Source: Jiangella mangrovi
Lineage (GTDB): Bacteria > Actinomycetota > Actinomycetes > Jiangellales > Jiangellaceae
Direction of reading: 5' to 3'
DNA length: 64,000 nucleotides
Assembly: GCF_014204975.1 (NCBI RefSeq)
Contig: NZ_JACHMM010000001.1
Span: 1,364,001-1,428,000 of the forward strand
The notes below the pieces were generated by a model, which was given only the letters and a program-made list of their open reading frames with translations, was not told where the DNA came from and searched no databases. Below are positions 1-64,000 of this stretch, in pieces; the first letter of the stretch is position 1; each line of letters begins with the position of its first letter. The translations under genes and the position numbers were made by a program.

Positions 1-560
1 AGGTTGCCCAGGCCGCCGTGGTTGACGATCATGCCGACCGTCGTCAGCGCCACGGTCGACACGGTCGCGACCCGCAACGCCGCGAAGATCGTCGGCATGG
101 CCAGCGGCAGTTCGACCTTGCGCAGCAGCCGGAAGCCGTCGTAGCCCATGCCGACCGCGGCCTCGCGCACGTCGTCGGGGACGGCGTCGAGTCCGGCCAG
201 GATGCCGCGGACCAGGATGGTCAGCGAGTACAGCACCAGGCCGACGACGACCGTGGTGGCCGTGATGCCGGTGAACGGCAGCAGGATCGAGAACATCGCC
301 AGCGACGGCAGCGTGTAGAGCGCCGTCGACGTGCCGAGGATCGCGCCGCGCAGCCAGCCGACGCGCCGCGCGACGACGGCCAGCACCAGCGCCACCGCGA
401 AGCCGATGACGATCGAGATCACGGTGATGGTGACGTGCTGGCCGAGGGCCTCGGTGATGTCCTCGCGGCGGGTGCGGATGTACTCGCCGCACACCCAGTC
501 GTTGCGCACGAGGCAGTTGTCGGCGAGGGTTGCGTCATGAGCGGGCCCGAAGAGCGCCAT
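1..560 (-). CDS. ABC transporter permease, osmoprotectant (OpuCB/ProW) type, 3' end outside window
   Basis: The minus strand is open from the window edge to an ATG at 560 and translates to a hydrophobic permease of about 186 visible residues. After a short soluble N-terminus it has membrane segments and the inner-membrane permease loop, with EAAVGMGYDGFRLLRKVELP near residue 135. This is the EAA motif that contacts the ATPase. The family imports betaine, choline or related solutes as part of an ATPase/permease/binding-protein complex. The ATPase starts divergently at 585, so the two genes share a very short control region. If the ATPase instead began at the in-frame ATG at 537 the two coding regions would overlap, which argues against that start. 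The C-terminus and any binding-protein gene lie beyond the window. Confidence 0.85.
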   Translation of the reverse strand, partial: MALFGPAHDATLADNCLVRNDWVCGEYIRTRREDITEALGQHVTITVISIVIGFAVALVLAVVARRVGWLRGAILGTSTALYTLPSLAMFSILLPFTGITATTVVVGLVLYSLTILVRGILAGLDAVPDDVREAAVGMGYDGFRLLRKVELPLAMPTIFAALRVATVSTVALTTVGMIVNHGGLGN

Positions 561-584
561 TCCAGTGACGCTACCGAACAACCG

Positions 585-1739
585 ATGATTCGTCTCGACG
601 GCGTCTCCAAGAGGTACCCCGACGGCACCGTCGCGGTGCAGGAACTCACCCTCGAAGTACGCCGCGGCGAGCTGGTCGTCCTGGTCGGGCCCTCGGGCTG
701 TGGCAAGACCACCACCATGAAGATGGTCAACCGCCTGGTCGAGCCGACGGGCGGGCGCATCATCGTCGACGGCACCGACGTCACCGACGCCGACCCCGTC
801 GCCCTGCGCCGCGGCATCGGCTACGTCATCCAGAACGTCGGGCTCTTCCCGCACCGGACCATCGAACAGAACATCGCCGTCGTCCCGGAGCTGACCGGCT
901 GGCCCAAGGCGCGCCGCGCCGAGCGGGCCCGCGAGCTCATGGAGCTGGTCGGCCTCGACCCCGCGGTGCACGGCAAGCGGTACCCGCACGAGCTCTCCGG
1001 CGGCCAGCGCCAGCGCGTCGGCGTGGCCCGCGCGCTCGCCGTCGACCCGCCCGTGCTGCTCATGGACGAGCCGTTCAGCGCCGTCGACCCCGTCGTCCGG
1101 TCGCAGCTGCAGGACGAGTTCCTGCGCCTGCAGGACGACGTCCGCAAGACCATCCTCTTCGTCACGCACGACATCGAAGAGGCGGTCCGGCTGGGCGATC
1201 GCATCGCGGTGTTCAAGCAGGGCGGCCGGCTCGAGCAGTTCGACACCCCGGCGGCCATCCTCGGCGCGCCGGCCACGGAGTTCGTGGCCGACTTCGTGGG
1301 CGCCGACCGCGGACTCAAGCGGCTCTCCGTCACGTCCATCACCCCCGCCGACCTCGAGCACCCGCCGGTCGTCCACGAGACCGACGACGTCCGGACGGCC
1401 GGCGCCACGCTGGGCACCGAGCGGTGGGCGGTGGTCCTCGACACTGCCGGCGGCCTGGCCGGCTGGGTGGGCCACGACATGCTCACCGGCACCGGGTCGG
1501 TGCGCGAGCGGGCCCGGCGCATGGAGGCCTGGGTGCAGCTCGACGACACCCTCAAGGTGGCGTTCGCCGAGATGCTGCAGTGGAACGCCGGCTGGATCGC
1601 CGTTCTGGACGACGACGACCGCTACGTGGGGGTGCTGACGCCGTCGACACTGCATGCGGCGCTGCGCCGGTCGGTCGAGGCCGAGGCGAACGACGTCGCA
1701 CGGGCCGAGGTCGTGCTCGAGTCGGTGCAGAACGCCTGA
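585..1739 (+). CDS. Osmoprotectant-type ABC transporter ATP-binding protein with C-terminal CBS-like region (OpuCA/ProV type)
   Basis: A 384-residue ATPase that powers the permease encoded divergently at 1-560. Walker A GPSGCGKT lies at residues 35-42, the signature LSGGQRQR at about 137, Walker B LLMDEP ends near 161, and an H-loop follows (VTHDIEEA). After the ATPase domain, residues from about 245 form a region with the pattern of a CBS pair (segments ending WAVVLD and WIAVLDDDDRYVGVLT). In OpuCA/ProV proteins such domains sense ionic strength or nucleotides. The ATG at 585 is preferred because MIRLDGVSKRYPDG is the usual N-terminus; an in-frame ATG at 537 would overlap the divergent permease. 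The substrate cannot be read from the sequence. Confidence 0.88.
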   Translation: MIRLDGVSKRYPDGTVAVQELTLEVRRGELVVLVGPSGCGKTTTMKMVNRLVEPTGGRIIVDGTDVTDADPVALRRGIGYVIQNVGLFPHRTIEQNIAVVPELTGWPKARRAERARELMELVGLDPAVHGKRYPHELSGGQRQRVGVARALAVDPPVLLMDEPFSAVDPVVRSQLQDEFLRLQDDVRKTILFVTHDIEEAVRLGDRIAVFKQGGRLEQFDTPAAILGAPATEFVADFVGADRGLKRLSVTSITPADLEHPPVVHETDDVRTAGATLGTERWAVVLDTAGGLAGWVGHDMLTGTGSVRERARRMEAWVQLDDTLKVAFAEMLQWNAGWIAVLDDDDRYVGVLTPSTLHAALRRSVEAEANDVARAEVVLESVQNA

Positions 1740-1769
1740 GGGGCCTCCGTCAGGCGGATGCTGCGACCG

Positions 1770-2354
1770 TCAGGCGCTGCGCTCCTGGCGCTCGACCGGA
1801 GCGGACTTCTTCTTGCGGTCCACCTCGGGGAGCAGCTCGGTGTTCTTGTCCTCCCACTTGATGAGGTCGACCACGGTCGGCGCCTCGGAGAGGTCGGGCC
1901 AGAGGTCGTTCCACTCCGCGCCCTCGGCCAGCCGGGCCAGCTCGACACTGGGCGTCGAGGCGCCGGGACGGGCGCTGCGGGCGGCCGCGATCTCGGCCTC
2001 GAGCAGGTCGAGCTTGCCCCGCATGACGTCGATGCGCTCAGAGGCGACGTCGAGCAGGCCGACCATGTGGTCGGTGAACTCGCGGTGCTCCTCGGAGTAG
2101 CGGGCGTGCGCCTCGGAGTACTCGGCGGCCTGCTCGGCGCGGACCGACGCGACCTCGACGCGCAGCTTGCGCTCGAGGCGCAGCACGAACGCGCCCAGGA
2201 CCGCCGCCGCGACGGCGCCCGCGGCGGCCGCGATGCGAGGCCAGGGCCCCTCGAGGACCAGGGCGGCGGCCGTCAGCCCGATGGCTGTCACCGGAGCGGC
2301 GACGGCGAGCAGACGGACAGCAGTGAGGCGGCGGCGGTGACGGACGGAGGCCAT
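1770..2354 (-). CDS. Hypothetical protein with two membrane segments and a coiled coil
   Basis: A 194-residue protein of unknown function. A basic N-terminus (RHRRR) leads into two hydrophobic segments at about residues 13-32 and 37-58. A long charged helical stretch rich in Glu, Ala and Arg follows (about 60-135) and looks like a coiled coil. The C-terminal tail is acidic then basic and ends in KKKSAPVERQERSA. The ATG at 2354 is chosen because a TACGGT box lies exactly 7 bases upstream, a leaderless arrangement also used by the divergent hydrolase at 2492. A GTG at 2363 is the alternative. It is probably an integral membrane protein with a large cytoplasmic domain; no family is recognised. 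Confidence 0.7.
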   Translation of the reverse strand: MASVRHRRRLTAVRLLAVAAPVTAIGLTAAALVLEGPWPRIAAAAGAVAAAVLGAFVLRLERKLRVEVASVRAEQAAEYSEAHARYSEEHREFTDHMVGLLDVASERIDVMRGKLDLLEAEIAAARSARPGASTPSVELARLAEGAEWNDLWPDLSEAPTVVDLIKWEDKNTELLPEVDRKKKSAPVERQERSA

Positions 2355-2491
2355 GGGCGTCACCGTACCTTCTGGGAAGGCGCGAATCGGACTTCACACG
2401 CCGCGCCACACCGGGAACTTCCGTCCCGCTTTCACCACCGTTCCGGCGCCGGCGCCGGTGCTCGGAAGGCGGCCCGGCTACGGTGCTCGCC

Positions 2492-3355
2492 ATGCCGAGC
2501 ACTCATGTCAACGGAGTCGATCTCGCCTACGACGATGCCGGGTCCGGCCCGGCGGTGATCCTCGTGCACGGGGCGCTCGGCGACCGCCGCATGTGGGACC
2601 ACCAGTTCGCCGCCCTAGCCGACCGCCACCGCGTCGTCCGCTACGACTGGCGCGGCCACGGCGAGTCCGGCGACGCCGCCGGGGAGTTCGCCCACCACGC
2701 CGACCTGCTGGGGCTGATGGACGCCCTGGGCATCGAGCGGGCAGCGCTGGCCGGCAACTCCTACGGCGGCGCCCACTCCCTCGACGTCGCGCTGGCGGCG
2801 CCGGAGCGGGTAACGGCGCTGGTGCTCGTCGCCTCCGGGCTGTCCGGGCACGAGTGGCCGCCGGAGATGCTGCAACTCGCCCGCGAGCGGATCCTCGCCG
2901 CCGTCCCGGCCGAGCGCCTGCAGGCCTACCGCGACCGCACCGCCACACACGTCGACCCGGCCGACGTCGCCGCGATGGCCGAGGCGCAGTTGCGGCTCAT
3001 GGCCGTGGGACCCGGCCGGGAACCGGGGGACCTCGGCCCGGAGGTGTGGGAGCACGCCATGACGATGTGCCGGCTCGTGTTCGACCGCGAGTGGAGCGGG
3101 CCGGCGAGCACCGAGCTGGGCCCGCGGTCACCGGCGAAGGGCCGTCTGCACGAGGTCGCCGCACCCACGCTGGTGATCAACGGGCGGGCCGACCTGTCGT
3201 ACATCCAGGACGTGTCCGGCCTGCTCAGCGCGGGCATCCCGGGCGCGAAGCGGGTCGACCTGGACGACACCGGCCACCTGCCGTCGATCGAGCGGCCGGT
3301 CGAGGTGACGGCCCTGCTGACGGGCTTCCTGGCAGGGCCATCTCAGGCCGGGTGA
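2492..3355 (+). CDS. Alpha/beta-fold hydrolase
   Basis: A 287-residue hydrolase of the alpha/beta superfamily, with an oxyanion-loop HGALGDRRMWDHQ early, the nucleophile elbow GNSYGG near residue 88, an acid in INGRADLSY and the catalytic His in DDTGHLPSIE near the C-terminus. The Ser-Asp-His triad is therefore complete. Such proteins cleave ester, lactone or C-C bonds; the substrate is not evident. The ATG at 2492 is preferred over the GTG at 2483 because TACGGT at 2479-2484 lies exactly 7 bases upstream, suggesting a leaderless transcript. The 3' end overlaps the convergent DUF3180 gene by 13 bp. Confidence 0.83.
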   Translation: MPSTHVNGVDLAYDDAGSGPAVILVHGALGDRRMWDHQFAALADRHRVVRYDWRGHGESGDAAGEFAHHADLLGLMDALGIERAALAGNSYGGAHSLDVALAAPERVTALVLVASGLSGHEWPPEMLQLARERILAAVPAERLQAYRDRTATHVDPADVAAMAEAQLRLMAVGPGREPGDLGPEVWEHAMTMCRLVFDREWSGPASTELGPRSPAKGRLHEVAAPTLVINGRADLSYIQDVSGLLSAGIPGAKRVDLDDTGHLPSIERPVEVTALLTGFLAGPSQAG

Positions 3356-3819
3356 GCGCCGCCGTTCTCCTCGTCCGACGGCGGCGGGACCTCGCCGGCC
3401 CGTTCCAGCCGCACCGCTGCCACCGTCAGGACCACGGCGGCCACCACGACGGTGGCGGACAGGACGGCGCGGTTGCGGCCCATCGGGGAGTCGAGGGCGT
3501 CGAGGGCCAGCAGCCCGAGCCCGGTGTAGATGCCCACGAGGACGGCTCCGAAGTACTCCGACGCCTTGGCGAGGGCGACCGAGCGGGCCACCCGAAGGGC
3601 GTCGATGCGCCGGTCGAAGCGGCGCTCGGTGATCCAGCCGCGCACCGCACGCGCGCCGGCGAACATCGCGATCGCGAGGAAGATCAGCAGCAGTGGCAGC
3701 ACCCAGGGCACGGGCGGGAGCGCGCCGGACATGGCGTCGACCACCCGGCCGATCGACCAGCCGATCGGGACCGCCACGAGGGCGACCCAGATCAGCGAGC
3801 CGATCTTCGTCCTTTGCAC
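3343..3819 (-). CDS. DUF3180 family membrane protein
   Basis: A 158-residue membrane protein with hydrophobic segments near residues 8-28, 38-57, 90-108 and 117-137 and a charged loop after the second (RGWITERRFDRRIDALR). Length, topology and position directly after folK match the actinobacterial DUF3180 family, which commonly closes the folate operon. Its function is unknown; a role linked to folate genes is inferred only from conserved context. It is the last gene of the minus-strand run, 18 bp after folK, and its stop overlaps the convergent hydrolase. Confidence 0.8.
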   Translation of the reverse strand: MQRTKIGSLIWVALVAVPIGWSIGRVVDAMSGALPPVPWVLPLLLIFLAIAMFAGARAVRGWITERRFDRRIDALRVARSVALAKASEYFGAVLVGIYTGLGLLALDALDSPMGRNRAVLSATVVVAAVVLTVAAVRLERAGEVPPPSDEENGGAHPA

Positions 3820-3837
3820 GGGGTCGCGGCCTGGGCG

Positions 3838-4404
3838 TCAGGCCGGGATCTCGAGGGCGTCCTCGAGCCGGCGCACGCCGGTGGCGTCGACGGCGGAGCT
3901 GAGCTCGACGACGCGGCCGAGGCCGGGAACGCTGAACTCGGGGTCGATGTCGGCCCAGGGGATGAGCACGAACGCGCGCTCGGCCAGCCGCGGGTGCGGC
4001 ACGCGCAGGTCGTCGTCGTCGGAGGTCACGTCGCCGACGGCGAGCACGTCGATGTCGAGGGTGCGCGGGCCGTTCGGGACGTCGCGCGTACGGCCGTAGG
4101 CGACCTCGGTGGACTGGGCCCGCTCGAGCAGCGACCGCGGCGACAGGGTGGTGTCGACGACCAGGACGGCGTTGAGGAACTTCGGCGAACCCTCAGGGGT
4201 GTCCACCGGGTCGGACTCGTACACGGGCGACACCGCCACGGGCACGATCTCCGAGGAGTCGGTCAGCGTGTCGACGGCCGCCTGCAGGAACTCGATGCGG
4301 TCGCCCAGGTTGCTGCCCAGGGCGAACGCCGTACGCCGCAGGGGACGCAGATCACCGGTCAGGGTGTCGGCGTCGACGACGTTGGGGTTGGGGACATTGG
4401 TCAC
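3838..4404 (-). CDS. folK: 2-amino-4-hydroxy-6-hydroxymethyldihydropteridine pyrophosphokinase
   Basis: HPPK transfers pyrophosphate from ATP to 6-hydroxymethyl-7,8-dihydropterin, giving the substrate of FolP. The 188-residue protein has the family start ALGSNLGDR near residue 28, the central VYESDPVDTPEGSPKFLNAVLV segment, the metal/ATP motif GPRTLDIDVL and the C-terminal VPHPRLAERAFVL. A roughly 25-residue N-terminal extension precedes the core, and a later start cannot be excluded. The start overlaps the folB stop by 4 bp (ATGA), so the two are translationally coupled. Confidence 0.95.
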   Translation of the reverse strand: MTNVPNPNVVDADTLTGDLRPLRRTAFALGSNLGDRIEFLQAAVDTLTDSSEIVPVAVSPVYESDPVDTPEGSPKFLNAVLVVDTTLSPRSLLERAQSTEVAYGRTRDVPNGPRTLDIDVLAVGDVTSDDDDLRVPHPRLAERAFVLIPWADIDPEFSVPGLGRVVELSSAVDATGVRRLEDALEIPA

Positions 4405-4763
4405 GTTCTGGCCCTTCGAATCGTCACGGTCACGTCGCCGAACGGCACCGTCATCGGCGCCTCCGGCTTGTGCACGGTCACTTCCGCAGCCTCGACCCTG
4501 GGATCGTCCAGGCAGAGGTCAGCGATGCGCTGGGCGAGCGTCTCGACCAGTCGGACCGGCTCCCCCGAGACGAGGCCGACCACCCGCTCAGCAAGAGTGC
4601 CATAGTCCACGGTGTCGGTCAGGTCGTCGCTTTCAGCCGCCGTACGGACGTCGACGTCGAGTGCGACGTCGACGATGAAGGTCTGGCCGTTCTCCCGTTC
4701 GTGGTCGAACCAGCCATGGCGTCCGCGGGCGGTCAGGCCACGCAGTTCGATGCGGTCAGGCAC
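4401..4763 (-). CDS. folB: Dihydroneopterin aldolase
   Basis: FolB converts 7,8-dihydroneopterin to 6-hydroxymethyl-7,8-dihydropterin and glycolaldehyde in folate synthesis. The 120-residue length is typical. Recognisable parts are the N-terminal IELRGLTARGRHGWFDHERENGQ, containing the conserved GRHG turn, the DTVDYGTL segment with the substrate-binding Tyr, LVETLAQRIADLCL with the pterin-binding Glu, and VTVHKPEAPM near the end, containing the catalytic Lys. It overlaps folK by 4 bp and follows folP by 80 bp. Confidence 0.95.
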   Translation of the reverse strand: MPDRIELRGLTARGRHGWFDHERENGQTFIVDVALDVDVRTAAESDDLTDTVDYGTLAERVVGLVSGEPVRLVETLAQRIADLCLDDPRVEAAEVTVHKPEAPMTVPFGDVTVTIRRART

Positions 4764-4843
4764 GCCACGACCCTAGTCGCCCGGCGCCGGTCGCCGCGCC
4801 CCCGTCCAGGGTGGGATTCCCCACGACCGGATCCACGACGGTG

Positions 4844-5722
4844 TCAGCCCTGCGCCAGGCGGGCCGCGACCCGGACGGCGTCGAGCGTCGCGGGGACGGT
4901 GTGCACCCGGACGCACCACGCCCCGGCCAGCGCGATCGTCGTCGACAGCGCGTCGGTGGCGGCGTCGCGACCGGCCGGGGACCGCCGCTCGCCGGTGTCC
5001 GGGTCGGCGAGCAGCTCGCCCAGGAAGGTCTTCCGCGACGCCGCCATCAGCAGCGGCAGGTCGAGCGCGTGCAGCTCACCGAGCCGGGCCAGCAGCGTCC
5101 AGTTGTGGTCCCAGGTCTTGGCGAACCCGAGCCCGGGGTCGACGGCGATGTGGTCGGGCCGGATGCCGGCGGCCAGCGCGGCGTCGACCCGCGGGCGCAG
5201 CTCGGCCAACACGTCGGCGACGACGTCACCGTAGACCGCCTGCTCCTGCATGTGGTCGGAGTGCCCGCGCCAGTGCATCAGCACGATGGGCACGCCGGCC
5301 TCGGCCACGACGCGCAGCATGTCCGGGTCGGCCAGCCCGCCGGAGACGTCGTTGACCAGCCGGGCACCGGCCTCGAGCGCGGGTGCGGCGACCTCGGCCC
5401 GCATGGTGTCGACGGAGACGACGGCGCCGGCCGCGGCCAGTTCGCGGATGACCGGCAGCACCCGCCGTCGTTCCTCGTCGGGCGACGGCCGCTCGGCGCC
5501 GGGGCGGGTGGACTCGCCCCCCACGTCGACGAGATCCGCCCCCTGCGCAACCAGCTGCAGCCCGTGCTCGATCGCGTCGCCCGGCTCGTACCAGAACCCG
5601 CCGTCGGAGAAGGAGTCCGGCGTCACGTTCACCACGCCCATGACGAGCGCGCGCGGCGGCTGCGGGAGCCCCGCGACGTAGCGCACCGGCCGGCCGGCGG
5701 TCATCGGCGCCGCAGCGTTCAT
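4844..5722 (-). CDS. folP: Dihydropteroate synthase
   Basis: FolP joins p-aminobenzoate to dihydropterin pyrophosphate and is the sulfonamide target. The 292-residue TIM-barrel protein shows both signatures: [15 protein letters not shown] and [12 protein letters not shown], followed by [28 protein letters not shown] and AASRKTFLG. The ATG at 5722 is supported by a 4-bp ATGA overlap with the purD stop. A second in-frame ATG at 5704 is possible. It lies between purD and folB, so purine and folate genes appear to be co-transcribed here. Confidence 0.95.
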
Positions 5723-6960
5723 CCGTGCCGCAGCGCGATGTCGGTGCGGTGGTGGCTGCCGTCGAGCGCGATGTGCCCTACGGCCTCGTACGCGCGGGCC
5801 CGGGCCTCGTCGATGTCCTCGCCCACCCCGGTGACCGAGAGCACGCGGCCGCCGCTGGACACCACGACGCCGTCGGCGTCGAGCCGGGTGCCGGCGTGCA
5901 GCACCTCGACGCCCTTGACGGCGGCCGCCTCGGCCAGGCCCTCGATGCGGTCGCCGGTGCGCGGCGCCGCCGGGTAGCCGTGGGCGGCGACGACGACGGT
6001 GACGGCGGCGCCGTCCTGCCACACCGGCTCCGGGTGCTGGGCGAGCGTCCCGGTCGCGGCGGCGCGCAGCAGCCCGGCGAGCCCGGACCGCAGCCGCATC
6101 AGCACGGCCTGCGTCTCGGGGTCGCCGAACCGGGCGTTGAACTCGACGACGCGCGTGCCCCGCGACGTCAGCGCCAGGCCCACGTACAGCAGGCCGGCGA
6201 ACGGGGTGCCGCGACGCAGCATCTCGTCGATGGTCGGCTGGACGACGCGCTCCATGACGTCGGCGACGAGGTCCTCGGGCGCCCACGGCAGCGGCGTGTA
6301 GGCGCCCATGCCGCCGGTGTTGGGGCCGTCGTCGCCGTCGTAGGCGCGCTTGAAGTCCTGGGCCGGCGTGAGCGGCACCGCCACGCGGCCGTCGGTGACG
6401 CAGAACAGCGAGACCTCGGGGCCGTCGAGGTACTCCTCGATGACCACGCGGCCACAGGCCTCGGCGTGCGCGACGGCGGCGTCGCGGTCGTCGGTGACGA
6501 CGACGCCCTTGCCCGCGGCCAGCCCGTCGTCCTTCACGACGTACGGGGCGCCGAAGCGGTCCAGAGCGGCCTCGACCTCGGCGCGGGTCTCGCAGACCAC
6601 CGCCATGGCCGTCGGCACCCCGGCCGCGGCCATGATCTCCTTCGCGAAGGCCTTCGACCCCTCGAGCTTCGCCGCGCGCGCCGTCGGCCCGAAGCAGGCG
6701 ATGCCGCGCGCCTTGACGGCGTCGGTGACGCCCGCGACCAGCGGGCCCTCGGGCCCGACGACGACGAGGTCGGCGCCGAGCCGGGCGGCGAGGTCGGCGA
6801 CCGCCTCGGGCTGGTCGGCCACGACGGAGTGCACCGGGACGTCGGCGGCGATGCCCGCGTTGCCCGGGGCGGCGTGCAGCTCGGAGACCTCGGGGTCGCG
6901 CAGCAGGCAGCGGACCAGGGCGTGCTCGCGCGCGCCGGAGCCGATGACGAGTACCTTCAC
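5719..6960 (-). CDS. purD: Phosphoribosylamine--glycine ligase
   Basis: PurD is an ATP-grasp enzyme that makes glycinamide ribonucleotide, the second step of purine synthesis. The 413-residue protein begins [15 protein letters not shown] and contains the nucleotide-binding [16 protein letters not shown], the family signature RFGDPETQ, and the segment [12 protein letters not shown]. Full length is typical. It is the first gene of the minus-strand run purD-folP-folB-folK-DUF3180 and overlaps folP by 4 bp. Only about 50 bp separate it from the divergent phosphatase gene. Confidence 0.96.
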
Positions 6961-7014
6961 GGACGCCGACCCTATCGGGCGGGCCGGGCGACACCATCAT
7001 TACGCTGGACGGTG

Positions 7015-7803
7015 ATGAGCGAACGATGGATCGACCTCGTCGGCGCGGTCAACGTCCGCGACCTCGGCGGGCTGCCCACCACCGACGGCGGCGCCACCCG
7101 GTTCGGCCGGGTCCTGCGCTCCGACAACCTGCAGGACCTCCTCGACGACGACATCCGTGTGCTCACCGGCGAGCACGGACTGCGCGACGTCGTCGACCTG
7201 CGTACGACCTTCGAGGTCACGTCCGAGGGCCCCGGTCCGCTGCACCGGGTCCCCGAGGTCACCGTCCACCACCTGTCGCTCTATCCCGAGGTCGGCCGGA
7301 CCACCGACGTCGAGGCCGACGGCGTGCTGCCGTGGACCGGCGGCAACGACGCCATCTGGGTGGACACCGGCGTCTACTACACCAACTACCTGCGCAACCG
7401 GCCCGGCAACGTGGTGGCGGCACTGCGCACCATGACGGCGTCCGACGGGGCCACGCTGGTGCACTGCGCGGCCGGCAAGGACCGCACGGGCGTCGTGTGC
7501 GCGCTGGCGCTGACGGTGGCCGGCGTCGAGCGCCAGGCCGTCGTCGACGACTACGTCCAGACCGGCGAGCGCATCGACGCCATCATGAGCCGGCTCAAGG
7601 CGACGCCCACCTACGCCGCCGACCTCGAGGGCCGTCCGAACGAGGAGAATCTGCCGCGGGCGGAGTCGATGCACACGTTCCTCGACTTCGTCGAGACCCA
7701 GTTCGGCGGTGCCGAGGGCTGGCTGGGGCTGCACGGCTGGACGGCCGACGACTCCGCCGCCCTGCGCACCCACCTGGTCGACTCAGCCGAGCGCCCCGCG
7801 TAG
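7015..7803 (+). CDS. Tyrosine-protein phosphatase (MptpB/SIW14-like)
   Basis: A 262-residue dual-specificity type phosphatase. The P-loop HCAAGKDRTG near residue 153 supplies the nucleophilic Cys and phosphate-binding Arg. The N-terminus GAVNVRDLGGLPTTDGG is typical of MptpB-like enzymes, which dephosphorylate phosphotyrosine and in some members phosphoinositides. Residues VRDLGGL and VVDLRTTFE correspond to the conserved core strands. TACGCT at 7001-7006 lies 8 bases upstream of the ATG and probably serves a leaderless transcript; a GTG directly before the ATG is an equally placed alternative. The 3' end overlaps the convergent acetyltransferase by 21 bp. Confidence 0.85.
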   Translation: MSERWIDLVGAVNVRDLGGLPTTDGGATRFGRVLRSDNLQDLLDDDIRVLTGEHGLRDVVDLRTTFEVTSEGPGPLHRVPEVTVHHLSLYPEVGRTTDVEADGVLPWTGGNDAIWVDTGVYYTNYLRNRPGNVVAALRTMTASDGATLVHCAAGKDRTGVVCALALTVAGVERQAVVDDYVQTGERIDAIMSRLKATPTYAADLEGRPNEENLPRAESMHTFLDFVETQFGGAEGWLGLHGWTADDSAALRTHLVDSAERPA

Positions 7804-8367
7804 GCGGTCCCGCACGGCCGGCCACTCGGCGCTGAGGATCGAGTAGTAGACGGTGTCGCGCCAGCTGCCGTCGGGGCGGCGCATGTGGTGGCGCAGCACG
7901 CCCTCGCGCTGCGCCCCGAGCCGCTCGATGGCCCGCTGCGACCGCTCGTTGCGGTGATCGGTCTTCAGCGCGACCCGCTCGAGCCCCAGCGTCTCGAACG
8001 CGTGCCCGATGACCAGCAGCTTCGTCGCGGTGTTGACCTCGGTGCGCCACCACGCCGGGCCGATCCAGGTCGAGCCCACCTCGACCCGCCGGTTCGCCGC
8101 GTCGATGTCCAGGTAGGACGTCGACCCGACGACGCGGCCGTCGGCCCGGCGGCGGATCGCCCAGGCAGCGACCTCACCGCGCCCGGCCTTGTCCAAGGAT
8201 TGCCGCAGCGCACCCGCCAGCCCGCCGTCCGGGTCCGGGCGCCAGGTGAACACCCAGCGGAACAGCTCTTCGGGCGCGGAGACGGCGGCCTCGAGGTCGC
8301 CGATATGCGCAGCCGTCAGCGGCTCCAGCTCGATCCAGGGGTTCACCAGCGGGACAGCGGCAATCAC
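7783..8367 (-). CDS. GNAT family N-acetyltransferase (RimJ/RimL-like)
   Basis: A 194-residue acetyltransferase of the RimJ/RimL/ribosomal-protein Ser acetylation type, judged by the early LEPLTAAHIGDLEAA, the central VGSTSYLDIDAANRRVEVGSTWIGPAWWRTEVNT and the acetyl-CoA region LKTDHRNERSQRAIERLGAQREG. Such enzymes modify N-termini, amino sugars or small amines; the substrate here is unknown. The GTG at 8367 is the start that includes the family N-terminus without overlapping the MMPL gene at 8382. Its end overlaps the phosphatase gene by 21 bp. Confidence 0.82.
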   Translation of the reverse strand: MIAAVPLVNPWIELEPLTAAHIGDLEAAVSAPEELFRWVFTWRPDPDGGLAGALRQSLDKAGRGEVAAWAIRRRADGRVVGSTSYLDIDAANRRVEVGSTWIGPAWWRTEVNTATKLLVIGHAFETLGLERVALKTDHRNERSQRAIERLGAQREGVLRHHMRRPDGSWRDTVYYSILSAEWPAVRDRLRGALG

Positions 8368-8381
8368 TCGTCCATCTTGTC

Positions 8382-10487
8382 CTATGCCTCGCTGAGGCCG
8401 ACCCGGGCGTGCAGCCGGCGCAGCACGCGCGGGGCGTACCAGGCATGCCGGCCGAGCAGTCGCATCGACGCCGGCACGAGGACGCCGCGGACCACCGTCG
8501 CGTCGAGGAGGATCGCCAGCCCGCAGCCGAGGCCGAACAGCTGCAGGAAGCTGACCTGACCGGTGAGGAAGGCGAAGAACGAGACCGCGAGCAGCGCCGC
8601 CGCCGTCGTGACGATGCGGCCGGTGCGGGCCAGCCCGGTGACGGTCGCGTCGTGGATGCTCGCGCCGGCGTCGACCTGCTCGCGGATGCGGCTCATGACG
8701 AACACCTCGTAGTCCATCGAGAGCCCGAACACGATGCAGAACAGCAGCAGGATCATCGCGGTGTTCAACGGAGCCGGCGTGAAGCCGAGCACACCCGACA
8801 GCGCGCCGTCCTGGAAGACCATCACCAGCACACCGAACGTCGCGGCGAGCACCAGCACGTTCGACAGCAGCGCCCGCAGCGGCTGCACGACGCTGCCGGT
8901 GAAGAGGAACAGGATCACGAAGGTCGTCAGGGCGATCATCCCGGCCGCCACCGGCAATCCGGCGCCGACGGCGTCCAGGGTGTCGACGAGCTGGGCGCTC
9001 GAGCCGCCGACCAGCGCGTCCGCCCCGTCCGGCGGCGGCACCGCGCGGACGTCGCGGACGAGGTCGCGGGCGGCTCCGGAGGTCGGGTCGGCCGCAGTCA
9101 CGACGGCGAGCAGCTCGGCTCCGGCCTCCGGCGCCGCCAGGCCGGTGTCGACCCGCTCGACGCCGGGCAGCTCGGACAGCCGGGTCGCGTAGTCGGCCAA
9201 CGCGGCCTGGTCGACCGGCCCCGTCGTGACGACGTCCAGCGCGTTGGCCTCGCCGGCCGGGAAGTCGTCGCGCAGCGCGTCGCCGACCTGGCGGCTCTCG
9301 GCCGACGTCGGCAGGACCCGATCGTCGGGCATGCCGAACGTGATGCCGAGGACCGGCGCGGCCAGCGCCAGCAGCACTCCGACCACGGGCAGCACCGCGA
9401 GCGCGGGCCGGCGCATGACCCACCGGGCGAGCCGGCCCCAGAACGGCGCCTCGACACTGCGGGCCGCCCGCGTCCACGGCACCCGCCCGGCGTCGACCCG
9501 GTGGCCGAGCACGGTGAGCAGGGCCGGGAGCACCGTCAGCACGGCGACCACGGAGATGACGACGACGCCGATGCCCGCGTAGGCGAACGAGCGGAGGAAG
9601 TACAGCGGGAAGACGAGCAGCGCGGCCAGTGCCGCCGCGACCGCCAGGCCGCTGAACACGACCGCCCGCCCCGCCGTGCGGATGGTACGCACGACAGCGG
9701 CCGGCACGTCACCGTCCGCGTCGCGCGCCAGCTCCTCCCGGAACCGGCCCACCACCAGCAGCGCGTAGTCGATGGCCAGGCCCAGGCCGAGCGCCGTCGT
9801 CAGGTTGATCGAGAAGACCGAGACGTCGGTGTTCGCGGCCAGCACCGCCAGCTCGGCGAACGTGCCGACGATCGCGACCAGGCCGATGGCCAGCGGCAGC
9901 AGCGCCGCCACGAGGCTGCCGAACGCGAACACCAGCAGCACGAGGATGAGCGGGACGGCGATCGCCTCGGCCACCAGCAGGTCGGCGGCCACCTGCTCCA
10001 CGACCTCGTCCTGGACCACCGCCGGACCACCCGCGACCACCCTCAGGCCGTCCTGTTCGCCGCGGAACCGTTCGGCGACCGCGGCTCCGTCCTCGGAGTC
10101 CGGGTCGGCCAGCGTCACCAGGATCAGCGCCCGGCTGCCGTCCGCGGAGCGCAACGACGGCGCGTCCGTGGTCCAGTACGACCGCGCGCCGGTGACCGCG
10201 GGGTCGGCGGCGATCCGCTCGGTCAACGCGGTGCCGCCGGCCGCGGCGTCGTCGACGGAGCCGCCGCCGGCCGCCGTCGCCAGCAGCACCAGGTCGGCCT
10301 GGCCACCGGCCGCCTCGATCAGTTCGGCCGCCGCGACGGACTCGGCGCCGGGGTCGGTGAAGCCCTCGGACTGCAGCTGCCCGAACGCGCCGGCCCCGAC
10401 GACGCCGGCGCCGACGAGCACGACGACGGCGACGGCCAGGACGGCCCGGGCATGACGCACGACGAAGGCGGCGAGATGGTCCAGCAT
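8382..10487 (-). CDS. MMPL family RND-type transporter
   Basis: A 701-residue membrane transporter with the MMPL arrangement: one N-terminal segment, an extracytoplasmic domain, a five-helix bundle (about residues 170-335), one further segment, a second extracytoplasmic domain and a final helix bundle (about 520-670). The conserved GLGLAIDYALLVVGRFREEL and GLSMDYEVFVMSRIREQ carry the proton-relay acidic residues in equivalent helices. Members export lipids or drugs using the proton gradient. A GAGG Shine-Dalgarno lies shortly before the ATG. The divergent TetR gene at 10572 and the palindrome in between suggest drug- or lipid-inducible control. Confidence 0.9.
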   Translation of the reverse strand: MLDHLAAFVVRHARAVLAVAVVVLVGAGVVGAGAFGQLQSEGFTDPGAESVAAAELIEAAGGQADLVLLATAAGGGSVDDAAAGGTALTERIAADPAVTGARSYWTTDAPSLRSADGSRALILVTLADPDSEDGAAVAERFRGEQDGLRVVAGGPAVVQDEVVEQVAADLLVAEAIAVPLILVLLVFAFGSLVAALLPLAIGLVAIVGTFAELAVLAANTDVSVFSINLTTALGLGLAIDYALLVVGRFREELARDADGDVPAAVVRTIRTAGRAVVFSGLAVAAALAALLVFPLYFLRSFAYAGIGVVVISVVAVLTVLPALLTVLGHRVDAGRVPWTRAARSVEAPFWGRLARWVMRRPALAVLPVVGVLLALAAPVLGITFGMPDDRVLPTSAESRQVGDALRDDFPAGEANALDVVTTGPVDQAALADYATRLSELPGVERVDTGLAAPEAGAELLAVVTAADPTSGAARDLVRDVRAVPPPDGADALVGGSSAQLVDTLDAVGAGLPVAAGMIALTTFVILFLFTGSVVQPLRALLSNVLVLAATFGVLVMVFQDGALSGVLGFTPAPLNTAMILLLFCIVFGLSMDYEVFVMSRIREQVDAGASIHDATVTGLARTGRIVTTAAALLAVSFFAFLTGQVSFLQLFGLGCGLAILLDATVVRGVLVPASMRLLGRHAWYAPRVLRRLHARVGLSEA

Positions 10488-10520
10488 GCGCGTTCCTCAC
10501 TGATGTGGACAGGCGTAAAC

Positions 10521-10563
10521 TTGACGGGTGTCAACTTGCCATCGCATGTGGGTGGGTGTCAAC
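10521..10563. promoter_or_regulatory. Candidate TetR operators between the MMPL and tetR genes
   Basis: TTGACgggtGTCAA at 10521-10534 is a perfect 5-4-5 inverted repeat. The ten bases GGGTGTCAAC at 10526-10535 recur at 10554-10563, giving a second half-site 28 bp away. The cluster occupies most of the 84-bp divergent intergenic region, the expected place for the TetR protein encoded at 10572 to repress both genes. That the sites bind this protein is inference. Confidence 0.6.
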
Positions 10564-10571
10564 ATCTGCTG

Positions 10572-11180
10572 ATGCCTGAGCCGACGGCGCGGTCGTCCTA
10601 CCACCACGGCGACCTCCGCAACGCGCTCCTGACGGCCGGCGCCCAGCTGGCCGAGGAGGGCGGGCCCGACGCCGTCGGGGTCCGGGCGGCGTCGCGCATC
10701 GTCGGGGTCAGTCCCACCGCGGCCTACCGGCACTTCGAGAACGCCGAGGACCTGCTGGCGGGCGTCAAGGACCGGGCGTTCCAGGCCATGAACGAGGCGA
10801 TGCGCGACCGTGTGGCCACCGTCCAGGACCCCCGCGACCGGCTCGAGGCGCTCGGCCGGGCCTACGTGGGGTTCGCGCTGGCCGAGCCCGGCCTGTTCCG
10901 GGTCGCGTTCTGCGAGAAGGGCGCGTTGCCGTTCGACGAGCTGCCGGCCCCGCTCGCCCTGGTCGCGCAGGTGATGGACGAGCTCGTGGCGGCCGGCCGG
11001 CTGCCGGTGGAGCGGCGGCCCATGGCCGAGATCGCCGCCTGGGCCTCCGTGCACGGCGTCGCCCGGCTGGCGCTCGACGGCCCGCTGGCGAACATCGCAC
11101 CCGAGCTGTACACGGCCGCCGTCGACCGCGTCATCGACGTGACGTTGCGCGGCCTGACCGGAGAGGGCATCACGTCGTGA
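10572..11180 (+). CDS. TetR/AcrR family transcriptional regulator
   Basis: A 202-residue repressor. The N-terminal helix-turn-helix begins YHHGDLRNALLTAGAQLAEEGG and includes VSPTAAYRHFENAEDLLAGV as recognition and following helices. The C-terminal half is the WHG-type ligand domain (FALAEPGLFRVAF). It is divergent from the MMPL transporter and probably controls it through the palindrome at 10521-10534. Its stop overlaps the start of the acetyltransferase gene by 4 bp (GTGA), so the two are co-transcribed. Confidence 0.87.
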   Translation: MPEPTARSSYHHGDLRNALLTAGAQLAEEGGPDAVGVRAASRIVGVSPTAAYRHFENAEDLLAGVKDRAFQAMNEAMRDRVATVQDPRDRLEALGRAYVGFALAEPGLFRVAFCEKGALPFDELPAPLALVAQVMDELVAAGRLPVERRPMAEIAAWASVHGVARLALDGPLANIAPELYTAAVDRVIDVTLRGLTGEGITS

Positions 11181-11770
11181 TCATCCGACCGTACGCGCCC
11201 GGCGACGAGGACGCGCTCTACGACATCTGCCTGCGCACAGGCGACAACGGCGACGACGCGACCGGGCAGTTCGCCGACCCGCGGCTGCTCGGCGAGATCT
11301 TCGTCGGCCCGTACCTGCGGTTCGAGCCGTCGCTGGCGTTCGTCATCGACGACGGCGAGCCCGCGGGTTACGTGCTGGGCGCGCGGGACACCCCGGCGTT
11401 CGAGCGCGACTGCGAGCGCGAGTGGTGGCCGCCGCTGCGGCAGAAGTACCCGCCCGGCACGTTCCCGGCCGGGACGCGCGACGCCCACTACGTCACCGTC
11501 CTGCACGAGCGGCAGCCCGCGAACCCCGCCGTCGTGGCCGACTACCCCGCCCACCTGCACATCGATCTGCTCCCCCGCACCCAGGGCCGGGGCATGGGGC
11601 GGGCGCTCATGGAACGGCTGCTCGCGGCGCTGCACGACGCCGGGGCGCCCGGCGTGCACCTGGGCGTGGGCGCGGCGAACGCCCGGGCCATCGCGTTCTA
11701 CGAGCACCTCGGGTTCACGACGCTGCGGGAGTCGCCGGGCGGTCGCACCATGGGCCGCCCGACGACGTGA
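11177..11770 (+). CDS. GNAT family N-acetyltransferase
   Basis: A 197-residue acetyltransferase starting MIIRPYAPGDEDALYDICLRTG. The acetyl-CoA loop is RTQGRGMGRALMERLL near residue 135, followed by HLGVGAANARAIAFYEHLGF, the usual motif B. A long insert between strands (about residues 70-115, rich in Trp, Pro and Glu) resembles GNAT proteins associated with bacterial O-GlcNAcase-like enzymes. The substrate is not evident. It is translationally coupled to the TetR gene by a GTGA overlap. Confidence 0.83.
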   Translation: MIIRPYAPGDEDALYDICLRTGDNGDDATGQFADPRLLGEIFVGPYLRFEPSLAFVIDDGEPAGYVLGARDTPAFERDCEREWWPPLRQKYPPGTFPAGTRDAHYVTVLHERQPANPAVVADYPAHLHIDLLPRTQGRGMGRALMERLLAALHDAGAPGVHLGVGAANARAIAFYEHLGFTTLRESPGGRTMGRPTT

Positions 11771-11780
11771 GCCCGCGGTC

Positions 11781-13082
<1,302 letters not shown>

Positions 13083-13501
13083 CTACTCCGTGGCGCTGAG
13101 CGCGGCGGCGGCTTCCTCGCTGGAGTCGCGGAGGAACTGGGCGCAACGGGTGGCCTCGTCGGTCTCGCCGATGGCCTCGGCGGCGCGGCCGAGCGCGTTC
13201 AGCGAGCGCAGGAAGCCGCGGTTCGGCTCGTGCGCCCACGGGATGGGCCCCTGGCCCCGCCAGCCGGCCCGCCGCAGCTGGTCCAGCCCGCGGTGGTAGC
13301 CGGTGCGGGCGAACGCATACGACGTGACGGGGTCGCCCGCGGCGAAGGCGCGGTCGGCCAGCGCGGCCCACGCCGGCGAGTACGCCGGGTGGGCCGCCGC
13401 CACGGTGGCGGGGTCGATGCCCGACTCGAGCGCCTCGCGGGCCGCGGGGTCGTCGGGCAGCAACGTCTCGGGCGGGCCGGAGAGCAGGTTCTCGCCCGGC
13501 A

Positions 13502-13502
<1 letters not shown>
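13083..13502 (-). CDS. DUF3151 family protein
   Basis: A 139-residue soluble protein starting MPGENLLSGPPETLLPDDPAA, with the alanine-rich helical repeats HPAYSPAWAALADRAFA, SYAFARTGYHRGLDQLRRAGWRG and GFLRSLNALGRAAEAIGE. These features and its place after fba mark the actinobacterial DUF3151 family, of unknown function. The helical hairpins look TPR-like (inference). The ATG shares one base with the fba stop (TGATG), so translation is coupled. Confidence 0.85.
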
Positions 13503-14524
<1,022 letters not shown>

Positions 14525-14731
14525 AGACGCTCCGTTCCGGTCGGACGGCAGTCCCCAGCCGCCCGGGCTCACGCCCCACGTCAACGGGGGGCACGCATGT
14601 CAGGCCCAGTATTCACCGGAACGGGCCGGTAACGCGAAACCGTCCGCGCCGGCCGCCTGATCAGGGCCGTTCGGGACCTCGGCGGCTAGGCTGGAGCCCG
14701 CATCACCCACGACCTCAGCAGAGGAGACGCC

Positions 14732-14998
14732 GTGCCCGAGCGCACCGCAGTCGTCGCAAGCAAGGCCGGGCTGCACGCCCGGCCCGCCGCTGTCTTCGTC
14801 AAGGCCGCCGCGGAACAGCCCACGAAGGTCTCGATCCGCAAGCCCGACGGCGAACCGGTCGACGCCTCCAGCATCCTGTCGATCATGACGCTCGGCGTCG
14901 AGCAGGGCGACCAGGTCATCCTGTCCGCCGATGGCGACAAGGCCGACCAGGCCCTCGACACCCTGGTCGCGCTGCTGGAACGCGACCTCGACGAGTAG
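14732..14998 (+). CDS. ptsH: Phosphocarrier protein HPr
   Basis: An 88-residue HPr that carries phosphate from enzyme I to the EIIA proteins of the PTS. His15 in SKAGLHARPA is the phosphorylation site, and the Ser in DASSILSIMTLG (residue 47) aligns with the regulatory site in Gram-positive HPr. The GTG start at 14732 is preceded by GAGGAG with good spacing; a TAGGCT box at 14687-14692 may be the -10 element. Enzyme I lies 44 kb away at 58794, so general PTS genes are split. A strong terminator follows immediately. Confidence 0.95.
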   Translation: MPERTAVVASKAGLHARPAAVFVKAAAEQPTKVSIRKPDGEPVDASSILSIMTLGVEQGDQVILSADGDKADQALDTLVALLERDLDE

Positions 14999-15023
14999 CA
15001 CCACCCTCAGCACGACGCACGGA

Positions 15024-15061
15024 CGCTGCAGGTGGTTCACCCACCTGCGGCGTTGCTTTTT
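15024..15061 (+). terminator. Rho-independent terminator of ptsH
   Basis: A 12-bp stem (arms 15024-15035 and 15041-15052, with one G-U pair) and a 5-base TTCAC loop are followed by TTGCTTTTT. It begins 25 bases after the HPr stop codon, giving a monocistronic ptsH transcript. Confidence 0.85.
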
Positions 15062-15088
15062 CACGGGGGGCACACGGGGGGCAACCGC

Positions 15089-15118
15089 TTGTGGCGCCCG
15101 ACATTGCTCGGTTATCCT
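15089..15118 (+). promoter_or_regulatory. Candidate promoter of the FadR-type regulator
   Basis: TTGTGG at 15089-15094 and TATCCT at 15113-15118 are separated by 18 bases, followed 33 bases later by the GTG start of the GntR gene and its GGGAGGAG ribosome site. The spacing and boxes fit a housekeeping promoter, but no start site is demonstrated. Confidence 0.5.
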
Positions 15119-15151
15119 ACAAATCAGACGCCATGGCGGGAGGAGTTTGAC

Positions 15152-15877
15152 GTGGCACAGGGGGACCAGCTCACGAGACTGACGGCGCTGCCGCGACCAC
15201 CAAGCCTGCACGAGTCCGTTCAGACGGCACTGCGCGACTACATCCTCACCAACGGCCTGCGCGCCGGCGACGGCCTGCCCGCCGAGGGCGCACTGGCCCA
15301 GCAGCTCGGCGTGAGCCGCAACTCCGTCCGCGAGGCGGTCAAGGGCCTGGTGTCCCTCGGCATCCTCGAGACCCGGCGCGGCAGCGGGGTGTTCGTCAAG
15401 GACTTCTCGCTCTCACTGCTCATCGACAACCTCCCGTTCAACCTGCTGTTCGACTCCAGCGAGCTGGCCGACCTGCTCGAGGTGCGCCGCGCCGTCGAGA
15501 ACGACCTCATCGAGCGCGCGGTGGGCAACATGACCGACCGCACCCGCTCCGAGCTCGAGCAGATCCTCAGCGAGATGAAGGAGAAGTCCGACCGCGGCGA
15601 GGACGTGCTCGACGAGGATCGCCGCTTCCACCGCACGATGTTCGCCGACGCCGGCAACGCCGTCGCCCTCAAGCTGCTCGACGCGTTCTGGCTGACCATG
15701 AGCCGCGCCGTCGAGCAACGCTCCGAGATCGCCGACGACCGGCCGTCGGACACCTACCGGCAGCACGACGCCATCTACCGGGCGGCGCTCGGCGGCGACG
15801 CCGCTGCCGTCCAGGACGCCCTGACCGACCACTACTCCCCCATCCTGACCCGGCTGGACCGCACCGGGCCGCTCTAG
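15152..15877 (+). CDS. GntR family regulator, FadR subfamily (FCD domain)
   Basis: A 241-residue regulator. The winged helix spans about residues 15-85, with the recognition region LAQQLGVSRNSVREAVKGLVSLGILETRRGSGVFV. The rest is the all-helical FCD ligand domain (LLEVRRAVENDLIERAV, DRRFHRTMFADAGN with metal-binding Asp/His, and HDAIYRAALGGD). Such proteins bind organic acids or sugar acids. The GTG at 15152 follows GGGAGGAG by about 6 bases. The target is unknown; the downstream secreted protein gene at 15954 is a possible one by position. Confidence 0.88.
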   Translation: MAQGDQLTRLTALPRPPSLHESVQTALRDYILTNGLRAGDGLPAEGALAQQLGVSRNSVREAVKGLVSLGILETRRGSGVFVKDFSLSLLIDNLPFNLLFDSSELADLLEVRRAVENDLIERAVGNMTDRTRSELEQILSEMKEKSDRGEDVLDEDRRFHRTMFADAGNAVALKLLDAFWLTMSRAVEQRSEIADDRPSDTYRQHDAIYRAALGGDAAAVQDALTDHYSPILTRLDRTGPL

Positions 15878-15953
15878 GTCACTTCCGCATCGCCGTCCGG
15901 GCGCGGACCAGCACGGTCCGCGCCCCGCTGAACCCTGCCTTCGAGGAGTCGCC

Positions 15954-17600
15954 ATGACCGTGTCGCCGCTGACCCGTCGTTCGTTGCTGGGAGTCGCCGG
16001 AGCGGGAGCGGTGGGGGCGGCGGCCGCGGGAGTGGCGGCGGCCGACCCGAGCGGGGCCGAGGCTGACACCGTCCCGTCGAAGGGGGCGGCGGAACAGACG
16101 ATCGTCAACGGGCGGGTGCGGGCGCTGCGCACCTGCGGCTACGCCGAGGCCGGTGACGGCGGCGGCGCGCTCTACCGGCGGCTCGACTCCGCACCCGCAG
16201 AGCCGGACCGCTGGCACCTGCGGACCCGCGACGGCGCCTGGTGGGAGCTCGCCGAGGACGTCGTCTCGGTACGGGCACTGGGGGCTCGTGGTGACTACGA
16301 CCTCGTGGCCGGCACCGGTTCCGACGACACCGCGGCCCTGCAGGCCGCGGCCCGACGCGGCGGGACGGTGTACGTGCCGGGGGTCGACGGCGCCTACCTG
16401 GTGACGGACTCGATCAGCCTGCTCACGGACGGCACGCACTGGTTCGGCGACGGGCTGCGGTCGCGGATCACGCTGGTGTCGGAGCCGGGCGGGGCGGGCG
16501 AGCTGCTGGGCATCCACGGGTCGGCGCCGTCGACGCCGTCCGGGCCGCCGCAGCGGTACGTGCAGGGCGTGCGGGTCAGCGGGCTGCACCTCGACACCGC
16601 CGACGGGTCCAACGACAACGGCCTCGGCGGCTCGTTCTGCCGCGACGTGCAGGTCGACAACCTCTACTTCTCCCGCATCGGGCGCAAGGCGCTGACGTTC
16701 CAGTACCACTGCTCGAACATCCGCTGCCGCGACGTGACGGTGTACGAGGCGGCCACGGAGCCGCGGTCCACGCACGCCGTCATCAGCATCGAGGGCCAGA
16801 CCGCCGGCGTCGATCTGTCCTACTACCCGGGCGGCACCACCAGCACCGCGGACCTCGGGGGCGCCGACGTCCACGACATCGCGTTCAGCGACATCACCTG
16901 CCACTCCACCGGCTACAACTACGTCGTCGTCTCCAACGCGCACCGCGTGCGGTTCGACGGGCTGGCGCTCGGCGACACCGCCGGGGCCGGGTCGTTCGTG
17001 ATCTTCACGCGCAAGGTCTGGGACAGCCACGTCCGCGGCGTGCGCGGCGGCGACACGGCCCGGCGGTTCCTCGAGATCGGCGAGCAGGCCGACTCGTGCA
17101 CGTTCTCGGACCTGCGCTTCGGGTCGACGACAGGCACCGGTGCCGACGGCCGGGCCGTGCGGATCGGCGGGACCCGGGTGCGGCTGGCCGATGTCGCGTT
17201 CCGGCACGGCAACGCGGTGGCGCTGGAGGCCGTGCTGGTGGCCGGCGCCGACGCCACCATCACCGGCCTGCACGTGGCCGAGTGCGCGTCGCAGTACGTC
17301 CTCAACGCGCCGCCGGCGGGTGTGCGGCTCAAGCTCACCGACTCGACGTTCGTGTCCGCGGCCGGCGCGGCGTTCCGGATCAAGGGCGAGCAGGCGCAGG
17401 TCGCGGGGAACCACTTCCGCACGCCGGCCGGGCCCTTCGCCGGGCGGTTCGAGGGGCCGGGCAACGTGTTCACTGCGAACCACGTGGCCGGCACGGCGCC
17501 GGGGCGGCTCGTGGTGACGGCCGAAGCCTCCGTCGTCGCGGCGCTGAACGTCTTCGAGTCCGGCGAGACCGACGGCGCGGTGGGGGGCGGGCAGGGCTGA
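15954..17600 (+). CDS. Secreted right-handed beta-helix protein (pectate-lyase-3-like), Tat signal
   Basis: A 548-residue exported protein. The N-terminus contains the twin-arginine motif TRRSLLG and an Ala/Gly-rich hydrophobic stretch with a cleavage region near residue 30. After a linker, VRALGARGDYDLVAGTGSDDTAALQAA is the typical first turn of pectate-lyase-3/GH-type beta-helix proteins. The remainder has short, regularly spaced strands ending in Asp, Asn or Gly (for instance VHDIAFSDITCHSTGYNYVVVSNAHRVRF, with VRFDGL following), consistent with a solenoid. It probably binds or cleaves an extracellular polysaccharide; catalytic residues cannot be assigned. It is convergent with the broken MFS gene. 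Confidence 0.75.
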   Translation: MTVSPLTRRSLLGVAGAGAVGAAAAGVAAADPSGAEADTVPSKGAAEQTIVNGRVRALRTCGYAEAGDGGGALYRRLDSAPAEPDRWHLRTRDGAWWELAEDVVSVRALGARGDYDLVAGTGSDDTAALQAAARRGGTVYVPGVDGAYLVTDSISLLTDGTHWFGDGLRSRITLVSEPGGAGELLGIHGSAPSTPSGPPQRYVQGVRVSGLHLDTADGSNDNGLGGSFCRDVQVDNLYFSRIGRKALTFQYHCSNIRCRDVTVYEAATEPRSTHAVISIEGQTAGVDLSYYPGGTTSTADLGGADVHDIAFSDITCHSTGYNYVVVSNAHRVRFDGLALGDTAGAGSFVIFTRKVWDSHVRGVRGGDTARRFLEIGEQADSCTFSDLRFGSTTGTGADGRAVRIGGTRVRLADVAFRHGNAVALEAVLVAGADATITGLHVAECASQYVLNAPPAGVRLKLTDSTFVSAAGAAFRIKGEQAQVAGNHFRTPAGPFAGRFEGPGNVFTANHVAGTAPGRLVVTAEASVVAALNVFESGETDGAVGGGQG

Positions 17601-17604
17601 GAGC

Positions 17605-18810
17605 TCACCTCGTCGGGGCGGGTGCGCGGCAGCCGCCACGCCGCACCCAGCCCGATCAGCCCGGCGGCGGCGAGCACGGCCATGGCCAGCCCGTACGCCC
17701 GTTCCGGGGTCGCCGTCAGCCCGGCCACCAGCACGGTGCCGGCGATCGCCGTCCCCAGGGTGGAGCCGAGGTTCGAGATGCTGCGCGACAGTCCCGAGAT
17801 CTCGCCCTGCAGCTCCTCGCCGAAGCTCGACTGCACGACGTTGACCGACGGCGTCAGCATCAGACCGAGTCCCAGGCCGATCAGCAGCAGGCCCGGGGCG
17901 AACGCCCACACCGACGGCGAGCCGACCACCATGAGCAGCAGCAGCCCGATGCCGCCGATGGTGAGCGCGAAGCCGGCCACGATGAGCGTGCGCTGCGACC
18001 GCCGCTGCGCCAGCCGCTCGGCGGCCAGCGACGACGCCAGCAGGCCGGCGGTGGCGGCGGTGAAGATCACGCCGGTCTCGATCGCGTCGTAGCCGCGGAC
18101 CACCTGCAGGAACGTCGCGACGACGAACGACGTGCCCATGAGCAGCAGCCACTGCGCGTTCTGTGTCACCAGGCCGAGGTTGGCCGTGCGGCTGCGGAAC
18201 ACCGCCGTCGACAGCAGGGCCTCCTCGCCGGCCCGCTCCTTCGCGCGGATGGACCACACGAAGCCGGCCAGCACCAGCGCGCCCACCACCAGCAGCCCGA
18301 GCATCAGCCAGCCGTTGTCGTCGGCCGCGAGGATGCCCGTCACCAACAGGATCAGTCCCGTCGCCGACAGCACCGCACCACGGACGTCGAACGGGCGGTC
18401 CGGCTCCGGCGGCAGGGGGTCGCGCAGGTCGCGGCTCATCCAGACGATCGCCGCGATGACGAGCGCCTGGAAGACGAACGCCGCCCGCCAGCTGATCGCC
18501 GACGTGATCAGGCCGCCGATCAGCGGGCCGGCCGCGCCGCCGACGCCGCCCATCGCACTGATGACGCCGAACGCCCGGGCCCGATCAGGCCGGCCAGGAA
18601 GCAGCGCTTGCGGCCGTACTTGTCGGTCAGCTTGCCGCCGGGGATCATCAACGCCGCCATCACCAGCAGGAAGATCGTGATGGCCACCTGGACGCCCTGC
18701 ACGGTGGTGTCGAGGTCGCGGCCGATGTCGTTGATCATCACGTTCATGTTCGAGCCGGCGAAGCTGCAGATGAACTGGGCCAGCGCGAGCGGAACGAGAA
18801 CCCGGCGCAT
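17605..18810 (-). pseudogene. MFS drug exporter gene (DHA2 type) with internal deletion and frameshift
   Basis: The N-terminal part, from the ATG at 18810, encodes the first two membrane segments and the motif KLTDKYGRKRCFLAGLI. It then passes out of frame near 18575-18586. From there another frame continues with RAFGVISAMGGVGGAAGPLIGG and all later segments up to GLGAAWRLPRTRPDEV. Compared with the family, roughly 50 residues (third and fourth membrane helices) are missing at the joint, so this is a deletion plus frame change, not a simple one-base slip. The downstream frame has no stop at the expected C-terminus and runs on antisense into the lyase gene. Bounds given are the recognisable coding remnant. 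Confidence 0.75.
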
Positions 18811-18950
18811 GGCACACACCCCCCGGCCTCGATGCTGGCACGGGCGTCGCGCCGAGACCAGGCCCAGAGTCAGCGATTGTCCCCTGCCGCGTGGCGGGTG
18901 CGTGCTAGCGTGCGGCGCGGTCTTTCCGCCCTCTGCCTTTGGGACGTTTC

Positions 18951-19550
18951 ATGTCGCTGTCGCTCGTCCGCCGTACCGCTGTCCTGTCGGCGTCCGTGAT
19001 GCTCGCTCTGGTCGTGACCGACTGCGGCTCCGACGACGATCCCGCCGCGGACGGCACCGACTCGCCGTCGCCGACCATCACCCTCCCGGTCGAGCCGCCG
19101 ACGGACGAGCCCACGGACGAGCCGGCCTCGACCCCGTCGGACACGGTGACCCTGCCGGTCGAGTCCCCGACCACCCCGCCGGAGGACGCGGGTGGCTCGC
19201 CCGAGACCACCGCGGCGGCGATCACGCGGTTCGAGACCTTCCTGCACGCGCTGGGCAACGCAGACGTGCCGACGATGTGCGAGATCGCGGGGCCGGCCGC
19301 CGCCCAGGCCGAGGCCGACGGCTTCGGCCCGTGCGAGGCGACCATGGCGATGATGGCCGGGATGCCGTCGGCTGAGCAGACGGCGGCCCTGAAGACCGCG
19401 ACCATCGACCCCGAACTGGTCGACGACAGCACTCCCGGCCAGGTCATCATCCCGGTCGAGGCCATCGTGGCCGACGCCTCGTTCAGCACCGAGGACCTCG
19501 GCGACACCGTCCTCGCCTACCAGGACGGCGACTGGTTCGTCGTCGACTGA
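18951..19550 (+). CDS. Putative secreted lipoprotein with Pro/Thr/Asp-rich linker
   Basis: A 199-residue protein. A basic start (SLSLVRRT) leads to a hydrophobic stretch and Cys at about residue 25 in LALVVTDC, which would be the lipidated Cys. The Asp directly before it is unusual for a lipobox, so plain secretion is possible. Residues 30-85 are a low-complexity linker with two similar units (ITLPVEPPTDEP and VTLPVESPTTPP). The C-terminal domain (ITRFETFLHALGNADVPTMCEI to DGDWFVVD) resembles small NTF2-like extracellular domains. A TAGCGT box lies at 18906-18911. Function is unknown. Confidence 0.7.
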   Translation: MSLSLVRRTAVLSASVMLALVVTDCGSDDDPAADGTDSPSPTITLPVEPPTDEPTDEPASTPSDTVTLPVESPTTPPEDAGGSPETTAAAITRFETFLHALGNADVPTMCEIAGPAAAQAEADGFGPCEATMAMMAGMPSAEQTAALKTATIDPELVDDSTPGQVIIPVEAIVADASFSTEDLGDTVLAYQDGDWFVVD

Positions 19551-19568
19551 CCGGCGCGACGCAAGCGG

Positions 19569-21083
19569 TCAGAACGGCGGATCGTCGGGTGTGGGCGCGG
19601 CTCGGGCGGGACCGCTGACGATCGTGCGGCCGGTGGGGCTGATCCAGCGCAGGGTGCCCGGCTCGGGCTGGTCGACCGTGAACGGACCATGGTGCTTGAT
19701 CAGGTGGTGCTTGCGGCACAGCGCGACCAGGTTCGCCGCGCAGGTGGAGCCGCCGGCGCTGTATGCGTGGACATGGTCGAGGTCGCAGCGGACGGCGGGG
19801 ACGGCGCACCCGGGCGCCTTGCAGGTCCTATCGCGCAGCAGAACGTGATCGACGAGGTCGCGGGTGGGTGTGTAGCGAGTGCGCCCGTGGTCGAGAACGG
19901 CGCCGGTGACCGGATCGCAGCCGACCCACTGCCAGATCCCGGCTGCGGCCAGCTCGCGCGCGACCCGGGCTGGGATGGGGCCGTATCCGTCCAGGTCACC
20001 CGGTTCCTCGTCGAGCCCTGCGAGCGTCGTGAGCGAGACCGTGACCTGGACCGCGACCGGGCGCCCGTGCGCGCCGCTCAGTGACAGTCCGGCCGCCGCC
20101 TCGCGAAGCGGGCTTCGGGCCGCGTCGTCGCCGCTCGCCGTCGTGCCGGCTGCGGCCGGATCGATGCGGCCGGCGGCGAGTGCGGCCCACGCGAGCCGCG
20201 CGAGGACGTCCGCACGACGCTGGTCGCGAGTGCGGGCACGGGCGTCACCCGCGTCCGCGTCGGCTCGTTTCAGGGCCTTCTCGCCCGAGTCGAGGACCGC
20301 CTCGACCGCGGCGGCGTCCTCGGCACGCATCAGCGCCTCGATCCACGCCATCCCGTTCTCGGCCGGCGACACCCGCACGCACCGATCCGCCGCCGCGCGC
20401 GCCCGGCTCTCCTCGGCCTCCTGAGGTGCCAGCCGATGCACCAGGCCCTTCAGTCGACGCCGTAGTTGATCGGTGTTCTGCTCGCCGGCGCGCCCCAGGA
20501 CGGCCGCCTCGACCGCCGCCGCGATCTCGCTGTCGTGCCGACCCAGCTCGGACATGATCAGCCGCGCCCGCCGCTCGTCGATCTCGCCCTGCGCCAGGGC
20601 GGCATGCGTCGCAGGGAAGTCGCGCACCAGCTGCACCGACTCGTTGACCAGGTACTCCGCCTGCCCCGAGGTCAGCGCCAGCGGCGCCGTCAGCTCCAGA
20701 GCCGCACACGACTCGGCGCTGACCGACCGGTAGCCGGCCGCCGGCTGAGCCGGCGCCAGCTCCGGGCGTGATGCCAACTCCTCGACCAAGGTCGCCTGCA
20801 GGGCTCGGGCCTGGGACATCACTCGTTGGCACGAGGCGATCAACTCGCTGAGCTCGTCGGCCGCCACCTCTGCCGCGCCGAGTTCGTCCACGACGGCCAG
20901 CGCGGCCAGTTCCGCGCGGATCGGGGCCACCGTCGACACCTGGATGGCCGGCACCACCTCGGTGACCGGCACGATGTCGCCGTCGACCAGCCAGCACGCG
21001 ACGTCGGAGCCGGGTTCGCACTCGTCGAACCACGACACGTCGGCGGGTGCTCCCGCCGTCTCCGCGTCCAGCATGATGACCAT
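19569..21083 (-). CDS. DUF222 and HNH endonuclease domain protein (13E12 repeat family)
   Basis: A 504-residue protein. The N-terminal 330 residues are the helical DUF222 region (SCQRVMSQARALQATLVEELA, the VRDFPATHAALAQGEIDERRARLI segment). The C-terminus is an HNH nuclease, with DLDHVHAYSAGGSTCAANLVALCRKHHLIKHH providing the Asp-His, Asn and His residues and Cys pairs for zinc. These genes are multi-copy in many Actinomycetes; their role is unsettled, with mobile-element or DNA-repair functions suggested. The ATG at 21083 is preferred: TAGAAT lies exactly 7 bases upstream, and the first ATG at 21092 would fall inside that spacing. Confidence 0.85.
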   Translation of the reverse strand: MVIMLDAETAGAPADVSWFDECEPGSDVACWLVDGDIVPVTEVVPAIQVSTVAPIRAELAALAVVDELGAAEVAADELSELIASCQRVMSQARALQATLVEELASRPELAPAQPAAGYRSVSAESCAALELTAPLALTSGQAEYLVNESVQLVRDFPATHAALAQGEIDERRARLIMSELGRHDSEIAAAVEAAVLGRAGEQNTDQLRRRLKGLVHRLAPQEAEESRARAAADRCVRVSPAENGMAWIEALMRAEDAAAVEAVLDSGEKALKRADADAGDARARTRDQRRADVLARLAWAALAAGRIDPAAAGTTASGDDAARSPLREAAAGLSLSGAHGRPVAVQVTVSLTTLAGLDEEPGDLDGYGPIPARVARELAAAGIWQWVGCDPVTGAVLDHGRTRYTPTRDLVDHVLLRDRTCKAPGCAVPAVRCDLDHVHAYSAGGSTCAANLVALCRKHHLIKHHGPFTVDQPEPGTLRWISPTGRTIVSGPARAAPTPDDPPF

Positions 21084-21136
21084 ACGTCGCATTCTATCGC
21101 ATATGTGTTCGGATCGCCTCTTCTACATGCGCATCC

Positions 21137-21787
21137 TCAACTCTCCCTGCGGGCGAGGAAGTAGGCGAACGACCGGCCCGCTCCCTTGGGGTTGGGCTGA
21201 TCGAGGCGTGCGGTGATGGTCAGGCCCGCATCGGTGAGCAGCGACGCGATGAGCTCGCCCGGAAACAGGAACCACTCGTAGGTGACGGGGTGGACGCCGT
21301 AGGCCTCGGTCGGCCGGAGGTGCTCGTCGGCGCCGAGATGGGTGCCGAGCAGCAGGTGACCGCCGGGCGCGAGGACGCGGTGGAACTCGGCGAACACGCC
21401 GGGTAGCTCCTCGGCCGGCAGGTGGTGGGTGGAGAAGTGCGCGACGGCGCCGCCCAGCTCGCCGTCGGGCAGGTCGAGCGCCGTGATGGAGCCGACACGG
21501 AAGTCCAGGTCCGGATGCGCCGCGCGGGCATGCTCGATCATGCGCGGCGAGAGATCGATGCCGGACACGTCGAGCCCGTGGCCGGCCAGCACCGCCGTCA
21601 GCCCGCCGGGGCCGCACCCGAGATCGGCGACCGGGCCCTTGCTCTCGGCCAGCACGATCTCGGCGAACGCCCGCAGCATGGCGTGGCCGAGCGGGCCGAG
21701 CCGCGTCGCCGGATAGCGCTCGACGTAGGTGTCGGCGACGGTGTCGTAGGACGTACTGATGGCATCGAGGAAGGCGGCGTCAGTCAC
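21137..21787 (-). CDS. Class I SAM-dependent methyltransferase
   Basis: A 216-residue enzyme with the Rossmann motif VADLGCGPGGLTAVLA (motif I) near residue 50, GIDLSPRMIEHAR (motif II), ALDLPDGELGGAVAHFSTHHL and the LAPGGHLLLGTH segment (post-motif III). It is of the broad UbiE/BioC-like type; the substrate cannot be given. The GTG at 21787 is chosen because TAGCGT lies exactly 7 bases upstream, suggesting a leaderless transcript. Confidence 0.83.
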   Translation of the reverse strand: MTDAAFLDAISTSYDTVADTYVERYPATRLGPLGHAMLRAFAEIVLAESKGPVADLGCGPGGLTAVLAGHGLDVSGIDLSPRMIEHARAAHPDLDFRVGSITALDLPDGELGGAVAHFSTHHLPAEELPGVFAEFHRVLAPGGHLLLGTHLGADEHLRPTEAYGVHPVTYEWFLFPGELIASLLTDAGLTITARLDQPNPKGAGRSFAYFLARRES

Positions 21788-21926
21788 CCGCCCGACGCTA
21801 GCCGCCGCCACCGACAGCCGTGTGCGCGTTCGACGGGAGGTCCTGCGCTGGACCCACCGTCGGGCGTCCGCTCCGGACCCTCGCACCCGGCGTCGGCCAG
21901 GAAGGCGAACAGCGCCCACGGTGACC

Positions 21927-21940
21927 GGCAAGCGCTTGCC
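21927..21940. promoter_or_regulatory. LacI-family type operator upstream of the polysaccharide lyase
   Basis: GGCAAGCGCTTGCC is a perfect 14-bp palindrome with the central CG and flanking AA/TT typical of LacI/GalR-family sites. It lies 63-76 bases before the lyase start at 22003, where it would overlap or adjoin the promoter. No LacI-family gene is in the window, so the repressor must be encoded elsewhere. Confidence 0.7.
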
Positions 21941-22002
21941 AGCGGCATCCTCGCGTGCTTGACTCCCGCCCGTAAGGTCTAGACCTCTGCCGAGGAGGAC
22001 CC

Positions 22003-24552
22003 GTGGAGATGAGCCGCCGCCGAGTGCTGTCGATCCTGTCCGCGGCCGGTCTGGCCGCGGCCGTGCCGCCCCTGAAGGCGGGCGCGTCCCCCGGCCCGGG
22101 AGCGACACCGGGCCCGACACCGGGAACCGATCGGCTGCTCGCCAACACCACGACGATCTTCGCCGGCACGCCGGAGGTGAACACCCACCCGGCCGTCGCG
22201 GCCAAGCTGACCGCCGTCGACAGCACCGCCGCGACCTGGCGCACCGCCCTCACCAACGCCGGGGACGGCGAGCTGTTCGCCGGTCTCCCGCTCGGCACCA
22301 GCGATCCCAACCTCAACGCCAGCTTCCAGCATCTCTACGAGATCGCGCTGGCCACCGCCACCCCAGGGACCACCCTGCACGGAGACGAGACGGCACAGCA
22401 AGAGGTGAAAGACGGCCTCGTGTGGCTGCACGAGCACTACTACGGCGACCAGTCGGCGGGCTACTACGGCAACTGGTTCACCTGGGAGATCGGCATCTCG
22501 ACGCACGTCGGCAAGACCCTCGCGCTGCTCGCGGAAGCGGCCCCCGCCGACCTGACCACTACCTACGTCGCCTCGATGGACGCCTACCTGCGCAACGGCA
22601 CGGACGGCGACGTGAACCTGGACTCGCGGTTCCACACCGGCGCGAACCTCGCCGACATCACGACGAACCGGATGATCCAGGGGGCGCTGCTCGGCGACGA
22701 GGCCCGCATCCGCAAGGCGATCGAGGACCAGCTCACCGTCTTCGCCACCATCGACCCCTACGCGCTGCGCCACGGCAACACCGACGGCTACTACGCCGAC
22801 GGCTCGTTCATCCAGCACCACTCGGTCGCCTACACCGGCTCGTACGGCCGGGCCCTGCTGACCCGGGTCGTGCAGACGCTGAAGATCCTGGACGGGACGG
22901 GGTTCGCCGACGGCGCCGTGCTGGTGCCCGTCGTGCAGCGGTGGGTGACCGACGGGTTCGCGCCGCTGATCTTCGAGGGCTGGATGATGGAGATCGTCAA
23001 GGGCCGGGCGGTCTCGCGGACGGCGACGGGGTACTCCGACGTCGCGACGGTGGTCGAGGCCGTCGTCGACCTCGCCGAGCACGCCGGCGACCAGGACCGG
23101 GGCAGGCTGCGCGGCTACGTGAAGGCGATCCGGTCGACCTCGCGGGCGAGCCTGAACCCGGCCACGTTCGTCTCGCCGGTCAGCGCCGCGGCGTACGCCG
23201 ACCTCGTCGCCGACGACACCGTCGAGCCGGCCGACCTCAATCCGCCGGAGCGCTGCGTCGCGTTCAACGCCATGGACAAGACCGTCCACCGCCGCCCCGG
23301 CTACGCGTTCGCGCTGGCCCGCAGCTCGGACCGGATCAGCAAGTACGAGTACATGAACCACGAGAACCTCATGCCCTGGTTCCAGGGCGACGGCGCGCAC
23401 TACCTGTACCTGTCGGGTGCCGACCAGAGCCAGGCCTTCGGCGTCGACTACTTCACGACGGTGTCGCCGTACGGCCTCGCCGGGGTCACCGCGCCGGTCG
23501 AGGAGCGCCGGACGATCCCGCAGCTCTACGGCACGCCGTACTACGAGAACCCCGGTCACCCGCTGAACTTCACGTCGTCGTCGGAGTCGCAGAACACCTA
23601 CGTCTACTTCCCGCGCGGCACCAACGGCCACTCCGGCGGCGCGACGCTGGGCGCCTACGGGAGCGCCGCGCTGGTGCAGTCGAGCGACGTCGCGTGGGCG
23701 GCGAAGCAGGACGGGGTCCTGCCGGACGACTTCGTGGTCTACCGCAACGCGACGGCGACGAAGTCGTGGTTCCTGTTCGACGACGAGATCGTCGTGCTCG
23801 CCGCCGGGGTCGGGGGTGACGCCGGCCGGGGCGCGACGAGCACCGTCGACGCCCGCATCGCCCCCGCGGCCGACCCGGTGACGGCGACCGGCGCGCTCCG
23901 GTCCGGCGCCTCGTGGACCGGTCCGGGCACCGCCGACCTCGCCTGGCTGCGCTACGCGAACCCGGCGCAGGGCAGCGCGGTCGGCTACGTGTTCCTGTCG
24001 CAGCAGCCGGTCCGGGTCGCGCTGGACACCGTCACGCGCAGCCGCCGCGTGGTCCGCACCTCGAACCCGGATACCGCCGTCACCAAGCGCGTCTTCGGCG
24101 TGGCCGTCGACCACGCGGCCGATGCGGCACCGTCGTCGCACGTCTGGGCGCTGGTCCCGCACGCGACCGAAGCGACCTTGGCGGCGTATGGCACGGCGAG
24201 CCCGATCGAGGTGCTGGCGAACACCGCCGACGTCCAGGCCGTGCGTCACACCGGACTGCGCCTGACCGGCGTCAACACCTTCTCAGCGGGGCCGCACGAG
24301 GCCGGCGGGCTCTCCGTCGATGGACCGGCGTCGGTGCTGGCGCAGACGCGGGCCGGCCGGCTCACCACGGTCGCGGTCTCGGACCCGACGATGGACCGCG
24401 ACGCGATCGAGGTGCTGCTGCCCGGCCGGACGCTGACCCGCGTGGCCGGCGACCGAGCGGTCACCGTCGAGCACACGGCCGGCGGCGCCCTGCTGCGGGT
24501 CGGCACCCACCAGGCCTACGGCCGCTCTTTCGGGATCACCCTGCGCGGCTGA
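22003..24552 (+). CDS. Polysaccharide lyase family 8 (hyaluronate/chondroitin/xanthan lyase type), Tat-exported
   Basis: An 849-residue secreted lyase that would cleave acidic polysaccharides by beta-elimination. The N-terminus has a Tat motif (SRRRVLS), a hydrophobic stretch and a Pro/Gly-rich linker. The alpha/alpha toroid follows, and the catalytic set of the family is visible: Asn215 (TGANLAD), His272 (FIQHHSV) and Tyr281 (TGSYGR), with the normal 9-residue His-Tyr spacing. The beta-sandwich half contains NHENLMPWFQGDGAHYLYL. GTG at 22003 or ATG at 22009 are both usable after the GAGGAGGA site. A LacI-type operator upstream suggests sugar induction. Which polymer is cut is unknown. Confidence 0.88.
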   Translation: MEMSRRRVLSILSAAGLAAAVPPLKAGASPGPGATPGPTPGTDRLLANTTTIFAGTPEVNTHPAVAAKLTAVDSTAATWRTALTNAGDGELFAGLPLGTSDPNLNASFQHLYEIALATATPGTTLHGDETAQQEVKDGLVWLHEHYYGDQSAGYYGNWFTWEIGISTHVGKTLALLAEAAPADLTTTYVASMDAYLRNGTDGDVNLDSRFHTGANLADITTNRMIQGALLGDEARIRKAIEDQLTVFATIDPYALRHGNTDGYYADGSFIQHHSVAYTGSYGRALLTRVVQTLKILDGTGFADGAVLVPVVQRWVTDGFAPLIFEGWMMEIVKGRAVSRTATGYSDVATVVEAVVDLAEHAGDQDRGRLRGYVKAIRSTSRASLNPATFVSPVSAAAYADLVADDTVEPADLNPPERCVAFNAMDKTVHRRPGYAFALARSSDRISKYEYMNHENLMPWFQGDGAHYLYLSGADQSQAFGVDYFTTVSPYGLAGVTAPVEERRTIPQLYGTPYYENPGHPLNFTSSSESQNTYVYFPRGTNGHSGGATLGAYGSAALVQSSDVAWAAKQDGVLPDDFVVYRNATATKSWFLFDDEIVVLAAGVGGDAGRGATSTVDARIAPAADPVTATGALRSGASWTGPGTADLAWLRYANPAQGSAVGYVFLSQQPVRVALDTVTRSRRVVRTSNPDTAVTKRVFGVAVDHAADAAPSSHVWALVPHATEATLAAYGTASPIEVLANTADVQAVRHTGLRLTGVNTFSAGPHEAGGLSVDGPASVLAQTRAGRLTTVAVSDPTMDRDAIEVLLPGRTLTRVAGDRAVTVEHTAGGALLRVGTHQAYGRSFGITLRG

Positions 24553-24801
24553 CCTGCGCGCCGACGCCGCACCCATCGCGCCCAGTAGCTCGCGCCGAAG
24601 TTCCGTCCTGGCCGGCATCATCACGATGGCCAGTACCTGGCCTCGACGCACATGTGAAGGTTAGAGCCGCGAGGGGAATCGCAACACCAGCAGCAAATCC
24701 GCCGAGCGAAGCCTTCCGCCAATGCTCACTATACGGTAGAAAGATCACGTTGGGCCCGTCGCCCCGACGCGACGAGTTCGTTCGCATCCCATGGGGGGAA
24801 C

Positions 24802-27800
24802 GTGTCGCAGATCCTCGAACGGCGCTTCGCGCTTCCATCGACCCCAATCCAAGAAGGCGGCCACGCTCGCCTATTCAAAGCGGTGGACCTAGAACAGAAC
24901 AACCAATCAGTAGCGGTAAAGGTATTCAACCCGACGCGGGTATTCGACGATAAAGTTCTAAGTGCGGCATGGAGCAACGAGCTAACCACCTACCAGGCGC
25001 TGGGTAACCATGAGAACCTTGCGCGCCTCATCGACTGGGGCCGCACCGAAGATGGCGCACCCTATCTGGTCTTTGAGTGGCTTGAGTCAGACCTATTCTC
25101 CGAACTATCGAGCCTTGCGCTCGAAGGGTGGGACGACTTCTGGCCGATCGCCCAGGATATCCTCGCTGGCCTCGCCTTGATCCATGCCGCAGGATTTGTC
25201 CACCGGGACGTAAAACCAGAAAATATTCTGGTCACTGCGGACGGTCGCTATAAGATCGCCGACTTCGGCACTACTCGATTGACTGAGACTGTAAATCTCG
25301 GTATCACAATGGCGCCCCTCGGCACCGCACCATATGCGCCACCCGAACGCGGGACATCAAATCCGACGCCCGCGTACGATATCTACTCGTTTGCCGTGCT
25401 CCTAGTCGTTTGCCTCAGTGGCAAGGTGCCGCAGGACCACAACCGGGCCGCACAACTGTTCCAGGGCCTAGATTTGCCGGCCGACGTTAGCGGCATACTC
25501 GCGCCCGCCCTGCATACAGATCCGGACCAGCGTCCCGACAGCGCCAGTGTTCTTCTGGCGCGAATCAAGGAACTCCAGGATGCCCGGGAACTTCGACGTC
25601 GCGGGGAGCTTGAAGTATTTCTAGACGTCCCAGAACGCGTCATCGAAACCTACGCCAAGCAGTACGGAATGGCATCTAGCACTGCGCCGCTTTCCCAGAT
25701 ACTCGAAGACCTCTCGGCGGTAGGCGCATTCGCGTTCGATCATCGCCAGGAGCGGCCCGATCTTCAGATCGCCGGCCAAACCATCATTTTGAGAGCGCAG
25801 CTCCATAGAACCCGCGCCGGCGTCGTGCGAGTCCAACGAATTAGCCGGCCCCCAGCCCAAGTGCTTGAGTACGCCAGAGCCAACTGGTATCGCTCTCCTG
25901 TGACGCTCCGCACATCAGTTCCCACTGACCCTGCCAAAGCCGCGCAGCAGCTCCACGCGCATCTTGAGCAGGTCAGCCGCCAGGATGCGATCCGAGCTAG
26001 TGCAGAGGTCGAGCAACAAGAAGCGTCCGTCTTCAACTCATGGCGAGGCTCGCTTCGAGCGAAATTCGCGCTAGAGGCAGGGCGCAGCTCGCCGATCAAG
26101 TATCTGAGCTTCCGCACGCAAGGCAGTCGCGTGCGCTTCAAGATAAGCGGGGAAGCGGAGAGCATCGAGGTCAACGAGAGCCGGCTTGTCAGAAGCGGAA
26201 ACCGGCGAGTATTCTACGGCGACATTGAAGGAGTTGAGAATGACGAAGTAATCCTCTATATGACGCGTGGTTCGGCGGCTACCTTGCCCAGCCGTGGCAT
26301 CCTCGAATTTGATGCTGAATCGTCGCGATCAAAACTACGGCGCGAACAGGCCGCGCTCGAGCGCATCGTCGGTAGGCGTTCAGTTCGCGAGGACCTTCGA
26401 GACCTACTTACCTCACCCGCCGCAAGCGCCAAACCTGCACCCTACGAGATCGACCAATTTAGACAGCAAGGCCTAGATCCTGCCAAGCGAGTGGCCGTCC
26501 AGGCATCCCTAGGAGCACGAGACTTCCTTCTCGTACATGGACCGCCCGGCACTGGGAAGACGACATTCATAGCCGAGCTTGTGACTCAGGAGCTGCGGCT
26601 AAATCCGGCCGCGCGAATCGTTCTCGCATCCCAAACTCACATCGCTCTCGACAATGCGCTCATGCGTATACGCGAGATCGTTCCGGAGGCAGCGATGCTG
26701 AGGCTCGGACGCACGGAACGCCTCGCTGAGGATGTCGAGCCGCTCGGCTCGAACGCACAAATGAGCCAATGGCGAGAGGAGGCGGTCCAGCAGAGTCGGA
26801 AGTTTATCGTGGAGTTCGCTCAGCGGAATGGTATAGAAATCTCCGGCCAAGACGTCGAGGGACTTGCGCGAGAGCTCGAGCGCCGCACAGAGCGAGTTAA
26901 GGATTTGCGCTCCAGAATCTCACTGAGGCAGTCCGAGCGGCGCGCGTTGGTGCGGGAGATCGAGTCGATTGATTCGCTTGCGGTGCCCCTTTTAGAGGCT
27001 GCCGACCGCATCGAGCGCGTCACCACGAAGGGCCTGAGTAAGGAGTTGGAGGCTGCGGTCCAACGTTTCATCGAGGTAGGCATCGACGCCGCATCCCGCC
27101 TCGAGTCCGGAGGACCACTCGCAACCCGACTCTTGGCGATGGAGCAGAGTCTCGCCGAGTGGCGCTCGGATCTCCGAGAGCAGAGCTCACAGGAGACCTC
27201 AGCGCGCGCTTCCTTGGCCGCGGCGCTTTCCACTGACGCTGAGAAGCCTTCTGACGAGCTGCTCTCCGTCGCCAAGGAACGCCGCTACAAGTCCGACCCT
27301 CGATTGAGCGCCCTTGACGCGGTCGCTAGCGATTGGCACGAGCGCTTCGGGGTCGGTGCGGAATTCTCGGGTGCGTTGGTAGCCCGCGCCCAGGTGGTTG
27401 CAGCAACATGTGTCGGTCTAACTGGGACACCCGGGGTCGAATTGATTCCATTCGACCTATGCATTATCGATGAGGCTTCGAAGGCCACTGCAACTGAGGC
27501 CCTCGTACCGCTAGCAAGCAGCAGGCGATGGGTATTAGTCGGCGATGATCGACAGCTGCCGCCATTTGTTGATCATGCTCTGAAAGACGTCCGTCTTCTT
27601 GAGCGCTTCAACTTAACGCCGGACGAGATCGGTCAGACGCTATTTTCCGTCCTTGCGGAGCGCTTGCCCGCCGAATGCCGCTTTTCACTCACCCACCAAC
27701 ATAGGATGCACCCCACCATTGGGAACCTTGTCAGTCAGTGCTTTTACGACGGTGCGTTGACGTCTGAGCCCCGCGATCTCTCGGATACTATCAAGATGGC

Positions 27801-28323
27801 ATTTGGTGCGGCAGCCGTCTGGGTAGACACAGCGCGCCGCCCAGACCGAAGTGAAGTTTCTAGCGGAAGCAGCTACAAGAATAAGGGAGAAGCGCGTGTC
27901 GTTACATCCCTCCTTGACCGTCTACAATGGGTCGCGGCACAGCGGTCGGACGAGCTTACAGTCGCCGTTCTGACAGGGTATGACGCGCAACGCCAGGAAA
28001 TTACAGAGTCTCTTGCCCAGGGCGAACACCAGCGAGAAAATCTAAGGGTGAAGGTTGCGACCGTCGATGCCTATCAGGGGCAGGAGGCCGACGTGTGCAT
28101 GTTTAGCGCCACACGTTCCAACAATCGACACGGGCTGGGATTTCTAGCGAGCGAGGAGCGGATCAACGTCGCGCTTTCCCGTGCACGTGATGGTCTTCTC
28201 GTAATTGGCGACGCCAGTTTCATTGATCAGCAAGCCGCTACCCGTCGGAGTCCGTTGCTGACCGTGTTGGAATACATGCGGAGCAACCCAGATTGCCTTG
28301 TGGAAGAATCGAGGGAATCGTGA
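24802..28323 (+). CDS. mkoA: Ser/Thr protein kinase fused to UPF1-like SF1 helicase (type I Mokosh MkoA-like)
   Basis: A 1173-residue fusion. Residues about 8-265 are a complete kinase: catalytic Lys40 (VAVKVF), HRDVKPEN from 134, DFG at 154 and APPE after it. Residues about 270-540 are unassigned. The helicase follows: Walker A GPPGTGKT at 580-587, DEAS near 890, GDDRQLPPF, QHRMHP near 967, and DAYQGQEAD near 1089, then NVALSRAR. A helical insert with coiled-coil character lies between the first two helicase motifs. This order, plus the overlapping PLD gene, matches type I Mokosh phage defence (from memory of the published family). GC content and codon use are clearly lower than in neighbours, indicating transfer. 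The GTG start follows GGGGGGAA. Confidence 0.78.
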   Translation: MSQILERRFALPSTPIQEGGHARLFKAVDLEQNNQSVAVKVFNPTRVFDDKVLSAAWSNELTTYQALGNHENLARLIDWGRTEDGAPYLVFEWLESDLFSELSSLALEGWDDFWPIAQDILAGLALIHAAGFVHRDVKPENILVTADGRYKIADFGTTRLTETVNLGITMAPLGTAPYAPPERGTSNPTPAYDIYSFAVLLVVCLSGKVPQDHNRAAQLFQGLDLPADVSGILAPALHTDPDQRPDSASVLLARIKELQDARELRRRGELEVFLDVPERVIETYAKQYGMASSTAPLSQILEDLSAVGAFAFDHRQERPDLQIAGQTIILRAQLHRTRAGVVRVQRISRPPAQVLEYARANWYRSPVTLRTSVPTDPAKAAQQLHAHLEQVSRQDAIRASAEVEQQEASVFNSWRGSLRAKFALEAGRSSPIKYLSFRTQGSRVRFKISGEAESIEVNESRLVRSGNRRVFYGDIEGVENDEVILYMTRGSAATLPSRGILEFDAESSRSKLRREQAALERIVGRRSVREDLRDLLTSPAASAKPAPYEIDQFRQQGLDPAKRVAVQASLGARDFLLVHGPPGTGKTTFIAELVTQELRLNPAARIVLASQTHIALDNALMRIREIVPEAAMLRLGRTERLAEDVEPLGSNAQMSQWREEAVQQSRKFIVEFAQRNGIEISGQDVEGLARELERRTERVKDLRSRISLRQSERRALVREIESIDSLAVPLLEAADRIERVTTKGLSKELEAAVQRFIEVGIDAASRLESGGPLATRLLAMEQSLAEWRSDLREQSSQETSARASLAAALSTDAEKPSDELLSVAKERRYKSDPRLSALDAVASDWHERFGVGAEFSGALVARAQVVAATCVGLTGTPGVELIPFDLCIIDEASKATATEALVPLASSRRWVLVGDDRQLPPFVDHALKDVRLLERFNLTPDEIGQTLFSVLAERLPAECRFSLTHQHRMHPTIGNLVSQCFYDGALTSEPRDLSDTIKMAFGAAAVWVDTARRPDRSEVSSGSSYKNKGEARVVTSLLDRLQWVAAQRSDELTVAVLTGYDAQRQEITESLAQGEHQRENLRVKVATVDAYQGQEADVCMFSATRSNNRHGLGFLASEERINVALSRARDGLLVIGDASFIDQQAATRRSPLLTVLEYMRSNPDCLVEESRES

Positions 28324-29807
28324 CCACTGCGTCAGTTGAAGAGGTCGTACACAGGTTCTCTCGGCGACCGGGATATCGCCTTGTCACCTACCGGCAGGTT
28401 GGTCTTCCGTTCTGGGACGTGGCTCTAAAGTGTCGCCTTCTGGCGAAGAAGCGGTTGTCAGTCCTGGAAGAATTTGTCCTTCGGTCCGTTGAGGCCGGGA
28501 TTAGACACAGCGACGATGTGTCACGCTTCCTCGGACTTTCGGAGCGTATGGTCGAGAGCATTATGGGAGGTCTTGTCGCCACGCGGCACCTTGCTCCAGT
28601 TAGGTCTAATGGCGCTGCGCCCGAAATACACTTTGTGCTGACTGAGCACGGCAGACTCATTTTGAGTGAACTAGTGGCAATTGTCGCGCAGGAGGAAGTG
28701 CTACGTCTCGCCTATGATGGCCTGACTACTGAGTACAAGGTCGTCGATAACTCTTTGCGATGGCGGCCGCGGGATCTTCGCGACCACGATATTCTGGAGA
28801 TTCCGGCCTTCCCTGCCGATCCGCCAACAGTCGGCCCGTCTGAGACCTCGGCCGTAAGGACCGCATTAGATGATGTGACCCGGAAGGCGGACAAGGAGCT
28901 CCTCACCGTCCTGGGGCTTGCCGAGAAGCGCGAGAAATTCTTTCTGCGCGCAGTTGCGCTTGTATTTGAGTCGGCTGATCGTGCTGATGAGACTTCGGTG
29001 CACTTCATAATCGATGGACGTGCGAGCGAACAGCACGATCTCGCGTTCGCACGCGCAGAAGGTCAACGAAAGCTAGGTATAGTAGGATCACTCCGCGAGT
29101 CGGCATCTGCGGTGGACGCGGTGATCGGGGACCAGCTCGTGGCTCAACGTACCGATGAGACCGAGATCATCGCATTGCGTAGGCTAACCGAGGATTACAA
29201 GAATCAATTGGTAGCCGTCGAGGCACGCACGCTGTCAGCGACGGACCAGCAGCAGGATGATCTGGTTGATAAGGCCTCGACTTTGGCCGTTAAGCTGGAT
29301 GAAGCCGAAGCGGCGCTCGCTGCGATTCCTGTGAGAGTCCTCGAAGTACATGAGCATGCACCGCTTCTCTTCGATGCACTCAAGGGTGCAAGGGAAAAAC
29401 TCCTTATCGTGTCGCCCTGGATACGCGCTGCCGTTGTCACCCCTGCGTTCATGGCCGCCCTCGAAACGCTACTGAAGAAGGGTGTTACCATTTCGATAGG
29501 ATACGGCATTGGCGATGACGGCGGCTCTCACGGCAAGGACAGGGACGCAGAGGCCGCCCTCAAGGAGATGGCGCTCAAGTATGCGAACTTTAACTTTAGA
29601 CGCTTAGGTGACACACATGCCAAGGTGCTCATCCTAGATGAGCGATATGCCGTCGTAACGAGCTTTAATTGGCTATCCTTTAAGGGCGATCCCGACCGCC
29701 CATTTCGAGATGAGCGCGGCACCCTAATAACTCTTGCGTCGGAGATCGAGCGCTTGTATCAAGACTATTTCACTCGCATCTCCAGTAGCCAAGGTAGTTT
29801 ACGTTGA
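28320..29807 (+). CDS. mkoB: Winged-helix and phospholipase D-like phosphodiesterase (type I Mokosh MkoB-like)
   Basis: A 495-residue partner of the kinase-helicase, starting at GTG 28320 inside its stop (GTGA overlap). Residues about 45-115 look like a winged helix (VEAGIRHSDDVSRFLGLSER, then a wing-like ATRHLAPV). Residues about 270-325 are charged and helical, probably a coiled coil. The C-terminus from about 355 is a PLD-type domain: LLIVSPWIR, then the catalytic HAKVLILD with His433, Lys435 and Asp440 (HxKx4D) and the following SFN. Only one HKD motif is present, so the active form is probably a dimer. In the proposed Mokosh scheme it would be the nuclease. It has the same low GC as its partner. 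Confidence 0.75.
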   Translation: MTTASVEEVVHRFSRRPGYRLVTYRQVGLPFWDVALKCRLLAKKRLSVLEEFVLRSVEAGIRHSDDVSRFLGLSERMVESIMGGLVATRHLAPVRSNGAAPEIHFVLTEHGRLILSELVAIVAQEEVLRLAYDGLTTEYKVVDNSLRWRPRDLRDHDILEIPAFPADPPTVGPSETSAVRTALDDVTRKADKELLTVLGLAEKREKFFLRAVALVFESADRADETSVHFIIDGRASEQHDLAFARAEGQRKLGIVGSLRESASAVDAVIGDQLVAQRTDETEIIALRRLTEDYKNQLVAVEARTLSATDQQQDDLVDKASTLAVKLDEAEAALAAIPVRVLEVHEHAPLLFDALKGAREKLLIVSPWIRAAVVTPAFMAALETLLKKGVTISIGYGIGDDGGSHGKDRDAEAALKEMALKYANFNFRRLGDTHAKVLILDERYAVVTSFNWLSFKGDPDRPFRDERGTLITLASEIERLYQDYFTRISSSQGSLR

Positions 29808-29946
29808 TGTTTTTTCCGGGCTGGTCGCTGCCAGCCAGATCGCACGGTAGTTTCCTTGGTGATCTAGCAGGGCGCAATAGGCCGAGGCTGCGTTCGTAAG
29901 CGTGCCGGGCAAGGACCTGATACGTGTAGTCCGGTTAGCAGTCGAG

Positions 29947-30636
29947 CTACGACTGCGCGACCTTGGCGGCGACCGCGAGCTCGTCGACGAGGTCGTTCAT
30001 GGGGTGGCCGGAGTGGCCCTTGACCCAGTGGAAGACGACGTCGCCGCGCTCGTCGACCATGTCGACCAGCGGCTCCCAGAGGTCGCGGTTGGCGACCGGC
30101 GACTTGCTGGAGGTGACCCAGCCGCGGGCCAGCCAGTTGCGCCACCAGCCGTCGCGGAAGCAGTTGACCACGTAGGCGGAGTCGCTGACGACGACCAGCG
30201 GGCCGGAGAGCGCGCGGACGGCCTCGAGCGCGGCCGTGATCTCCATGCGCTGGTTGGTGGTGCTGGGAGCGGAGCCGGAGGCGAACCGGTCGCGGTCGAT
30301 GGCCCACGCCCAGCCGCCCGGGCCGGGTGTGCCGGAGCAGGCGCCATCGGTGTAGACCTCGATGGCACCCTCGGGCGCCGCCATGGCCGCCGGACGCGGC
30401 CGCTTGGCGCGCGCCTTGCCGGCCGAAGCGGCGGAGGTGGGGGCGACGGCGACGAGCTCGCCCTGCTGCGCGCCGTCGGGCAGGTCGATCAGCGCGGGGC
30501 TGGCCGCGCAGTCCGCGTGCACCCATGCACGGTTGCGGCCGCTGCCCGCGCTCTCGATCTCGGCACCCGGCTGGATGTCTCCACCGCACGTTCCACACCG
30601 GCCGGCGAACTTCGCGAGCACGAGCACCTCTCCCAT
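29947..30636 (-). CDS. rnhA: Ribonuclease HI with N-terminal zinc-binding module
   Basis: RNase HI degrades the RNA strand of RNA-DNA hybrids. The 229-residue protein is about 75 longer than E. coli RNase HI because of an N-terminal extension with C14-x2-C17 and H40-x2-C43, a likely single zinc site, followed by an Ala/Lys/Arg-rich linker. The catalytic domain begins at about residue 87, with YTDGACSG, RMEITAALEAV, VVSDSAYVV and HPMNDLVDELA carrying the acidic residues. It is the first host-like gene after the low-GC island and is convergent with mkoB. An in-frame GTG at 30639 is an alternative start. Confidence 0.9.
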   Translation of the reverse strand: MGEVLVLAKFAGRCGTCGGDIQPGAEIESAGSGRNRAWVHADCAASPALIDLPDGAQQGELVAVAPTSAASAGKARAKRPRPAAMAAPEGAIEVYTDGACSGTPGPGGWAWAIDRDRFASGSAPSTTNQRMEITAALEAVRALSGPLVVVSDSAYVVNCFRDGWWRNWLARGWVTSSKSPVANRDLWEPLVDMVDERGDVVFHWVKGHSGHPMNDLVDELAVAAKVAQS

Positions 30637-30693
30637 CACCGAACGACTGACGACTCCCGGAACCTTACCGGCGGGCGCCGACAGGACCGTGGA

Positions 30694-31605
30694 TCACGCG
30701 CGACGACGCAGCAGAACCTCGGCCAGGGCGACATCGGCGGGGTCGAGCGCGGCCTTCCCGTCCTCGATCTCCCACAGCGCGTTCTGCAGGATCCGGCCGA
30801 GCGTCCAGCCCACGGCAGCGGCCCGGTCGACCCCGGCGATCTCGGTGAGAAGGTCGAACCGGCGCAGCACGACCCGCTCGACGTCCCCGGCGACGACGGC
30901 GTCCCAGCGGCTGTTCAGCGCCGGCCAGAGGTCGAAGCCCGGATCGCCGGCCAGCGGCACGGGGTCGATCGCCAGCCACGGCTCCCGCTCCCCGGCCAGC
31001 ACGTTCTGGTCGTGCAGGTCCCAGTGCAGCAACCGGTCCCCGGCGGCGGGCAGCAGGTCGGCGACGGCGTCCGCACAGGTCCGCGTCAACTCGCGTTCGC
31101 CCGCATCACCCAGCAACGACGCCGCAGCGGGCGCCATCGCCACCATGGCGGCCGCGACGTCGGCGAGCCGCGGCAGCCCGGCCGGCGCGGGCCGCACGGT
31201 CAGGCGGGCCAGCAACTCGCCGACGACGGTCATGACGGCGTCGTCGTCGCCCGCCGACGCCAGCGGCCGCGAACCGTCGAGCCGCTCCAGCAGCATCGCG
31301 CCGGTCGCGGCATCGTGGTCGAGCAGCCGGACCGCGCCGTCACCGTCCCACGCGCGCAGCCCGAGGACGGCGACGGTGTTCTCCTCGCCCACCGGCTGCA
31401 GCCGCAGGACCGCGCGCGTGCCGTCGGCGCGGTTGACCGGCACGACCAGCGCCGCCATGCCGTTCCCGGCGGCCCCGTCCGGACGCAGTCCCCACTGCCG
31501 CAGCATCTCGTCGGCCAGTCGCGGCAGTCCGGTCAGCCAGGCCCGCCCGGCGTCGTCGCGCCCGTACGACGCGACGAGCGCGGCCGGCGCCTCGTCGATG
31601 ATCAC
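30694..31605 (-). CDS. Aminoglycoside/hydroxyurea phosphotransferase family kinase (APH(6)/Hur type)
   Basis: A 303-residue antibiotic-kinase-like protein. The catalytic loop is LLHWDLHDQNVLAG near residue 195, followed by the metal motif AIDPVPLAGDPGFDLWP, and both are diagnostic of the APH(6)/hydroxyurea kinase family. The N-lobe contains AVLRLQPVGEENTVAVLGLRAWDGDGAVRLL, with the stretch corresponding to the ATP-binding sheet. It may phosphorylate a streptomycin-like or related compound, but chromosomal members often have no proven resistance role. The GTG start is preceded by TACGAT 6 bases upstream, fitting a leaderless transcript. Confidence 0.83.
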   Translation of the reverse strand: MIIDEAPAALVASYGRDDAGRAWLTGLPRLADEMLRQWGLRPDGAAGNGMAALVVPVNRADGTRAVLRLQPVGEENTVAVLGLRAWDGDGAVRLLDHDAATGAMLLERLDGSRPLASAGDDDAVMTVVGELLARLTVRPAPAGLPRLADVAAAMVAMAPAAASLLGDAGERELTRTCADAVADLLPAAGDRLLHWDLHDQNVLAGEREPWLAIDPVPLAGDPGFDLWPALNSRWDAVVAGDVERVVLRRFDLLTEIAGVDRAAAVGWTLGRILQNALWEIEDGKAALDPADVALAEVLLRRRA

Positions 31606-31769
31606 CCCGGCATCGTAAGGATCGCCGATCCGTCGGCAACCTTTAGCCAGCTATGGGTCTGCGTGCTTGATCCCGATCGACGCCCATCAACTGTCCGATC
31701 TTCCTGGCACGATCGCGCGGCGCCGCCGTGAACCGACTGCGGCACATGTCCCGAGGGGGGATTCCCACT

Positions 31770-32347
31770 ATGACCACGCCCTACGAACCAGTGCCGCCCT
31801 ACCTGAACCACCGCCGCCCAGCGGCTCCGATACCGCCGGACCACAGCGGATCAGACGTCGCCTGGTGGTGGCGGCGTCCATCGTCGGCGCGTTCATCGTC
31901 GGCACGGTGGTTGGCATCGCCGTCGATGGCGGCGATTCGGACACGGCCACCGCCGCGCCGAGCGAGAAGGCAGAGGAATCGAGTGGAGCAGCTGTGGCAC
32001 CGCCTCCGAGGCCGCAGCCAGAGCCCGAACCCGAGCCGACCTACTACGAGCCGACACCCGAGGACTACCTGCTGACCATCAAGGTGCTCGAGCAGACTTG
32101 CTTTGGCAGCGCGGGCTGCAACGTCAGCTACCGCATCGAGGTGACGTCCCTGTATCTCGGTGAGGTCGATCCCAACGCGACCTACGAACTCACCTACGAG
32201 ATCCAGGGAGGCGAGGACACCCGCATCAACACCCTGGAGATCACGGGCGATCGCTACTCCGTCGATGAGCAGGAAATGGTCAGCACGCCATCAGAGGACA
32301 CCGAACTGGCGGCTGTTGTCACCGATGTGTCCAAGCGGGGGCTTTGA
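31770..32347 (+). pseudogene. Small single-pass membrane/secreted protein gene with a reading-frame break
   Basis: A GAGGGGGG site precedes an ATG at 31770, whose frame gives the typical Pro/Tyr-rich start MTTPYEPVPPYLNHRRPAAP. The frame then becomes meaningless, while a frame shifted by -1 from about 31841 gives RRRLVVAASIVGAFIVGTVVGIAVD (a membrane anchor), a Pro/Glu linker and an extracytoplasmic domain (LLTIKVLEQTCFGSAGCNVSYRIEV) ending at 32347. No ordinary start exists in the second frame after a TTG at 31667. One missing base near 31841 would restore a protein of about 192 residues. This is either a true frameshift mutation or a sequence error. The domain resembles FxLYD-like extracellular modules; function unknown. 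Confidence 0.65.
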
Positions 32348-32394
32348 GGACCGCGGTTTCGGCGGCGGGTGACCCACCGCCGAAACCGGGCCTC
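32346..32394. terminator. Bidirectional hairpin between convergent genes
   Basis: A perfect 12-bp stem with arms at 32354-32365 and 32377-32388, extended by GAGG (32346-32349) and CCTC (32391-32394). It lies exactly between the stop of the small membrane protein frame and the stop of the UvrA-like gene. There is no T-run, as is common in high-GC Actinomycetes. Confidence 0.65.
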
Positions 32395-34660
32395 AGCCGG
32401 CGAGGTAGCGGGCCAGGTACTCGCCGGTGTACGTCGACCCGTCGGCAGCCAGGGCGGCCGGCGTCCCCTCGAACACGACCCGGCCGCCGTCGTGGCCGGC
32501 GCCGGGACCGAGGTCGACGATCCAGTCCGCCGCCGCGACCACGTCGAGGTTGTGCTCGATGACCACCAGTGTGTTGCCCTCGTCGACGAGCCGGTGCAGC
32601 AGCGCGATGAGGTGCGCGACGTCGGCGAGGTGCAGGCCGGTGGTGGGCTCGTCGAGCACGTAGAAGCGTCCCCCGGCGACCAGCTCGCTGGCCAGCTTCA
32701 GCCGCTGCCGCTCGCCGCCGGACAGGGTGGTGAGGGTCTGGCCGAGCGTGAGGTAGTCGAGGCCGACGTCGCTCATGCGCCGCAGCACCGGGACGATCGC
32801 CTTCTCGGTGAAGTACTCCAGCGCCTCGGCGACGCTCAGCTCGAACACGTCGGCGATGGACTTGCCGCGCACGAGGTACTGCTGCGCCTCGTCCTTGAAC
32901 CGGCGGCCGCGGCAGACCTCGCAGACGGTGGTGACGCCGTCCATGAACGCGAGGTCGGTGAAGATGACCCCGGCACCCTGGCACTCCGGGCAGGCGCCGG
33001 TGGAGTTGGGGCTGAACATCGCGGCCGGAGCCCCGGTCGAGCGGGCGAACAGCGCCCTGATCGGGTCGAGCACGCCGGTGAACGTGGCCGGGCTGGACCG
33101 CCGCGACCCGCGGATGGCGCTCTGGTCGAGCATGACGGCGTCGGGCCGGACGGCGGGCAGGTGGCCGCGGACGAGGCTGCTCTTCCCCGACCCCGCAACC
33201 CCCGTGACCACCGTCAGCACCCCCAGCGGGAGGTCGACGGTGACATCGTGCAGGTTGTGCGTCGACGCGTTCTCGACGCGCACGGTGCCCGACGGCGTCC
33301 GCACGGCGCCCGCGTCGCGCGAGAGCCGCGCCGCCCTCAGGCCCTCACCGGTCCGCGTCTCGGACTTCACCAGCGCGTCGTACGTCCCCTCGAACGTGAT
33401 GGCACCACCCGCCCGCCCCGCCCCCGGCCCCATGTCGACGCAGTGGTCGGCGATGGCCATGATCTCCGGGTCGTGCTCGACGACGACGACGGTGTTGCCC
33501 TTGTCGCGCAGCTCGATGAGCAGGTCGCCGAGGCGGTGCACGTCGCGCGGATGCAGGCCGACCGTGGGCTCGTCGAACACGTACAGCATGTCGGACAGGC
33601 TGCTACCGAGGTGCCGGACCATCTTGACCCGCTGCGACTCGCCGCCGGACAGCGTGGATGTCGCGCGGTCGAGGCTGAGGTAGCCGAGCCCGAGGATGCC
33701 CAGCCGCCCGACCTGCTCCGCGGCGTCCTGCACGAGCGGGGCCACCACGGGGTCGTCGATGGCCCGCAGCACGTCGACGAGGTCGTCGGCCTGCATGGCG
33801 TTGAGGTCGGCGATGGAGCGACCGTCGATCAGCGACGAGCGAGCGTTCGACGACAGCCGGGTGCCGCCGCAGTCCGGGCACACCCCGCGCGTGACGATGC
33901 GCTCGAACGCCTCGCGCGTCTTGCCCTTGTAGGCGTCGACCTCTTTGTGCAGGTAGAGCCGGTTGAACCGAGCGATGACCCCCTCGTAGCTGGTGACGTC
34001 GGGGTTCGGCGCCTTCAGCTCGTTCAGCTCGGGATACAGCAGAATGTGCCACTGCTCGTCGGTGTAGTCGCGCAGCGGCAGCGCCGGGTCGAAGAACCCG
34101 CTGTTGGCGTAGCTGCGCCAGAACCACTGCCCGACCCCGAACGCCGGGAACGTCAGGGCGCCGTCCTGCAGCGACCGGTCGCGGTCGAGCAGCTGCGACT
34201 CGTCGACCACGCTGACGACGCCCAGGCCCTGGCAGGCCGGGCACATGCCGGACGGGTCGTTGAACGAGAACGCGTTGGAGTAGCCGGCGAACGGCCGGCC
34301 GGCGCGCGAGAAGATCAGCCGCAGCCGTGCCCCGATGTCGGTGACCGTGCCGACGGTGGACCGTGCGCCGCCGCCGAGCCGCTTCTGGTCGACGACGGTG
34401 ACGGCGCACAGGTGCGACAGCCGGTCCACGTCGGGCTGGCCGTAGCTGGGCAGCCGGTTCTGCGCGAACGCGCTGAACGTCGCGTTGAGCTGACGCTGCG
34501 ACTCCGCCGCGAGCGTGTCGAAGACCAGTGACGACTTGCCCGACCCCGAGACGCCGGTGACCACCGTCAGCCGGCGTTTCGGGATGTCGACGTCGACGTT
34601 CTTCAGCGTGTGCTCACGGGCACCTCGGACCTCGATGAAGCCGTAGTCGGCCTCGGTCAT
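32393..34660 (-). CDS. UvrA-like excinuclease ATPase (UvrA2/DrrC type)
   Basis: A 755-residue twin-ATPase protein of the UvrA2/DrrC group, shorter than housekeeping UvrA. It has Walker A GVSGSGKSS near residue 35 and GVAGSGKSS near 465, signatures LSGGESQR and LSGGERQR, and Cys pairs of zinc modules (CPACQG, CPDCGG, CPECQG and CEVCRG). DrrC-like proteins protect producers of DNA-intercalating drugs by acting on drug-bound DNA. It overlaps the permease gene by 4 bp and forms a DrrA-DrrB-DrrC-like operon under the TetR at 36446. The ATG at 34660 gives the standard start. Confidence 0.88.
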   Translation of the reverse strand: MTEADYGFIEVRGAREHTLKNVDVDIPKRRLTVVTGVSGSGKSSLVFDTLAAESQRQLNATFSAFAQNRLPSYGQPDVDRLSHLCAVTVVDQKRLGGGARSTVGTVTDIGARLRLIFSRAGRPFAGYSNAFSFNDPSGMCPACQGLGVVSVVDESQLLDRDRSLQDGALTFPAFGVGQWFWRSYANSGFFDPALPLRDYTDEQWHILLYPELNELKAPNPDVTSYEGVIARFNRLYLHKEVDAYKGKTREAFERIVTRGVCPDCGGTRLSSNARSSLIDGRSIADLNAMQADDLVDVLRAIDDPVVAPLVQDAAEQVGRLGILGLGYLSLDRATSTLSGGESQRVKMVRHLGSSLSDMLYVFDEPTVGLHPRDVHRLGDLLIELRDKGNTVVVVEHDPEIMAIADHCVDMGPGAGRAGGAITFEGTYDALVKSETRTGEGLRAARLSRDAGAVRTPSGTVRVENASTHNLHDVTVDLPLGVLTVVTGVAGSGKSSLVRGHLPAVRPDAVMLDQSAIRGSRRSSPATFTGVLDPIRALFARSTGAPAAMFSPNSTGACPECQGAGVIFTDLAFMDGVTTVCEVCRGRRFKDEAQQYLVRGKSIADVFELSVAEALEYFTEKAIVPVLRRMSDVGLDYLTLGQTLTTLSGGERQRLKLASELVAGGRFYVLDEPTTGLHLADVAHLIALLHRLVDEGNTLVVIEHNLDVVAAADWIVDLGPGAGHDGGRVVFEGTPAALAADGSTYTGEYLARYLAG

Positions 34661-35436
34661 CGGTTCAACCTCCGGTAGGCGACAGCGGACAGCGGTGCGA
34701 ACACCGCCACCATCAGGATCGGCCAGATCACTGACAACATCTGTCCGTGATCGGCCGGCCAACTCCCGCCGGCGACGCCCGGGTTGCCGAACAGCTCGCG
34801 CACCGCGTCCGCCGTCGCCGACAGCGGGTTCCACTCCGCCGCGGCGCCGAGCCAGGCCGGCATGGTCGCCGGGTCGAGGAACACCGTCGACAGGAAGCCG
34901 ACCGGCCAGACCAGGATCTGCGCCGCGGCGACGGCCTCAGGCCCGGGTGCCTTCAGCCCCAGGTAGATGCCGACCCAGAGCAGCCCGAACCTCAGCAGGA
35001 GCAGCAGCCCGAACGCCGCGACGATGTCGCCCACACCGCCGGACCACCGCCAGCCGAGCGCGAACCCGGCCACCGTCATCGCGGCCAGCCCGGCGACCGA
35101 GGCGGCCAGGTCGGCCAGGCAGCGCCCGGCCAGGACCGCGCCGCTGTGCATCGGCAGCGACCGGAACCGGTCCGTCACGCCACGCGATGCGTCGGTCGTG
35201 ATGGCCGCCATGGTCGTCTCGAGTCCGAACAGCATCGTCAGGGCCAGTACCCCGGGGACGACGAACGGCACGTAGTCGGCCGCGCTGCCGGCGATCGCGC
35301 CGCCGAACAGCCCGCCCATCATCAGCACCACCAGCACCGGAAACAACAGCGTGACCAGGAACGGCACCGGCTGCGCGCGCCAGTGGCCGACCGTACGGCC
35401 GGCCAGCACCATGGCGTCGTGGGTGAGCGAGCTCAT
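34657..35436 (-). CDS. ABC-2 type drug exporter permease (DrrB-like)
   Basis: A 259-residue permease of the ABC-2 type with six predicted membrane segments and the conserved VPFVVPGVLALTMLFGLETTMAAITTDASRGVTDRFRSLPM, of which the central part is the family signature region. It pairs with the ATPase encoded directly upstream and exports an amphipathic drug-like compound. The start is preceded by GAGGTGG, and there are ATGA overlaps with genes on both sides, showing tight coupling. Confidence 0.88.
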   Translation of the reverse strand: MSSLTHDAMVLAGRTVGHWRAQPVPFLVTLLFPVLVVLMMGGLFGGAIAGSAADYVPFVVPGVLALTMLFGLETTMAAITTDASRGVTDRFRSLPMHSGAVLAGRCLADLAASVAGLAAMTVAGFALGWRWSGGVGDIVAAFGLLLLLRFGLLWVGIYLGLKAPGPEAVAAAQILVWPVGFLSTVFLDPATMPAWLGAAAEWNPLSATADAVRELFGNPGVAGGSWPADHGQMLSVIWPILMVAVFAPLSAVAYRRLNR

Positions 35437-36380
35437 CGGGCCACCTCCTCGGCAGTGCGGTTCACGTGCACGAACACGTCGTCGAGCGTGGGCCGGCGGA
35501 CGGCGACGTCGCGGGGCTCGACGCCCGCCGCCGACCACGCGCCGCAGAGCCGGGTGACGGCGACGGCGTCGGCCACCGGCACCGCCACGCTCACGCCGTC
35601 GACGACCACCGGCCCGACGGCGTGAGCCTCGGCCGTGCGGGCGGCGGCGGCCGCGTCATCCGTAGACGGCAGAACCGCCTCGACCCGGGTGTCGCCGACC
35701 AGCGACGTCAGCTCGGCCGGACTCCCCTCGAGGACCACCCGGCCGTCGCGGAGCATGGCGACGTGGTCGGCGAGCTCCTCGGCCTCCTCGAGGTACTGCG
35801 TGGTCAGCAGCACCGTGACGCCGTCGTCGACCAGTCGCCGGACCGTGCCCCACACGTCGCGACGGGCGTCCGGGTCGAGCCCCGTCGTCGGCTCGTCGAC
35901 GAACAGCACCGACGGCGGCACGACCAGGCTCGCGGCGAGGTCGAGGCGACGCCGCATGCCGCCTGAGTAGGTGCCGACGGCGCGATCGGCCGCCTCGTCG
36001 AGCCCGAACCGCGTGATCAGCTCGGCAGCCCGGGCCCGCGCCGCCGCCTTCGACAGGCCACGCAGCCGGCCGAACAGCACCAGGTTCGCCCGGCCGCCCA
36101 GGATCTCGTCGACCGCGGCGTTCTGCCCCACCAGGCCGATGGCCCGGCGCACGCCGTCGCCGTCGGCCCGCACGTCGTGCCCGGCCACCGTCGCCGCCCC
36201 GTCGTCCATGGTCAGCAGCGTCGTCAGGATCCGCACCGCCGTCGTCTTGCCGGCGCCGTTGCGGCCCAGCAACGCGCAGACCGACCCGGCCGCGACCCGC
36301 AGGTCGAACCCGTCCAGTGCCGGCCGCTCCGTACCGCGGTAGTGCTTGCGCACCGACCGCGCCTCGATGGCTGTCTCCAC
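35433..36380 (-). CDS. ABC drug exporter ATP-binding protein (DrrA-like)
   Basis: A 315-residue ATPase with Walker A GRNGAGKTTAVRILTTLL near residue 35, the signature TYSGGMRRRLDLAASLV, Walker B VLFVDEPTTGLDPDAR and the H-loop replaced in the usual DrrA way (LLTTQYLEEAEELADH). The C-terminal 80 residues are the DrrA-specific extension (RRPTLDDVFVHV near the end). The GTG at 36380 follows GAGGAGGG with good spacing. It is the first gene of the exporter operon, directly behind the palindrome at 36402. Confidence 0.9.
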   Translation of the reverse strand: METAIEARSVRKHYRGTERPALDGFDLRVAAGSVCALLGRNGAGKTTAVRILTTLLTMDDGAATVAGHDVRADGDGVRRAIGLVGQNAAVDEILGGRANLVLFGRLRGLSKAAARARAAELITRFGLDEAADRAVGTYSGGMRRRLDLAASLVVPPSVLFVDEPTTGLDPDARRDVWGTVRRLVDDGVTVLLTTQYLEEAEELADHVAMLRDGRVVLEGSPAELTSLVGDTRVEAVLPSTDDAAAAARTAEAHAVGPVVVDGVSVAVPVADAVAVTRLCGAWSAAGVEPRDVAVRRPTLDDVFVHVNRTAEEVAR

Positions 36381-36401
36381 TCGCCCTCCTCGCGTCGAGT
36401 C

Positions 36402-36424
36402 GTACAGTGTACGGTACAACGTAC
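36402..36424. promoter_or_regulatory. TetR operator between the exporter operon and its regulator
   Basis: A 23-bp imperfect palindrome with a central unpaired base. Each arm has the pattern GTACnnTGTAC, and 9 of 11 arm positions pair. It lies in the 65-bp divergent region between the DrrA-like gene start (36380) and the TetR start (36446), so one dimer could repress both directions. Confidence 0.68.
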
Positions 36425-36445
36425 GGAAGGTGAGAGGATATTTCC

Positions 36446-37192
36446 GTGCCGTCGAACACGCCCCGCCCGTCCGACCCCACCCGGCTGGTCTCACTGCTCT
36501 GGGAGCCGTCCGACCGCGCCGGGCGCACGGGCATCACCAAGCGGGCCGTCGTCGAGCACGCCATCGCCATCGCCGACGCAGAGGGCCTGGGCGCGCTGAC
36601 CATGCGGCGGGTCGCCGAGCGTCTGGGCGTCGGCGCCATGACGCTCTACACGCACGTCCCCGGCAAGCCCGAGCTCGTCGAGCTGATGCTCGACGCGGTC
36701 GCCGGCGAGGTCTACGCCGACAGCGTCGTCCCCGGCGAGCAGCCGACGTGGCGCGACGGCGTCCGGCTCGTGGCCGAGCGCAACTGGGCGCACCACCTGC
36801 GCCACCCGTGGACCGTCGAGGTGGTCCCGGGCCGGCCGGTGCTCGGGCCGGGGGTGTCGGCCAAGTACGAGGCCGAGCTCGCGCCCCTCGACGGCATCGG
36901 GCTCGGCGACCTCGAGATGGACCAGGTGCTCGGCGGCATCCTGGCGCTGGTCGAGGCGACGGCGCGGCAGCAGGTCGGCCTCGACCGCGTCCGGGCGGCC
37001 GGCAGCGGCGACCTCGACTGGTGGGCGGTGGTGAGCCCGGTGCTCGCGCGGTCGATGGGCGGGCGCAGCTTCCCGCTGGCCGGGCGCGTCGGCGCCGCCA
37101 CCGGCGAGGCGGTCGAGGCCGGCGACCCGCGGGCGGCCATGCGGGTCTCGCTCGAGCTCCTGCTCGACGGCGTCAGCCTGCGGTTGGGATGA
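36446..37192 (+). CDS. TetR family regulator with TetR_C domain
   Basis: A 248-residue repressor. The helix-turn-helix spans about residues 28-78 (KRAVVEHAIAIADAEG, then LTMRRVAERLGVGAMTLYTHV). The C-terminal domain is the long TetR_C type found beside drug exporters (NWAHHLRHPWTVEVV). The GTG start follows a GAGAGGA ribosome site. Divergence from the DrrABC-like operon and the shared palindrome point to drug-induced control of that operon. Confidence 0.87.
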   Translation: MPSNTPRPSDPTRLVSLLWEPSDRAGRTGITKRAVVEHAIAIADAEGLGALTMRRVAERLGVGAMTLYTHVPGKPELVELMLDAVAGEVYADSVVPGEQPTWRDGVRLVAERNWAHHLRHPWTVEVVPGRPVLGPGVSAKYEAELAPLDGIGLGDLEMDQVLGGILALVEATARQQVGLDRVRAAGSGDLDWWAVVSPVLARSMGGRSFPLAGRVGAATGEAVEAGDPRAAMRVSLELLLDGVSLRLG

Positions 37193-37220
37193 CCGATACG
37201 TCACCTATTAGACTGGTGAT

Positions 37221-37778
37221 ATGCACCATGCGTTTCCTTGCGGGCACCTCGCCCTCGACTTCGCCGGCACGCTGCGCGCCCGGCGCGACGACCGGCCCAC
37301 GGAGATGCTCGGCACGCCCGCCGACCTCGACGCCTGGTTCCGCGAGGCCGGGGTCACCGACGGCGACGCCGGCAGCTCCGGGGCCGACCTCGTCGAGGCG
37401 GTGGCGGTGCGCGAGGCCGTCTACGCGCTGGTCCGCGCGCGCCTGCTCGGCGACCCGTACGACGACGAGGCGCTGGACCTGGTGAACCGGGCGGCCGCCG
37501 TCCCGTCGGCCATCCCGCAGCTCACCGCAGCCGGGCGGCGGGTCGAGGCGACGCCGCGGCAGGCACTCTCCGAGGTCGCACGGGCCGCCGTCGACGTCCT
37601 CTCGAGCAACGACGCCGCCCTGCTGAAGGAGTGCGGCCGGCCCGAGTGCACCCAGGTCTACGTCGACCGTTCCCGCGGCGGCCGGCGCGAGTGGTGCGCC
37701 ATGCAGACCTGCGGCAACCGGATGAAGGCCGCCACCTACCGTGCTCGCAACCACGCGCGGAATGCGTCACCGGTCTGA
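37221..37778 (+). CDS. CGNR zinc-finger / ABATE domain protein
   Basis: A 185-residue protein. The N-terminal ABATE region (HLALDFAGTLRARRDDRPTEML) is followed by a C-terminal zinc finger with C-x4-C in LLKECGRPECTQVYVD and WCAMQTCGNR, the signature CGNR. Members are thought to be stress-related transcription regulators. TAGACT at 37209-37214 lies 6 bases before the ATG, fitting a leaderless transcript. It ends 15 bp before the VOC gene. Confidence 0.87.
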   Translation: MHHAFPCGHLALDFAGTLRARRDDRPTEMLGTPADLDAWFREAGVTDGDAGSSGADLVEAVAVREAVYALVRARLLGDPYDDEALDLVNRAAAVPSAIPQLTAAGRRVEATPRQALSEVARAAVDVLSSNDAALLKECGRPECTQVYVDRSRGGRREWCAMQTCGNRMKAATYRARNHARNASPV

Positions 37779-37793
37779 CAGGTTAGCTCACAC

Positions 37794-38237
37794 ATGGACC
37801 TCAAGCTGGAACTGCTCGTCATCCCGGTCGCCGACGTCGACCGCGCCAAGGACTTCTACGTCGGCCTGGGCTTCCGCCTCGACGCCGACTTCGCCACCGA
37901 CGACGGCTTCCGGGTCGTCCAGGTGACGCCGCCCGGCTCGCCCGCCTCGATCATCTTCGGCGACGGCGTCTCCTCGGCCGAGCCAGGCTCGGTCCAGGGC
38001 CTGCACCTCGTCGTCGACGACATCGAGGCCGCGCGCGAGGAGCTGGCCGCGCACGGCGCCGACGTCAGCGAGGTCTGGCACGATGCGACCGGGGTGTTCC
38101 ACCGCGCAGGCACCGCCAACCGCGTCCCCGGGCCGCACCCGGAGCGGGCCAGCTACGGCTCGTTCCTCTCGTTCGCGGACTCCGAGGGCAACGGCTGGAT
38201 CGTGCAGGAGATCACCACCCGGCTGCCCGGCCGCTGA
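37794..38237 (+). CDS. VOC superfamily protein (glyoxalase-like)
   Basis: A 147-residue protein of the vicinal oxygen chelate fold: two beta-alpha-beta-beta-beta modules, LELLVIPVADVDRAKDFYVG to SIIFGDG and GLHLVVDDIEAAREELAAHG to NGWIVQEITTR. The metal-ligand positions are occupied in part (His in GLHLVV, Glu in IVQEI), so metal binding is possible. Related proteins are often annotated as glyoxalase or bleomycin-resistance-like; no specific activity can be assigned. The next small ORF lies 26 bp downstream on the same strand. Confidence 0.82.
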   Translation: MDLKLELLVIPVADVDRAKDFYVGLGFRLDADFATDDGFRVVQVTPPGSPASIIFGDGVSSAEPGSVQGLHLVVDDIEAAREELAAHGADVSEVWHDATGVFHRAGTANRVPGPHPERASYGSFLSFADSEGNGWIVQEITTRLPGR

Positions 38238-38263
38238 CCGGCACCGTCGACGAGGAGCAGACC

Positions 38264-38437
38264 ATAGACCGAACCCAGGAGATCATCCTCGACCTCCTCC
38301 AGAAGGCGGCCGCGGCGCACGGCGAGTACGAGGCCGAGGTCCTCGGCGGGCAGTACGACGAGCAGTGGCCGCAGTGGTACTCCGCCCACATGGCCCGCGC
38401 GCTCGCCGAGGCCGGCTACCGCATCGCCGAGTCCTGA
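38264..38437 (+). CDS. Small hypothetical protein with an apparent ATA start codon
   Basis: A 57-codon reading frame with strong protein character: TQEIILDLLQKAAAAHGEYE, then YDEQWPQWYSAHMARALAEA and a stop. The arrangement of a short helix followed by a Trp-rich QWPQWY segment recalls small conserved bacterial proteins encoded near VOC genes (from memory). There is no ATG, GTG or TTG in frame upstream within the window examined back into the VOC gene. GAGGAG at 38252-38257 sits 6 bases before ATA at 38264, ideal spacing for initiation there. Either ATA is used or an ATG was lost by a G-to-A change. The end overlaps the convergent SRPBCC gene by 22 bp. Confidence 0.55.
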   Translation: MDRTQEIILDLLQKAAAAHGEYEAEVLGGQYDEQWPQWYSAHMARALAEAGYRIAES

Positions 38438-38718
38438 TCCTCCCCCGTCGCCACCGTGAGGTGGAGCCTGGTGCCCGCGGGCGCGGGCACCAGGTCGAAC
38501 GTGACGAGCGGATCGGGCCGGCCGGGCGCGGGGCCGGGACCGCCGGCGCGCCACCGGAACGCGAACCGGTTCGGCGGGTCCGCCGCCACGACGGTGAACG
38601 CGACCGGCCCGGCGCCGGCGTCGCCGAACCACCACTCCCATAGGTGCTCGGACCGGCTGAGCACGTCGAAGACGACGTCGGGCGGGGCGTCGACCTCGAT
38701 GTCGCGCTCGATCGTCAC
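38416..38718 (-). CDS. SRPBCC (START/AHA1-like) domain protein, short
   Basis: A 100-residue protein beginning VTIERDIEVDAPPDVVFDVLS, the usual first strand and helix of the SRPBCC fold, with EWWFGDAGAGPVAFTVVAADPPNRFAFRW and FDLVPAPAGTRLHLTVATG following. The family normally has 140-150 residues with a long C-terminal helix; here the frame stops right after the last strand, so that helix is absent and the gene may be truncated. The start overlaps the stop of the upstream gene by 4 bp (GTGA). Confidence 0.68.
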   Translation of the reverse strand: MTIERDIEVDAPPDVVFDVLSRSEHLWEWWFGDAGAGPVAFTVVAADPPNRFAFRWRAGGPGPAPGRPDPLVTFDLVPAPAGTRLHLTVATGEDQDSAMR

Positions 38719-39200
38719 GACCCCGCCGGGAACGCGGTGCCCTGGTCGTAGATCGAGAGCCAGCGGCCGCGCTCGAAGGTGTAGGTCACGACGGTGAGCG
38801 CGCGCGACTTGAACCCGATGCTCGGCAGCTCGTAGGTGGCGTCGTACTCGATGGTCGCGGTCTTGCAGCCGTAGACGTGGCGGTCGATCTCGGTCCACGT
38901 CCAGATCGCCTCGCGGTTCTCGAAGTGGCTCTTCTGTGCGGCCATGATCGCGTCGATGCCGGAGAAGCGGTGGCCGCTGGCGAAGACGCTGACGGCGTCC
39001 TCGTGGTGGCCGTCGCGCCAGGCCTCGGCGTCGAAGTCGCGGAAGGACTCCATGTCGATCCGCTGGGCCTCGTCGAACCGCGCCGCGCAGCCGCGGTGCT
39101 GGCCGCTGTCGGTGCCGGCCGTGGCCGCGGCGATGCCCGGCAGCGCGACAGCGCCCGCGGCCAGCACCCCGACGATCGCCCGGAACGTGTTCTTGCGCAT
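38715..39200 (-). CDS. Secreted SnoaL/NTF2-like protein
   Basis: A 161-residue protein with a signal peptide (MRKNTFRAIVGVLAAGAVALPGIAAATA; basic start, hydrophobic core, Ala-x-Ala cleavage region). The mature part is one NTF2-like cone: AEAWRDGHHEDAVSVFASGHRFSGIDAI and YTFERGRWLSIYDQGTAF, the first containing the conserved helix and strand of SnoaL-type proteins. Two Cys (CAAR and YGCK) could form a disulphide. It is probably a small extracytoplasmic binding or enzyme domain; no function is evident. The two parts are co-transcribed with the SRPBCC gene. Confidence 0.75.
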   Translation of the reverse strand: MRKNTFRAIVGVLAAGAVALPGIAAATAGTDSGQHRGCAARFDEAQRIDMESFRDFDAEAWRDGHHEDAVSVFASGHRFSGIDAIMAAQKSHFENREAIWTWTEIDRHVYGCKTATIEYDATYELPSIGFKSRALTVVTYTFERGRWLSIYDQGTAFPAGS

Positions 39201-39343
39201 GGCGAAACCCTCCTGACCTGTGTGTTCACTGAGCCGTTCGCCACGCTAGCCAGGGTCGGCGGGTGCCCACTGGTCCACAGGACGGGCTTCTGCACTGGGC
39301 CGATCACGGCCGGGTGACACGCCGGGTCCTAAGCTCGCCAGAC

Positions 39344-40777
39344 ATGGACCTGCACGTGCGGCTGGATGGGCGGGGCGATCTGTCCGGCCAGATCTACCGG
39401 CAGGTCCGGACGGCGATCCTGGCCGGGCTGCTCCCGGCGGGCCGCCCGCTGCCGCCGACCCGCGAGCTGGCCGGCGAGCTCGGCATCGCCCGCAACACCG
39501 TGAGCATGGCCTACGACCGGCTGGTCGCCGAGGGCTTCCTCACCGCCCGCTCCGGCGTCGGCACCTTCGTGGCCGACGGCCTCGCCCAGGACGGTCCCGC
39601 GAGCGGCGACGGCGACCAGGTCGCGCTGGCCCCGCGCCCGGTCTGGGCCGGGCTCCCCGAGGCTGCGGACCTCTCGGCGCCCGACCCCGAGTTCGACTTC
39701 CGGCCCGGCATCCCCGACGCGTCGCTGTTCCCGTACGCGGCCTGGCGGCGGCTGACGCTGCGGCAGCTGCGGTCGACGGCGGTGGGCGCCGGCGCGCACA
39801 TCCCCGCCGCGGGGTACGCGCCGCTGCGGGCCGCGATCGCCCGGCACGTCGCCGTCGCGCGCGGCGTCCCGGCGAGCGGCGACGACATCATCGTCACCAG
39901 CGGCAGCCAGCAGGCCGTCGACCTCGTGGCCCGGGTGCTGCTCGCGCCCGGCGACGTGGTCGCGGTCGAGGACCCGGGGTACCCGCTCCCCCGCAAGCTG
40001 CTCACGTCGTCCGGCTACACCGTCGTCCCCGTCCCGGTCGACGACGAGGGCCTGGTGGTCGAGGCGCTGCCCGACGCCGCCCGCCTGGTCTACGTGTCGC
40101 CGTCGCACCAGTTCCCGCTGGGCAGCTCGATGTCCCTGGGCCGGCGGCTGACGCTGCTGGACTGGGCCCGGCGGACCGGCGCACTGATCGTCGAGGACGA
40201 CTACGACAGCGAGTTCCGCTTCGCCGGCCGCCCGTTCGAGCCGCTCGCCGGGCTGAGCCCCGGCATGGGCGCCGGCGGGCACGTCGCCTACGTCGGCTCG
40301 TTCTCGAAGACGCTGCTGCCCACCCTGCGCCTCGGCTTCGTCGTCGCCCCGCGCTCGCTGCGCGACGCCATGCACAAGGCCAAGCAGCTGCTCGACTGGC
40401 ACACGGCGGTCCCCGCCCAGGCTGCGCTGGCCGAACTGATCGACGAGGGCCTGTTCGCCCGCCACCTCCGCGGGATGCGCCGCGTGTACGCGCGGCGGCA
40501 CCACCTGGTCACCTCGCTGCTCGGTCGCGACTTCGCCGGCCTGCTCGACCCGGTCCCGTCGCTGGTGGGCATGCACGTGACGGCGCTCCTGACGGACCGC
40601 GCGGCCGACGACGTCGCGCTGGCGGGCCGTGCCCGCGCGGCCGGGGTCGAGGTCCTGCCGCTCTCGCCGCTCGCGGTCGCGCACCCCGTCCAGGGCCTCG
40701 CCCTCGGCTACGGCGCGATCGCTGAGGACCGCATCGCCCCCGGCCTCGCCCGCCTCCGCGACGCCCTCCGTTCATGA
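39344..40777 (+). CDS. MocR-type regulator: GntR helix-turn-helix fused to aminotransferase domain
   Basis: A 477-residue protein. Residues 1-75 are a GntR winged helix (LSGQIYRQVRTAILAGLLPAG, then LAGELGIARNTVSMAYDRL). Residues from about 110 form a fold-type I aminotransferase domain with IVTSGSQQAVDL, the VEDDYDSEFRF segment and the PLP-binding Lys in SFSKTLLPTLRLG. MocR proteins control vitamin B6 (PdxR) or GABA genes. No pdxST is adjacent, so the target is open. TAAGCT at 39330-39335 lies 8 bases before the ATG. The TGA stop falls inside the palindromic repeat at 40765. Confidence 0.88.
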   Translation: MDLHVRLDGRGDLSGQIYRQVRTAILAGLLPAGRPLPPTRELAGELGIARNTVSMAYDRLVAEGFLTARSGVGTFVADGLAQDGPASGDGDQVALAPRPVWAGLPEAADLSAPDPEFDFRPGIPDASLFPYAAWRRLTLRQLRSTAVGAGAHIPAAGYAPLRAAIARHVAVARGVPASGDDIIVTSGSQQAVDLVARVLLAPGDVVAVEDPGYPLPRKLLTSSGYTVVPVPVDDEGLVVEALPDAARLVYVSPSHQFPLGSSMSLGRRLTLLDWARRTGALIVEDDYDSEFRFAGRPFEPLAGLSPGMGAGGHVAYVGSFSKTLLPTLRLGFVVAPRSLRDAMHKAKQLLDWHTAVPAQAALAELIDEGLFARHLRGMRRVYARRHHLVTSLLGRDFAGLLDPVPSLVGMHVTALLTDRAADDVALAGRARAAGVEVLPLSPLAVAHPVQGLALGYGAIAEDRIAPGLARLRDALRS

Positions 40778-40825
40778 TCATCAACCTTTCGTGCTGTCCT
40801 GGCAGCACGAAAGGTTGATGATCAT
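40765..40825. repeat. 61-bp direct repeat copy 1 containing a 52-bp perfect-arm hairpin
   Basis: Bases 40774-40796 and 40803-40825 are perfect 23-bp inverted arms around the loop TCCTGG. Together with the nine bases before them (CCTCCGTTC) the unit is identical to 41806-41866. It lies at the 3' end of the MocR gene and supplies that gene's TGA (40775-40777). It could act as a strong terminator in both directions. Confidence 0.9.
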
Positions 40826-40900
40826 CAGGGTGTGCTCACAGGCCTGTTGTCACGGCGCGGCGAGAGGTCCGGCGCTCAATTTCGGCGGGATGCTCTGAGC

Positions 40901-41800
40901 GTGGTGACCGCCGACTTCGAGGAGAAGAGCTACGAGACCGCGTACAACGTCGAGCTGGCGAGTGGGCTGGGAGGGAATCCGCGAGTCTTCTCGCCGGGTC
41001 AGGTCCTGGAGAAGCTGACGGGGTTCGACGCAGCGGCCGACCCTGGCCCAGACCATCTCATCTGGCGGGTCCTTCGGATCCCCCGGCCTCCGGGGCTGTC
41101 GTTGTTGCCTGCCCATTGGTCGCCGTCAACGGTCGGGACTCCGAGGCCCGATCAACTTCCGAGTCTGCCAGTGAGTCTCATCCTGCAGTTCAAACGGCCC
41201 GAATATCTCCGTGGTGCGACCGCCAAGCAGTGGAGGCTCTGGTACGACCCGTACTACCGGTTCAAGGTCGATCCCGCTCAGCACAACGTCCTCAGGCGCT
41301 TGGAGCGACGACTCGACGGGGTTGCTCTGGTTCGCTATGCCGCGCCCGCCTTTCACAGGCTCGAGGAGCTCGAAGTGGCTCAGGTCGCGCGGACGATCAT
41401 CGAACAGTCTGGGCATGTCTCACCTGAAGCGCTCGGCGGCCACCGAGTGTGGACCTATCAGTCCGCAGGCGCCGTGGGTCGGGGCAACCCCACCGGCCAA
41501 CGCTTGCTCTTCGAAACCCTCGGGGACCTTCTCTCACACTTCGTCGCCGAGATCCCCCAACGCGCCTGGGAGATCGCCCGGTACGAGGGCCTCGAGTCGC
41601 ACCTCGCAACCTTGGCTGCCGTCTGCCGTGACCGCGAACCGAGACTCCGCGCGATCGTCGATACCTGGGCCAGGAGCCTCTGGATCAGTGGGATCGCCGT
41701 CGATCGCGTGCAGGCCTTGGCCGACTTCGCCTCCGTCCAGACTCTCGTCGCGAGAGAGCGGTCCGTCTGGTGGCTGCTCGATCGTCAGCAGGCGGCGTGA
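40901..41800 (+). CDS. Orphan protein between identical repeats, possible PD-(D/E)xK-like nuclease
   Basis: About 299 residues from the GTG at 40901 (VVTADFEEKSYETAYNVELA); GTG at 40904 or 40832 are alternatives, and no clear ribosome site is visible. No family is recognised with confidence. The acidic start, the LTGFDAAADPGPDHLIW segment and SLILQFKRPEYL about 50 residues later could represent the E, D and QxK elements of a PD-(D/E)xK nuclease core (inference only). The C-terminal half is helical with many Arg and Trp. GC content is somewhat lower than in the flanks. The gene stands alone, enclosed by the two 61-bp repeats. Confidence 0.6.
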   Translation: MVTADFEEKSYETAYNVELASGLGGNPRVFSPGQVLEKLTGFDAAADPGPDHLIWRVLRIPRPPGLSLLPAHWSPSTVGTPRPDQLPSLPVSLILQFKRPEYLRGATAKQWRLWYDPYYRFKVDPAQHNVLRRLERRLDGVALVRYAAPAFHRLEELEVAQVARTIIEQSGHVSPEALGGHRVWTYQSAGAVGRGNPTGQRLLFETLGDLLSHFVAEIPQRAWEIARYEGLESHLATLAAVCRDREPRLRAIVDTWARSLWISGIAVDRVQALADFASVQTLVARERSVWWLLDRQQAA

Positions 41801-41805
41801 ACCGT

Positions 41806-41866
41806 CCTCCGTTCATGATCATCAACCTTTCGTGCTGTCCTGGCAGCACGAAAGGTTGATGATCAT
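41806..41866. repeat. 61-bp direct repeat copy 2 containing a 52-bp perfect-arm hairpin
   Basis: Identical over 61 bases to 40765-40825, with 23-bp arms at 41815-41837 and 41844-41866. It begins 6 bases after the orphan gene's stop and supplies the TGA stop (complement of 41863-41865) of the convergent alpha-galactosidase gene. Sequence identity ends abruptly on both sides. Confidence 0.9.
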
Positions 41867-43983
41867 GGGAGTGCCGTGAGCTCGAGGGTGAGGACCTGGG
41901 CCGGGTTGAGGGTCGGGGCCTGCAACCCCACCCGAGACAGGACCCGGCCGGGCAGCTCGACGCCGCCGGACTCCAGCCAGGCGGCCGGCCGGGCCCAGCG
42001 CGGCAGCGCGCTGCTCAAGCCGTCAAGAGGCGTCACCCGGTACGTCACCGAGGGGTCGAGGCCGGGGAGGCGCAGCCGGGGCGGGATGTCCGAGGTCATC
42101 GTCGCGAGCGTCACGTAGCTGAACACGGCGTGCCCGTCCCCGACCACGCCGTGGAGGACGTGCTCGGCATCGGTGTCGGCGCGGACGACGCGGCCGGAGT
42201 GGAGCAGGGGGCGCAGCCGCTTGTAGGTCGCCGCCCACTCGCGCAGCGTCTCGAGCTCGGACGACGAGCACTCGGTGATGTCCCACTCGATGCCGGCGTG
42301 GCCGAACAGCGCCGTCGCGCAGCGCAGTTCCAGCGAGGTCACCCGGCCGGAGACGTGCGTGCGCCCCGGACCGACGTGCCCGCCGATCAGTTCCGGTGGC
42401 AGCAGCAGTGAGGTCCAGCGCTGGATGGCCTGCCGGTCGAGGGGGTCGTTGCTGTCCGAGGCCCACACGCGGTCGGTGCGCTGGATGATCCCGAGGTCGA
42501 CCCGCGCCCCGCCGGACGAGCACGACTCGATCTCCATCGCGGGGTGCCGCGACCGCAGCTCGTCGAGCAGCCGGTAGACGGCGGCGGTCTGCTCGTGGAC
42601 GCCGGCGTGGCCGTCGTGGACCGCCTCGAGCAGGTCGCGGTTGTGGTCCCACTTGAGGTAGTCGATCGCGTACTCGCCGACCAGCTTGTCCAGTCGTTCC
42701 AGCAGGTACGCGTACACAGCCGGGTTGGCGACGTCGACGGTGTGCTGGTTGCGCCACTCGCGGGGCACCCGGTCCGGGTCGTGCAGCAGCCAGTCGGGGT
42801 GCTCCTCGACCAGCCGCGAGCGCGGGTTCGCCATCTCCGGCTCGACCCACAGCCCGAACTGCATCCCCAGCGCCCGAACATGCTGGACCAGCGGGTGCAG
42901 CCCGTCCGGCCACAGGTCGGGGTCGACGTACCAGTCGCCGAGGCCGCCGAGGTCGTTGCGCCGGCCGAGGAACCAGCCGTCGTCGACGACGAAGCGCTCG
43001 ACGCCCACCGAGGCCGCCACGTCGGCGAGCCCCTTCATCCGGTCGAGGTCGTGGTCGAAGTAGACCGCCTCCCACGTGTTCAGCACCAGCGGCCGCGGCG
43101 TCGACGGGTGCGACGCCCGCGCGCGCAGCGACGTGTGCAGCCGCCCCGACAGCCCGTCCAGGCCCGCGTCGGAGTACACGAAGTACACGTCCGGCGTCGC
43201 GTACGACTCCCCCGGTTCCAGCACCACCTCGCCCGACGCCAGCAGCTCGCCGGCGCCCAGCGTCGACCAGCCCTCGGCCAGCCGCTCCGCGTCGTGCACC
43301 GTCCAGCCGCTCCAGCCGGCGTGCACGCCCCACACCTCGCCCGAGCCGAACCCGAACCCCGTGGTGCCGGCGACCAGCAGCCCGGTGTGCGAGTGCCCGG
43401 TGCGCCCGCGCCGGGTCTCGAGCGACCGGATGCCGGGCAGGAAGCGCTCGCGCTGCGGGATCTTCTCCAGCCCCCACCGGCCGCTGAAGTGCAGCAGCTC
43501 GGCGGCCTGGTCGGGCACCGGCAGGACGGCGCGCAGCCCACCCATCCGCCACGGATCAGAGCCGTCGTTGGTCAGCGTGTGCCGCACCCGCAGCACGCCC
43601 GCCTCGTCGAGCCGCAGCGAGCTGACGACGGAGACGCCGGCGGCGCCGTCGAGCGACGCGATCTCGACACTGCCGCCGTCAGCCGCGACCTCGGGCAGCC
43701 CGACCGGGACGAGCCGCAGGTGCGCATACCCGCGCGACCGGTCGCCCGACACCGCCGGCCGGCCGACCCAGCCGTCGACCTGAGCCGGCAGCAGGGTCGG
43801 CGCCGCCGGCTCGGCCGGTGCTCCGCCGCGTCGCCCCGGCACCGCGATCGACCGGAAGGCGGCGTCGTCGACACCCGGGCCGAGGTCGGCGCCCCAGTGC
43901 AGCACCCGCGGCAGCCCCGGCGTGTCGAGGTCGAGCACCAGCCCGACCCCGGCCCGGGCCAGCACCACCAGCGACGAGTCCAT
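41863..43983 (-). CDS. Alpha-galactosidase, glycoside hydrolase family 36
   Basis: A 706-residue GH36 enzyme that would release terminal alpha-galactose (melibiose, raffinose family). The order is an N-terminal beta-sandwich, a (beta/alpha)8 barrel from about residue 310, and a C-terminal beta domain. The nucleophile is Asp446 in YLKWDHNRD and the acid/base Asp510 in ASDSNDPLDRQ; FVVDDGWFLGRRND and SCSSGGARVDLG are further family motifs. No signal peptide is present, so it acts in the cytoplasm on imported sugar. ATG at 43983 is preferred to the TTG before it. It lies 62 bp behind the DapA-like gene and probably ends that operon. Confidence 0.92.
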   Translation of the reverse strand: MDSSLVVLARAGVGLVLDLDTPGLPRVLHWGADLGPGVDDAAFRSIAVPGRRGGAPAEPAAPTLLPAQVDGWVGRPAVSGDRSRGYAHLRLVPVGLPEVAADGGSVEIASLDGAAGVSVVSSLRLDEAGVLRVRHTLTNDGSDPWRMGGLRAVLPVPDQAAELLHFSGRWGLEKIPQRERFLPGIRSLETRRGRTGHSHTGLLVAGTTGFGFGSGEVWGVHAGWSGWTVHDAERLAEGWSTLGAGELLASGEVVLEPGESYATPDVYFVYSDAGLDGLSGRLHTSLRARASHPSTPRPLVLNTWEAVYFDHDLDRMKGLADVAASVGVERFVVDDGWFLGRRNDLGGLGDWYVDPDLWPDGLHPLVQHVRALGMQFGLWVEPEMANPRSRLVEEHPDWLLHDPDRVPREWRNQHTVDVANPAVYAYLLERLDKLVGEYAIDYLKWDHNRDLLEAVHDGHAGVHEQTAAVYRLLDELRSRHPAMEIESCSSGGARVDLGIIQRTDRVWASDSNDPLDRQAIQRWTSLLLPPELIGGHVGPGRTHVSGRVTSLELRCATALFGHAGIEWDITECSSSELETLREWAATYKRLRPLLHSGRVVRADTDAEHVLHGVVGDGHAVFSYVTLATMTSDIPPRLRLPGLDPSVTYRVTPLDGLSSALPRWARPAAWLESGGVELPGRVLSRVGLQAPTLNPAQVLTLELTALP

Positions 43984-44045
43984 CAAGCGATCCCCTCACG
44001 CGGCCGAAGAACGTCCGGGTCAGCCTGTCAGACCGCCCGCGACCG

Positions 44046-44954
44046 TCAGGAGGCGACCGCCTTCAACTCCTCGACCAGCCCGTCGACCGCGGCGACGGCG
44101 TCAGCGCTCAGCCGGCCCCACGGCGCCCTGGCCGAGCCCGCGTCGGGGCCGAACCGGTTGATCAGCTCCTTCACGACCGGGATGGAGCCCCACCGGTCGG
44201 CGACGGTGGCGATCTGGCGGAACGGCCGGTGCAGGTCCAGCGCCGCCTCGACCTCGCCGGCCCGCAGCCGCGCGACCACGTCGCGGGCCACCGGGGCCAG
44301 CACGTTGTACAGGCTGCCGATGGCGCCGGTCGCGCCGCAGGCCACGCCGGCCGGCAGCAGCTCGTCCTTGCCGAAGTAGACGCGGACGCCGTCGGCGGCC
44401 TCGCGGGTGCGGACGAACTCGAGCAGGTCGCCGTCGGTGAACTTGACGGCGCGCAGGCTCGGCACCCGCGCCACCGCCTGCTCGACCACCGCCGACGGCG
44501 CCGCGCGCAGCCCCGTCATCGAGGGGATGTGGTAGTAGCAGAGCGGCACGTCCGGCGCCGCCGACGCGATCTCGGCCAGGTAGTCGACGATCGCCGTCAC
44601 CGACGGCGGCTCGCCGTAGAAGGGTGCGACGGCCGCGATGAGGTCGACACCGGCGTCGGCGGCGTGCCGTGCCAGCCGCCGCGCGTCCACCAGGCTGAGG
44701 TCGCCCACGTGCGCGCCGAGCAGCAGGCCGTCGCCGCGGTGCTCGGCCCAGGCGCTGATCAGCTCGGCCCGCTCGTCGACCGTCAGCCCCATCGACTCGC
44801 CTGTGGTGCCGCCGACGAACGCGCCGTCGATGCCCAGCGCGGCCAGGTGCGCGGCCTGGGCGGGGACCACGTCCGTCGCCAGGCTCTCGTCGGACCGGAA
44901 CGGGGTCGGCGTGGCCGCCCAGAGCTCGAACGCCTCAGCGGTGTCTGTGCTCAT
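44046..44954 (-). CDS. DapA/N-acetylneuraminate lyase family aldolase
   Basis: A 302-residue class I aldolase fold. GGTTGESMGLTVDERAEL carries the GxxGE-type pyruvate carboxylate site, CYYHIPSMTG the catalytic Tyr, and RAVKFTDGD the Schiff-base Lys. Because it is encoded behind a sugar ABC importer, a role as sialic-acid or sugar-acid lyase is more likely than lysine synthesis (inference). The ATG at 44954 follows GAGGAG. It is 17 bp downstream of the permease gene. Confidence 0.85.
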   Translation of the reverse strand: MSTDTAEAFELWAATPTPFRSDESLATDVVPAQAAHLAALGIDGAFVGGTTGESMGLTVDERAELISAWAEHRGDGLLLGAHVGDLSLVDARRLARHAADAGVDLIAAVAPFYGEPPSVTAIVDYLAEIASAAPDVPLCYYHIPSMTGLRAAPSAVVEQAVARVPSLRAVKFTDGDLLEFVRTREAADGVRVYFGKDELLPAGVACGATGAIGSLYNVLAPVARDVVARLRAGEVEAALDLHRPFRQIATVADRWGSIPVVKELINRFGPDAGSARAPWGRLSADAVAAVDGLVEELKAVAS

Positions 44955-44970
44955 GCACTGCTCCTCATCA

Positions 44971-45804
44971 TCAACTCTTGGTGGCACCGGCGGTCAGGCC
45001 GCCGACGATGTAGCGCTGCAGGAAGACGAAGACGACGATGATCGGCAGCGCGACCACGACGGAGACCGCCATGAGGTCGTTCCACCGGGTGCCGAACGAG
45101 TTCGTCAGCCCGGCCAGCACGACGGTGATCGGCTGCATGGCCTCGTCCGACGCCAGCGCCAGGCCGAACACGAACTCGCCCCACGCGCCGAGGAAGCTGA
45201 TGACGGCGACGGTGATCAGCCCCGGCACCGAGACGGGCAGCGCGACCCGCAGGAACGCCGTCCACGTGGTGCAGCCGTCGATCTTGGCCGCCTCGATGAC
45301 CTCGCCGGGCACGGACAGGAAGTACGGCCGCAGGATCGTGATGGCCAGCGGGATCGCCAGCGAGCAGTTCGCCAGGGTCAGCCCCACGTAGGAGTTGACG
45401 AGGTCGGCCCGGCTGAAGATCACGAACATCGGCAGCGCGAGGTTCACGGCCGGGATCATCTGCACGACCAGGAACAGCAGCATCAGCAGCGCCACGAACC
45501 GGACCCGCAGCCGGGCCAGCGCGTACGCCGCCGGCACCGCGACCGCCAGCGTCACCACTGTGGTCCCGACGGCGATGACGGTGCTGTTGAGCAGGCCGCG
45601 GCCGATGCCGGCGTGGTTCACGACCGTCTCGGTGTAGGACGTCAGGCTGATCGGCGACGGGAACAGGTCCGGCGGCGTCGAGAAGATGTCCGAGGACTCC
45701 TTCAACGACGTCGCCAGCATCCAGTACACCGGCAGCAGGTAGACCGCCGTGATGAGCACGCCACCGACCATGAGCCAACGCCGTCTGCGGACCGCCGTGG
45801 TCAT
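44971..45804 (-). CDS. Sugar ABC transporter permease (MalG type)
   Basis: A 277-residue inner permease with six predicted membrane segments. The EAA loop EAAKIDGCTTWTAFLRVALP that docks the ATPase lies at about residues 185-204. The C-terminal FLQRYIVGGLTAGATKS is the usual MalG-type end. The gene overlaps the partner permease by 4 bp. No ATPase gene is in the operon, so a shared MsiK-like ATPase encoded elsewhere probably energises it. Confidence 0.9.
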   Translation of the reverse strand: MTTAVRRRRWLMVGGVLITAVYLLPVYWMLATSLKESSDIFSTPPDLFPSPISLTSYTETVVNHAGIGRGLLNSTVIAVGTTVVTLAVAVPAAYALARLRVRFVALLMLLFLVVQMIPAVNLALPMFVIFSRADLVNSYVGLTLANCSLAIPLAITILRPYFLSVPGEVIEAAKIDGCTTWTAFLRVALPVSVPGLITVAVISFLGAWGEFVFGLALASDEAMQPITVVLAGLTNSFGTRWNDLMAVSVVVALPIIVVFVFLQRYIVGGLTAGATKS

Positions 45805-46742
45805 GCGGCCTCCTCGCGACGCAGCGAGCGGAAGTAGAAGACCGACAGGCCGAGCGGCACCACCAGCATGAGCGTGGTCGCGACGGCGCCGGTGTCGAAC
45901 CGGAAGAACTCGAACGCCTCGTTGTAGGCGTAGATCGGCAGGATCATCGTGGCCTCGCCCGGACCGCCGCGGGTCATCAGAAACACCGTGTCGAAGGTCT
46001 TGAACGTGGAGATGAAGCAGAGCAGCAGCGCCGTCAGGTTGACCGGCTTCAGCAGCGGCATCGTCACGCTGGTGAACCGCCGCCAGGCCCCGGCGCCGTC
46101 GATCTTCGCGGCCTCGTAGAGCGTGTCCGGGATGCCCTGCAGCCCGGCCAGCAGCAGGATCATGATGAACGGCGTGAACGACCACGCCGTCGCGAACACG
46201 ACGGCGAACAGCGCCGGCACCGGCCGGGCCAGCCAGAACAGGTCGCCGTCGAGCAGCCCCACGGCCTCGAGCAGCGTGTTGATCAGCCCGTAGCTGCCGT
46301 CGAGCATCCACCGCCAGACGTTCGCACTGACCACCGTCGGGAGGATCCAGGCGAGCAGCAGCAGCGAGCGCATGATGTTGCGGCCGGGGAAGCGCTGGTT
46401 GAAGTAGACCGCCAGCGCCATGCCGAGCGCGAACGCGACGGCGACCGCCAGGCCGGTGTAGAGCAGCGAGATCACCAGCGCGTGCCAGAACTCGTCGCGG
46501 CCGAGCTGGTCGGCGTAGTTCTCCCAGCCGACCCACTCGGCCCCGCCGGTGACGATCTCGCCCACGCCGACGTCGCGGAAGCTGAGGTCGATGTTGAAGA
46601 CCAGCGGGTACAGCACGGTCGCCAGCACGAAGACGACCGCGGGAACGACGAACAGGTGGTCGCCCCAGTGCCGGGCCCGCCGCGGGGCCCGGACCGGAGG
46701 GGTCCTGTTCGCCGTTCCCGGCTCGTTGAGCGTGGTGGTCAC
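45801..46742 (-). CDS. Sugar ABC transporter permease (MalF type)
   Basis: A 313-residue permease with a basic N-terminus (RAPRRARHWGDH), six predicted membrane segments and the EAA loop YEAAKIDGAGAWRRFTSVTM near residue 210. The FKTFDTVFLMTRGGP segment is typical of the MalF/UgpA group. It starts at a GTG within the stop of the binding-protein gene (GTGA overlap) and ends in an ATGA overlap with the second permease. Confidence 0.9.
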   Translation of the reverse strand: MTTTLNEPGTANRTPPVRAPRRARHWGDHLFVVPAVVFVLATVLYPLVFNIDLSFRDVGVGEIVTGGAEWVGWENYADQLGRDEFWHALVISLLYTGLAVAVAFALGMALAVYFNQRFPGRNIMRSLLLLAWILPTVVSANVWRWMLDGSYGLINTLLEAVGLLDGDLFWLARPVPALFAVVFATAWSFTPFIMILLLAGLQGIPDTLYEAAKIDGAGAWRRFTSVTMPLLKPVNLTALLLCFISTFKTFDTVFLMTRGGPGEATMILPIYAYNEAFEFFRFDTGAVATTLMLVVPLGLSVFYFRSLRREEAA

Positions 46743-48013
46743 TCGACGTTCGCCAGCGCCTCGTCGATCTGGCCCTGCGCCTCGGCCACGGCGTCCGCGG
46801 GGCTCGCGCCACCGCCCGCCGCCGCCTGCAGCGCGCCCTGGATGCGGGTCAGCACCTCCGACGACGCCGCGGCGAGGTCGCCCTCGGGCGCCCAGGCCTG
46901 CTGCAGCTGCTCGGCGAAGATCGCCCGGACGGGGTCGTCGCCGGTGTCGACGTCGTCGCGCGCGGCCAGCTTGTTCCGCTCGGGCAGGTACTCGGCGAGC
47001 ACGTCGGGCTGCTGCATCCAGGCGATGACGTCCCACGCGGCGTCGGCGTTCTCCGTCGACGTGCTGATGGCGAGGTTCTCCTGGCTGAGGAACGTGGACG
47101 CCTGGGCGTCGGTGGGCAGCAGCGCGACGTTCCACTGCAGCTCCGGGTTCTCCTCGGCCAGGACGCTCAGATAGGTCGCCGAGTTGATCATCATGGCGGC
47201 CTGGCCGTTGGCGAACTGGTTCTTGACGTCCTCCTCGTTCCAGGTGAGGACGCCGTTGGACACCGCTCCGCCGGCGATCATGTCGGAGAACTGGGTCAGT
47301 GCCGTGACACCGGCCTCGGAGTCCAGTTGCGCGGGGTCGCCGCCGGCCGCGAGCAGCCGGATGACCAGCGCCGTCGCACCCTCGTCGCCCTCGATGCCGC
47401 TGAAGGCGAGCCCGTAGCGCTCGCCGTCGGACAGCTGCGTGGCGTGGTCCTGCATCTCCGCCCAGGTGGTGGGCGGCTCGAGGCCGGCCTCGGCCAGCAT
47501 GGTCTCGTTGTAGTAGACGGCGTACGCGTCGGCCACGTGCGGGATCGCGTAGGTCGCGCCGTCGACCTGCGTGGTCTGCCAGCCGGTCTCGAAGTAGCGG
47601 TCGGCCTCGCCCCACTCGTCGACGCGGTCGCTGAGGTCCTGGATGACGCCGGCGTCGGCCAGCGCCTGCGTGGTGAAGCCGTTGATCAGGGCGATGTCGG
47701 GCAGGTCGCCGCCGGCCGCGGACTGCAGCAGCGTCCGGGTGAAGTCGCCGAACGGGATGTGCCGCGCCTCGATGGTGACGCCGTCGTGCTCCTCCTCGTA
47801 CCGGTCGAGCAGGCCCTGCAGGGCCGCCCCGGTCGGGGTGTCGGGCGTCCCGTAGTAGTGCCACAGCGAGAGCGTGGTGGCACCGCCGTCGCCGTCGCCG
47901 CTGGTCTCGTCGTCGGAGCCGCTTCCGCACGCGGTGAGCAGCGCCGCCGCGGCCAGGACCCCCGCCGCGCGTGCCGTCCACGCGGCCACCGATCGCCCGC
48001 CTGTCGTACCCAT
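46739..48013 (-). CDS. Extracellular sugar-binding lipoprotein
   Basis: A 424-residue solute-binding protein of family 1. The lipobox LLTAC places the lipidated Cys near residue 29, followed by a Gly/Ser/Asp-rich spacer. The body has the expected two-lobe motifs such as LSLWHYYGTPDTPTG, DLPDIALING and the later AMMINSATYLS. It is the first gene of the importer-aldolase-galactosidase run and captures the sugar outside the membrane. A promoter with an embedded palindrome lies just upstream (48052-48081). Confidence 0.92.
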   Translation of the reverse strand: MGTTGGRSVAAWTARAAGVLAAAALLTACGSGSDDETSGDGDGGATTLSLWHYYGTPDTPTGAALQGLLDRYEEEHDGVTIEARHIPFGDFTRTLLQSAAGGDLPDIALINGFTTQALADAGVIQDLSDRVDEWGEADRYFETGWQTTQVDGATYAIPHVADAYAVYYNETMLAEAGLEPPTTWAEMQDHATQLSDGERYGLAFSGIEGDEGATALVIRLLAAGGDPAQLDSEAGVTALTQFSDMIAGGAVSNGVLTWNEEDVKNQFANGQAAMMINSATYLSVLAEENPELQWNVALLPTDAQASTFLSQENLAISTSTENADAAWDVIAWMQQPDVLAEYLPERNKLAARDDVDTGDDPVRAIFAEQLQQAWAPEGDLAAASSEVLTRIQGALQAAAGGGASPADAVAEAQGQIDEALANVE

Positions 48014-48051
48014 GACACCTCCCTGTGTCCACGATTCGCGCCTCAGGCGAG

Positions 48052-48081
48052 AGAGTAGTCAGATATCCCATATCCCGTCAA
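48052..48081 (-). promoter_or_regulatory. Promoter with overlapping palindromic operator for the sugar importer operon
   Basis: On the minus strand TTGACG (48081-48076) and TACTCT (48057-48052) are 18 bases apart. The spacer contains GATATGGGATATC (48062-48074), an inverted repeat with 5-base arms and a 3-base centre, resembling sites of GntR/FCD-type regulators. Occupancy would block RNA polymerase. The ATG of the binding-protein gene is about 40 bases downstream. Confidence 0.62.
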
Positions 48082-48121
48082 TGGGCGCATCCGCACGGGG
48101 AGGCGAGCGAGTACGACGGGG

Positions 48122-48886
48122 TCAGCCCACGGGACCGCCGGCGACGTAGATCACCTGGCCCGTGACGAACCCGGCATCGGGGCTGATCAGGTACGACGCG
48201 GTGTGCGCGATGTCCGCGGGCTGGCCGACGCGGCCCACCGGGATCGACCCCGCGGCGGCTCGCTGGTGCTCCTCGAAGGTCCGGCCCACCCGCCGCGCGC
48301 TGGCCGCCGTCATGTCGCTGACGATGAAGCCGGGCCCGATGGCGTTGACGGTGACGCCGTGCGGCGCGAGCTCGAGCGCCAGCGACTTGGTGAACCCGAG
48401 CAGCCCGGCCTTCGCGCTGGAGTAGTGCGACCGGCCGTCGTCGCCGAGCGCGGAGATGCTGGAGATGTTGACGATGCGACCCCAGCCGGCGGCGACGAGG
48501 TGCCCGACGACGGCGCGCGTGACCAGGAAGTGGCCGCGCAGGTTGATGCCGAGCATGTGGTCCCACTGCTCGGCCGTCATCTCGGTGATGGGCGCGACCG
48601 GGCCGACGCCGGCGTTGTTCACCAGCACGGTGGGCGGGCCGAGCTCGGCGACCACGCGGTCGGTCGCGGCTGTGACGGAGGCCTCGTCGGCGACGTCGCA
48701 GCGGACGGCGAGCGCACGGCCGCCGGCCCTGGTGATGGCGCCAGCGGTGTCCGCCGCTGCCGCCTCGTCGAGGTCGAGGACGGCGACGGTGTGCCCCTCG
48801 CGGGACAGGCGGGCGGCGACGGCAGCACCGATGCCGCGAGCGCCGCCGGTCACGATGGCCACGGGGTTCTGGGGTGGGGTCGACAT
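48122..48886 (-). CDS. Short-chain dehydrogenase/reductase (FabG-like)
   Basis: A 254-residue SDR. VTGGARGIGAAVAARL is the NAD(P)-binding glycine motif, the NNAG motif follows, and the catalytic Ser, Tyr and Lys are in NISSISALGDDGRSHYSSAKAG. The Asp in VLDLDEAA at the end of the second strand suggests NAD over NADP. The substrate is unknown; proximity to sugar genes suggests a polyol or sugar dehydrogenase, though it is separated from them by the promoter at 48052. The ATG at 48886 gives the normal N-terminus. Confidence 0.87.
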   Translation of the reverse strand: MSTPPQNPVAIVTGGARGIGAAVAARLSREGHTVAVLDLDEAAAADTAGAITRAGGRALAVRCDVADEASVTAATDRVVAELGPPTVLVNNAGVGPVAPITEMTAEQWDHMLGINLRGHFLVTRAVVGHLVAAGWGRIVNISSISALGDDGRSHYSSAKAGLLGFTKSLALELAPHGVTVNAIGPGFIVSDMTAASARRVGRTFEEHQRAAAGSIPVGRVGQPADIAHTASYLISPDAGFVTGQVIYVAGGPVG

Positions 48887-49008
48887 GCCCCGAGCACACA
48901 CCACGGCCCCGCGCCGGCGCCAGTGGATTGTCCGTCCGTTCGGCCGGTGCGCACCGGGCGATTCCCGGCCATACTCGGACGACGCGATCGCACTTCTGGG
49001 GGGAAGTC

Positions 49009-49152
49009 ATGAGTCCGAAGCACGGTGACATCAAGATCGAGGACGGCCTGACCTGGACCTACCAGGACCCGCCCGGGACCTGGATCATCCAGACGCCCGA
49101 CGGGCCGCTGCTGCGCCCGGTCGAGGACGACTTCCCCGGCGCCGGGGCATGA
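49009..49152 (+). CDS. Small 47-residue hypothetical protein
   Basis: A 47-residue protein beginning MSPKHGDIKIEDGLTWTYQD, with several Trp, Pro and Asp residues and no membrane segment. A GGGGGGAAG ribosome site lies directly upstream, and its stop overlaps the next ATG (ATGA), so it is clearly translated with the membrane protein gene behind it. No family recognised. It may be a partner or chaperone of that protein (inference from coupling). Confidence 0.7.
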   Translation: MSPKHGDIKIEDGLTWTYQDPPGTWIIQTPDGPLLRPVEDDFPGAGA

Positions 49153-50252
49153 CCGCGGGCGAGAACCCGGACGGCGCCTGGCAGCTCACCGCGGAGCTGA
49201 AGCCCAAAGGACCCGACGCCGCGGCGGCCGGCGGGTCCGGCCCGGCCGGCGCCGATCCCGCTGCGCCGGCCTGGGACGACGCCGCCGACGACCTGCGGGC
49301 GACGGTCAAGTGGATGGTGGCCGCCTTCGCCGCGGTGGGCGCCGCGATGTTCGCGAAGGGCTTCGTCACCACGCCGAAGCTCAGCTGGACCGACGACACC
49401 TGGCAGCTCAGCGCCGCCTGGGTCGTGGGCGCGGCCGGCGTGGTCGGGGTCGGCGTGCTGATCTACCAGGCGGTGCAGCTGCTGCGCCCGACGGCGTTCG
49501 AGCTGGGCAACCTGCCGGCGACGTACATCGCGGAGATCAACGCGAACCCGCGGTTCTACCTGCCGTCCGACGCCGGAACCCTCGCCGACTACCTCGCGAC
49601 GCTGCGCGCGCTGCGGGCCGCGGCGACCCGCTGGTCCCGCGAGGTCGCCGTGCGCCAGCAGGCGCTCGCCGCCGCGCAGAAGCCCGCTCGGCCGGACGCG
49701 GCCGCCGTCGCCGCCGCCGAGCTGGAGCTGAGCCGCGCCACGGTCCGCCGCGACTCCGTGCAGCAGGCGCTCGGCGTCTACAGCACGGTGCGCGAGACCC
49801 TGCTGGACCGCGCCGGGTACTGGGCGCCGGACACGCGCCTGAACCGCGGCGGGCGGATCATGCTCGCCGCGGGCATCGTCGCCGCCGCCGGTGGCATAGG
49901 CTACCAGCTGCTGCTGGCCTCGCCCGACGACGACTCCGGCGACGGCGGGGGTGGCGGCGGCGCGTCGGCACCGTCCATCGGCGAGCTGGTGCGCTCGGAC
50001 ACCCCGGCCGGCGACGCGCTCTGGAGCCAGCTGGGGCTCGACGACTGCCAGGCCGACCCCGCCGCCGCGCGGATCGCCGTCGTCGTGGCCTCCGGCAAGG
50101 GCACCGACGCCGACCCGTACGTCGTGTCGACGCTGCCCACCGCGACCTGCCGGGCGGCGACGTTCACCGTCGTCGACGACGTCGCCCGGGTCAGCGTGCC
50201 GGAGCAGCTGTCGATCGACTACGAACCCGCCGAGGCGACTCAGAGCCCGTAG
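49149..50252 (+). CDS. Hypothetical membrane protein with three membrane segments and a coiled coil
   Basis: A 367-residue protein of unknown function. A Pro/Ala/Gly-rich N-terminus of about 45 residues is followed by two membrane segments (about 52-72 and 88-108). A long helical stretch comes next (about 140-220; ALRAAATRWSREVAVRQQAL and later AAAELELSRATVRRDS, coiled-coil like), then a third segment (about 235-255). An acidic, Gly-rich linker leads to an outer domain with two Cys. It is translationally coupled to the 47-residue gene, and the end overlaps the convergent SDR by 13 bp. Confidence 0.7.
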   Translation: MTAGENPDGAWQLTAELKPKGPDAAAAGGSGPAGADPAAPAWDDAADDLRATVKWMVAAFAAVGAAMFAKGFVTTPKLSWTDDTWQLSAAWVVGAAGVVGVGVLIYQAVQLLRPTAFELGNLPATYIAEINANPRFYLPSDAGTLADYLATLRALRAAATRWSREVAVRQQALAAAQKPARPDAAAVAAAELELSRATVRRDSVQQALGVYSTVRETLLDRAGYWAPDTRLNRGGRIMLAAGIVAAAGGIGYQLLLASPDDDSGDGGGGGGASAPSIGELVRSDTPAGDALWSQLGLDDCQADPAAARIAVVVASGKGTDADPYVVSTLPTATCRAATFTVVDDVARVSVPEQLSIDYEPAEATQSP

Positions 50253-51007
50253 CCGCCGGCCACCTCGAGGTGCTGGGCGGTGATCCAGCGCCCCTCCTCG
50301 CCGGCCAGCATCGCGATGGCCAGGCCGACGTCGTCGGGCTCGCCGACCCGGCCGAGCGCGGTCCTAGCGGCGAGGGGCGCGATGACCTCGGGGAACCGCT
50401 CGAAGGCGTCGTCGCCCAGGCGCGTGCGGGTGGGGCCGGGCGCGACGGCGTTGACCCGGATGCCGCGCGGGCTGAGCTCCTTGGCGAGGTAGCGGGTGGC
50501 GACGGCGAGGCCGCCCTTCATCGCCGCATAGGCGGAGTACCCCGGCTCGGCCTCGGCGGCGAGCGCGGAGCTGCTGGTGACGTTGACGACGGCGGCACCG
50601 TCGGCCAGCAGCGGCAGCAGCGCCTGGGTGAGGAAGTACGGGCCCTTGAACAGCCCGCGGTAGAGCCGGTCGAACCGGTCCTCGGTCATGTCCGCGAACG
50701 GCACGGCCTCGGCGAACCCGGCGTTGTTGACCAGGACGTCGACGGTGTCGCGGCCCCAGGGGTCCCGCCGGTCGCGCAGGGCGGCGGCGACGGCGTCGCG
50801 GAACGCCGGGAAGGCGGCGGTGTCGGCGACGTCGAGCGGCAGCGCGACGGCCGTGCCGCCGTCCTTCTCGATGCGCGCGACGGTGTCCAGCGCGCCGTCC
50901 TCGTTGCGGTGGTAGGTGAGGACGACGCCGTGGCCGCGCGCGGCGAGCTGGACGGCCGCGCTCTGCCCGATGCCCGAGCTGGCGCCGGTGACGATGGCGA
51001 CTCGCAT
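50240..51007 (-). CDS. Short-chain dehydrogenase/reductase
   Basis: A 255-residue SDR with the cofactor motif VTGASSGIGQSAAVQLAARG, NNAG, and the catalytic Ser/Tyr/Lys set in VTSSSALAAEAEPGYSAYAAMKGG. The YHRNEDG segment after the second strand lacks an acidic residue at the usual NAD site, favouring NADP. It is divergent from the AraC-type regulator at 51135, a common arrangement for regulator and inducible target. The ATG at 51007 is preferred to an upstream in-frame start. Confidence 0.87.
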   Translation of the reverse strand: MRVAIVTGASSGIGQSAAVQLAARGHGVVLTYHRNEDGALDTVARIEKDGGTAVALPLDVADTAAFPAFRDAVAAALRDRRDPWGRDTVDVLVNNAGFAEAVPFADMTEDRFDRLYRGLFKGPYFLTQALLPLLADGAAVVNVTSSSALAAEAEPGYSAYAAMKGGLAVATRYLAKELSPRGIRVNAVAPGPTRTRLGDDAFERFPEVIAPLAARTALGRVGEPDDVGLAIAMLAGEEGRWITAQHLEVAGGYGL

Positions 51008-51083
51008 GACTGACCTGCCTGTTCGATTCGGTGTCGGTGCTGACTCCTTCATCAGACCAGGTCAGGCAGGTGATCTACTAGAT

Positions 51084-51113
51084 CGATCCTCTTCAGCACT
51101 TGCCCGATCCTCT
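51084..51113. promoter_or_regulatory. Direct-repeat half-sites, candidate AraC-type binding site
   Basis: The nine bases CGATCCTCT occur at 51084-51092 and again at 51105-51113, a 21-bp step equal to two helical turns. AraC-type activators bind such direct repeats. They lie between the SDR (51007) and araC-type (51135) genes. Confidence 0.5.
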
Positions 51114-51134
51114 CGACATTGCAAGGATCGGACT

Positions 51135-52019
51135 ATGCACGACCGTCTCGACGAGCTGCGCCGGCTGATCGAGCGGCACGCCCGCCCCGACACCACCACG
51201 GCCATCGAGGACGTCCTGGTCTCGAGGGTCGACCGCTCCGACCCGCCGTCGGCGTCCATGTCCGGCACCGTGCTGGCGCTCATCGCGCAGGGCGAGAAGC
51301 GGCTGGCGCTGGGCGAGCGCGTCTACGACTACCGCGCCGGCCAGTACCTCGTGGCGTCGGTCGACCTGCCGGTCACCGGGCACTTCGTCGGCGCGACGCC
51401 CCAGCGGCCGGCGCTGGGGTTCGGGCTGGTCCTGCGGCCGGCCGCCGTCGCCGAGGTGCTGCTGCAGGCCGGCCCGGCCGCCCTCCCCCGCGACGGCGCC
51501 GCGGCGCCGTCGGCCCTCGCCGTCAGCGACGCCCCCGCCGAGCTGCTCGACACCGTCGTCCGGCTGCTGCGGCTGCTCGACCAGCCGCGCGACCGTGCCG
51601 TGCTCGCGCCGCTGGTGCTGCGCGAGCTGCTCTGGCGCCTGGTCAGCGGCGAGCAGGGCGCCGTCGTCCGCCAACTCGGCCTCGCCGACAGCAGCCTCAG
51701 CCACGTCGCCCGGGCGGTCGGCTGGATCCGCGACCACTACCGCGAGTCGTTCCGGGTCGAGGACGTCGCGCGGCTGGCCGGCATGAGCGTCTCGGCCTTC
51801 CACCGCAACTTCCTGGCCGTCACCGCCATGAGCCCGATCCAGTTCCAGAAGCAGATCCGGCTCCAGGAGGCGCGGCTGCTGCTGGCCGCCCACCCGGGCG
51901 ACGTCACCGGCGTCGGCTATCGCGTGGGCTACGACAGCCCCTCGCAGTTCAGCCGCGAGTACCGCCGCCAGTTCGGCGTCCCGCCCAGCCGCGACGCCGC
52001 CCTGCTCGCGCCCGGCTGA
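51135..52019 (+). CDS. AraC family transcriptional regulator (AraC_N type)
   Basis: A 294-residue regulator. The N-terminal cupin-like domain (LALIAQGEKRLALGERVYDYRAGQYLVASVDLPVTG) is the AraC_N/YqhC-like type. The C-terminal pair of helix-turn-helices covers about residues 190-290, including SFRVEDVARLAGMSVSAFHRNF and GVGYRVGYDSPSQFSREYRRQFG. It is divergent from an SDR gene, as YqhC is from its dehydrogenase gene, so control of that SDR is likely. Confidence 0.87.
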   Translation: MHDRLDELRRLIERHARPDTTTAIEDVLVSRVDRSDPPSASMSGTVLALIAQGEKRLALGERVYDYRAGQYLVASVDLPVTGHFVGATPQRPALGFGLVLRPAAVAEVLLQAGPAALPRDGAAAPSALAVSDAPAELLDTVVRLLRLLDQPRDRAVLAPLVLRELLWRLVSGEQGAVVRQLGLADSSLSHVARAVGWIRDHYRESFRVEDVARLAGMSVSAFHRNFLAVTAMSPIQFQKQIRLQEARLLLAAHPGDVTGVGYRVGYDSPSQFSREYRRQFGVPPSRDAALLAPG

Positions 52020-52020
52020 C

Positions 52021-53070
52021 TCAGGGTGCGGCCGGGAAGCCCAGCACCACCTGCAGCGCCTCGGCCGGGCGCTGGTCGATCAGCTCGAACGCGCTCGCGA
52101 CCTCCGTGACCGGGACGACGTGCGACACCAGCGGCGCGACATCCACCCGGCCCGCGGCCACCAGGTCCATGAACACCCGCAGCAGACGGTCGTGGTTCCA
52201 GCGGTCGCCGAGCGCCCGCGGGGTGCCGCCGATCTGGCTGGCCACGATCTCGACCCGGTTGTGGTGGAACTCCTCGCCCAGCAGCAGCCCACCTGCCTCG
52301 CCCTGGTAGAAGCCCGCCGCCACCACCCGCCCCGCCGGCCGCACGGACCGGACGGCCTCGTGCAGTGCGCGGTAGTTGCCGCTCAGCTCGATGGCGGTGT
52401 CCGCGCCTGCTCCGCCGGTGACCGAGCGCACCGTCACCGCCGCGCCGCCCGGCACGTCGGCGCGCAGCGCGTGCGCCGCCCCGAACCGCGACGCCAGCGC
52501 GACCCGGTCGGGCAAGCCGTCGACCGCCACCACGGAGGCGCCGTTGAGCTCCGCCAGCCGGGTCGCGAGCAGCCCGATGACGCCCTGCCCGAAGACCACC
52601 ACGTGCTCGCCGAGATGCACGTCGGCGGCCAGGACGGCGTTGAGCGCGATGGCGCCGACGCGGGCGAAGACGCCGTGCACCGGGTCGAGGCCGGCCGGGA
52701 GCAGCCGCCGGGCCGCGATGGCCGCCGGCACCACCGTCTCGGCGCGGTGCCCCCAGATGCCGTAGACGACGTCACCGACCCGCGGCGTCGCCACGTCCGG
52801 CGCCACCTCGACGACCTGCCCGACCTCCTGGTAGCCCCAGCCGGACACCGGGTACGAGAACGCGGGCGCACCCTCGGTGAACAGCCGCGACGCCGCGTCC
52901 CAGGTCTTCGTCAGGTACGGGTTCGAGCCGCGGTAGGCGGTCAGCTCGGTGCCGGCGGAGATGCCGGAGTACCACGTGGCGATGCGGACCTGGCCCGCGC
53001 CCAGCGGCGACGCCGGCTCCTCGGCCACGCCGACCTGACGGGGCCCGGTGAACTGCACGACCTGCGGCAT
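52021..53070 (-). CDS. Medium-chain (zinc-type) alcohol dehydrogenase-like protein
   Basis: A 349-residue MDR superfamily oxidoreductase. The N-terminus contains YSGISAGTELTAYRG, where a Ser/Thr stands in place of the usual catalytic zinc Cys; this GISAGTE pattern is shared with BchC-like and sugar-alcohol dehydrogenases. The cofactor motif is VFGQGVIGLLATRLAELNG, and Asp in VAVDGLPDR favours NAD. No four-Cys structural zinc lobe is visible. It is divergent from the sugar importer at 53191 and probably acts on the imported sugar or polyol. The ATG at 53070 is preferred to the GTG at 53079. Confidence 0.82.
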   Translation of the reverse strand: MPQVVQFTGPRQVGVAEEPASPLGAGQVRIATWYSGISAGTELTAYRGSNPYLTKTWDAASRLFTEGAPAFSYPVSGWGYQEVGQVVEVAPDVATPRVGDVVYGIWGHRAETVVPAAIAARRLLPAGLDPVHGVFARVGAIALNAVLAADVHLGEHVVVFGQGVIGLLATRLAELNGASVVAVDGLPDRVALASRFGAAHALRADVPGGAAVTVRSVTGGAGADTAIELSGNYRALHEAVRSVRPAGRVVAAGFYQGEAGGLLLGEEFHHNRVEIVASQIGGTPRALGDRWNHDRLLRVFMDLVAAGRVDVAPLVSHVVPVTEVASAFELIDQRPAEALQVVLGFPAAP

Positions 53071-53104
53071 GGGACACACCCCTATTTCGTCAAAGAACAG
53101 ACAG

Positions 53105-53129
53105 ATTATGTCTTGTCATCGGACATTAT
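53105..53129. promoter_or_regulatory. Imperfect palindrome in the divergent dehydrogenase/importer region
   Basis: ATTATGTC at 53105-53112 and GACATTAT at 53122-53129 form an inverted repeat with one arm mismatch around 9 bases. CATAAT on the minus strand within it could be the -10 box of the dehydrogenase. TTGTCA (53113) and TTTCAT (53136), 17 bases apart, could serve the importer. The ROK protein at 56478 is the natural candidate to bind here. Confidence 0.45.
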
Positions 53130-53190
53130 TAGGTGTTTCATGACCGTAACCCAAGAGAGCTTGCCATTCTCTCGACGTTGAGAGGTTCGC

Positions 53191-54594
53191 ATGAGAGCAA
53201 CCAGCATCGGCCGCGGGGCCGCCGCCCTTCTGGCCGGGTCCGTCGCGCTCGCCGCGTGCGGCGGTGGCGACGACGACAGCGGCGGCGGATCGCAGGACGC
53301 CGACAGCATCACCGTGTGGGTGGTCGAGGACATCGCCGACCGCGTCACCGCCATCGAGGCCATCGCCGACGCCTTCAGCCAGTCCTCCGGTGTCGAGGTC
53401 GAGCTGGTGTCGGTAGCCGAGAACGACTTCGACCAGCTCATCACCTCGTCGGCGGCCGCCGGCGACCTGCCCGACGTCATCGGCGCGACTTCGCTGGCCG
53501 GTGTGCAGTCCATGGCCGTCAACGAGCTGCTCGACACCGAGACGCCGGCGAGCATCGTCGACGAGCTCGGCGAGGACACCTTCGCCCAGGCCGCGCTCGA
53601 GCTGACCCGCGACGGCGACGCCCAGCTGGCGGTGCCCAGCGACGGCTGGCCGCAGCTCATGGTCTACCGCAAGGACCTGTTCGAGGCGGCCGGGCTGGAG
53701 CCGCCGACGACGTTCGACGCCATCACGGCCGCCGCCGAGGCGCTGGACAGCGACGCCGTCGCCGGCATCGTCGCGCCGACCATCCCCGGCGACGCGTTCA
53801 CCCAGCAGAGCTTCGAGTACTTCGCCCTGGGCAACGGCTGCCAGCTCGTCGACGACGAGGGCACCGTCACACTGGACTCGCCGGAGTGCGCCGAGACCTT
53901 CGACTTCTACGCCGACCTGGTGCGCGACTACTCCGTGGCCGGCAACCAGGACGTCGACACCACCCGGGCCACGTACTTCGCCGGGCAGGCCGCCATGGTC
54001 GTGTGGTCGTCGTTCATCCTCGACGAGCTGGCCGGACTGCGCAACGACGCCCTGCCCACCTGCACCGAGTGCCGGGCCGACCCCACGTTCCTCGCGCAGA
54101 ACAGCGGCGTCGTGACGGCCGTCGAGGGACCCAGCGGCGACGAGGCGGCGTCGTACGGCGAGATCACGTCGTGGGTGCTGACCGCCGACTCCGCGACCGA
54201 ACCGTCGTCGCAGTTCGTCCAGTACATGCTCTCCGACGGCTACGTCGACTGGCTCGCCGTCGCCCCCGAGGGCAAGGTCCCGACCCGGCTGGGCACCGCC
54301 GACGCCCCCGAGGAGTACGTCACGGCGTGGGAGGGCCTCGACGCCGGCGTCGACACCAAGGCGCCGCTCTCGGACTTCTACGACGCCGAGACGCTCGAGA
54401 CCGTTCGGACCAGCGCCGAGACCATCCAGCGCTGGGGGTTCGAGCAGGGCGAGGGCCAGCTGGTGGGCGCCGCGCTCGGCGAACTGCCCGTCGCGGCCGC
54501 GCTGAACGAGCTGGTCAGCGGCAGCGGTACGGGCGAGGAGGCGGCCCAGCAGGCCCAGGCCGCGGTGTCCGAGATCCAGCAGAGCCTGGAGTGA
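53191..54594 (+). CDS. Extracellular sugar-binding lipoprotein
   Basis: A 467-residue family 1 solute-binding protein. The signal peptide ends in VALAAC, with the lipidated Cys at about residue 23, followed by a Gly/Asp/Ser spacer. Typical motifs are ITVWVVEDIADRV, DLPDVIGATS and the lobe-linking VPSDGWPQLMVYRKDLF. Four further Cys (GCQLV, PECAET and CTECRAD) may form disulphides. It heads the importer operon with two permeases and a ROK regulator. Confidence 0.92.
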   Translation: MRATSIGRGAAALLAGSVALAACGGGDDDSGGGSQDADSITVWVVEDIADRVTAIEAIADAFSQSSGVEVELVSVAENDFDQLITSSAAAGDLPDVIGATSLAGVQSMAVNELLDTETPASIVDELGEDTFAQAALELTRDGDAQLAVPSDGWPQLMVYRKDLFEAAGLEPPTTFDAITAAAEALDSDAVAGIVAPTIPGDAFTQQSFEYFALGNGCQLVDDEGTVTLDSPECAETFDFYADLVRDYSVAGNQDVDTTRATYFAGQAAMVVWSSFILDELAGLRNDALPTCTECRADPTFLAQNSGVVTAVEGPSGDEAASYGEITSWVLTADSATEPSSQFVQYMLSDGYVDWLAVAPEGKVPTRLGTADAPEEYVTAWEGLDAGVDTKAPLSDFYDAETLETVRTSAETIQRWGFEQGEGQLVGAALGELPVAAALNELVSGSGTGEEAAQQAQAAVSEIQQSLE

Positions 54595-54598
54595 CCGG

Positions 54599-55540
54599 GT
54601 GCCCCGCACCGACACCCTGACCCGCCAGGAGGCCCGGCTCGCCTACCGGCTCATCTCGCCGACGCTGCTCATCGTGGTCGTCGTCGTAGTGCTGCCGGTC
54701 GTCTGGACCATCTCGCTGGCGTTCCAGGACGTCCGGCTGATCAACCTGCGCGACGCCGGGTTCTTCGGCGAGTACAACGTCGACAACTTCACGACGGTGT
54801 TCGGCTCGTCCGGGTTCTGGTCGTCGCTGTGGACCACCGTCATCTACACCGTCGGCGCGACGCTCGGCTCGATCGTCATCGGGCTGATCGCCGCGCTGGC
54901 GCTGCGCAAGCCGTTCCGCGGGCGCGGCGTGCTGCGGGCGGCCATGCTGCTGCCGTACGTCGCTCCCGTCGTCGCGGCGACGTTCGTGTGGACGGTCGCG
55001 CTGAACCCGCAGTTCGGCATCGTCAACGCCTGGGGCACGCGGTTCCTGGGCTGGGATGAGCCGGTGCCGTTCCTGTCGCAGCGCGACTACGCGGTGGGGC
55101 TGTTCGGGGTCGACGTGACGGTGCCGCTGGCGCTGCTGACGGTCATCGCGTTCGAGGCCTGGCGGTACTTCCCGTTCGCGTTCCTGTTCATCATCGCCCG
55201 GCTGCAGGCGCTGCCCGGCGAGCTGGACGAGGCCGCCGTGGTGGACGGGACGTCGATCTGGCAGCGCTTCCGCTACATCACGCTGCCACAGCTCATGCCC
55301 GTCATCGCGCTGCTGACGATCCTGCGGTTCATCCTCACCTTCAACAAGTTCGACGACATCTACCTGCTGACCGGCGGCGGCGCCGGCACCGAGGTCGTGT
55401 CGATCCGGGTGTACGAGTTCCTGACCGCCCGTACGGACATCGGCGCGGCCGCCGCCCAGTCGCTGGTCCTGGCCGGGGTGCTGACCGTGTTCATCGCGAT
55501 CTACATGCGGACGGCCGCGGGCCGAGGGGAGACGTCGTGA
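54599..55540 (+). CDS. Sugar ABC transporter permease (MalF type)
   Basis: A 313-residue permease with six membrane segments, starting at GTG 54599 only 4 bp after the binding-protein stop. The EAA loop is DEAAVVDGTSIWQRFRYITLP near residue 215. FNKFDDIYLLTGGGAGTEV follows as the typical MalF/UgpA segment. No ATPase gene accompanies it, so a shared ATPase is expected to energise the importer. Confidence 0.9.
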   Translation: MPRTDTLTRQEARLAYRLISPTLLIVVVVVVLPVVWTISLAFQDVRLINLRDAGFFGEYNVDNFTTVFGSSGFWSSLWTTVIYTVGATLGSIVIGLIAALALRKPFRGRGVLRAAMLLPYVAPVVAATFVWTVALNPQFGIVNAWGTRFLGWDEPVPFLSQRDYAVGLFGVDVTVPLALLTVIAFEAWRYFPFAFLFIIARLQALPGELDEAAVVDGTSIWQRFRYITLPQLMPVIALLTILRFILTFNKFDDIYLLTGGGAGTEVVSIRVYEFLTARTDIGAAAAQSLVLAGVLTVFIAIYMRTAAGRGETS

Positions 55541-56481
55541 GCGTGGACACCGTCGCCACCACCCCCGCCGCGCCACCCGGCCGGCCGCCGCTGCCGCCGT
55601 CGTCGCGCCGCCGCCGCTTCCCGCGCAGCCGCGAGGAGCGCATCTGGGGATCGCTGCGGGTCATCGCGATCGTCGTGCTCGCGCTGTCGACGATCGTGCC
55701 GTTCCTCTACATGCTGGTGCTGTCGGTCCGCCCGATCGCCGAGGTGCTGCTCGAGCCCGGGCGGCTCTGGGTGTCGCCGTCGGAGTTCACCACCGACACC
55801 TACCGCGAGGTGCTCACCTCCGTCGACGACGGCGGCCAGGGCTTCCTCGGCTACATGGGCAACAGCCTGCTGGTCGCGAGCGTCACCGTCATCGTCACGC
55901 TGGTGGCCTCGATCCTCGGCGCCTACGCCGTCAGCCGGCTGGCCTTCCGCGGCCGCGGCGCGTCGGGCTACCTGTTCCTCATCGTCTACCTGTTCCCGCC
56001 GATCCTGCTGGCCATCCCGCTGTTCGTGCTGTTCTCGCAGCTCAGCCTCCGGGGCAACCTGCTGGCGCTGGCGGTGGTGTACGTGGCGCAGACTGTGCCC
56101 GTGGCGATCTACATGCTGCGCAACTACTTCGCGACCATCCCGGTGTCGCTCGAGGAGGCGGCGCTGATCGACGGGTGCACGCGCTTCGGCGTCATCCGGC
56201 GCATCAGCCTGCCGCTGTCGATGCCGTCGCTCATCGCGACCGGGCTGTACGTGTTCATGATCGCGTGGAACGAGTTCCTGTTCGCGCTGCTGTTCCTGGT
56301 CGAGCGGCGCGACAACTGGACCGTCAGCCTCGGCCTGTCGCGGCTGTCGGGGTCCATCGAGGTCCCCACGACGGTGCTCATGGCCGGTTCGGTGGTGCTC
56401 ACCGTGCCGATCATCGCGCTGTTCTTCCTGGCCGAGCGGATGCTCGTCGAGGGGCTGACCAGCGGCGCGGAGAAGGGATGA
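55537..56481 (+). CDS. Sugar ABC transporter permease (MalG type)
   Basis: A 314-residue permease. A Pro/Arg-rich N-terminus of about 40 residues precedes six membrane segments. The EAA loop is EEAALIDGCTRFGVIRRISLP near residue 208, and the protein ends FLAERMLVEGLTSGAEKG. There are 4-bp overlaps with the gene before (GTGA) and the ROK gene after (ATGA), showing a single tightly coupled transcript. Confidence 0.9.
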   Translation: MSVDTVATTPAAPPGRPPLPPSSRRRRFPRSREERIWGSLRVIAIVVLALSTIVPFLYMLVLSVRPIAEVLLEPGRLWVSPSEFTTDTYREVLTSVDDGGQGFLGYMGNSLLVASVTVIVTLVASILGAYAVSRLAFRGRGASGYLFLIVYLFPPILLAIPLFVLFSQLSLRGNLLALAVVYVAQTVPVAIYMLRNYFATIPVSLEEAALIDGCTRFGVIRRISLPLSMPSLIATGLYVFMIAWNEFLFALLFLVERRDNWTVSLGLSRLSGSIEVPTTVLMAGSVVLTVPIIALFFLAERMLVEGLTSGAEKG

Positions 56482-57656
56482 GCGGGACGACGGCAGGCCG
56501 GATCCTCGAGCTGGTCCGCTCCGGCGAGGTCAGCACGCGGCGCGAGCTGCAGGAGCAGACCGGGCTGTCCCGCTCGACGCTGACCCAGCGGCTGGCCATG
56601 CTGACGGCGGCCGGCTACCTGAGCGAGGCGGCCGCCATGCACTCCGGCGTGGCGGGGCGACCGGCGAAGGCGCTGTCGTTCGTCGACTCCGACAAGTACG
56701 TGCTGACGGCCGACCTCGGCGCGACGCACGCCCGGCTGGCGCTGCAGGACGCCGCCGGCGCGATCCTGGCCGAGAGCACCGACCGGATCCGGATCCAGGA
56801 CGGGCCGGACCCGGTGCTGTCGGCGGTGCTGGACGGGTTCTCGGCGCTGCTGGCTTCGGCCGGCGACGGCGCCCGGGAGCGGCTGTGCGGCATCGGCATC
56901 GGCGTCCCCGGGCCGGTAAACGTCGCGACCCGGCGGCTGCAGCAGCCGCCGATCATGCCCGGCTGGGACGACCACCCGGTGACGACGGTGTTCGAGGAGC
57001 GCTTCGGGGTGCCCACCCTGGTCGACAACGACGCGAACCTCATGGGGCTGGGCGAGGCCCGGCGGTTCCACCCGGACGTGCCGAGCCTGCTCTACGTCAA
57101 GGTCGGCACCGGCATCGGCGCCGGGCTGATCATCGACGGCCGGCCGGAACGCGGCATCGCGGGCGGCGCCGGCGACATCGGGCACATCCGCATCGCCCAC
57201 CCCGTCGCCGGAGCCCTGTGCGCGTGCGGCGCCAACGGCTGCCTGGCCGCCCACGCCAGCGGCGGCGCGCTGGTCCGGCAGCTGGCCGACCGCGGCATCG
57301 CGGCCGAGACGGCGACCGACGTGGCCCGGCTGGTCCAGGCCGGCAACGCCGACGCGATCGCCCTGGTGCGGACGGCGGGACAGCTGCTCGGCGAGGTGCT
57401 GGCGACGGCGGTGGCGCTGCTCAACCCCGGGGTGCTGGTCATCGGCGGCTCCATGGCGATGACGCACGAGCACTTCCTCATCGGGGTCCGCGAGTCGCTG
57501 TACGAGCGGACGGTGCCGCTGGCGACCCGCGACCTCACCATCACCGCGTCGGCGCTGCAGGACCGCGCCGCCATCGAGGGCGCCCGCATCATGGTCGTCG
57601 ACCACGTGTTCTCCGCCGACGCCGTCGACGCCCGCCTCGGCGCTGGTGCCGCCTAG
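56478..57656 (+). CDS. ROK family regulator/sugar kinase-like protein
   Basis: A 392-residue protein. Residues about 8-60 form a winged helix (RRELQEQTGLSRSTLTQRLAML), followed by the ROK domain: LTADLGATHARLAL (phosphate loop), IGIGVPGPV, VDNDANLMGLGE with the catalytic-type Asp, and GDIGHIRI with the zinc-binding His. The zinc motif CACGANGCLA keeps three Cys, but the usual following Glu is Ala. As a repressor it would respond to the imported sugar. It is coupled to the permease gene and is followed at once by an IS element. Confidence 0.88.
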   Translation: MSGTTAGRILELVRSGEVSTRRELQEQTGLSRSTLTQRLAMLTAAGYLSEAAAMHSGVAGRPAKALSFVDSDKYVLTADLGATHARLALQDAAGAILAESTDRIRIQDGPDPVLSAVLDGFSALLASAGDGARERLCGIGIGVPGPVNVATRRLQQPPIMPGWDDHPVTTVFEERFGVPTLVDNDANLMGLGEARRFHPDVPSLLYVKVGTGIGAGLIIDGRPERGIAGGAGDIGHIRIAHPVAGALCACGANGCLAAHASGGALVRQLADRGIAAETATDVARLVQAGNADAIALVRTAGQLLGEVLATAVALLNPGVLVIGGSMAMTHEHFLIGVRESLYERTVPLATRDLTITASALQDRAAIEGARIMVVDHVFSADAVDARLGAGAA

Positions 57657-58742
57657 CTAGTGTCCTGAGTCGTTAATTCGCGTGCAGTATCTGGCGATGG
57701 GTTCGAGGATCTGGTCGGCGGTCTTGGTCCAGACGTAGGGCCTGGGGTTGTCGTTCCAGGTGTCGATCCAGGCGCGGATGTCGGTGTTGAGTTCGCGGAC
57801 TGACCGGTGGGTGCCGCGTTGGAGTTTCTTCGTGGTCAGCTCGCCGAACCAGCGTTCGACCAGGTTGAGCCATGAGGAGCTGGTCGGGGTGAAGTGGAGC
57901 GTGAAGCGGGGGTGTTCGATCAGCCATCGCTTCACGGCCGGTGTCTTGTGGGTCGAGGCGTTGTCGAGCACGACGTGCACGTCGAGTTCCGCGGGCACCT
58001 CGGCGTCGATCTTGGCCAGGAACTTCTTGAACTCGATCGCTCGGTGGCGGGCGTGCAGCGAGCCGATGACCTGGCCGGTGGCGAGGTCGAGGGCGGCGTA
58101 GAGGCTGGACGTGCCGTAGCGCTTGTAGTCATGGGTGGCGCGCTGCGGGGTGCCCGGGAGCATGGGCAGGATCGGGGCCGTGCGGTCCAGGGCCTGGATC
58201 TGGGACTTCTCGTCCACGCACAGCACCACGGCCCGCTCGGGCGGGTCGAGGTAGAGACCCACGACGTCTTTGACCTTGTCGACGAACAGCGGGTCCTTGG
58301 ACAGCTTCCACGACTCCTGCCGGTGCGGCTGCAGGCCGAAGGCCCGCCAGATCCGCGAGACCGCGGACTGCGACAGGCCCAGCTCGGCCGCCAGCGACCG
58401 AGTCGACCAGTGCGTCGCATCCTTCGGCGTCGTCTCCAGCGTCCGGGTGATCACCGCCTCGACCTGCTCGTCACCAACCGTGCGGGGCCGGCCAGGGCGC
58501 GGTTCATCAAGCAGGCCATCGAGTCGGTCGGCGACGAACCGCGAGCGCCACTTACGCGCACTCGACACCGCGATCCCGAGCTTCTGCGCGATCGCGGTGT
58601 TCCCCAGCCCGTCACCAGCGGCCAGCACGATCCGCGACCGCACCGCCAACGCATTCGCGCTCGTCGGCCGCCGCGACCACGTCAACAGCTGCGACCGCTC
58701 CTCATCAGTCAACGTCACAACAGGGGCAACCGGACTCGGCAC
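57657..58742 (-). CDS. IS630 family transposase
   Basis: An intact 361-residue DDE transposase. The N-terminus has helix-turn-helix units (NTAIAQKLGIAVSSARKWRSRF, ELGLSQSAVSRIWRAFGL). The catalytic acids are the Asp of CVDEKSQ, the Asp of VLDNASTHKT and the Glu of NLVERWFGEL, with about 35 residues between the last two, as expected for IS630. GTG at 58742 or TTG at 58748 may start it. The TAG stop uses bases of the TA target site at the element's end. Confidence 0.93.
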   Translation of the reverse strand: MPSPVAPVVTLTDEERSQLLTWSRRPTSANALAVRSRIVLAAGDGLGNTAIAQKLGIAVSSARKWRSRFVADRLDGLLDEPRPGRPRTVGDEQVEAVITRTLETTPKDATHWSTRSLAAELGLSQSAVSRIWRAFGLQPHRQESWKLSKDPLFVDKVKDVVGLYLDPPERAVVLCVDEKSQIQALDRTAPILPMLPGTPQRATHDYKRYGTSSLYAALDLATGQVIGSLHARHRAIEFKKFLAKIDAEVPAELDVHVVLDNASTHKTPAVKRWLIEHPRFTLHFTPTSSSWLNLVERWFGELTTKKLQRGTHRSVRELNTDIRAWIDTWNDNPRPYVWTKTADQILEPIARYCTRINDSGH

Positions 58743-58786
58743 CCGCAAAGCCTACCCACTAAATACGAACTATTGACTCACGACAC
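57660..58786. mobile_element. Complete IS630-family insertion sequence
   Basis: The ends read GTGTCCTGAGTCG on the left and the complement GTGTCGTGAGTCA on the right; over 23 terminal bases including the TA, 19 match. Each end is flanked by TA (57658-57659 and 58787-58788), the target duplication of this family. The element is 1127 bp with one transposase gene. It sits directly behind the ROK stop codon, 8 bp before the end of ptsI on the other side. Confidence 0.9.
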
Positions 58787-58793
58787 TAGCGCT

Positions 58794-60452
58794 TCAGATG
58801 AGGGGCGGGAGCTCGGCGTGGACGGCGGCGCGGGCGGCCCGGGCGTCGGGGGCGGACAGCGCCAGCTCGGCCAGCCGGACGCACTCGTCGCGGGTGACGG
58901 AGAGCAGCGTCGCCGCGACCTCGGGGATGGCCCGCGCCGTCATCGACAGGCTGGTCACGCCGAGGCCGGTCAGCACGACGGCGAGCGCGGGGTCGGCCGC
59001 GGCCTCACCGCAGACGCCCACCGGCCGGTCCGCCTGGACGCCCGCCTCCGCCGTCAGGTGCACCAGCCGCAGCGCGGCCGGCTGCCAGGCGTCGTTGAGC
59101 GCGGCCAGGTCGCCGAGCAGGCGGTCCGCCGCCATCGTGTACTGGGTGAGGTCGTTGGTGCCGAGGCTGGCGAACGCGACCTCCGACATCAGCGCGTCGG
59201 CGGTCAGCGCGAGCGCCGGCACCTCGACCATGACGCCGGCGATCGCCAGGCCGTGGGCGTGGGCGCGCTCGACGAAGTCGGCGGCCTCGCCGGCGGTCGA
59301 GACCATGGGCGCCATGACCCACACCTCGGTGCCGGAGGTCGTGGCCGCCCGGGCGATGGCCTCGAGCTGGTGGTCGAGCACCTCGGGGTGCCGGACGGCG
59401 GTCCGGTAGCCGCGGACGCCGAGGGCGGGGTTGGCCTCCGTCGCATCGGTGAGGAACGGCAGCGGCTTGTCCGCGCCGGCGTCGAGCGTACGGACGACGA
59501 CCTTCCTGCCGGCGAACGGCTCCAGCACCGCGCGGTACTGCTCGACCTGCTCCTGGACCGTGGGCTCCTCGGCGCGGTCGAGGAAGCAGAACTCCGTCCG
59601 GAACAGCCCGACGCCCTCGGCACCGGCCTCGGCGGCGGCCGCCGCGCCCTTGGGATCGCCGACGTTGGCCAGCAGCTGGACGCGATGCCCGTCGGCCGTG
59701 CGGCCGGTGCCGTCGAAGGTCCACTCGCGGGCGGCCGCGGCCCGGACCTGCGCGACGGTGTCGGCGGACGGATCCGCCTCGATGGTCCCGGCGCCGCCGT
59801 CGACCAGGACGACGGTGCCCTCGGCGACGTCGAGGATGCCCGCCGCGGCGACGACCGCCGGCAGCCCGAGCGCCCGGGCCAGGATCGCCGTGTGCGACGT
59901 CGGCCCGCCGCCCTCGGTCACCAGCGCCAGGCAGGTCGAGGGGTCGAGCGTGGCGGTGTCTGCGGGGGCGAGGTCGTGCGCCACCAGGACGAACGGCTCG
60001 TCGCGCTCGGGCACGCCCGGCGCCGGGCGGCCGTCGAGCACGGCGACGATGCGGTCGCGTACGTCGGCGACGTCGCGGGCCCGCTCGGCCATGTAGCCCC
60101 CGAGCGACTCGAGCATCGCCTGGACCTCGGCCGCCGCCTCCCACACGGCGCGGGCCGGCGCCGTCCCGTCGTCGACCTTCTTCTGCGCCGCCGTGACCAG
60201 CGTGGGGTCGGCCGCCATGAGCGCCGTCGCCTCGAGCACCGCGGAGCCCTCGCCGTGCGCCGTCGTCGCCCGGTGCTCGAGGTCGGCGCGGACCTGCTCG
60301 GCGGCGGTCGCGATGCGGGCCTTCTCGGCGGCGAAGTCGGCGCCGTCGGCCGGTCGCGCGTCCGCCGCCGGCTCGGCCACCGGATCCGGCATACGCACCA
60401 CCGGCCCGACCGCACGCCCCGAACTGACACCCACTCCGCTGAACACTGCCAC
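58794..60452 (-). CDS. ptsI: PTS enzyme I (phosphoenolpyruvate-protein phosphotransferase)
   Basis: A 552-residue enzyme I that takes phosphate from PEP and passes it to HPr. His187 in GGPTSHTAILAR is the phosphorylation site. The barrel has the PEP-site motifs GVGLFRTEFCFLDR, VRTLDAGADKPLPF and the active Cys481 in GVCGEAAADP. The GTG at 60452 follows GAGGAGGAA with correct spacing and gives the usual VFSGVGVSSGRAVGP start. It is about 20 residues shorter than E. coli enzyme I. The matching HPr gene is at 14732. Confidence 0.94.
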   Translation of the reverse strand: MAVFSGVGVSSGRAVGPVVRMPDPVAEPAADARPADGADFAAEKARIATAAEQVRADLEHRATTAHGEGSAVLEATALMAADPTLVTAAQKKVDDGTAPARAVWEAAAEVQAMLESLGGYMAERARDVADVRDRIVAVLDGRPAPGVPERDEPFVLVAHDLAPADTATLDPSTCLALVTEGGGPTSHTAILARALGLPAVVAAAGILDVAEGTVVLVDGGAGTIEADPSADTVAQVRAAAAREWTFDGTGRTADGHRVQLLANVGDPKGAAAAAEAGAEGVGLFRTEFCFLDRAEEPTVQEQVEQYRAVLEPFAGRKVVVRTLDAGADKPLPFLTDATEANPALGVRGYRTAVRHPEVLDHQLEAIARAATTSGTEVWVMAPMVSTAGEAADFVERAHAHGLAIAGVMVEVPALALTADALMSEVAFASLGTNDLTQYTMAADRLLGDLAALNDAWQPAALRLVHLTAEAGVQADRPVGVCGEAAADPALAVVLTGLGVTSLSMTARAIPEVAATLLSVTRDECVRLAELALSAPDARAARAAVHAELPPLI

Positions 60453-60485
60453 GACGTTCCTCCTCGAACTGCTCCTCCACACGAT

Positions 60486-60527
60486 CATCGGCACTTCCCG
60501 CCCGGGTGTGGGCGGGAAGTGCCGATG
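60486..60527. terminator. Perfect 18-bp hairpin between the EIIC gene and ptsI
   Basis: Arms at 60486-60503 and 60510-60527 are perfectly complementary around a 6-base loop. There is no T-run. It lies in the 90-bp gap between the EIIC stop (60543) and ptsI start (60452). It may terminate part of the transcription or protect upstream mRNA, uncoupling expression of the two genes. Confidence 0.6.
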
Positions 60528-60542
60528 CTCACAGCGATTCCG

Positions 60543-61976
60543 TTACCTCGGCTCGCCGTTCTGCGACGGCGGCGCCGGCGGCTCCGGAGCGGGCGGCGGC
60601 GCACTCGCCACCGGCCGGTCTTCCGCGGGCGCGCCCGCCGGGACCTTCTCCCGCTCCTCCTCCTGGACGATCTCCGCGGCCTCCTCGCCGAGCGAGGCCT
60701 GCACCGCCTCGTCGTCGTCCTCGCGGCCCGGAGTCCGCAGGTTCCACTTGGTGATCACCCAGCGGAACAGGAAGTAGTAGACGACCGCGTAGCCCAGGCC
60801 GATGACGATGAGCAGGAGCGGCTTCTCGGCGATGCGGAAGTTGATCGCGTAGTCGATGAAGCCGGCCGAGAACCCGAACCCGTCGCGGATGTCCAGGGCG
60901 TTCGTCAGTGCCAGCGCCGTGCCCGTCAGCACCGCGTGGATGAAGTACAGCGGGAACGCGACGAACAGGAACGAGAACTCCAGCGGCTCGGTGACACCGG
61001 TGAGGAACGAGGTCAGCGCGGCGCCGAGCATGATGCCGCCGACGATCTTCTTCTGCGCCGGCTTCGCGGTCTGCCAGATGGCCAGCGCGGCGGCCGGCAG
61101 CGCGAACATCATGATCGGGAAGAACCCGGTCATGAACGCGCCGGCGGTCGGGTCGCCGTTGAGGAAGCGGAAGATGTCGCCTTGGACGACGTCGCCGGCC
61201 GGGGTCGTGTACTCGCCCAGCTGGAACCAGGGGAACGAGTTGAGGATGTGGTGCAGACCCAGCGGGATGAGCAGCCGGTTGAGGAAGCCGTAGAGGCCGC
61301 CGCCCAGCACGTCGTTCTCGGTGACCCACTCGCCGAGGTTGGTCAGCCCGTCGTCGAACGGCTTGTAGAGGAAGGCCATGCCGACGGCGATGAAGATCGC
61401 CACGAACGCGGTGATGATCGGCACGAACCGGCGGCCGCCGAAGAACGCGAGGTACGGCGGGAACTTCACCCGGTAGAACCGCTGCCACAGCAGGGCGGCG
61501 GTGAGACCCATGATGATGCCGCCCAGCACCCCGAAGTTGATCAGCTCCTGCGTCTCGCCCTCAGCCGCCCGGTCGAGGACGTGCGGCGACATCGCGTCGG
61601 ACACGCTCTTGTAGACCAGGTAGCCGACGACGGCGGCCAGCGCCGTCGAGCCGTCGGCCTTGCGGGCGAACCCGATGGCGACGCCCAGCGCGAAGATCAG
61701 CGGCAGGTTGTTGAAGATGCCGGCGCCGGCTGCGCCGACCACCTCCGACACAGGCTGCAGCCAGTGCAGGCCGTCGTACTGGGCCAGGCCGGCCGGCATC
61801 CCCGGGGCTACCGTGCCCGGCTCGCCGCCCAGCATGTCGTTGGAGCCGAGCCGCAGCAGCAGCGCCGCGGCCGGCAGGACGGCGATCGGCAGCATGAGGC
61901 TGCGGCCGATGCGCTGCAGGACGGCCAGTCCGGGGAAGCCGCGCTTCCCGGTCATCGTGGCGGTCGCCGTGCTCAT
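60543..61976 (-). CDS. PTS EIIC component, N-acetylglucosamine/glucose type (NagE/PtsG family)
   Basis: A 477-residue membrane permease of the PTS. It begins with LQRIGRSLMLPIAVLPAAALLLRLG and shows the family stretches NNLPLIFALGVAIGFARKADG, LGLHHILNSFPWFQLGEY and FLTGVTEPLEFSFLF (the conserved G-TEP sugar-binding motif). The C-terminal 75 residues are an acidic then Pro-rich tail; there is no EIIB or EIIA domain, so separate proteins must phosphorylate the sugar. The regulator context suggests N-acetylglucosamine as substrate. The start overlaps the stop of a 13-codon leader ORF. Confidence 0.9.
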   Translation of the reverse strand: MSTATATMTGKRGFPGLAVLQRIGRSLMLPIAVLPAAALLLRLGSNDMLGGEPGTVAPGMPAGLAQYDGLHWLQPVSEVVGAAGAGIFNNLPLIFALGVAIGFARKADGSTALAAVVGYLVYKSVSDAMSPHVLDRAAEGETQELINFGVLGGIIMGLTAALLWQRFYRVKFPPYLAFFGGRRFVPIITAFVAIFIAVGMAFLYKPFDDGLTNLGEWVTENDVLGGGLYGFLNRLLIPLGLHHILNSFPWFQLGEYTTPAGDVVQGDIFRFLNGDPTAGAFMTGFFPIMMFALPAAALAIWQTAKPAQKKIVGGIMLGAALTSFLTGVTEPLEFSFLFVAFPLYFIHAVLTGTALALTNALDIRDGFGFSAGFIDYAINFRIAEKPLLLIVIGLGYAVVYYFLFRWVITKWNLRTPGREDDDEAVQASLGEEAAEIVQEEEREKVPAGAPAEDRPVASAPPPAPEPPAPPSQNGEPR

Positions 61977-62014
61977 CGCATCGCCCCTCTCGCGGCGAGG
62001 AACTGACGGTTCAC
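61973..62014 (-). CDS. 13-codon leader ORF coupled to the EIIC gene
   Basis: A GTG at 62014, six bases after a GAGGAG site, opens a frame encoding VNRQFLAARGAMR and a TGA stop that overlaps the EIIC ATG (ATGA). The EIIC gene also has its own GAGAGGGG site inside the leader. The leader starts just 11 bases after the regulator's stop. Translational coupling or attenuation is likely; that the peptide itself is functional is speculative. Confidence 0.5.
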   Translation of the reverse strand: MNRQFLAARGAMR

Positions 62015-62025
62015 GTGCGTCTCCT

Positions 62026-62775
62026 CTACAGGTGATGTCCCGGGCCGGAGCCCTGGTGGGGGGTTCGTTCCAGCGTCATGTGCACCTGGTACCGGTCGGC
62101 GCGGTACCACGAGGTGACGTGCTCCATCGGCCGCCCGGCGGCGTAGGAGGTCTTCCGGAAGACCAGGAGCGGCGCGGCCGGCGGGACCCGCAGCAGCCGG
62201 GCGCGCAGCGGGTCGGCGCCCTCGGCCCAGACCGTCTGGGCGGCGGAGTCGAGGACGCGGCCGTAGTCGTGCGCGAGGATCGAGTAGACCGAGCTGGTGA
62301 GGTCGCGTTCCAGCAGCCCGGGCAGCGGCGCGGCCGGCAGCCACGACACCTCGTGCGCCATGGGGGCGCCGTCGGCCGAGCGCAGCCGCTCGATGCGGTA
62401 GGCGCGGTCGGTGACGTCGAGGCCCAGCGCGGCCCGGGCCGGCGGCGGGGCCGCGGTCTCGTCGGCGCCGAGCACGACGGTGGACGGCTTGTGGCCGCGG
62501 CGGCGCATGTCCTCGGTGAACGAGGACAGGTGCATCTGCGACTCGATGCTCGCGGCGGCCACGAACGTGCCCTTGCCGCGGACGCGGTAGAGCCGGCCCT
62601 CGGCGACCAGCCGGCCGACGGCCTCGCGGACCGTGGCCCGGCTGACCTTGAACCGGGCGACCAGTTCACGCTCCGAGGGGACCGGGGCGTCGGGCACCAG
62701 CTCGCCCTCGATCATGGCGAGCAGGATCTCTCTCAGTTGCCGGTGTTTGGGCACCGGTCCGTCGACCACGTTCAC
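62026..62775 (-). CDS. GntR family regulator, HutC subfamily (DasR-like)
   Basis: A 249-residue regulator. The winged helix (about residues 12-75) contains VPKHRQLREILLAMIEGEL and the recognition part LVARFKVSRATVREAVGRL, then YRVRGKGTFVA. The UTRA ligand domain has HLSSFTEDMRRRGHKPSTVVL and a C-terminal DRYQVHM. It resembles DasR, which responds to glucosamine-6-phosphate and N-acetylglucosamine-6-phosphate. It precedes the EIIC gene and ptsI on one strand and probably represses its own operon. The GTG at 62775 follows AAAGAGGG; longer starts run through the operator region. Confidence 0.88.
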   Translation of the reverse strand: MNVVDGPVPKHRQLREILLAMIEGELVPDAPVPSERELVARFKVSRATVREAVGRLVAEGRLYRVRGKGTFVAAASIESQMHLSSFTEDMRRRGHKPSTVVLGADETAAPPPARAALGLDVTDRAYRIERLRSADGAPMAHEVSWLPAAPLPGLLERDLTSSVYSILAHDYGRVLDSAAQTVWAEGADPLRARLLRVPPAAPLLVFRKTSYAAGRPMEHVTSWYRADRYQVHMTLERTPHQGSGPGHHL

Positions 62776-62803
62776 GGAGACCCTCTTTCCGGACATCTCG
62801 GAC

Positions 62804-62837
62804 ACTGGTAGGAACTGGTCTAGATGACTTGACCAGT
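62804..62837. promoter_or_regulatory. Cluster of DasR-like half-sites in the divergent regulator region
   Basis: ACTGGT occurs at 62804-62809 and 62814-62819, and its complement ACCAGT at 62832-62837. The 16 bases from 62814 match 13 positions of the DasR consensus ACTGGTCTAGACCAGT as remembered, and ACTGGTC/GACCAGT form an inverted repeat with a 10-base gap. The cluster lies 29 bp before the GntR start at 62775 and about 100 bp before the divergent one at 62939. Confidence 0.65.
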
Positions 62838-62938
62838 GGCCCATACAATGTGGCTGCGCCTCACGCTTGTCAAGGGGTGCATGGTCCGAATCGACCGGCC
62901 AACGGGATTTCCCGCGGCCCCGACCCGATGCGAGTCCC

Positions 62939-63691
62939 GTGCTGTCCCTGCGCCGATCGCCGCTCAAGTACCTCCAGGTACGCGACTACCTGCGCAGCCT
63001 CGTGCTGAGCGAGCTGCGGCCGGGTGATCCCGTGCCCTCCGAGCGCATGCTCTGCGAGCGCTTCGGCGTCTCCCGCATGACGGTGCGCCAGGCCGTCGAC
63101 GCGCTGGTCGTCGAGGGGGTGCTGGAGCGCATCCAGGGCCGCGGCACGTTCGTCGCGCCGCCCAAGGTCGACCTCCAGGTCCGGCTGGCGTCGTTCACCG
63201 AGGAGATGACCCGCCGCGGCATGACGGCGGGTGTCAAGGTGCTCGCGTCCGGGTTCGTGCCGGCCGAGCCGGACATCGCCGAGGCGCTGAAGGTGGCGAC
63301 CGGCGAGCAACTCATCCACCTGCACCGGCTGCGCCTCGCCGACGACGAGCCCATGGCCGTCGAGCACACCTGGCTGCCCGCCGACCGGCTGCCCGGGTTC
63401 CTCGACGACGGCATCCCGGCCAGCGTCTACGTCGAGCTCGACGCGCGGGGACTGGTCCCGGACTGGGGCGAGGACACCATCGACGCCGGCGAGGCCGACC
63501 ACGAGGAGGCCAAGCTCCTCATGATCAAGCCCGGCAAGCCCGTGCTGCGCATCTCGCGGCGCGCGTTCACCGGCGACGCCGCCATCGAGTACAGCCGCTC
63601 CGCCTTCCGCTCGGACCGCTACACGCTCTGGGTCCCCGTGGCCCGGCCCAGCCCGTCGGTGGTGCCGCGGGGGCGCACGACCGCACCCTGA
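62939..63691 (+). CDS. GntR family regulator, HutC subfamily
   Basis: A 250-residue regulator, a paralogue of the divergent one. The winged helix has SPLKYLQVRDYLRSLVLSEL and LCERFGVSRMTVRQAVDALVVEG, then ERIQGRGTFVAPP. The UTRA domain includes RLASFTEEMTRRGMTAGVKVL and ends DRYTLWVPVARP. It is encoded 43 bp before a SIS-domain gene, so it probably regulates amino-sugar catabolism. The GTG at 62939 is the most likely start, though no clear ribosome site is visible; a longer frame reaches 62867. Confidence 0.85.
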   Translation: MLSLRRSPLKYLQVRDYLRSLVLSELRPGDPVPSERMLCERFGVSRMTVRQAVDALVVEGVLERIQGRGTFVAPPKVDLQVRLASFTEEMTRRGMTAGVKVLASGFVPAEPDIAEALKVATGEQLIHLHRLRLADDEPMAVEHTWLPADRLPGFLDDGIPASVYVELDARGLVPDWGEDTIDAGEADHEEAKLLMIKPGKPVLRISRRAFTGDAAIEYSRSAFRSDRYTLWVPVARPSPSVVPRGRTTAP

Positions 63692-63734
63692 CCCCGCCCC
63701 GACCCGTCCCGACCCTCGACAGGAGAGAAGCCGC

Positions 63735-64000
63735 GTGACCGAGACGATCATGGCCCGCGAGATCGCCGAACAGCCCGAGGCGCTCGCCCGGACGCTCGAC
63801 GCGCTGCTGCCGCTGCGCCCCGAGCTGCGCGCGCTGAGCGAGGGCCGGCGCGTGGTGCTGTTCGTGGCCCGCGGGTCGTCGGACAACGCCGCGATCTACG
63901 GCCGGTACCTGCTCGAGGTGCACGCGGGCGTCCCCGGCGGGCTGGCCGCGCCGAGCGTCGCGACGCACTACCACGCCGACCTCGACCTCTCCGAAGCCGT
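63735..64000 (+). CDS. SIS-domain sugar-phosphate isomerase/deaminase-like protein, 3' end outside window
   Basis: The first 88 residues of a GlmS-C-terminus/AgaS-like protein: MTETIMAREIAEQPEALART is the standard start, and VVLFVARGSSDNAAIYGRYL is the first SIS motif with the sugar-phosphate-binding Ser pair. Such proteins remove ammonia from or isomerise glucosamine-6-phosphate. AGGAGAG lies 9 bases before the GTG start. It follows the GntR gene by 43 bp and completes an amino-sugar utilisation locus with EIIC and enzyme I. Confidence 0.85.
   Translation, partial: MTETIMAREIAEQPEALARTLDALLPLRPELRALSEGRRVVLFVARGSSDNAAIYGRYLLEVHAGVPGGLAAPSVATHYHADLDLSEA

What the first reader, a model, noticed from the sequence alone, without database searches (positions are those of the whole stretch)
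24802..29807. Kinase-helicase plus PLD pair: a type I Mokosh-like phage defence module
Two overlapping genes encode a full Ser/Thr kinase joined to a UPF1-like SF1 helicase and a winged-helix protein with an HxKx4D phosphodiesterase motif. Every catalytic motif of kinase, helicase and PLD domain is intact. The helicase-PLD pairing is that of Mokosh, which has been compared with piRNA-pathway proteins. The unassigned 270-residue region between kinase and helicase and the N-terminal winged helix of the partner are worth separate study: they may be the sensor.
Basis: partly seen in the sequence, partly recalled or inferred. Interest (0 to 1): 0.8.

Follow-up and report, generated by a model that had tools for sequence, protein, structure and literature searches.

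The report
Imported two-gene Mokosh phage defence module
A high-GC bacterium carries a recently imported, intact two-gene Mokosh defence module (a kinase fused to an RNA-type helicase, plus a nuclease); it is a distant but ordinary member of a known family, and some relatives have lost the kinase's or the nuclease's key residues while keeping the helicase.

Summary
Genes at 24802-28323 and 28320-29807 (+) encode a Ser/Thr kinase-UPF1-like helicase and a PLD protein. PADLOC: MkoA E 1.3e-208 (nearly full length, kinase included) and MkoB E 4.5e-73. Kinase, helicase and HxKx4D motifs are intact. The pair fills a ~5.4 kb island of 56-60% GC in ~72% surroundings; 11 of 11 congeners lack MkoA, and in 9 of 11 the flanking genes lie side by side. 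It is a divergent type I Mokosh, about 30-35% identical to the relatives seen. Correction: part of the 'unassigned' linker looks like the UPF1 stalk and 1B barrel (weak model). In relatives the helicase motifs are kept in all 34 MkoA compared; the kinase is dead in 8 divergent loci (all with a PLD motif); the PLD motif is lost in 6 plasmid loci of one clade (all with intact kinase residues and a third gene, a PP2C phosphatase); once the PLD is replaced by another nuclease-like domain. Most likely the helicase is sensor-motor, MkoB the nuclease arm, the kinase a regulator. Function was not tested.

The parts
24559..29946 (.). Acquired island: the stretch missing where the flanking genes abut in congener G001 (left match ends at 24558, right match begins at 29947); 56-60% GC per kb against 66-76% in the other 1-kb steps of the window
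24802..28323 (+). mkoA: Ser/Thr kinase-linker-UPF1-like SF1 helicase, 1173 aa, GTG start with GGGGGGA upstream
24853..25455 (+). MkoA residues 18-218, protein kinase domain (K40, HRD 134-136, N141, DFG 154-156 intact)
25594..25929 (+). MkoA residues 265-376, unassigned small helix/strand unit between kinase and stalk
   Evidence: weak model; no Pfam family's list has its best stretch there
25930..26409 (+). MkoA residues 377-536, probable UPF1-type stalk helices and 1B beta barrel
   Evidence: weak model
26476..27570 (+). MkoA residues 559-923, RecA1 with Walker A (580-587), motif Ia and motif II (DEAS 890-893), including the insertion below
26752..27387 (+). MkoA residues 651-862, long helical insertion inside RecA1
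   Evidence: weak model; a similar insertion is described for CnuH in PMC11090510
27634..28215 (+). MkoA residues 945-1138, RecA2 with the later helicase motifs
28320..29807 (+). mkoB: winged-helix/PLD protein, 495 aa, GTG start overlapping the mkoA stop by 4 bases
28407..28679 (+). MkoB residues 30-120, N-terminal region conserved across MkoB, probably a MarR-like winged helix
   Evidence: (orthologue L143)
29328..29798 (+). MkoB residues 337-493, single-HKD PLD fold
29616..29639 (+). HxKx4D motif, H433 to D440 (HAKVLILD)

Best explanation
This is a complete, horizontally acquired type I Mokosh operon. Shown: two coupled genes, intact motifs, match to the family models, a foreign island with an empty site in congeners. 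Inferred: MkoA patrols RNA (or ssDNA) with its UPF1-type motor; its kinase sets or reports the activated state by phosphorylating itself or MkoB; MkoB docks through its winged helix; its single-HKD PLD, which must pair to make an active site as in Nuc, NucT and Zucchini (recalled), cuts the strand the motor delivers, so phage transcripts are destroyed. The helicase is the indispensable part; kinase and nuclease are modules that lineages can lose or replace separately.
For: PADLOC MkoA E 1.3e-208 over residues 3-1167 and MkoB E 4.5e-73. An adjacent MkoB or PLD protein in 34 of 38 loci scanned (26 by BLAST; 8 more; exceptions L146, L147, L148, L156). Helicase K586 and R1127 kept in 28 of 28 aligned MkoA, Walker A and motif VI also in the six further divergent ones. 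The PLD domain matches single-HKD nucleases (NucT 6ehi E 1.7e-5; Nuc 1byr Z 12.9, Zucchini Z about 11, SauUSI Z 13.3). Nearest solved helicases by sequence: SMUBP-2/IGHMBP2 and UPF1; by fold: senataxin-RNA, IGHMBP2-RNA, Upf1. An S1 RNA-binding domain is fused to MkoB in L016 and L143. The PLD is swapped for another nuclease-like domain in L151. Defence neighbours of homologues. Empty site in 9 of 11 congeners.
Against: No activity was tested. The kinase is dead in 8 loci and has HRE in L040, so phosphorylation cannot be essential family-wide. The PLD motif is gone in 6 loci, so cutting by MkoB cannot be essential family-wide. The substrate is not fixed by the fold: the best fold matches include DNA-cutting enzymes (SauUSI, BfiI), lipid-acting PLDs and non-enzymes (TrmBL2). 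The MkoA model also rings in 3 of 14 control genomes at E 1e-90 and 4 of 14 at 1e-60, though in none at 1e-120 or 1e-150. L147 (MkoA-model E 1.7e-168 in a 2267-aa ORF) has no MkoB found. The three window neighbours scanned are not defence genes. Both AF2 models are weak (mean pLDDT about 52).
Confidence: 0.85

Rival explanations
1. It is a type I Mokosh, but the working output is phosphorylation (the kinase acting on host or phage proteins), with MkoB mainly an adaptor; nuclease action is secondary.
For: In the rhizobial plasmid clade (L013, L014, L015, L120, L121, L122) the HKD motif is lost in 6 of 6 while the kinase Lys, HRD, Asn and DYG are kept and a PP2C phosphatase gene with intact-looking motifs follows.
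Against: 8 loci have a dead kinase with a PLD motif in the partner; the window has an intact PLD motif and no PP2C; the motif is intact in 19 of 26 aligned MkoB and the domain is replaced by a nuclease-like one in one more.
Confidence: 0.2
2. The pair is a DNA-targeting helicase-nuclease (restriction-like) system rather than an RNA-degrading one.
For: Fold matches of the PLD include SauUSI, the NgoAVII R-protein and BfiI; UPF1-like helicases act on RNA and ssDNA (stated in PMC11090510 section 9).
Against: Nearest helicases are RNA-associated; S1 RNA-binding domain fused to MkoB in L016 and L143.
Confidence: 0.2
3. It is a cargo or housekeeping RNA-surveillance module of mobile elements, not phage defence.
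For: 9 of the 14 plasmid loci opened lie on plasmids typed conjugative; the three window neighbours scanned are not defence genes.
Against: The matching models are of known or candidate defence systems; some chromosomal relatives sit beside BrxL, type IIG restriction, PifA/KAP and SIR2 genes.
Confidence: 0.07

Closest known systems
Mokosh type I (MkoA + MkoB; Millman et al. 2022, recalled, paper not held)
   Same: Same two genes in the same order with the same domains; PADLOC MkoA end to end and MkoB in part
   Different: Only about 30-35% identical to the relatives seen, on a long branch of a quick tree; the MkoB match covers profile positions 3-380 of 610, while the two-HKD partners of the pseudokinase loci match nearly the whole profile
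Mokosh type II (MkoC, single protein)
   Same: UPF1-like helicase and C-terminal PLD: the MkoC model matches MkoA (positions 822-960) and MkoB (981-1133 of 1136)
   Different: MkoC has both in one chain; the window has two genes and a kinase domain
CoCoNuT CnuH-CnuE pair (PMC11090510; passages and section 9, part 1, read)
   Same: UPF1-like helicase with stalk/OB domain and a helical insertion after Walker A, followed in relatives by a winged-helix protein fused to varied effectors, generally nucleases (HEPN, PLD)
   Different: CoCoNuTs are McrBC-type GTPase systems (CnuB, CnuC); the window island holds no such gene; kinase and PP2C there belong to a separate TerY-P triad
Zucchini/NucT/Nuc single-HKD nucleases
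   Same: PLD fold with one HKD motif per chain
   Different: MkoB adds an N-terminal winged-helix region and about 220 further residues before the PLD

Membership tests
Mokosh type I | MkoA: kinase-like domain joined to a UPF1-like helicase, matching the MkoA model end to end | tested here: met
   PDLC03920 E 1.3e-208, residues 3-1167 to profile 5-1107 of 1112. Control: the same model rings in 3 of 14 control genomes at 1e-90 but in 0 of 14 at 1e-120 and 1e-150
Mokosh type I | MkoB: PLD protein encoded next to MkoA | tested here: met
   PDLC03922 E 4.5e-73, part of the profile; 4-base overlap; HxKx4D at 433-440
Mokosh type I | Protects bacteria from phages | not testable with these tools
   needs phage challenge
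Mokosh type I | Catalytic residues of kinase, helicase and PLD intact (not universal in the family) | tested here: met
   in relatives the kinase is dead in 8 loci and the PLD motif lost in 6
Mokosh type II (MkoC) | helicase and PLD in one polypeptide | tested here: not met
   two separate ORFs
CoCoNuT (CnuH-CnuE with CnuB/CnuC) | McrB/McrC-like genes in the operon | tested here: not met
   the island holds two genes only; the three neighbours scanned are a family 8 polysaccharide lyase, an RNase H and an APH_6_hur kinase
DISARM DrmC | PLD protein at the DrmC cut-off | tested here: not met
   NF038319 29.4 bits against cut-off 133
PD-T4-6 / MAD6 kinases | kinase at the family's cut-off over the whole protein | tested here: not met
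   NF047741 (MAD6) 116 bits against cut-off 460; the PADLOC PD-T4-6 matches cover only the kinase part of the protein (no cut-off given there)

The most novel reading that the evidence does not exclude
Type I Mokosh is a two-output machine built on one helicase: a lineage may keep the nuclease and lose the kinase (pseudokinase loci), or lose the nuclease, keep the kinase and add a PP2C phosphatase (rhizobial plasmid clade), but none of the 34 loci in which both proteins were read has lost both. The window would be the form that keeps both, with kinase and nuclease acting in series or as alternatives.
Probability: 0.3. Interest if true: 0.62.

Novelty: new member of a known kind. Interest (0 to 1): 0.4.

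Why it matters
For the window itself: a divergent, intact, recently imported Mokosh, a clean case for testing because the insertion holds two genes and nothing else recognised, with the empty site at hand in congeners. For the family: no role for the kinase of type I Mokosh is given in the passages I could read; the natural losses (kinase dead with a PLD motif kept; PLD dead with kinase and PP2C) separate the modules in nature and make 'what is the kinase for?' directly testable.

Tried and rejected
Chance ORFs: rejected by whole-protein profile E-values. Transposon cargo: no exact shared word of 9 bases or more, direct or inverted, between 24541-24830 and 29771-29970; one search lists only imperfect pairs near the ends (a 25-base direct pair, 76%, 24447/29967, and a 19-base inverted pair, 79%, 24476/29866), not above what such lists give by chance as far as I can judge (no control was run); no integrase in the island; the mode of entry stays unknown. 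Promoter and terminator scan: 4 promoter-like sites against a shuffle mean of 1.6 (sd 1.3), none in the 250 bases upstream of mkoA; 6 terminator-like sites against a mean of 4.3, none after 29807. Viral carriage: tblastn of MkoB against phages, no match; MkoA against phages, 4 records at E 1e-20, helicase region only, 50% or less of the query; viral contigs, nothing for MkoB and 5 short P-loop matches for MkoA. The plasmid search gave 635 records, of which only 21 cover 80% or more of MkoA. PP2C with PLD loss as a statistical association: all 6 cases are one clade, hence one event, and no test was made. A search for further cases in 397 genomes of the order of G716 (taken as rhizobial because G716 holds the closest match to an Aminobacter neighbour protein) found 7 MkoA, 6 of the pseudokinase kind and one (G506, already seen) at a contig end. 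The MkoA tree is the quick one (the careful one did not finish), warns that long branches meet, and does not hold L162 or L169-L174, so the place of the window is unsure and the 8 pseudokinase loci are not shown to be one clade. PDB search with the MkoB profile: weak hits only, best E 0.03.

Rows dropped: L147, L148 and L156 (oversized or partial MkoA hits without an MkoB by BLAST) were left out of the tree and motif counts. L146 has no partner because the contig ends. L170 and L171 show identical motifs and lengths, so 8 pseudokinase loci may be 7 distinct ones. In L144 a second regular-expression match at residue 126 was taken as chance. Of 110 flanking ORFs listed 10 were scanned, chosen by length and appearance. 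14 plasmid records were opened (13, one).
Full report
What is there. The window lies in a 7.16 Mb one-contig genome at 1364001-1428000. Two genes on the + strand, 24802-28323 and 28320-29807, overlap by GTGA. GC is 56-60% in the five 1-kb steps over these genes and 66-76% in the rest of the window, changing within about 200 bases at each end. Left neighbour: a family 8 polysaccharide lyase (22003-24552, +); right neighbour: an RNase H (29947-30639, -). The host is probably an actinobacterium, judged from its GC; no call names it.

Acquisition. MkoA is absent at E 1e-50 from 59 of 59 other genomes searched, among them all 11 of the genus. A DNA search of the genus with 22003-31600 found both flanks in 11 of 11 congeners and no island; in 9 of 11 the two flanks lie within about 300 bases of each other on one contig (G001, G003, G004, G006, G007, G008, G009, G010, G011), in G002 and G005 they are apart or on different contigs. 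In G001 the flanks abut: the matches end at window 24558 and start at 29947; by the coordinates they also abut in G003. Several congeners have a spacer of about 235 bases; by eye, parts of it resemble the first bases of the window's own spacer, so the true left border may lie up to about 120 bases further right. No terminal repeats or target duplications were found. So the island is a two-gene insertion between convergent genes of the genus, by an unknown route.

Identity. PADLOC: MkoA PDLC03920 E 1.3e-208 over residues 3-1167, that is including the kinase; MkoB PDLC03922 E 4.5e-73. NCBIfam and Pfam name only the parts. Relatives are roughly 28-37% identical and lie on plasmids and chromosomes of cyanobacteria, actinobacteria, rhizobia and a verrucomicrobium. 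Control: the MkoA model also rings in 3 of 14 control genomes at E 1e-90 and 4 of 14 at 1e-60, but in none at 1e-120 or 1e-150; the window's own second UPF1-like helicase scores only 3.8e-43. The family is rare: 3 of 396 genomes of the window's phylum, window included, all full length (E 1e-90); 5 of 398 in the phylum of G451, a Massilia, 4 of them with the N-terminal part (E 1e-120); 7 of 292 in the phylum of G450, a Nostoc (E 1e-120); 7 of 397 in the order of G716 (E 1e-150), one of which (G506) was also.

Anatomy. Kinase 18-218; about 265-376 unassigned; stalk and barrel 377-536; RecA1 559-923 with a helical insertion 651-862; RecA2 945-1138. The full-length AF2 model is weak (mean pLDDT 52.6, 3 sequences); Foldseek's best hits are senataxin-RNA, IGHMBP2-RNA and Upf1 over about 800 columns, with TM-scores of 0.13-0.16 on the query, so the placement of domains is not to be trusted. 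In MkoB the PLD part is the better part (block means 62-91 over 341-430, but 55 over the catalytic stretch 431-440; mean 51.8 overall). It matches NucT, Nuc, SauUSI and Zucchini, and as well lipid-acting PLDs, phosphatidylserine synthase and the non-enzyme TrmBL2, so the fold does not fix the substrate. With one HKD per chain an active site needs two chains (established for Nuc and Zucchini; recalled).

What the relatives say. I compared 28 MkoA, 26 MkoB and six further divergent pairs. (a) Helicase K586 and R1127 are kept in 28 of 28 MkoA, and Walker A and motif VI in the six others; the pseudokinase loci have EE for the DE of motif II. (b) Kinase Lys, HRD Asp, Asn and DFG Asp are kept in 25 of 26 proteins outside the pseudokinase loci (L040 has HRE and Asp for the Asn); L016 and L143 have DFA and the rhizobial set DYG. 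In L144, L145 and L169-L174, 8 of 8 lack HRD and DFG; all 8 partners hold an HxKx4D motif in the PLD part, 6 of them two. (c) HxKx4D is intact in 19 of 26 MkoB; degenerate in 6 (L013, L014, L015, L120, L121, L122); absent in L151, where residues 293-432 match the tail of PADLOC's candidate system PDC-S68 (E 2.1e-45) while 20-254 match MkoB (1.5e-34). Its PDF...WEH pattern looks like a PD-(D/E)XK nuclease (motif recalled; Pfam TPD only at E 0.0068). (d) The six degenerate loci, and none of the other 32 loci, carry a gene like their PP2C; it follows MkoB directly (Pfam PP2C E 8.4e-12 for L014). They form one clade in the quick tree, so this is one event. (e) MkoB carries a C-terminal S1 RNA-binding domain in L016 and L143 (E 1.2e-17 and 3.1e-16). 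None of the 34 loci with both proteins read has lost both kinase and PLD motifs; with so few independent losses this is an observation, not a test.

Context of relatives. Ten flanking proteins picked from 110 were scanned; six match defence models at 1e-5 or better: SIR2/ThsA-like (L144), PifA/KAP (L145), type IIG restriction (L150), BrxL (L152), RecD-like (L170) and, more weakly, LmuB (L040); four do not (L142, L154, L173, L174). The ATPase-type matches (RecD-like, LmuB, PifA) may partly reflect shared folds.

Mechanism. Best reading: the UPF1-type motor recognises and moves along RNA; the winged helix of MkoB docks it; the PLD dimer cuts; the kinase gates. The CoCoNuT paper (PMC11090510; passages and section 9, part 1; [quoted passage not shown] MkoA-MkoB fits that plan, so the architecture and effector swapping are known in kind. 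PMC11291487 (passages) says Mokosh degrades foreign viral transcripts and has domain homology to the piRNA pathway; PMC10925250 (passages) places MkoA in the SF1 Upf1 group; PMC12278908 (passage) lists MkoA and MkoC among defence helicases; PMC10952713 (passage) lists PLD-like and NERD domains for Mokosh. The primary paper (Millman et al. 2022) is not held and is recalled. The listings show no title or abstract start on a Mokosh PP2C or pseudokinase form; that does not prove absence, since most subscription journals are not held and one search listed only 12 of 3,744 papers.

Verdict. Observation confirmed, interpretation supported, novelty: new member of a known kind. The interest lies in the separable losses in relatives, not in the window copy alone.

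Noticed in passing
L013 7420-9601, L014 7420-9667, L015 7435-9754, L120, L121, L122: Rhizobial plasmid Mokosh with degenerate PLD in MkoB and a third gene, a PP2C phosphatase with intact-looking motifs; four of the six belong to one close Sinorhizobium/Agrobacterium group.
   Followed up: partly
L144 5998-11252; L145; L169-L174: Divergent MkoA whose kinase-like domain lacks HRD and DFG (pseudokinase) yet reaches E 2e-199 or better with the PADLOC MkoA model; partners carry one or two HKD motifs.
   Followed up: partly
L151 1497-2807 (-): MkoB whose PLD is replaced by a domain shared with PADLOC candidate PDC-S68, probably a PD-(D/E)XK nuclease.
   Followed up: partly
L016 7390-9159; L143 4211-5974 (-): MkoB with an added C-terminal S1 RNA-binding domain, a hint that RNA is the substrate.
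   Followed up: partly
L175 6571-9981 (-) (own genome, about 290 kb from the window): A second UPF1-like helicase, 1136 aa, in the same genome; only its C-terminal part matches MkoA (E 3.8e-43), so not a second Mokosh by this evidence.
   Followed up: partly
congeners at the insertion site, e.g. L020, L021, L023, L024: A spacer of about 235 bases, alike in these congeners, sits between the same two genes where the window has the island; absent in G001.
   Followed up: no
window 30694-31605 (-): Beyond the RNase H lies a gene of the APH_6_hur family (aminoglycoside/hydroxyurea resistance kinase family); the right-flank DNA match reaches over it in most congeners, so it is not part of the island.
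   Followed up: no
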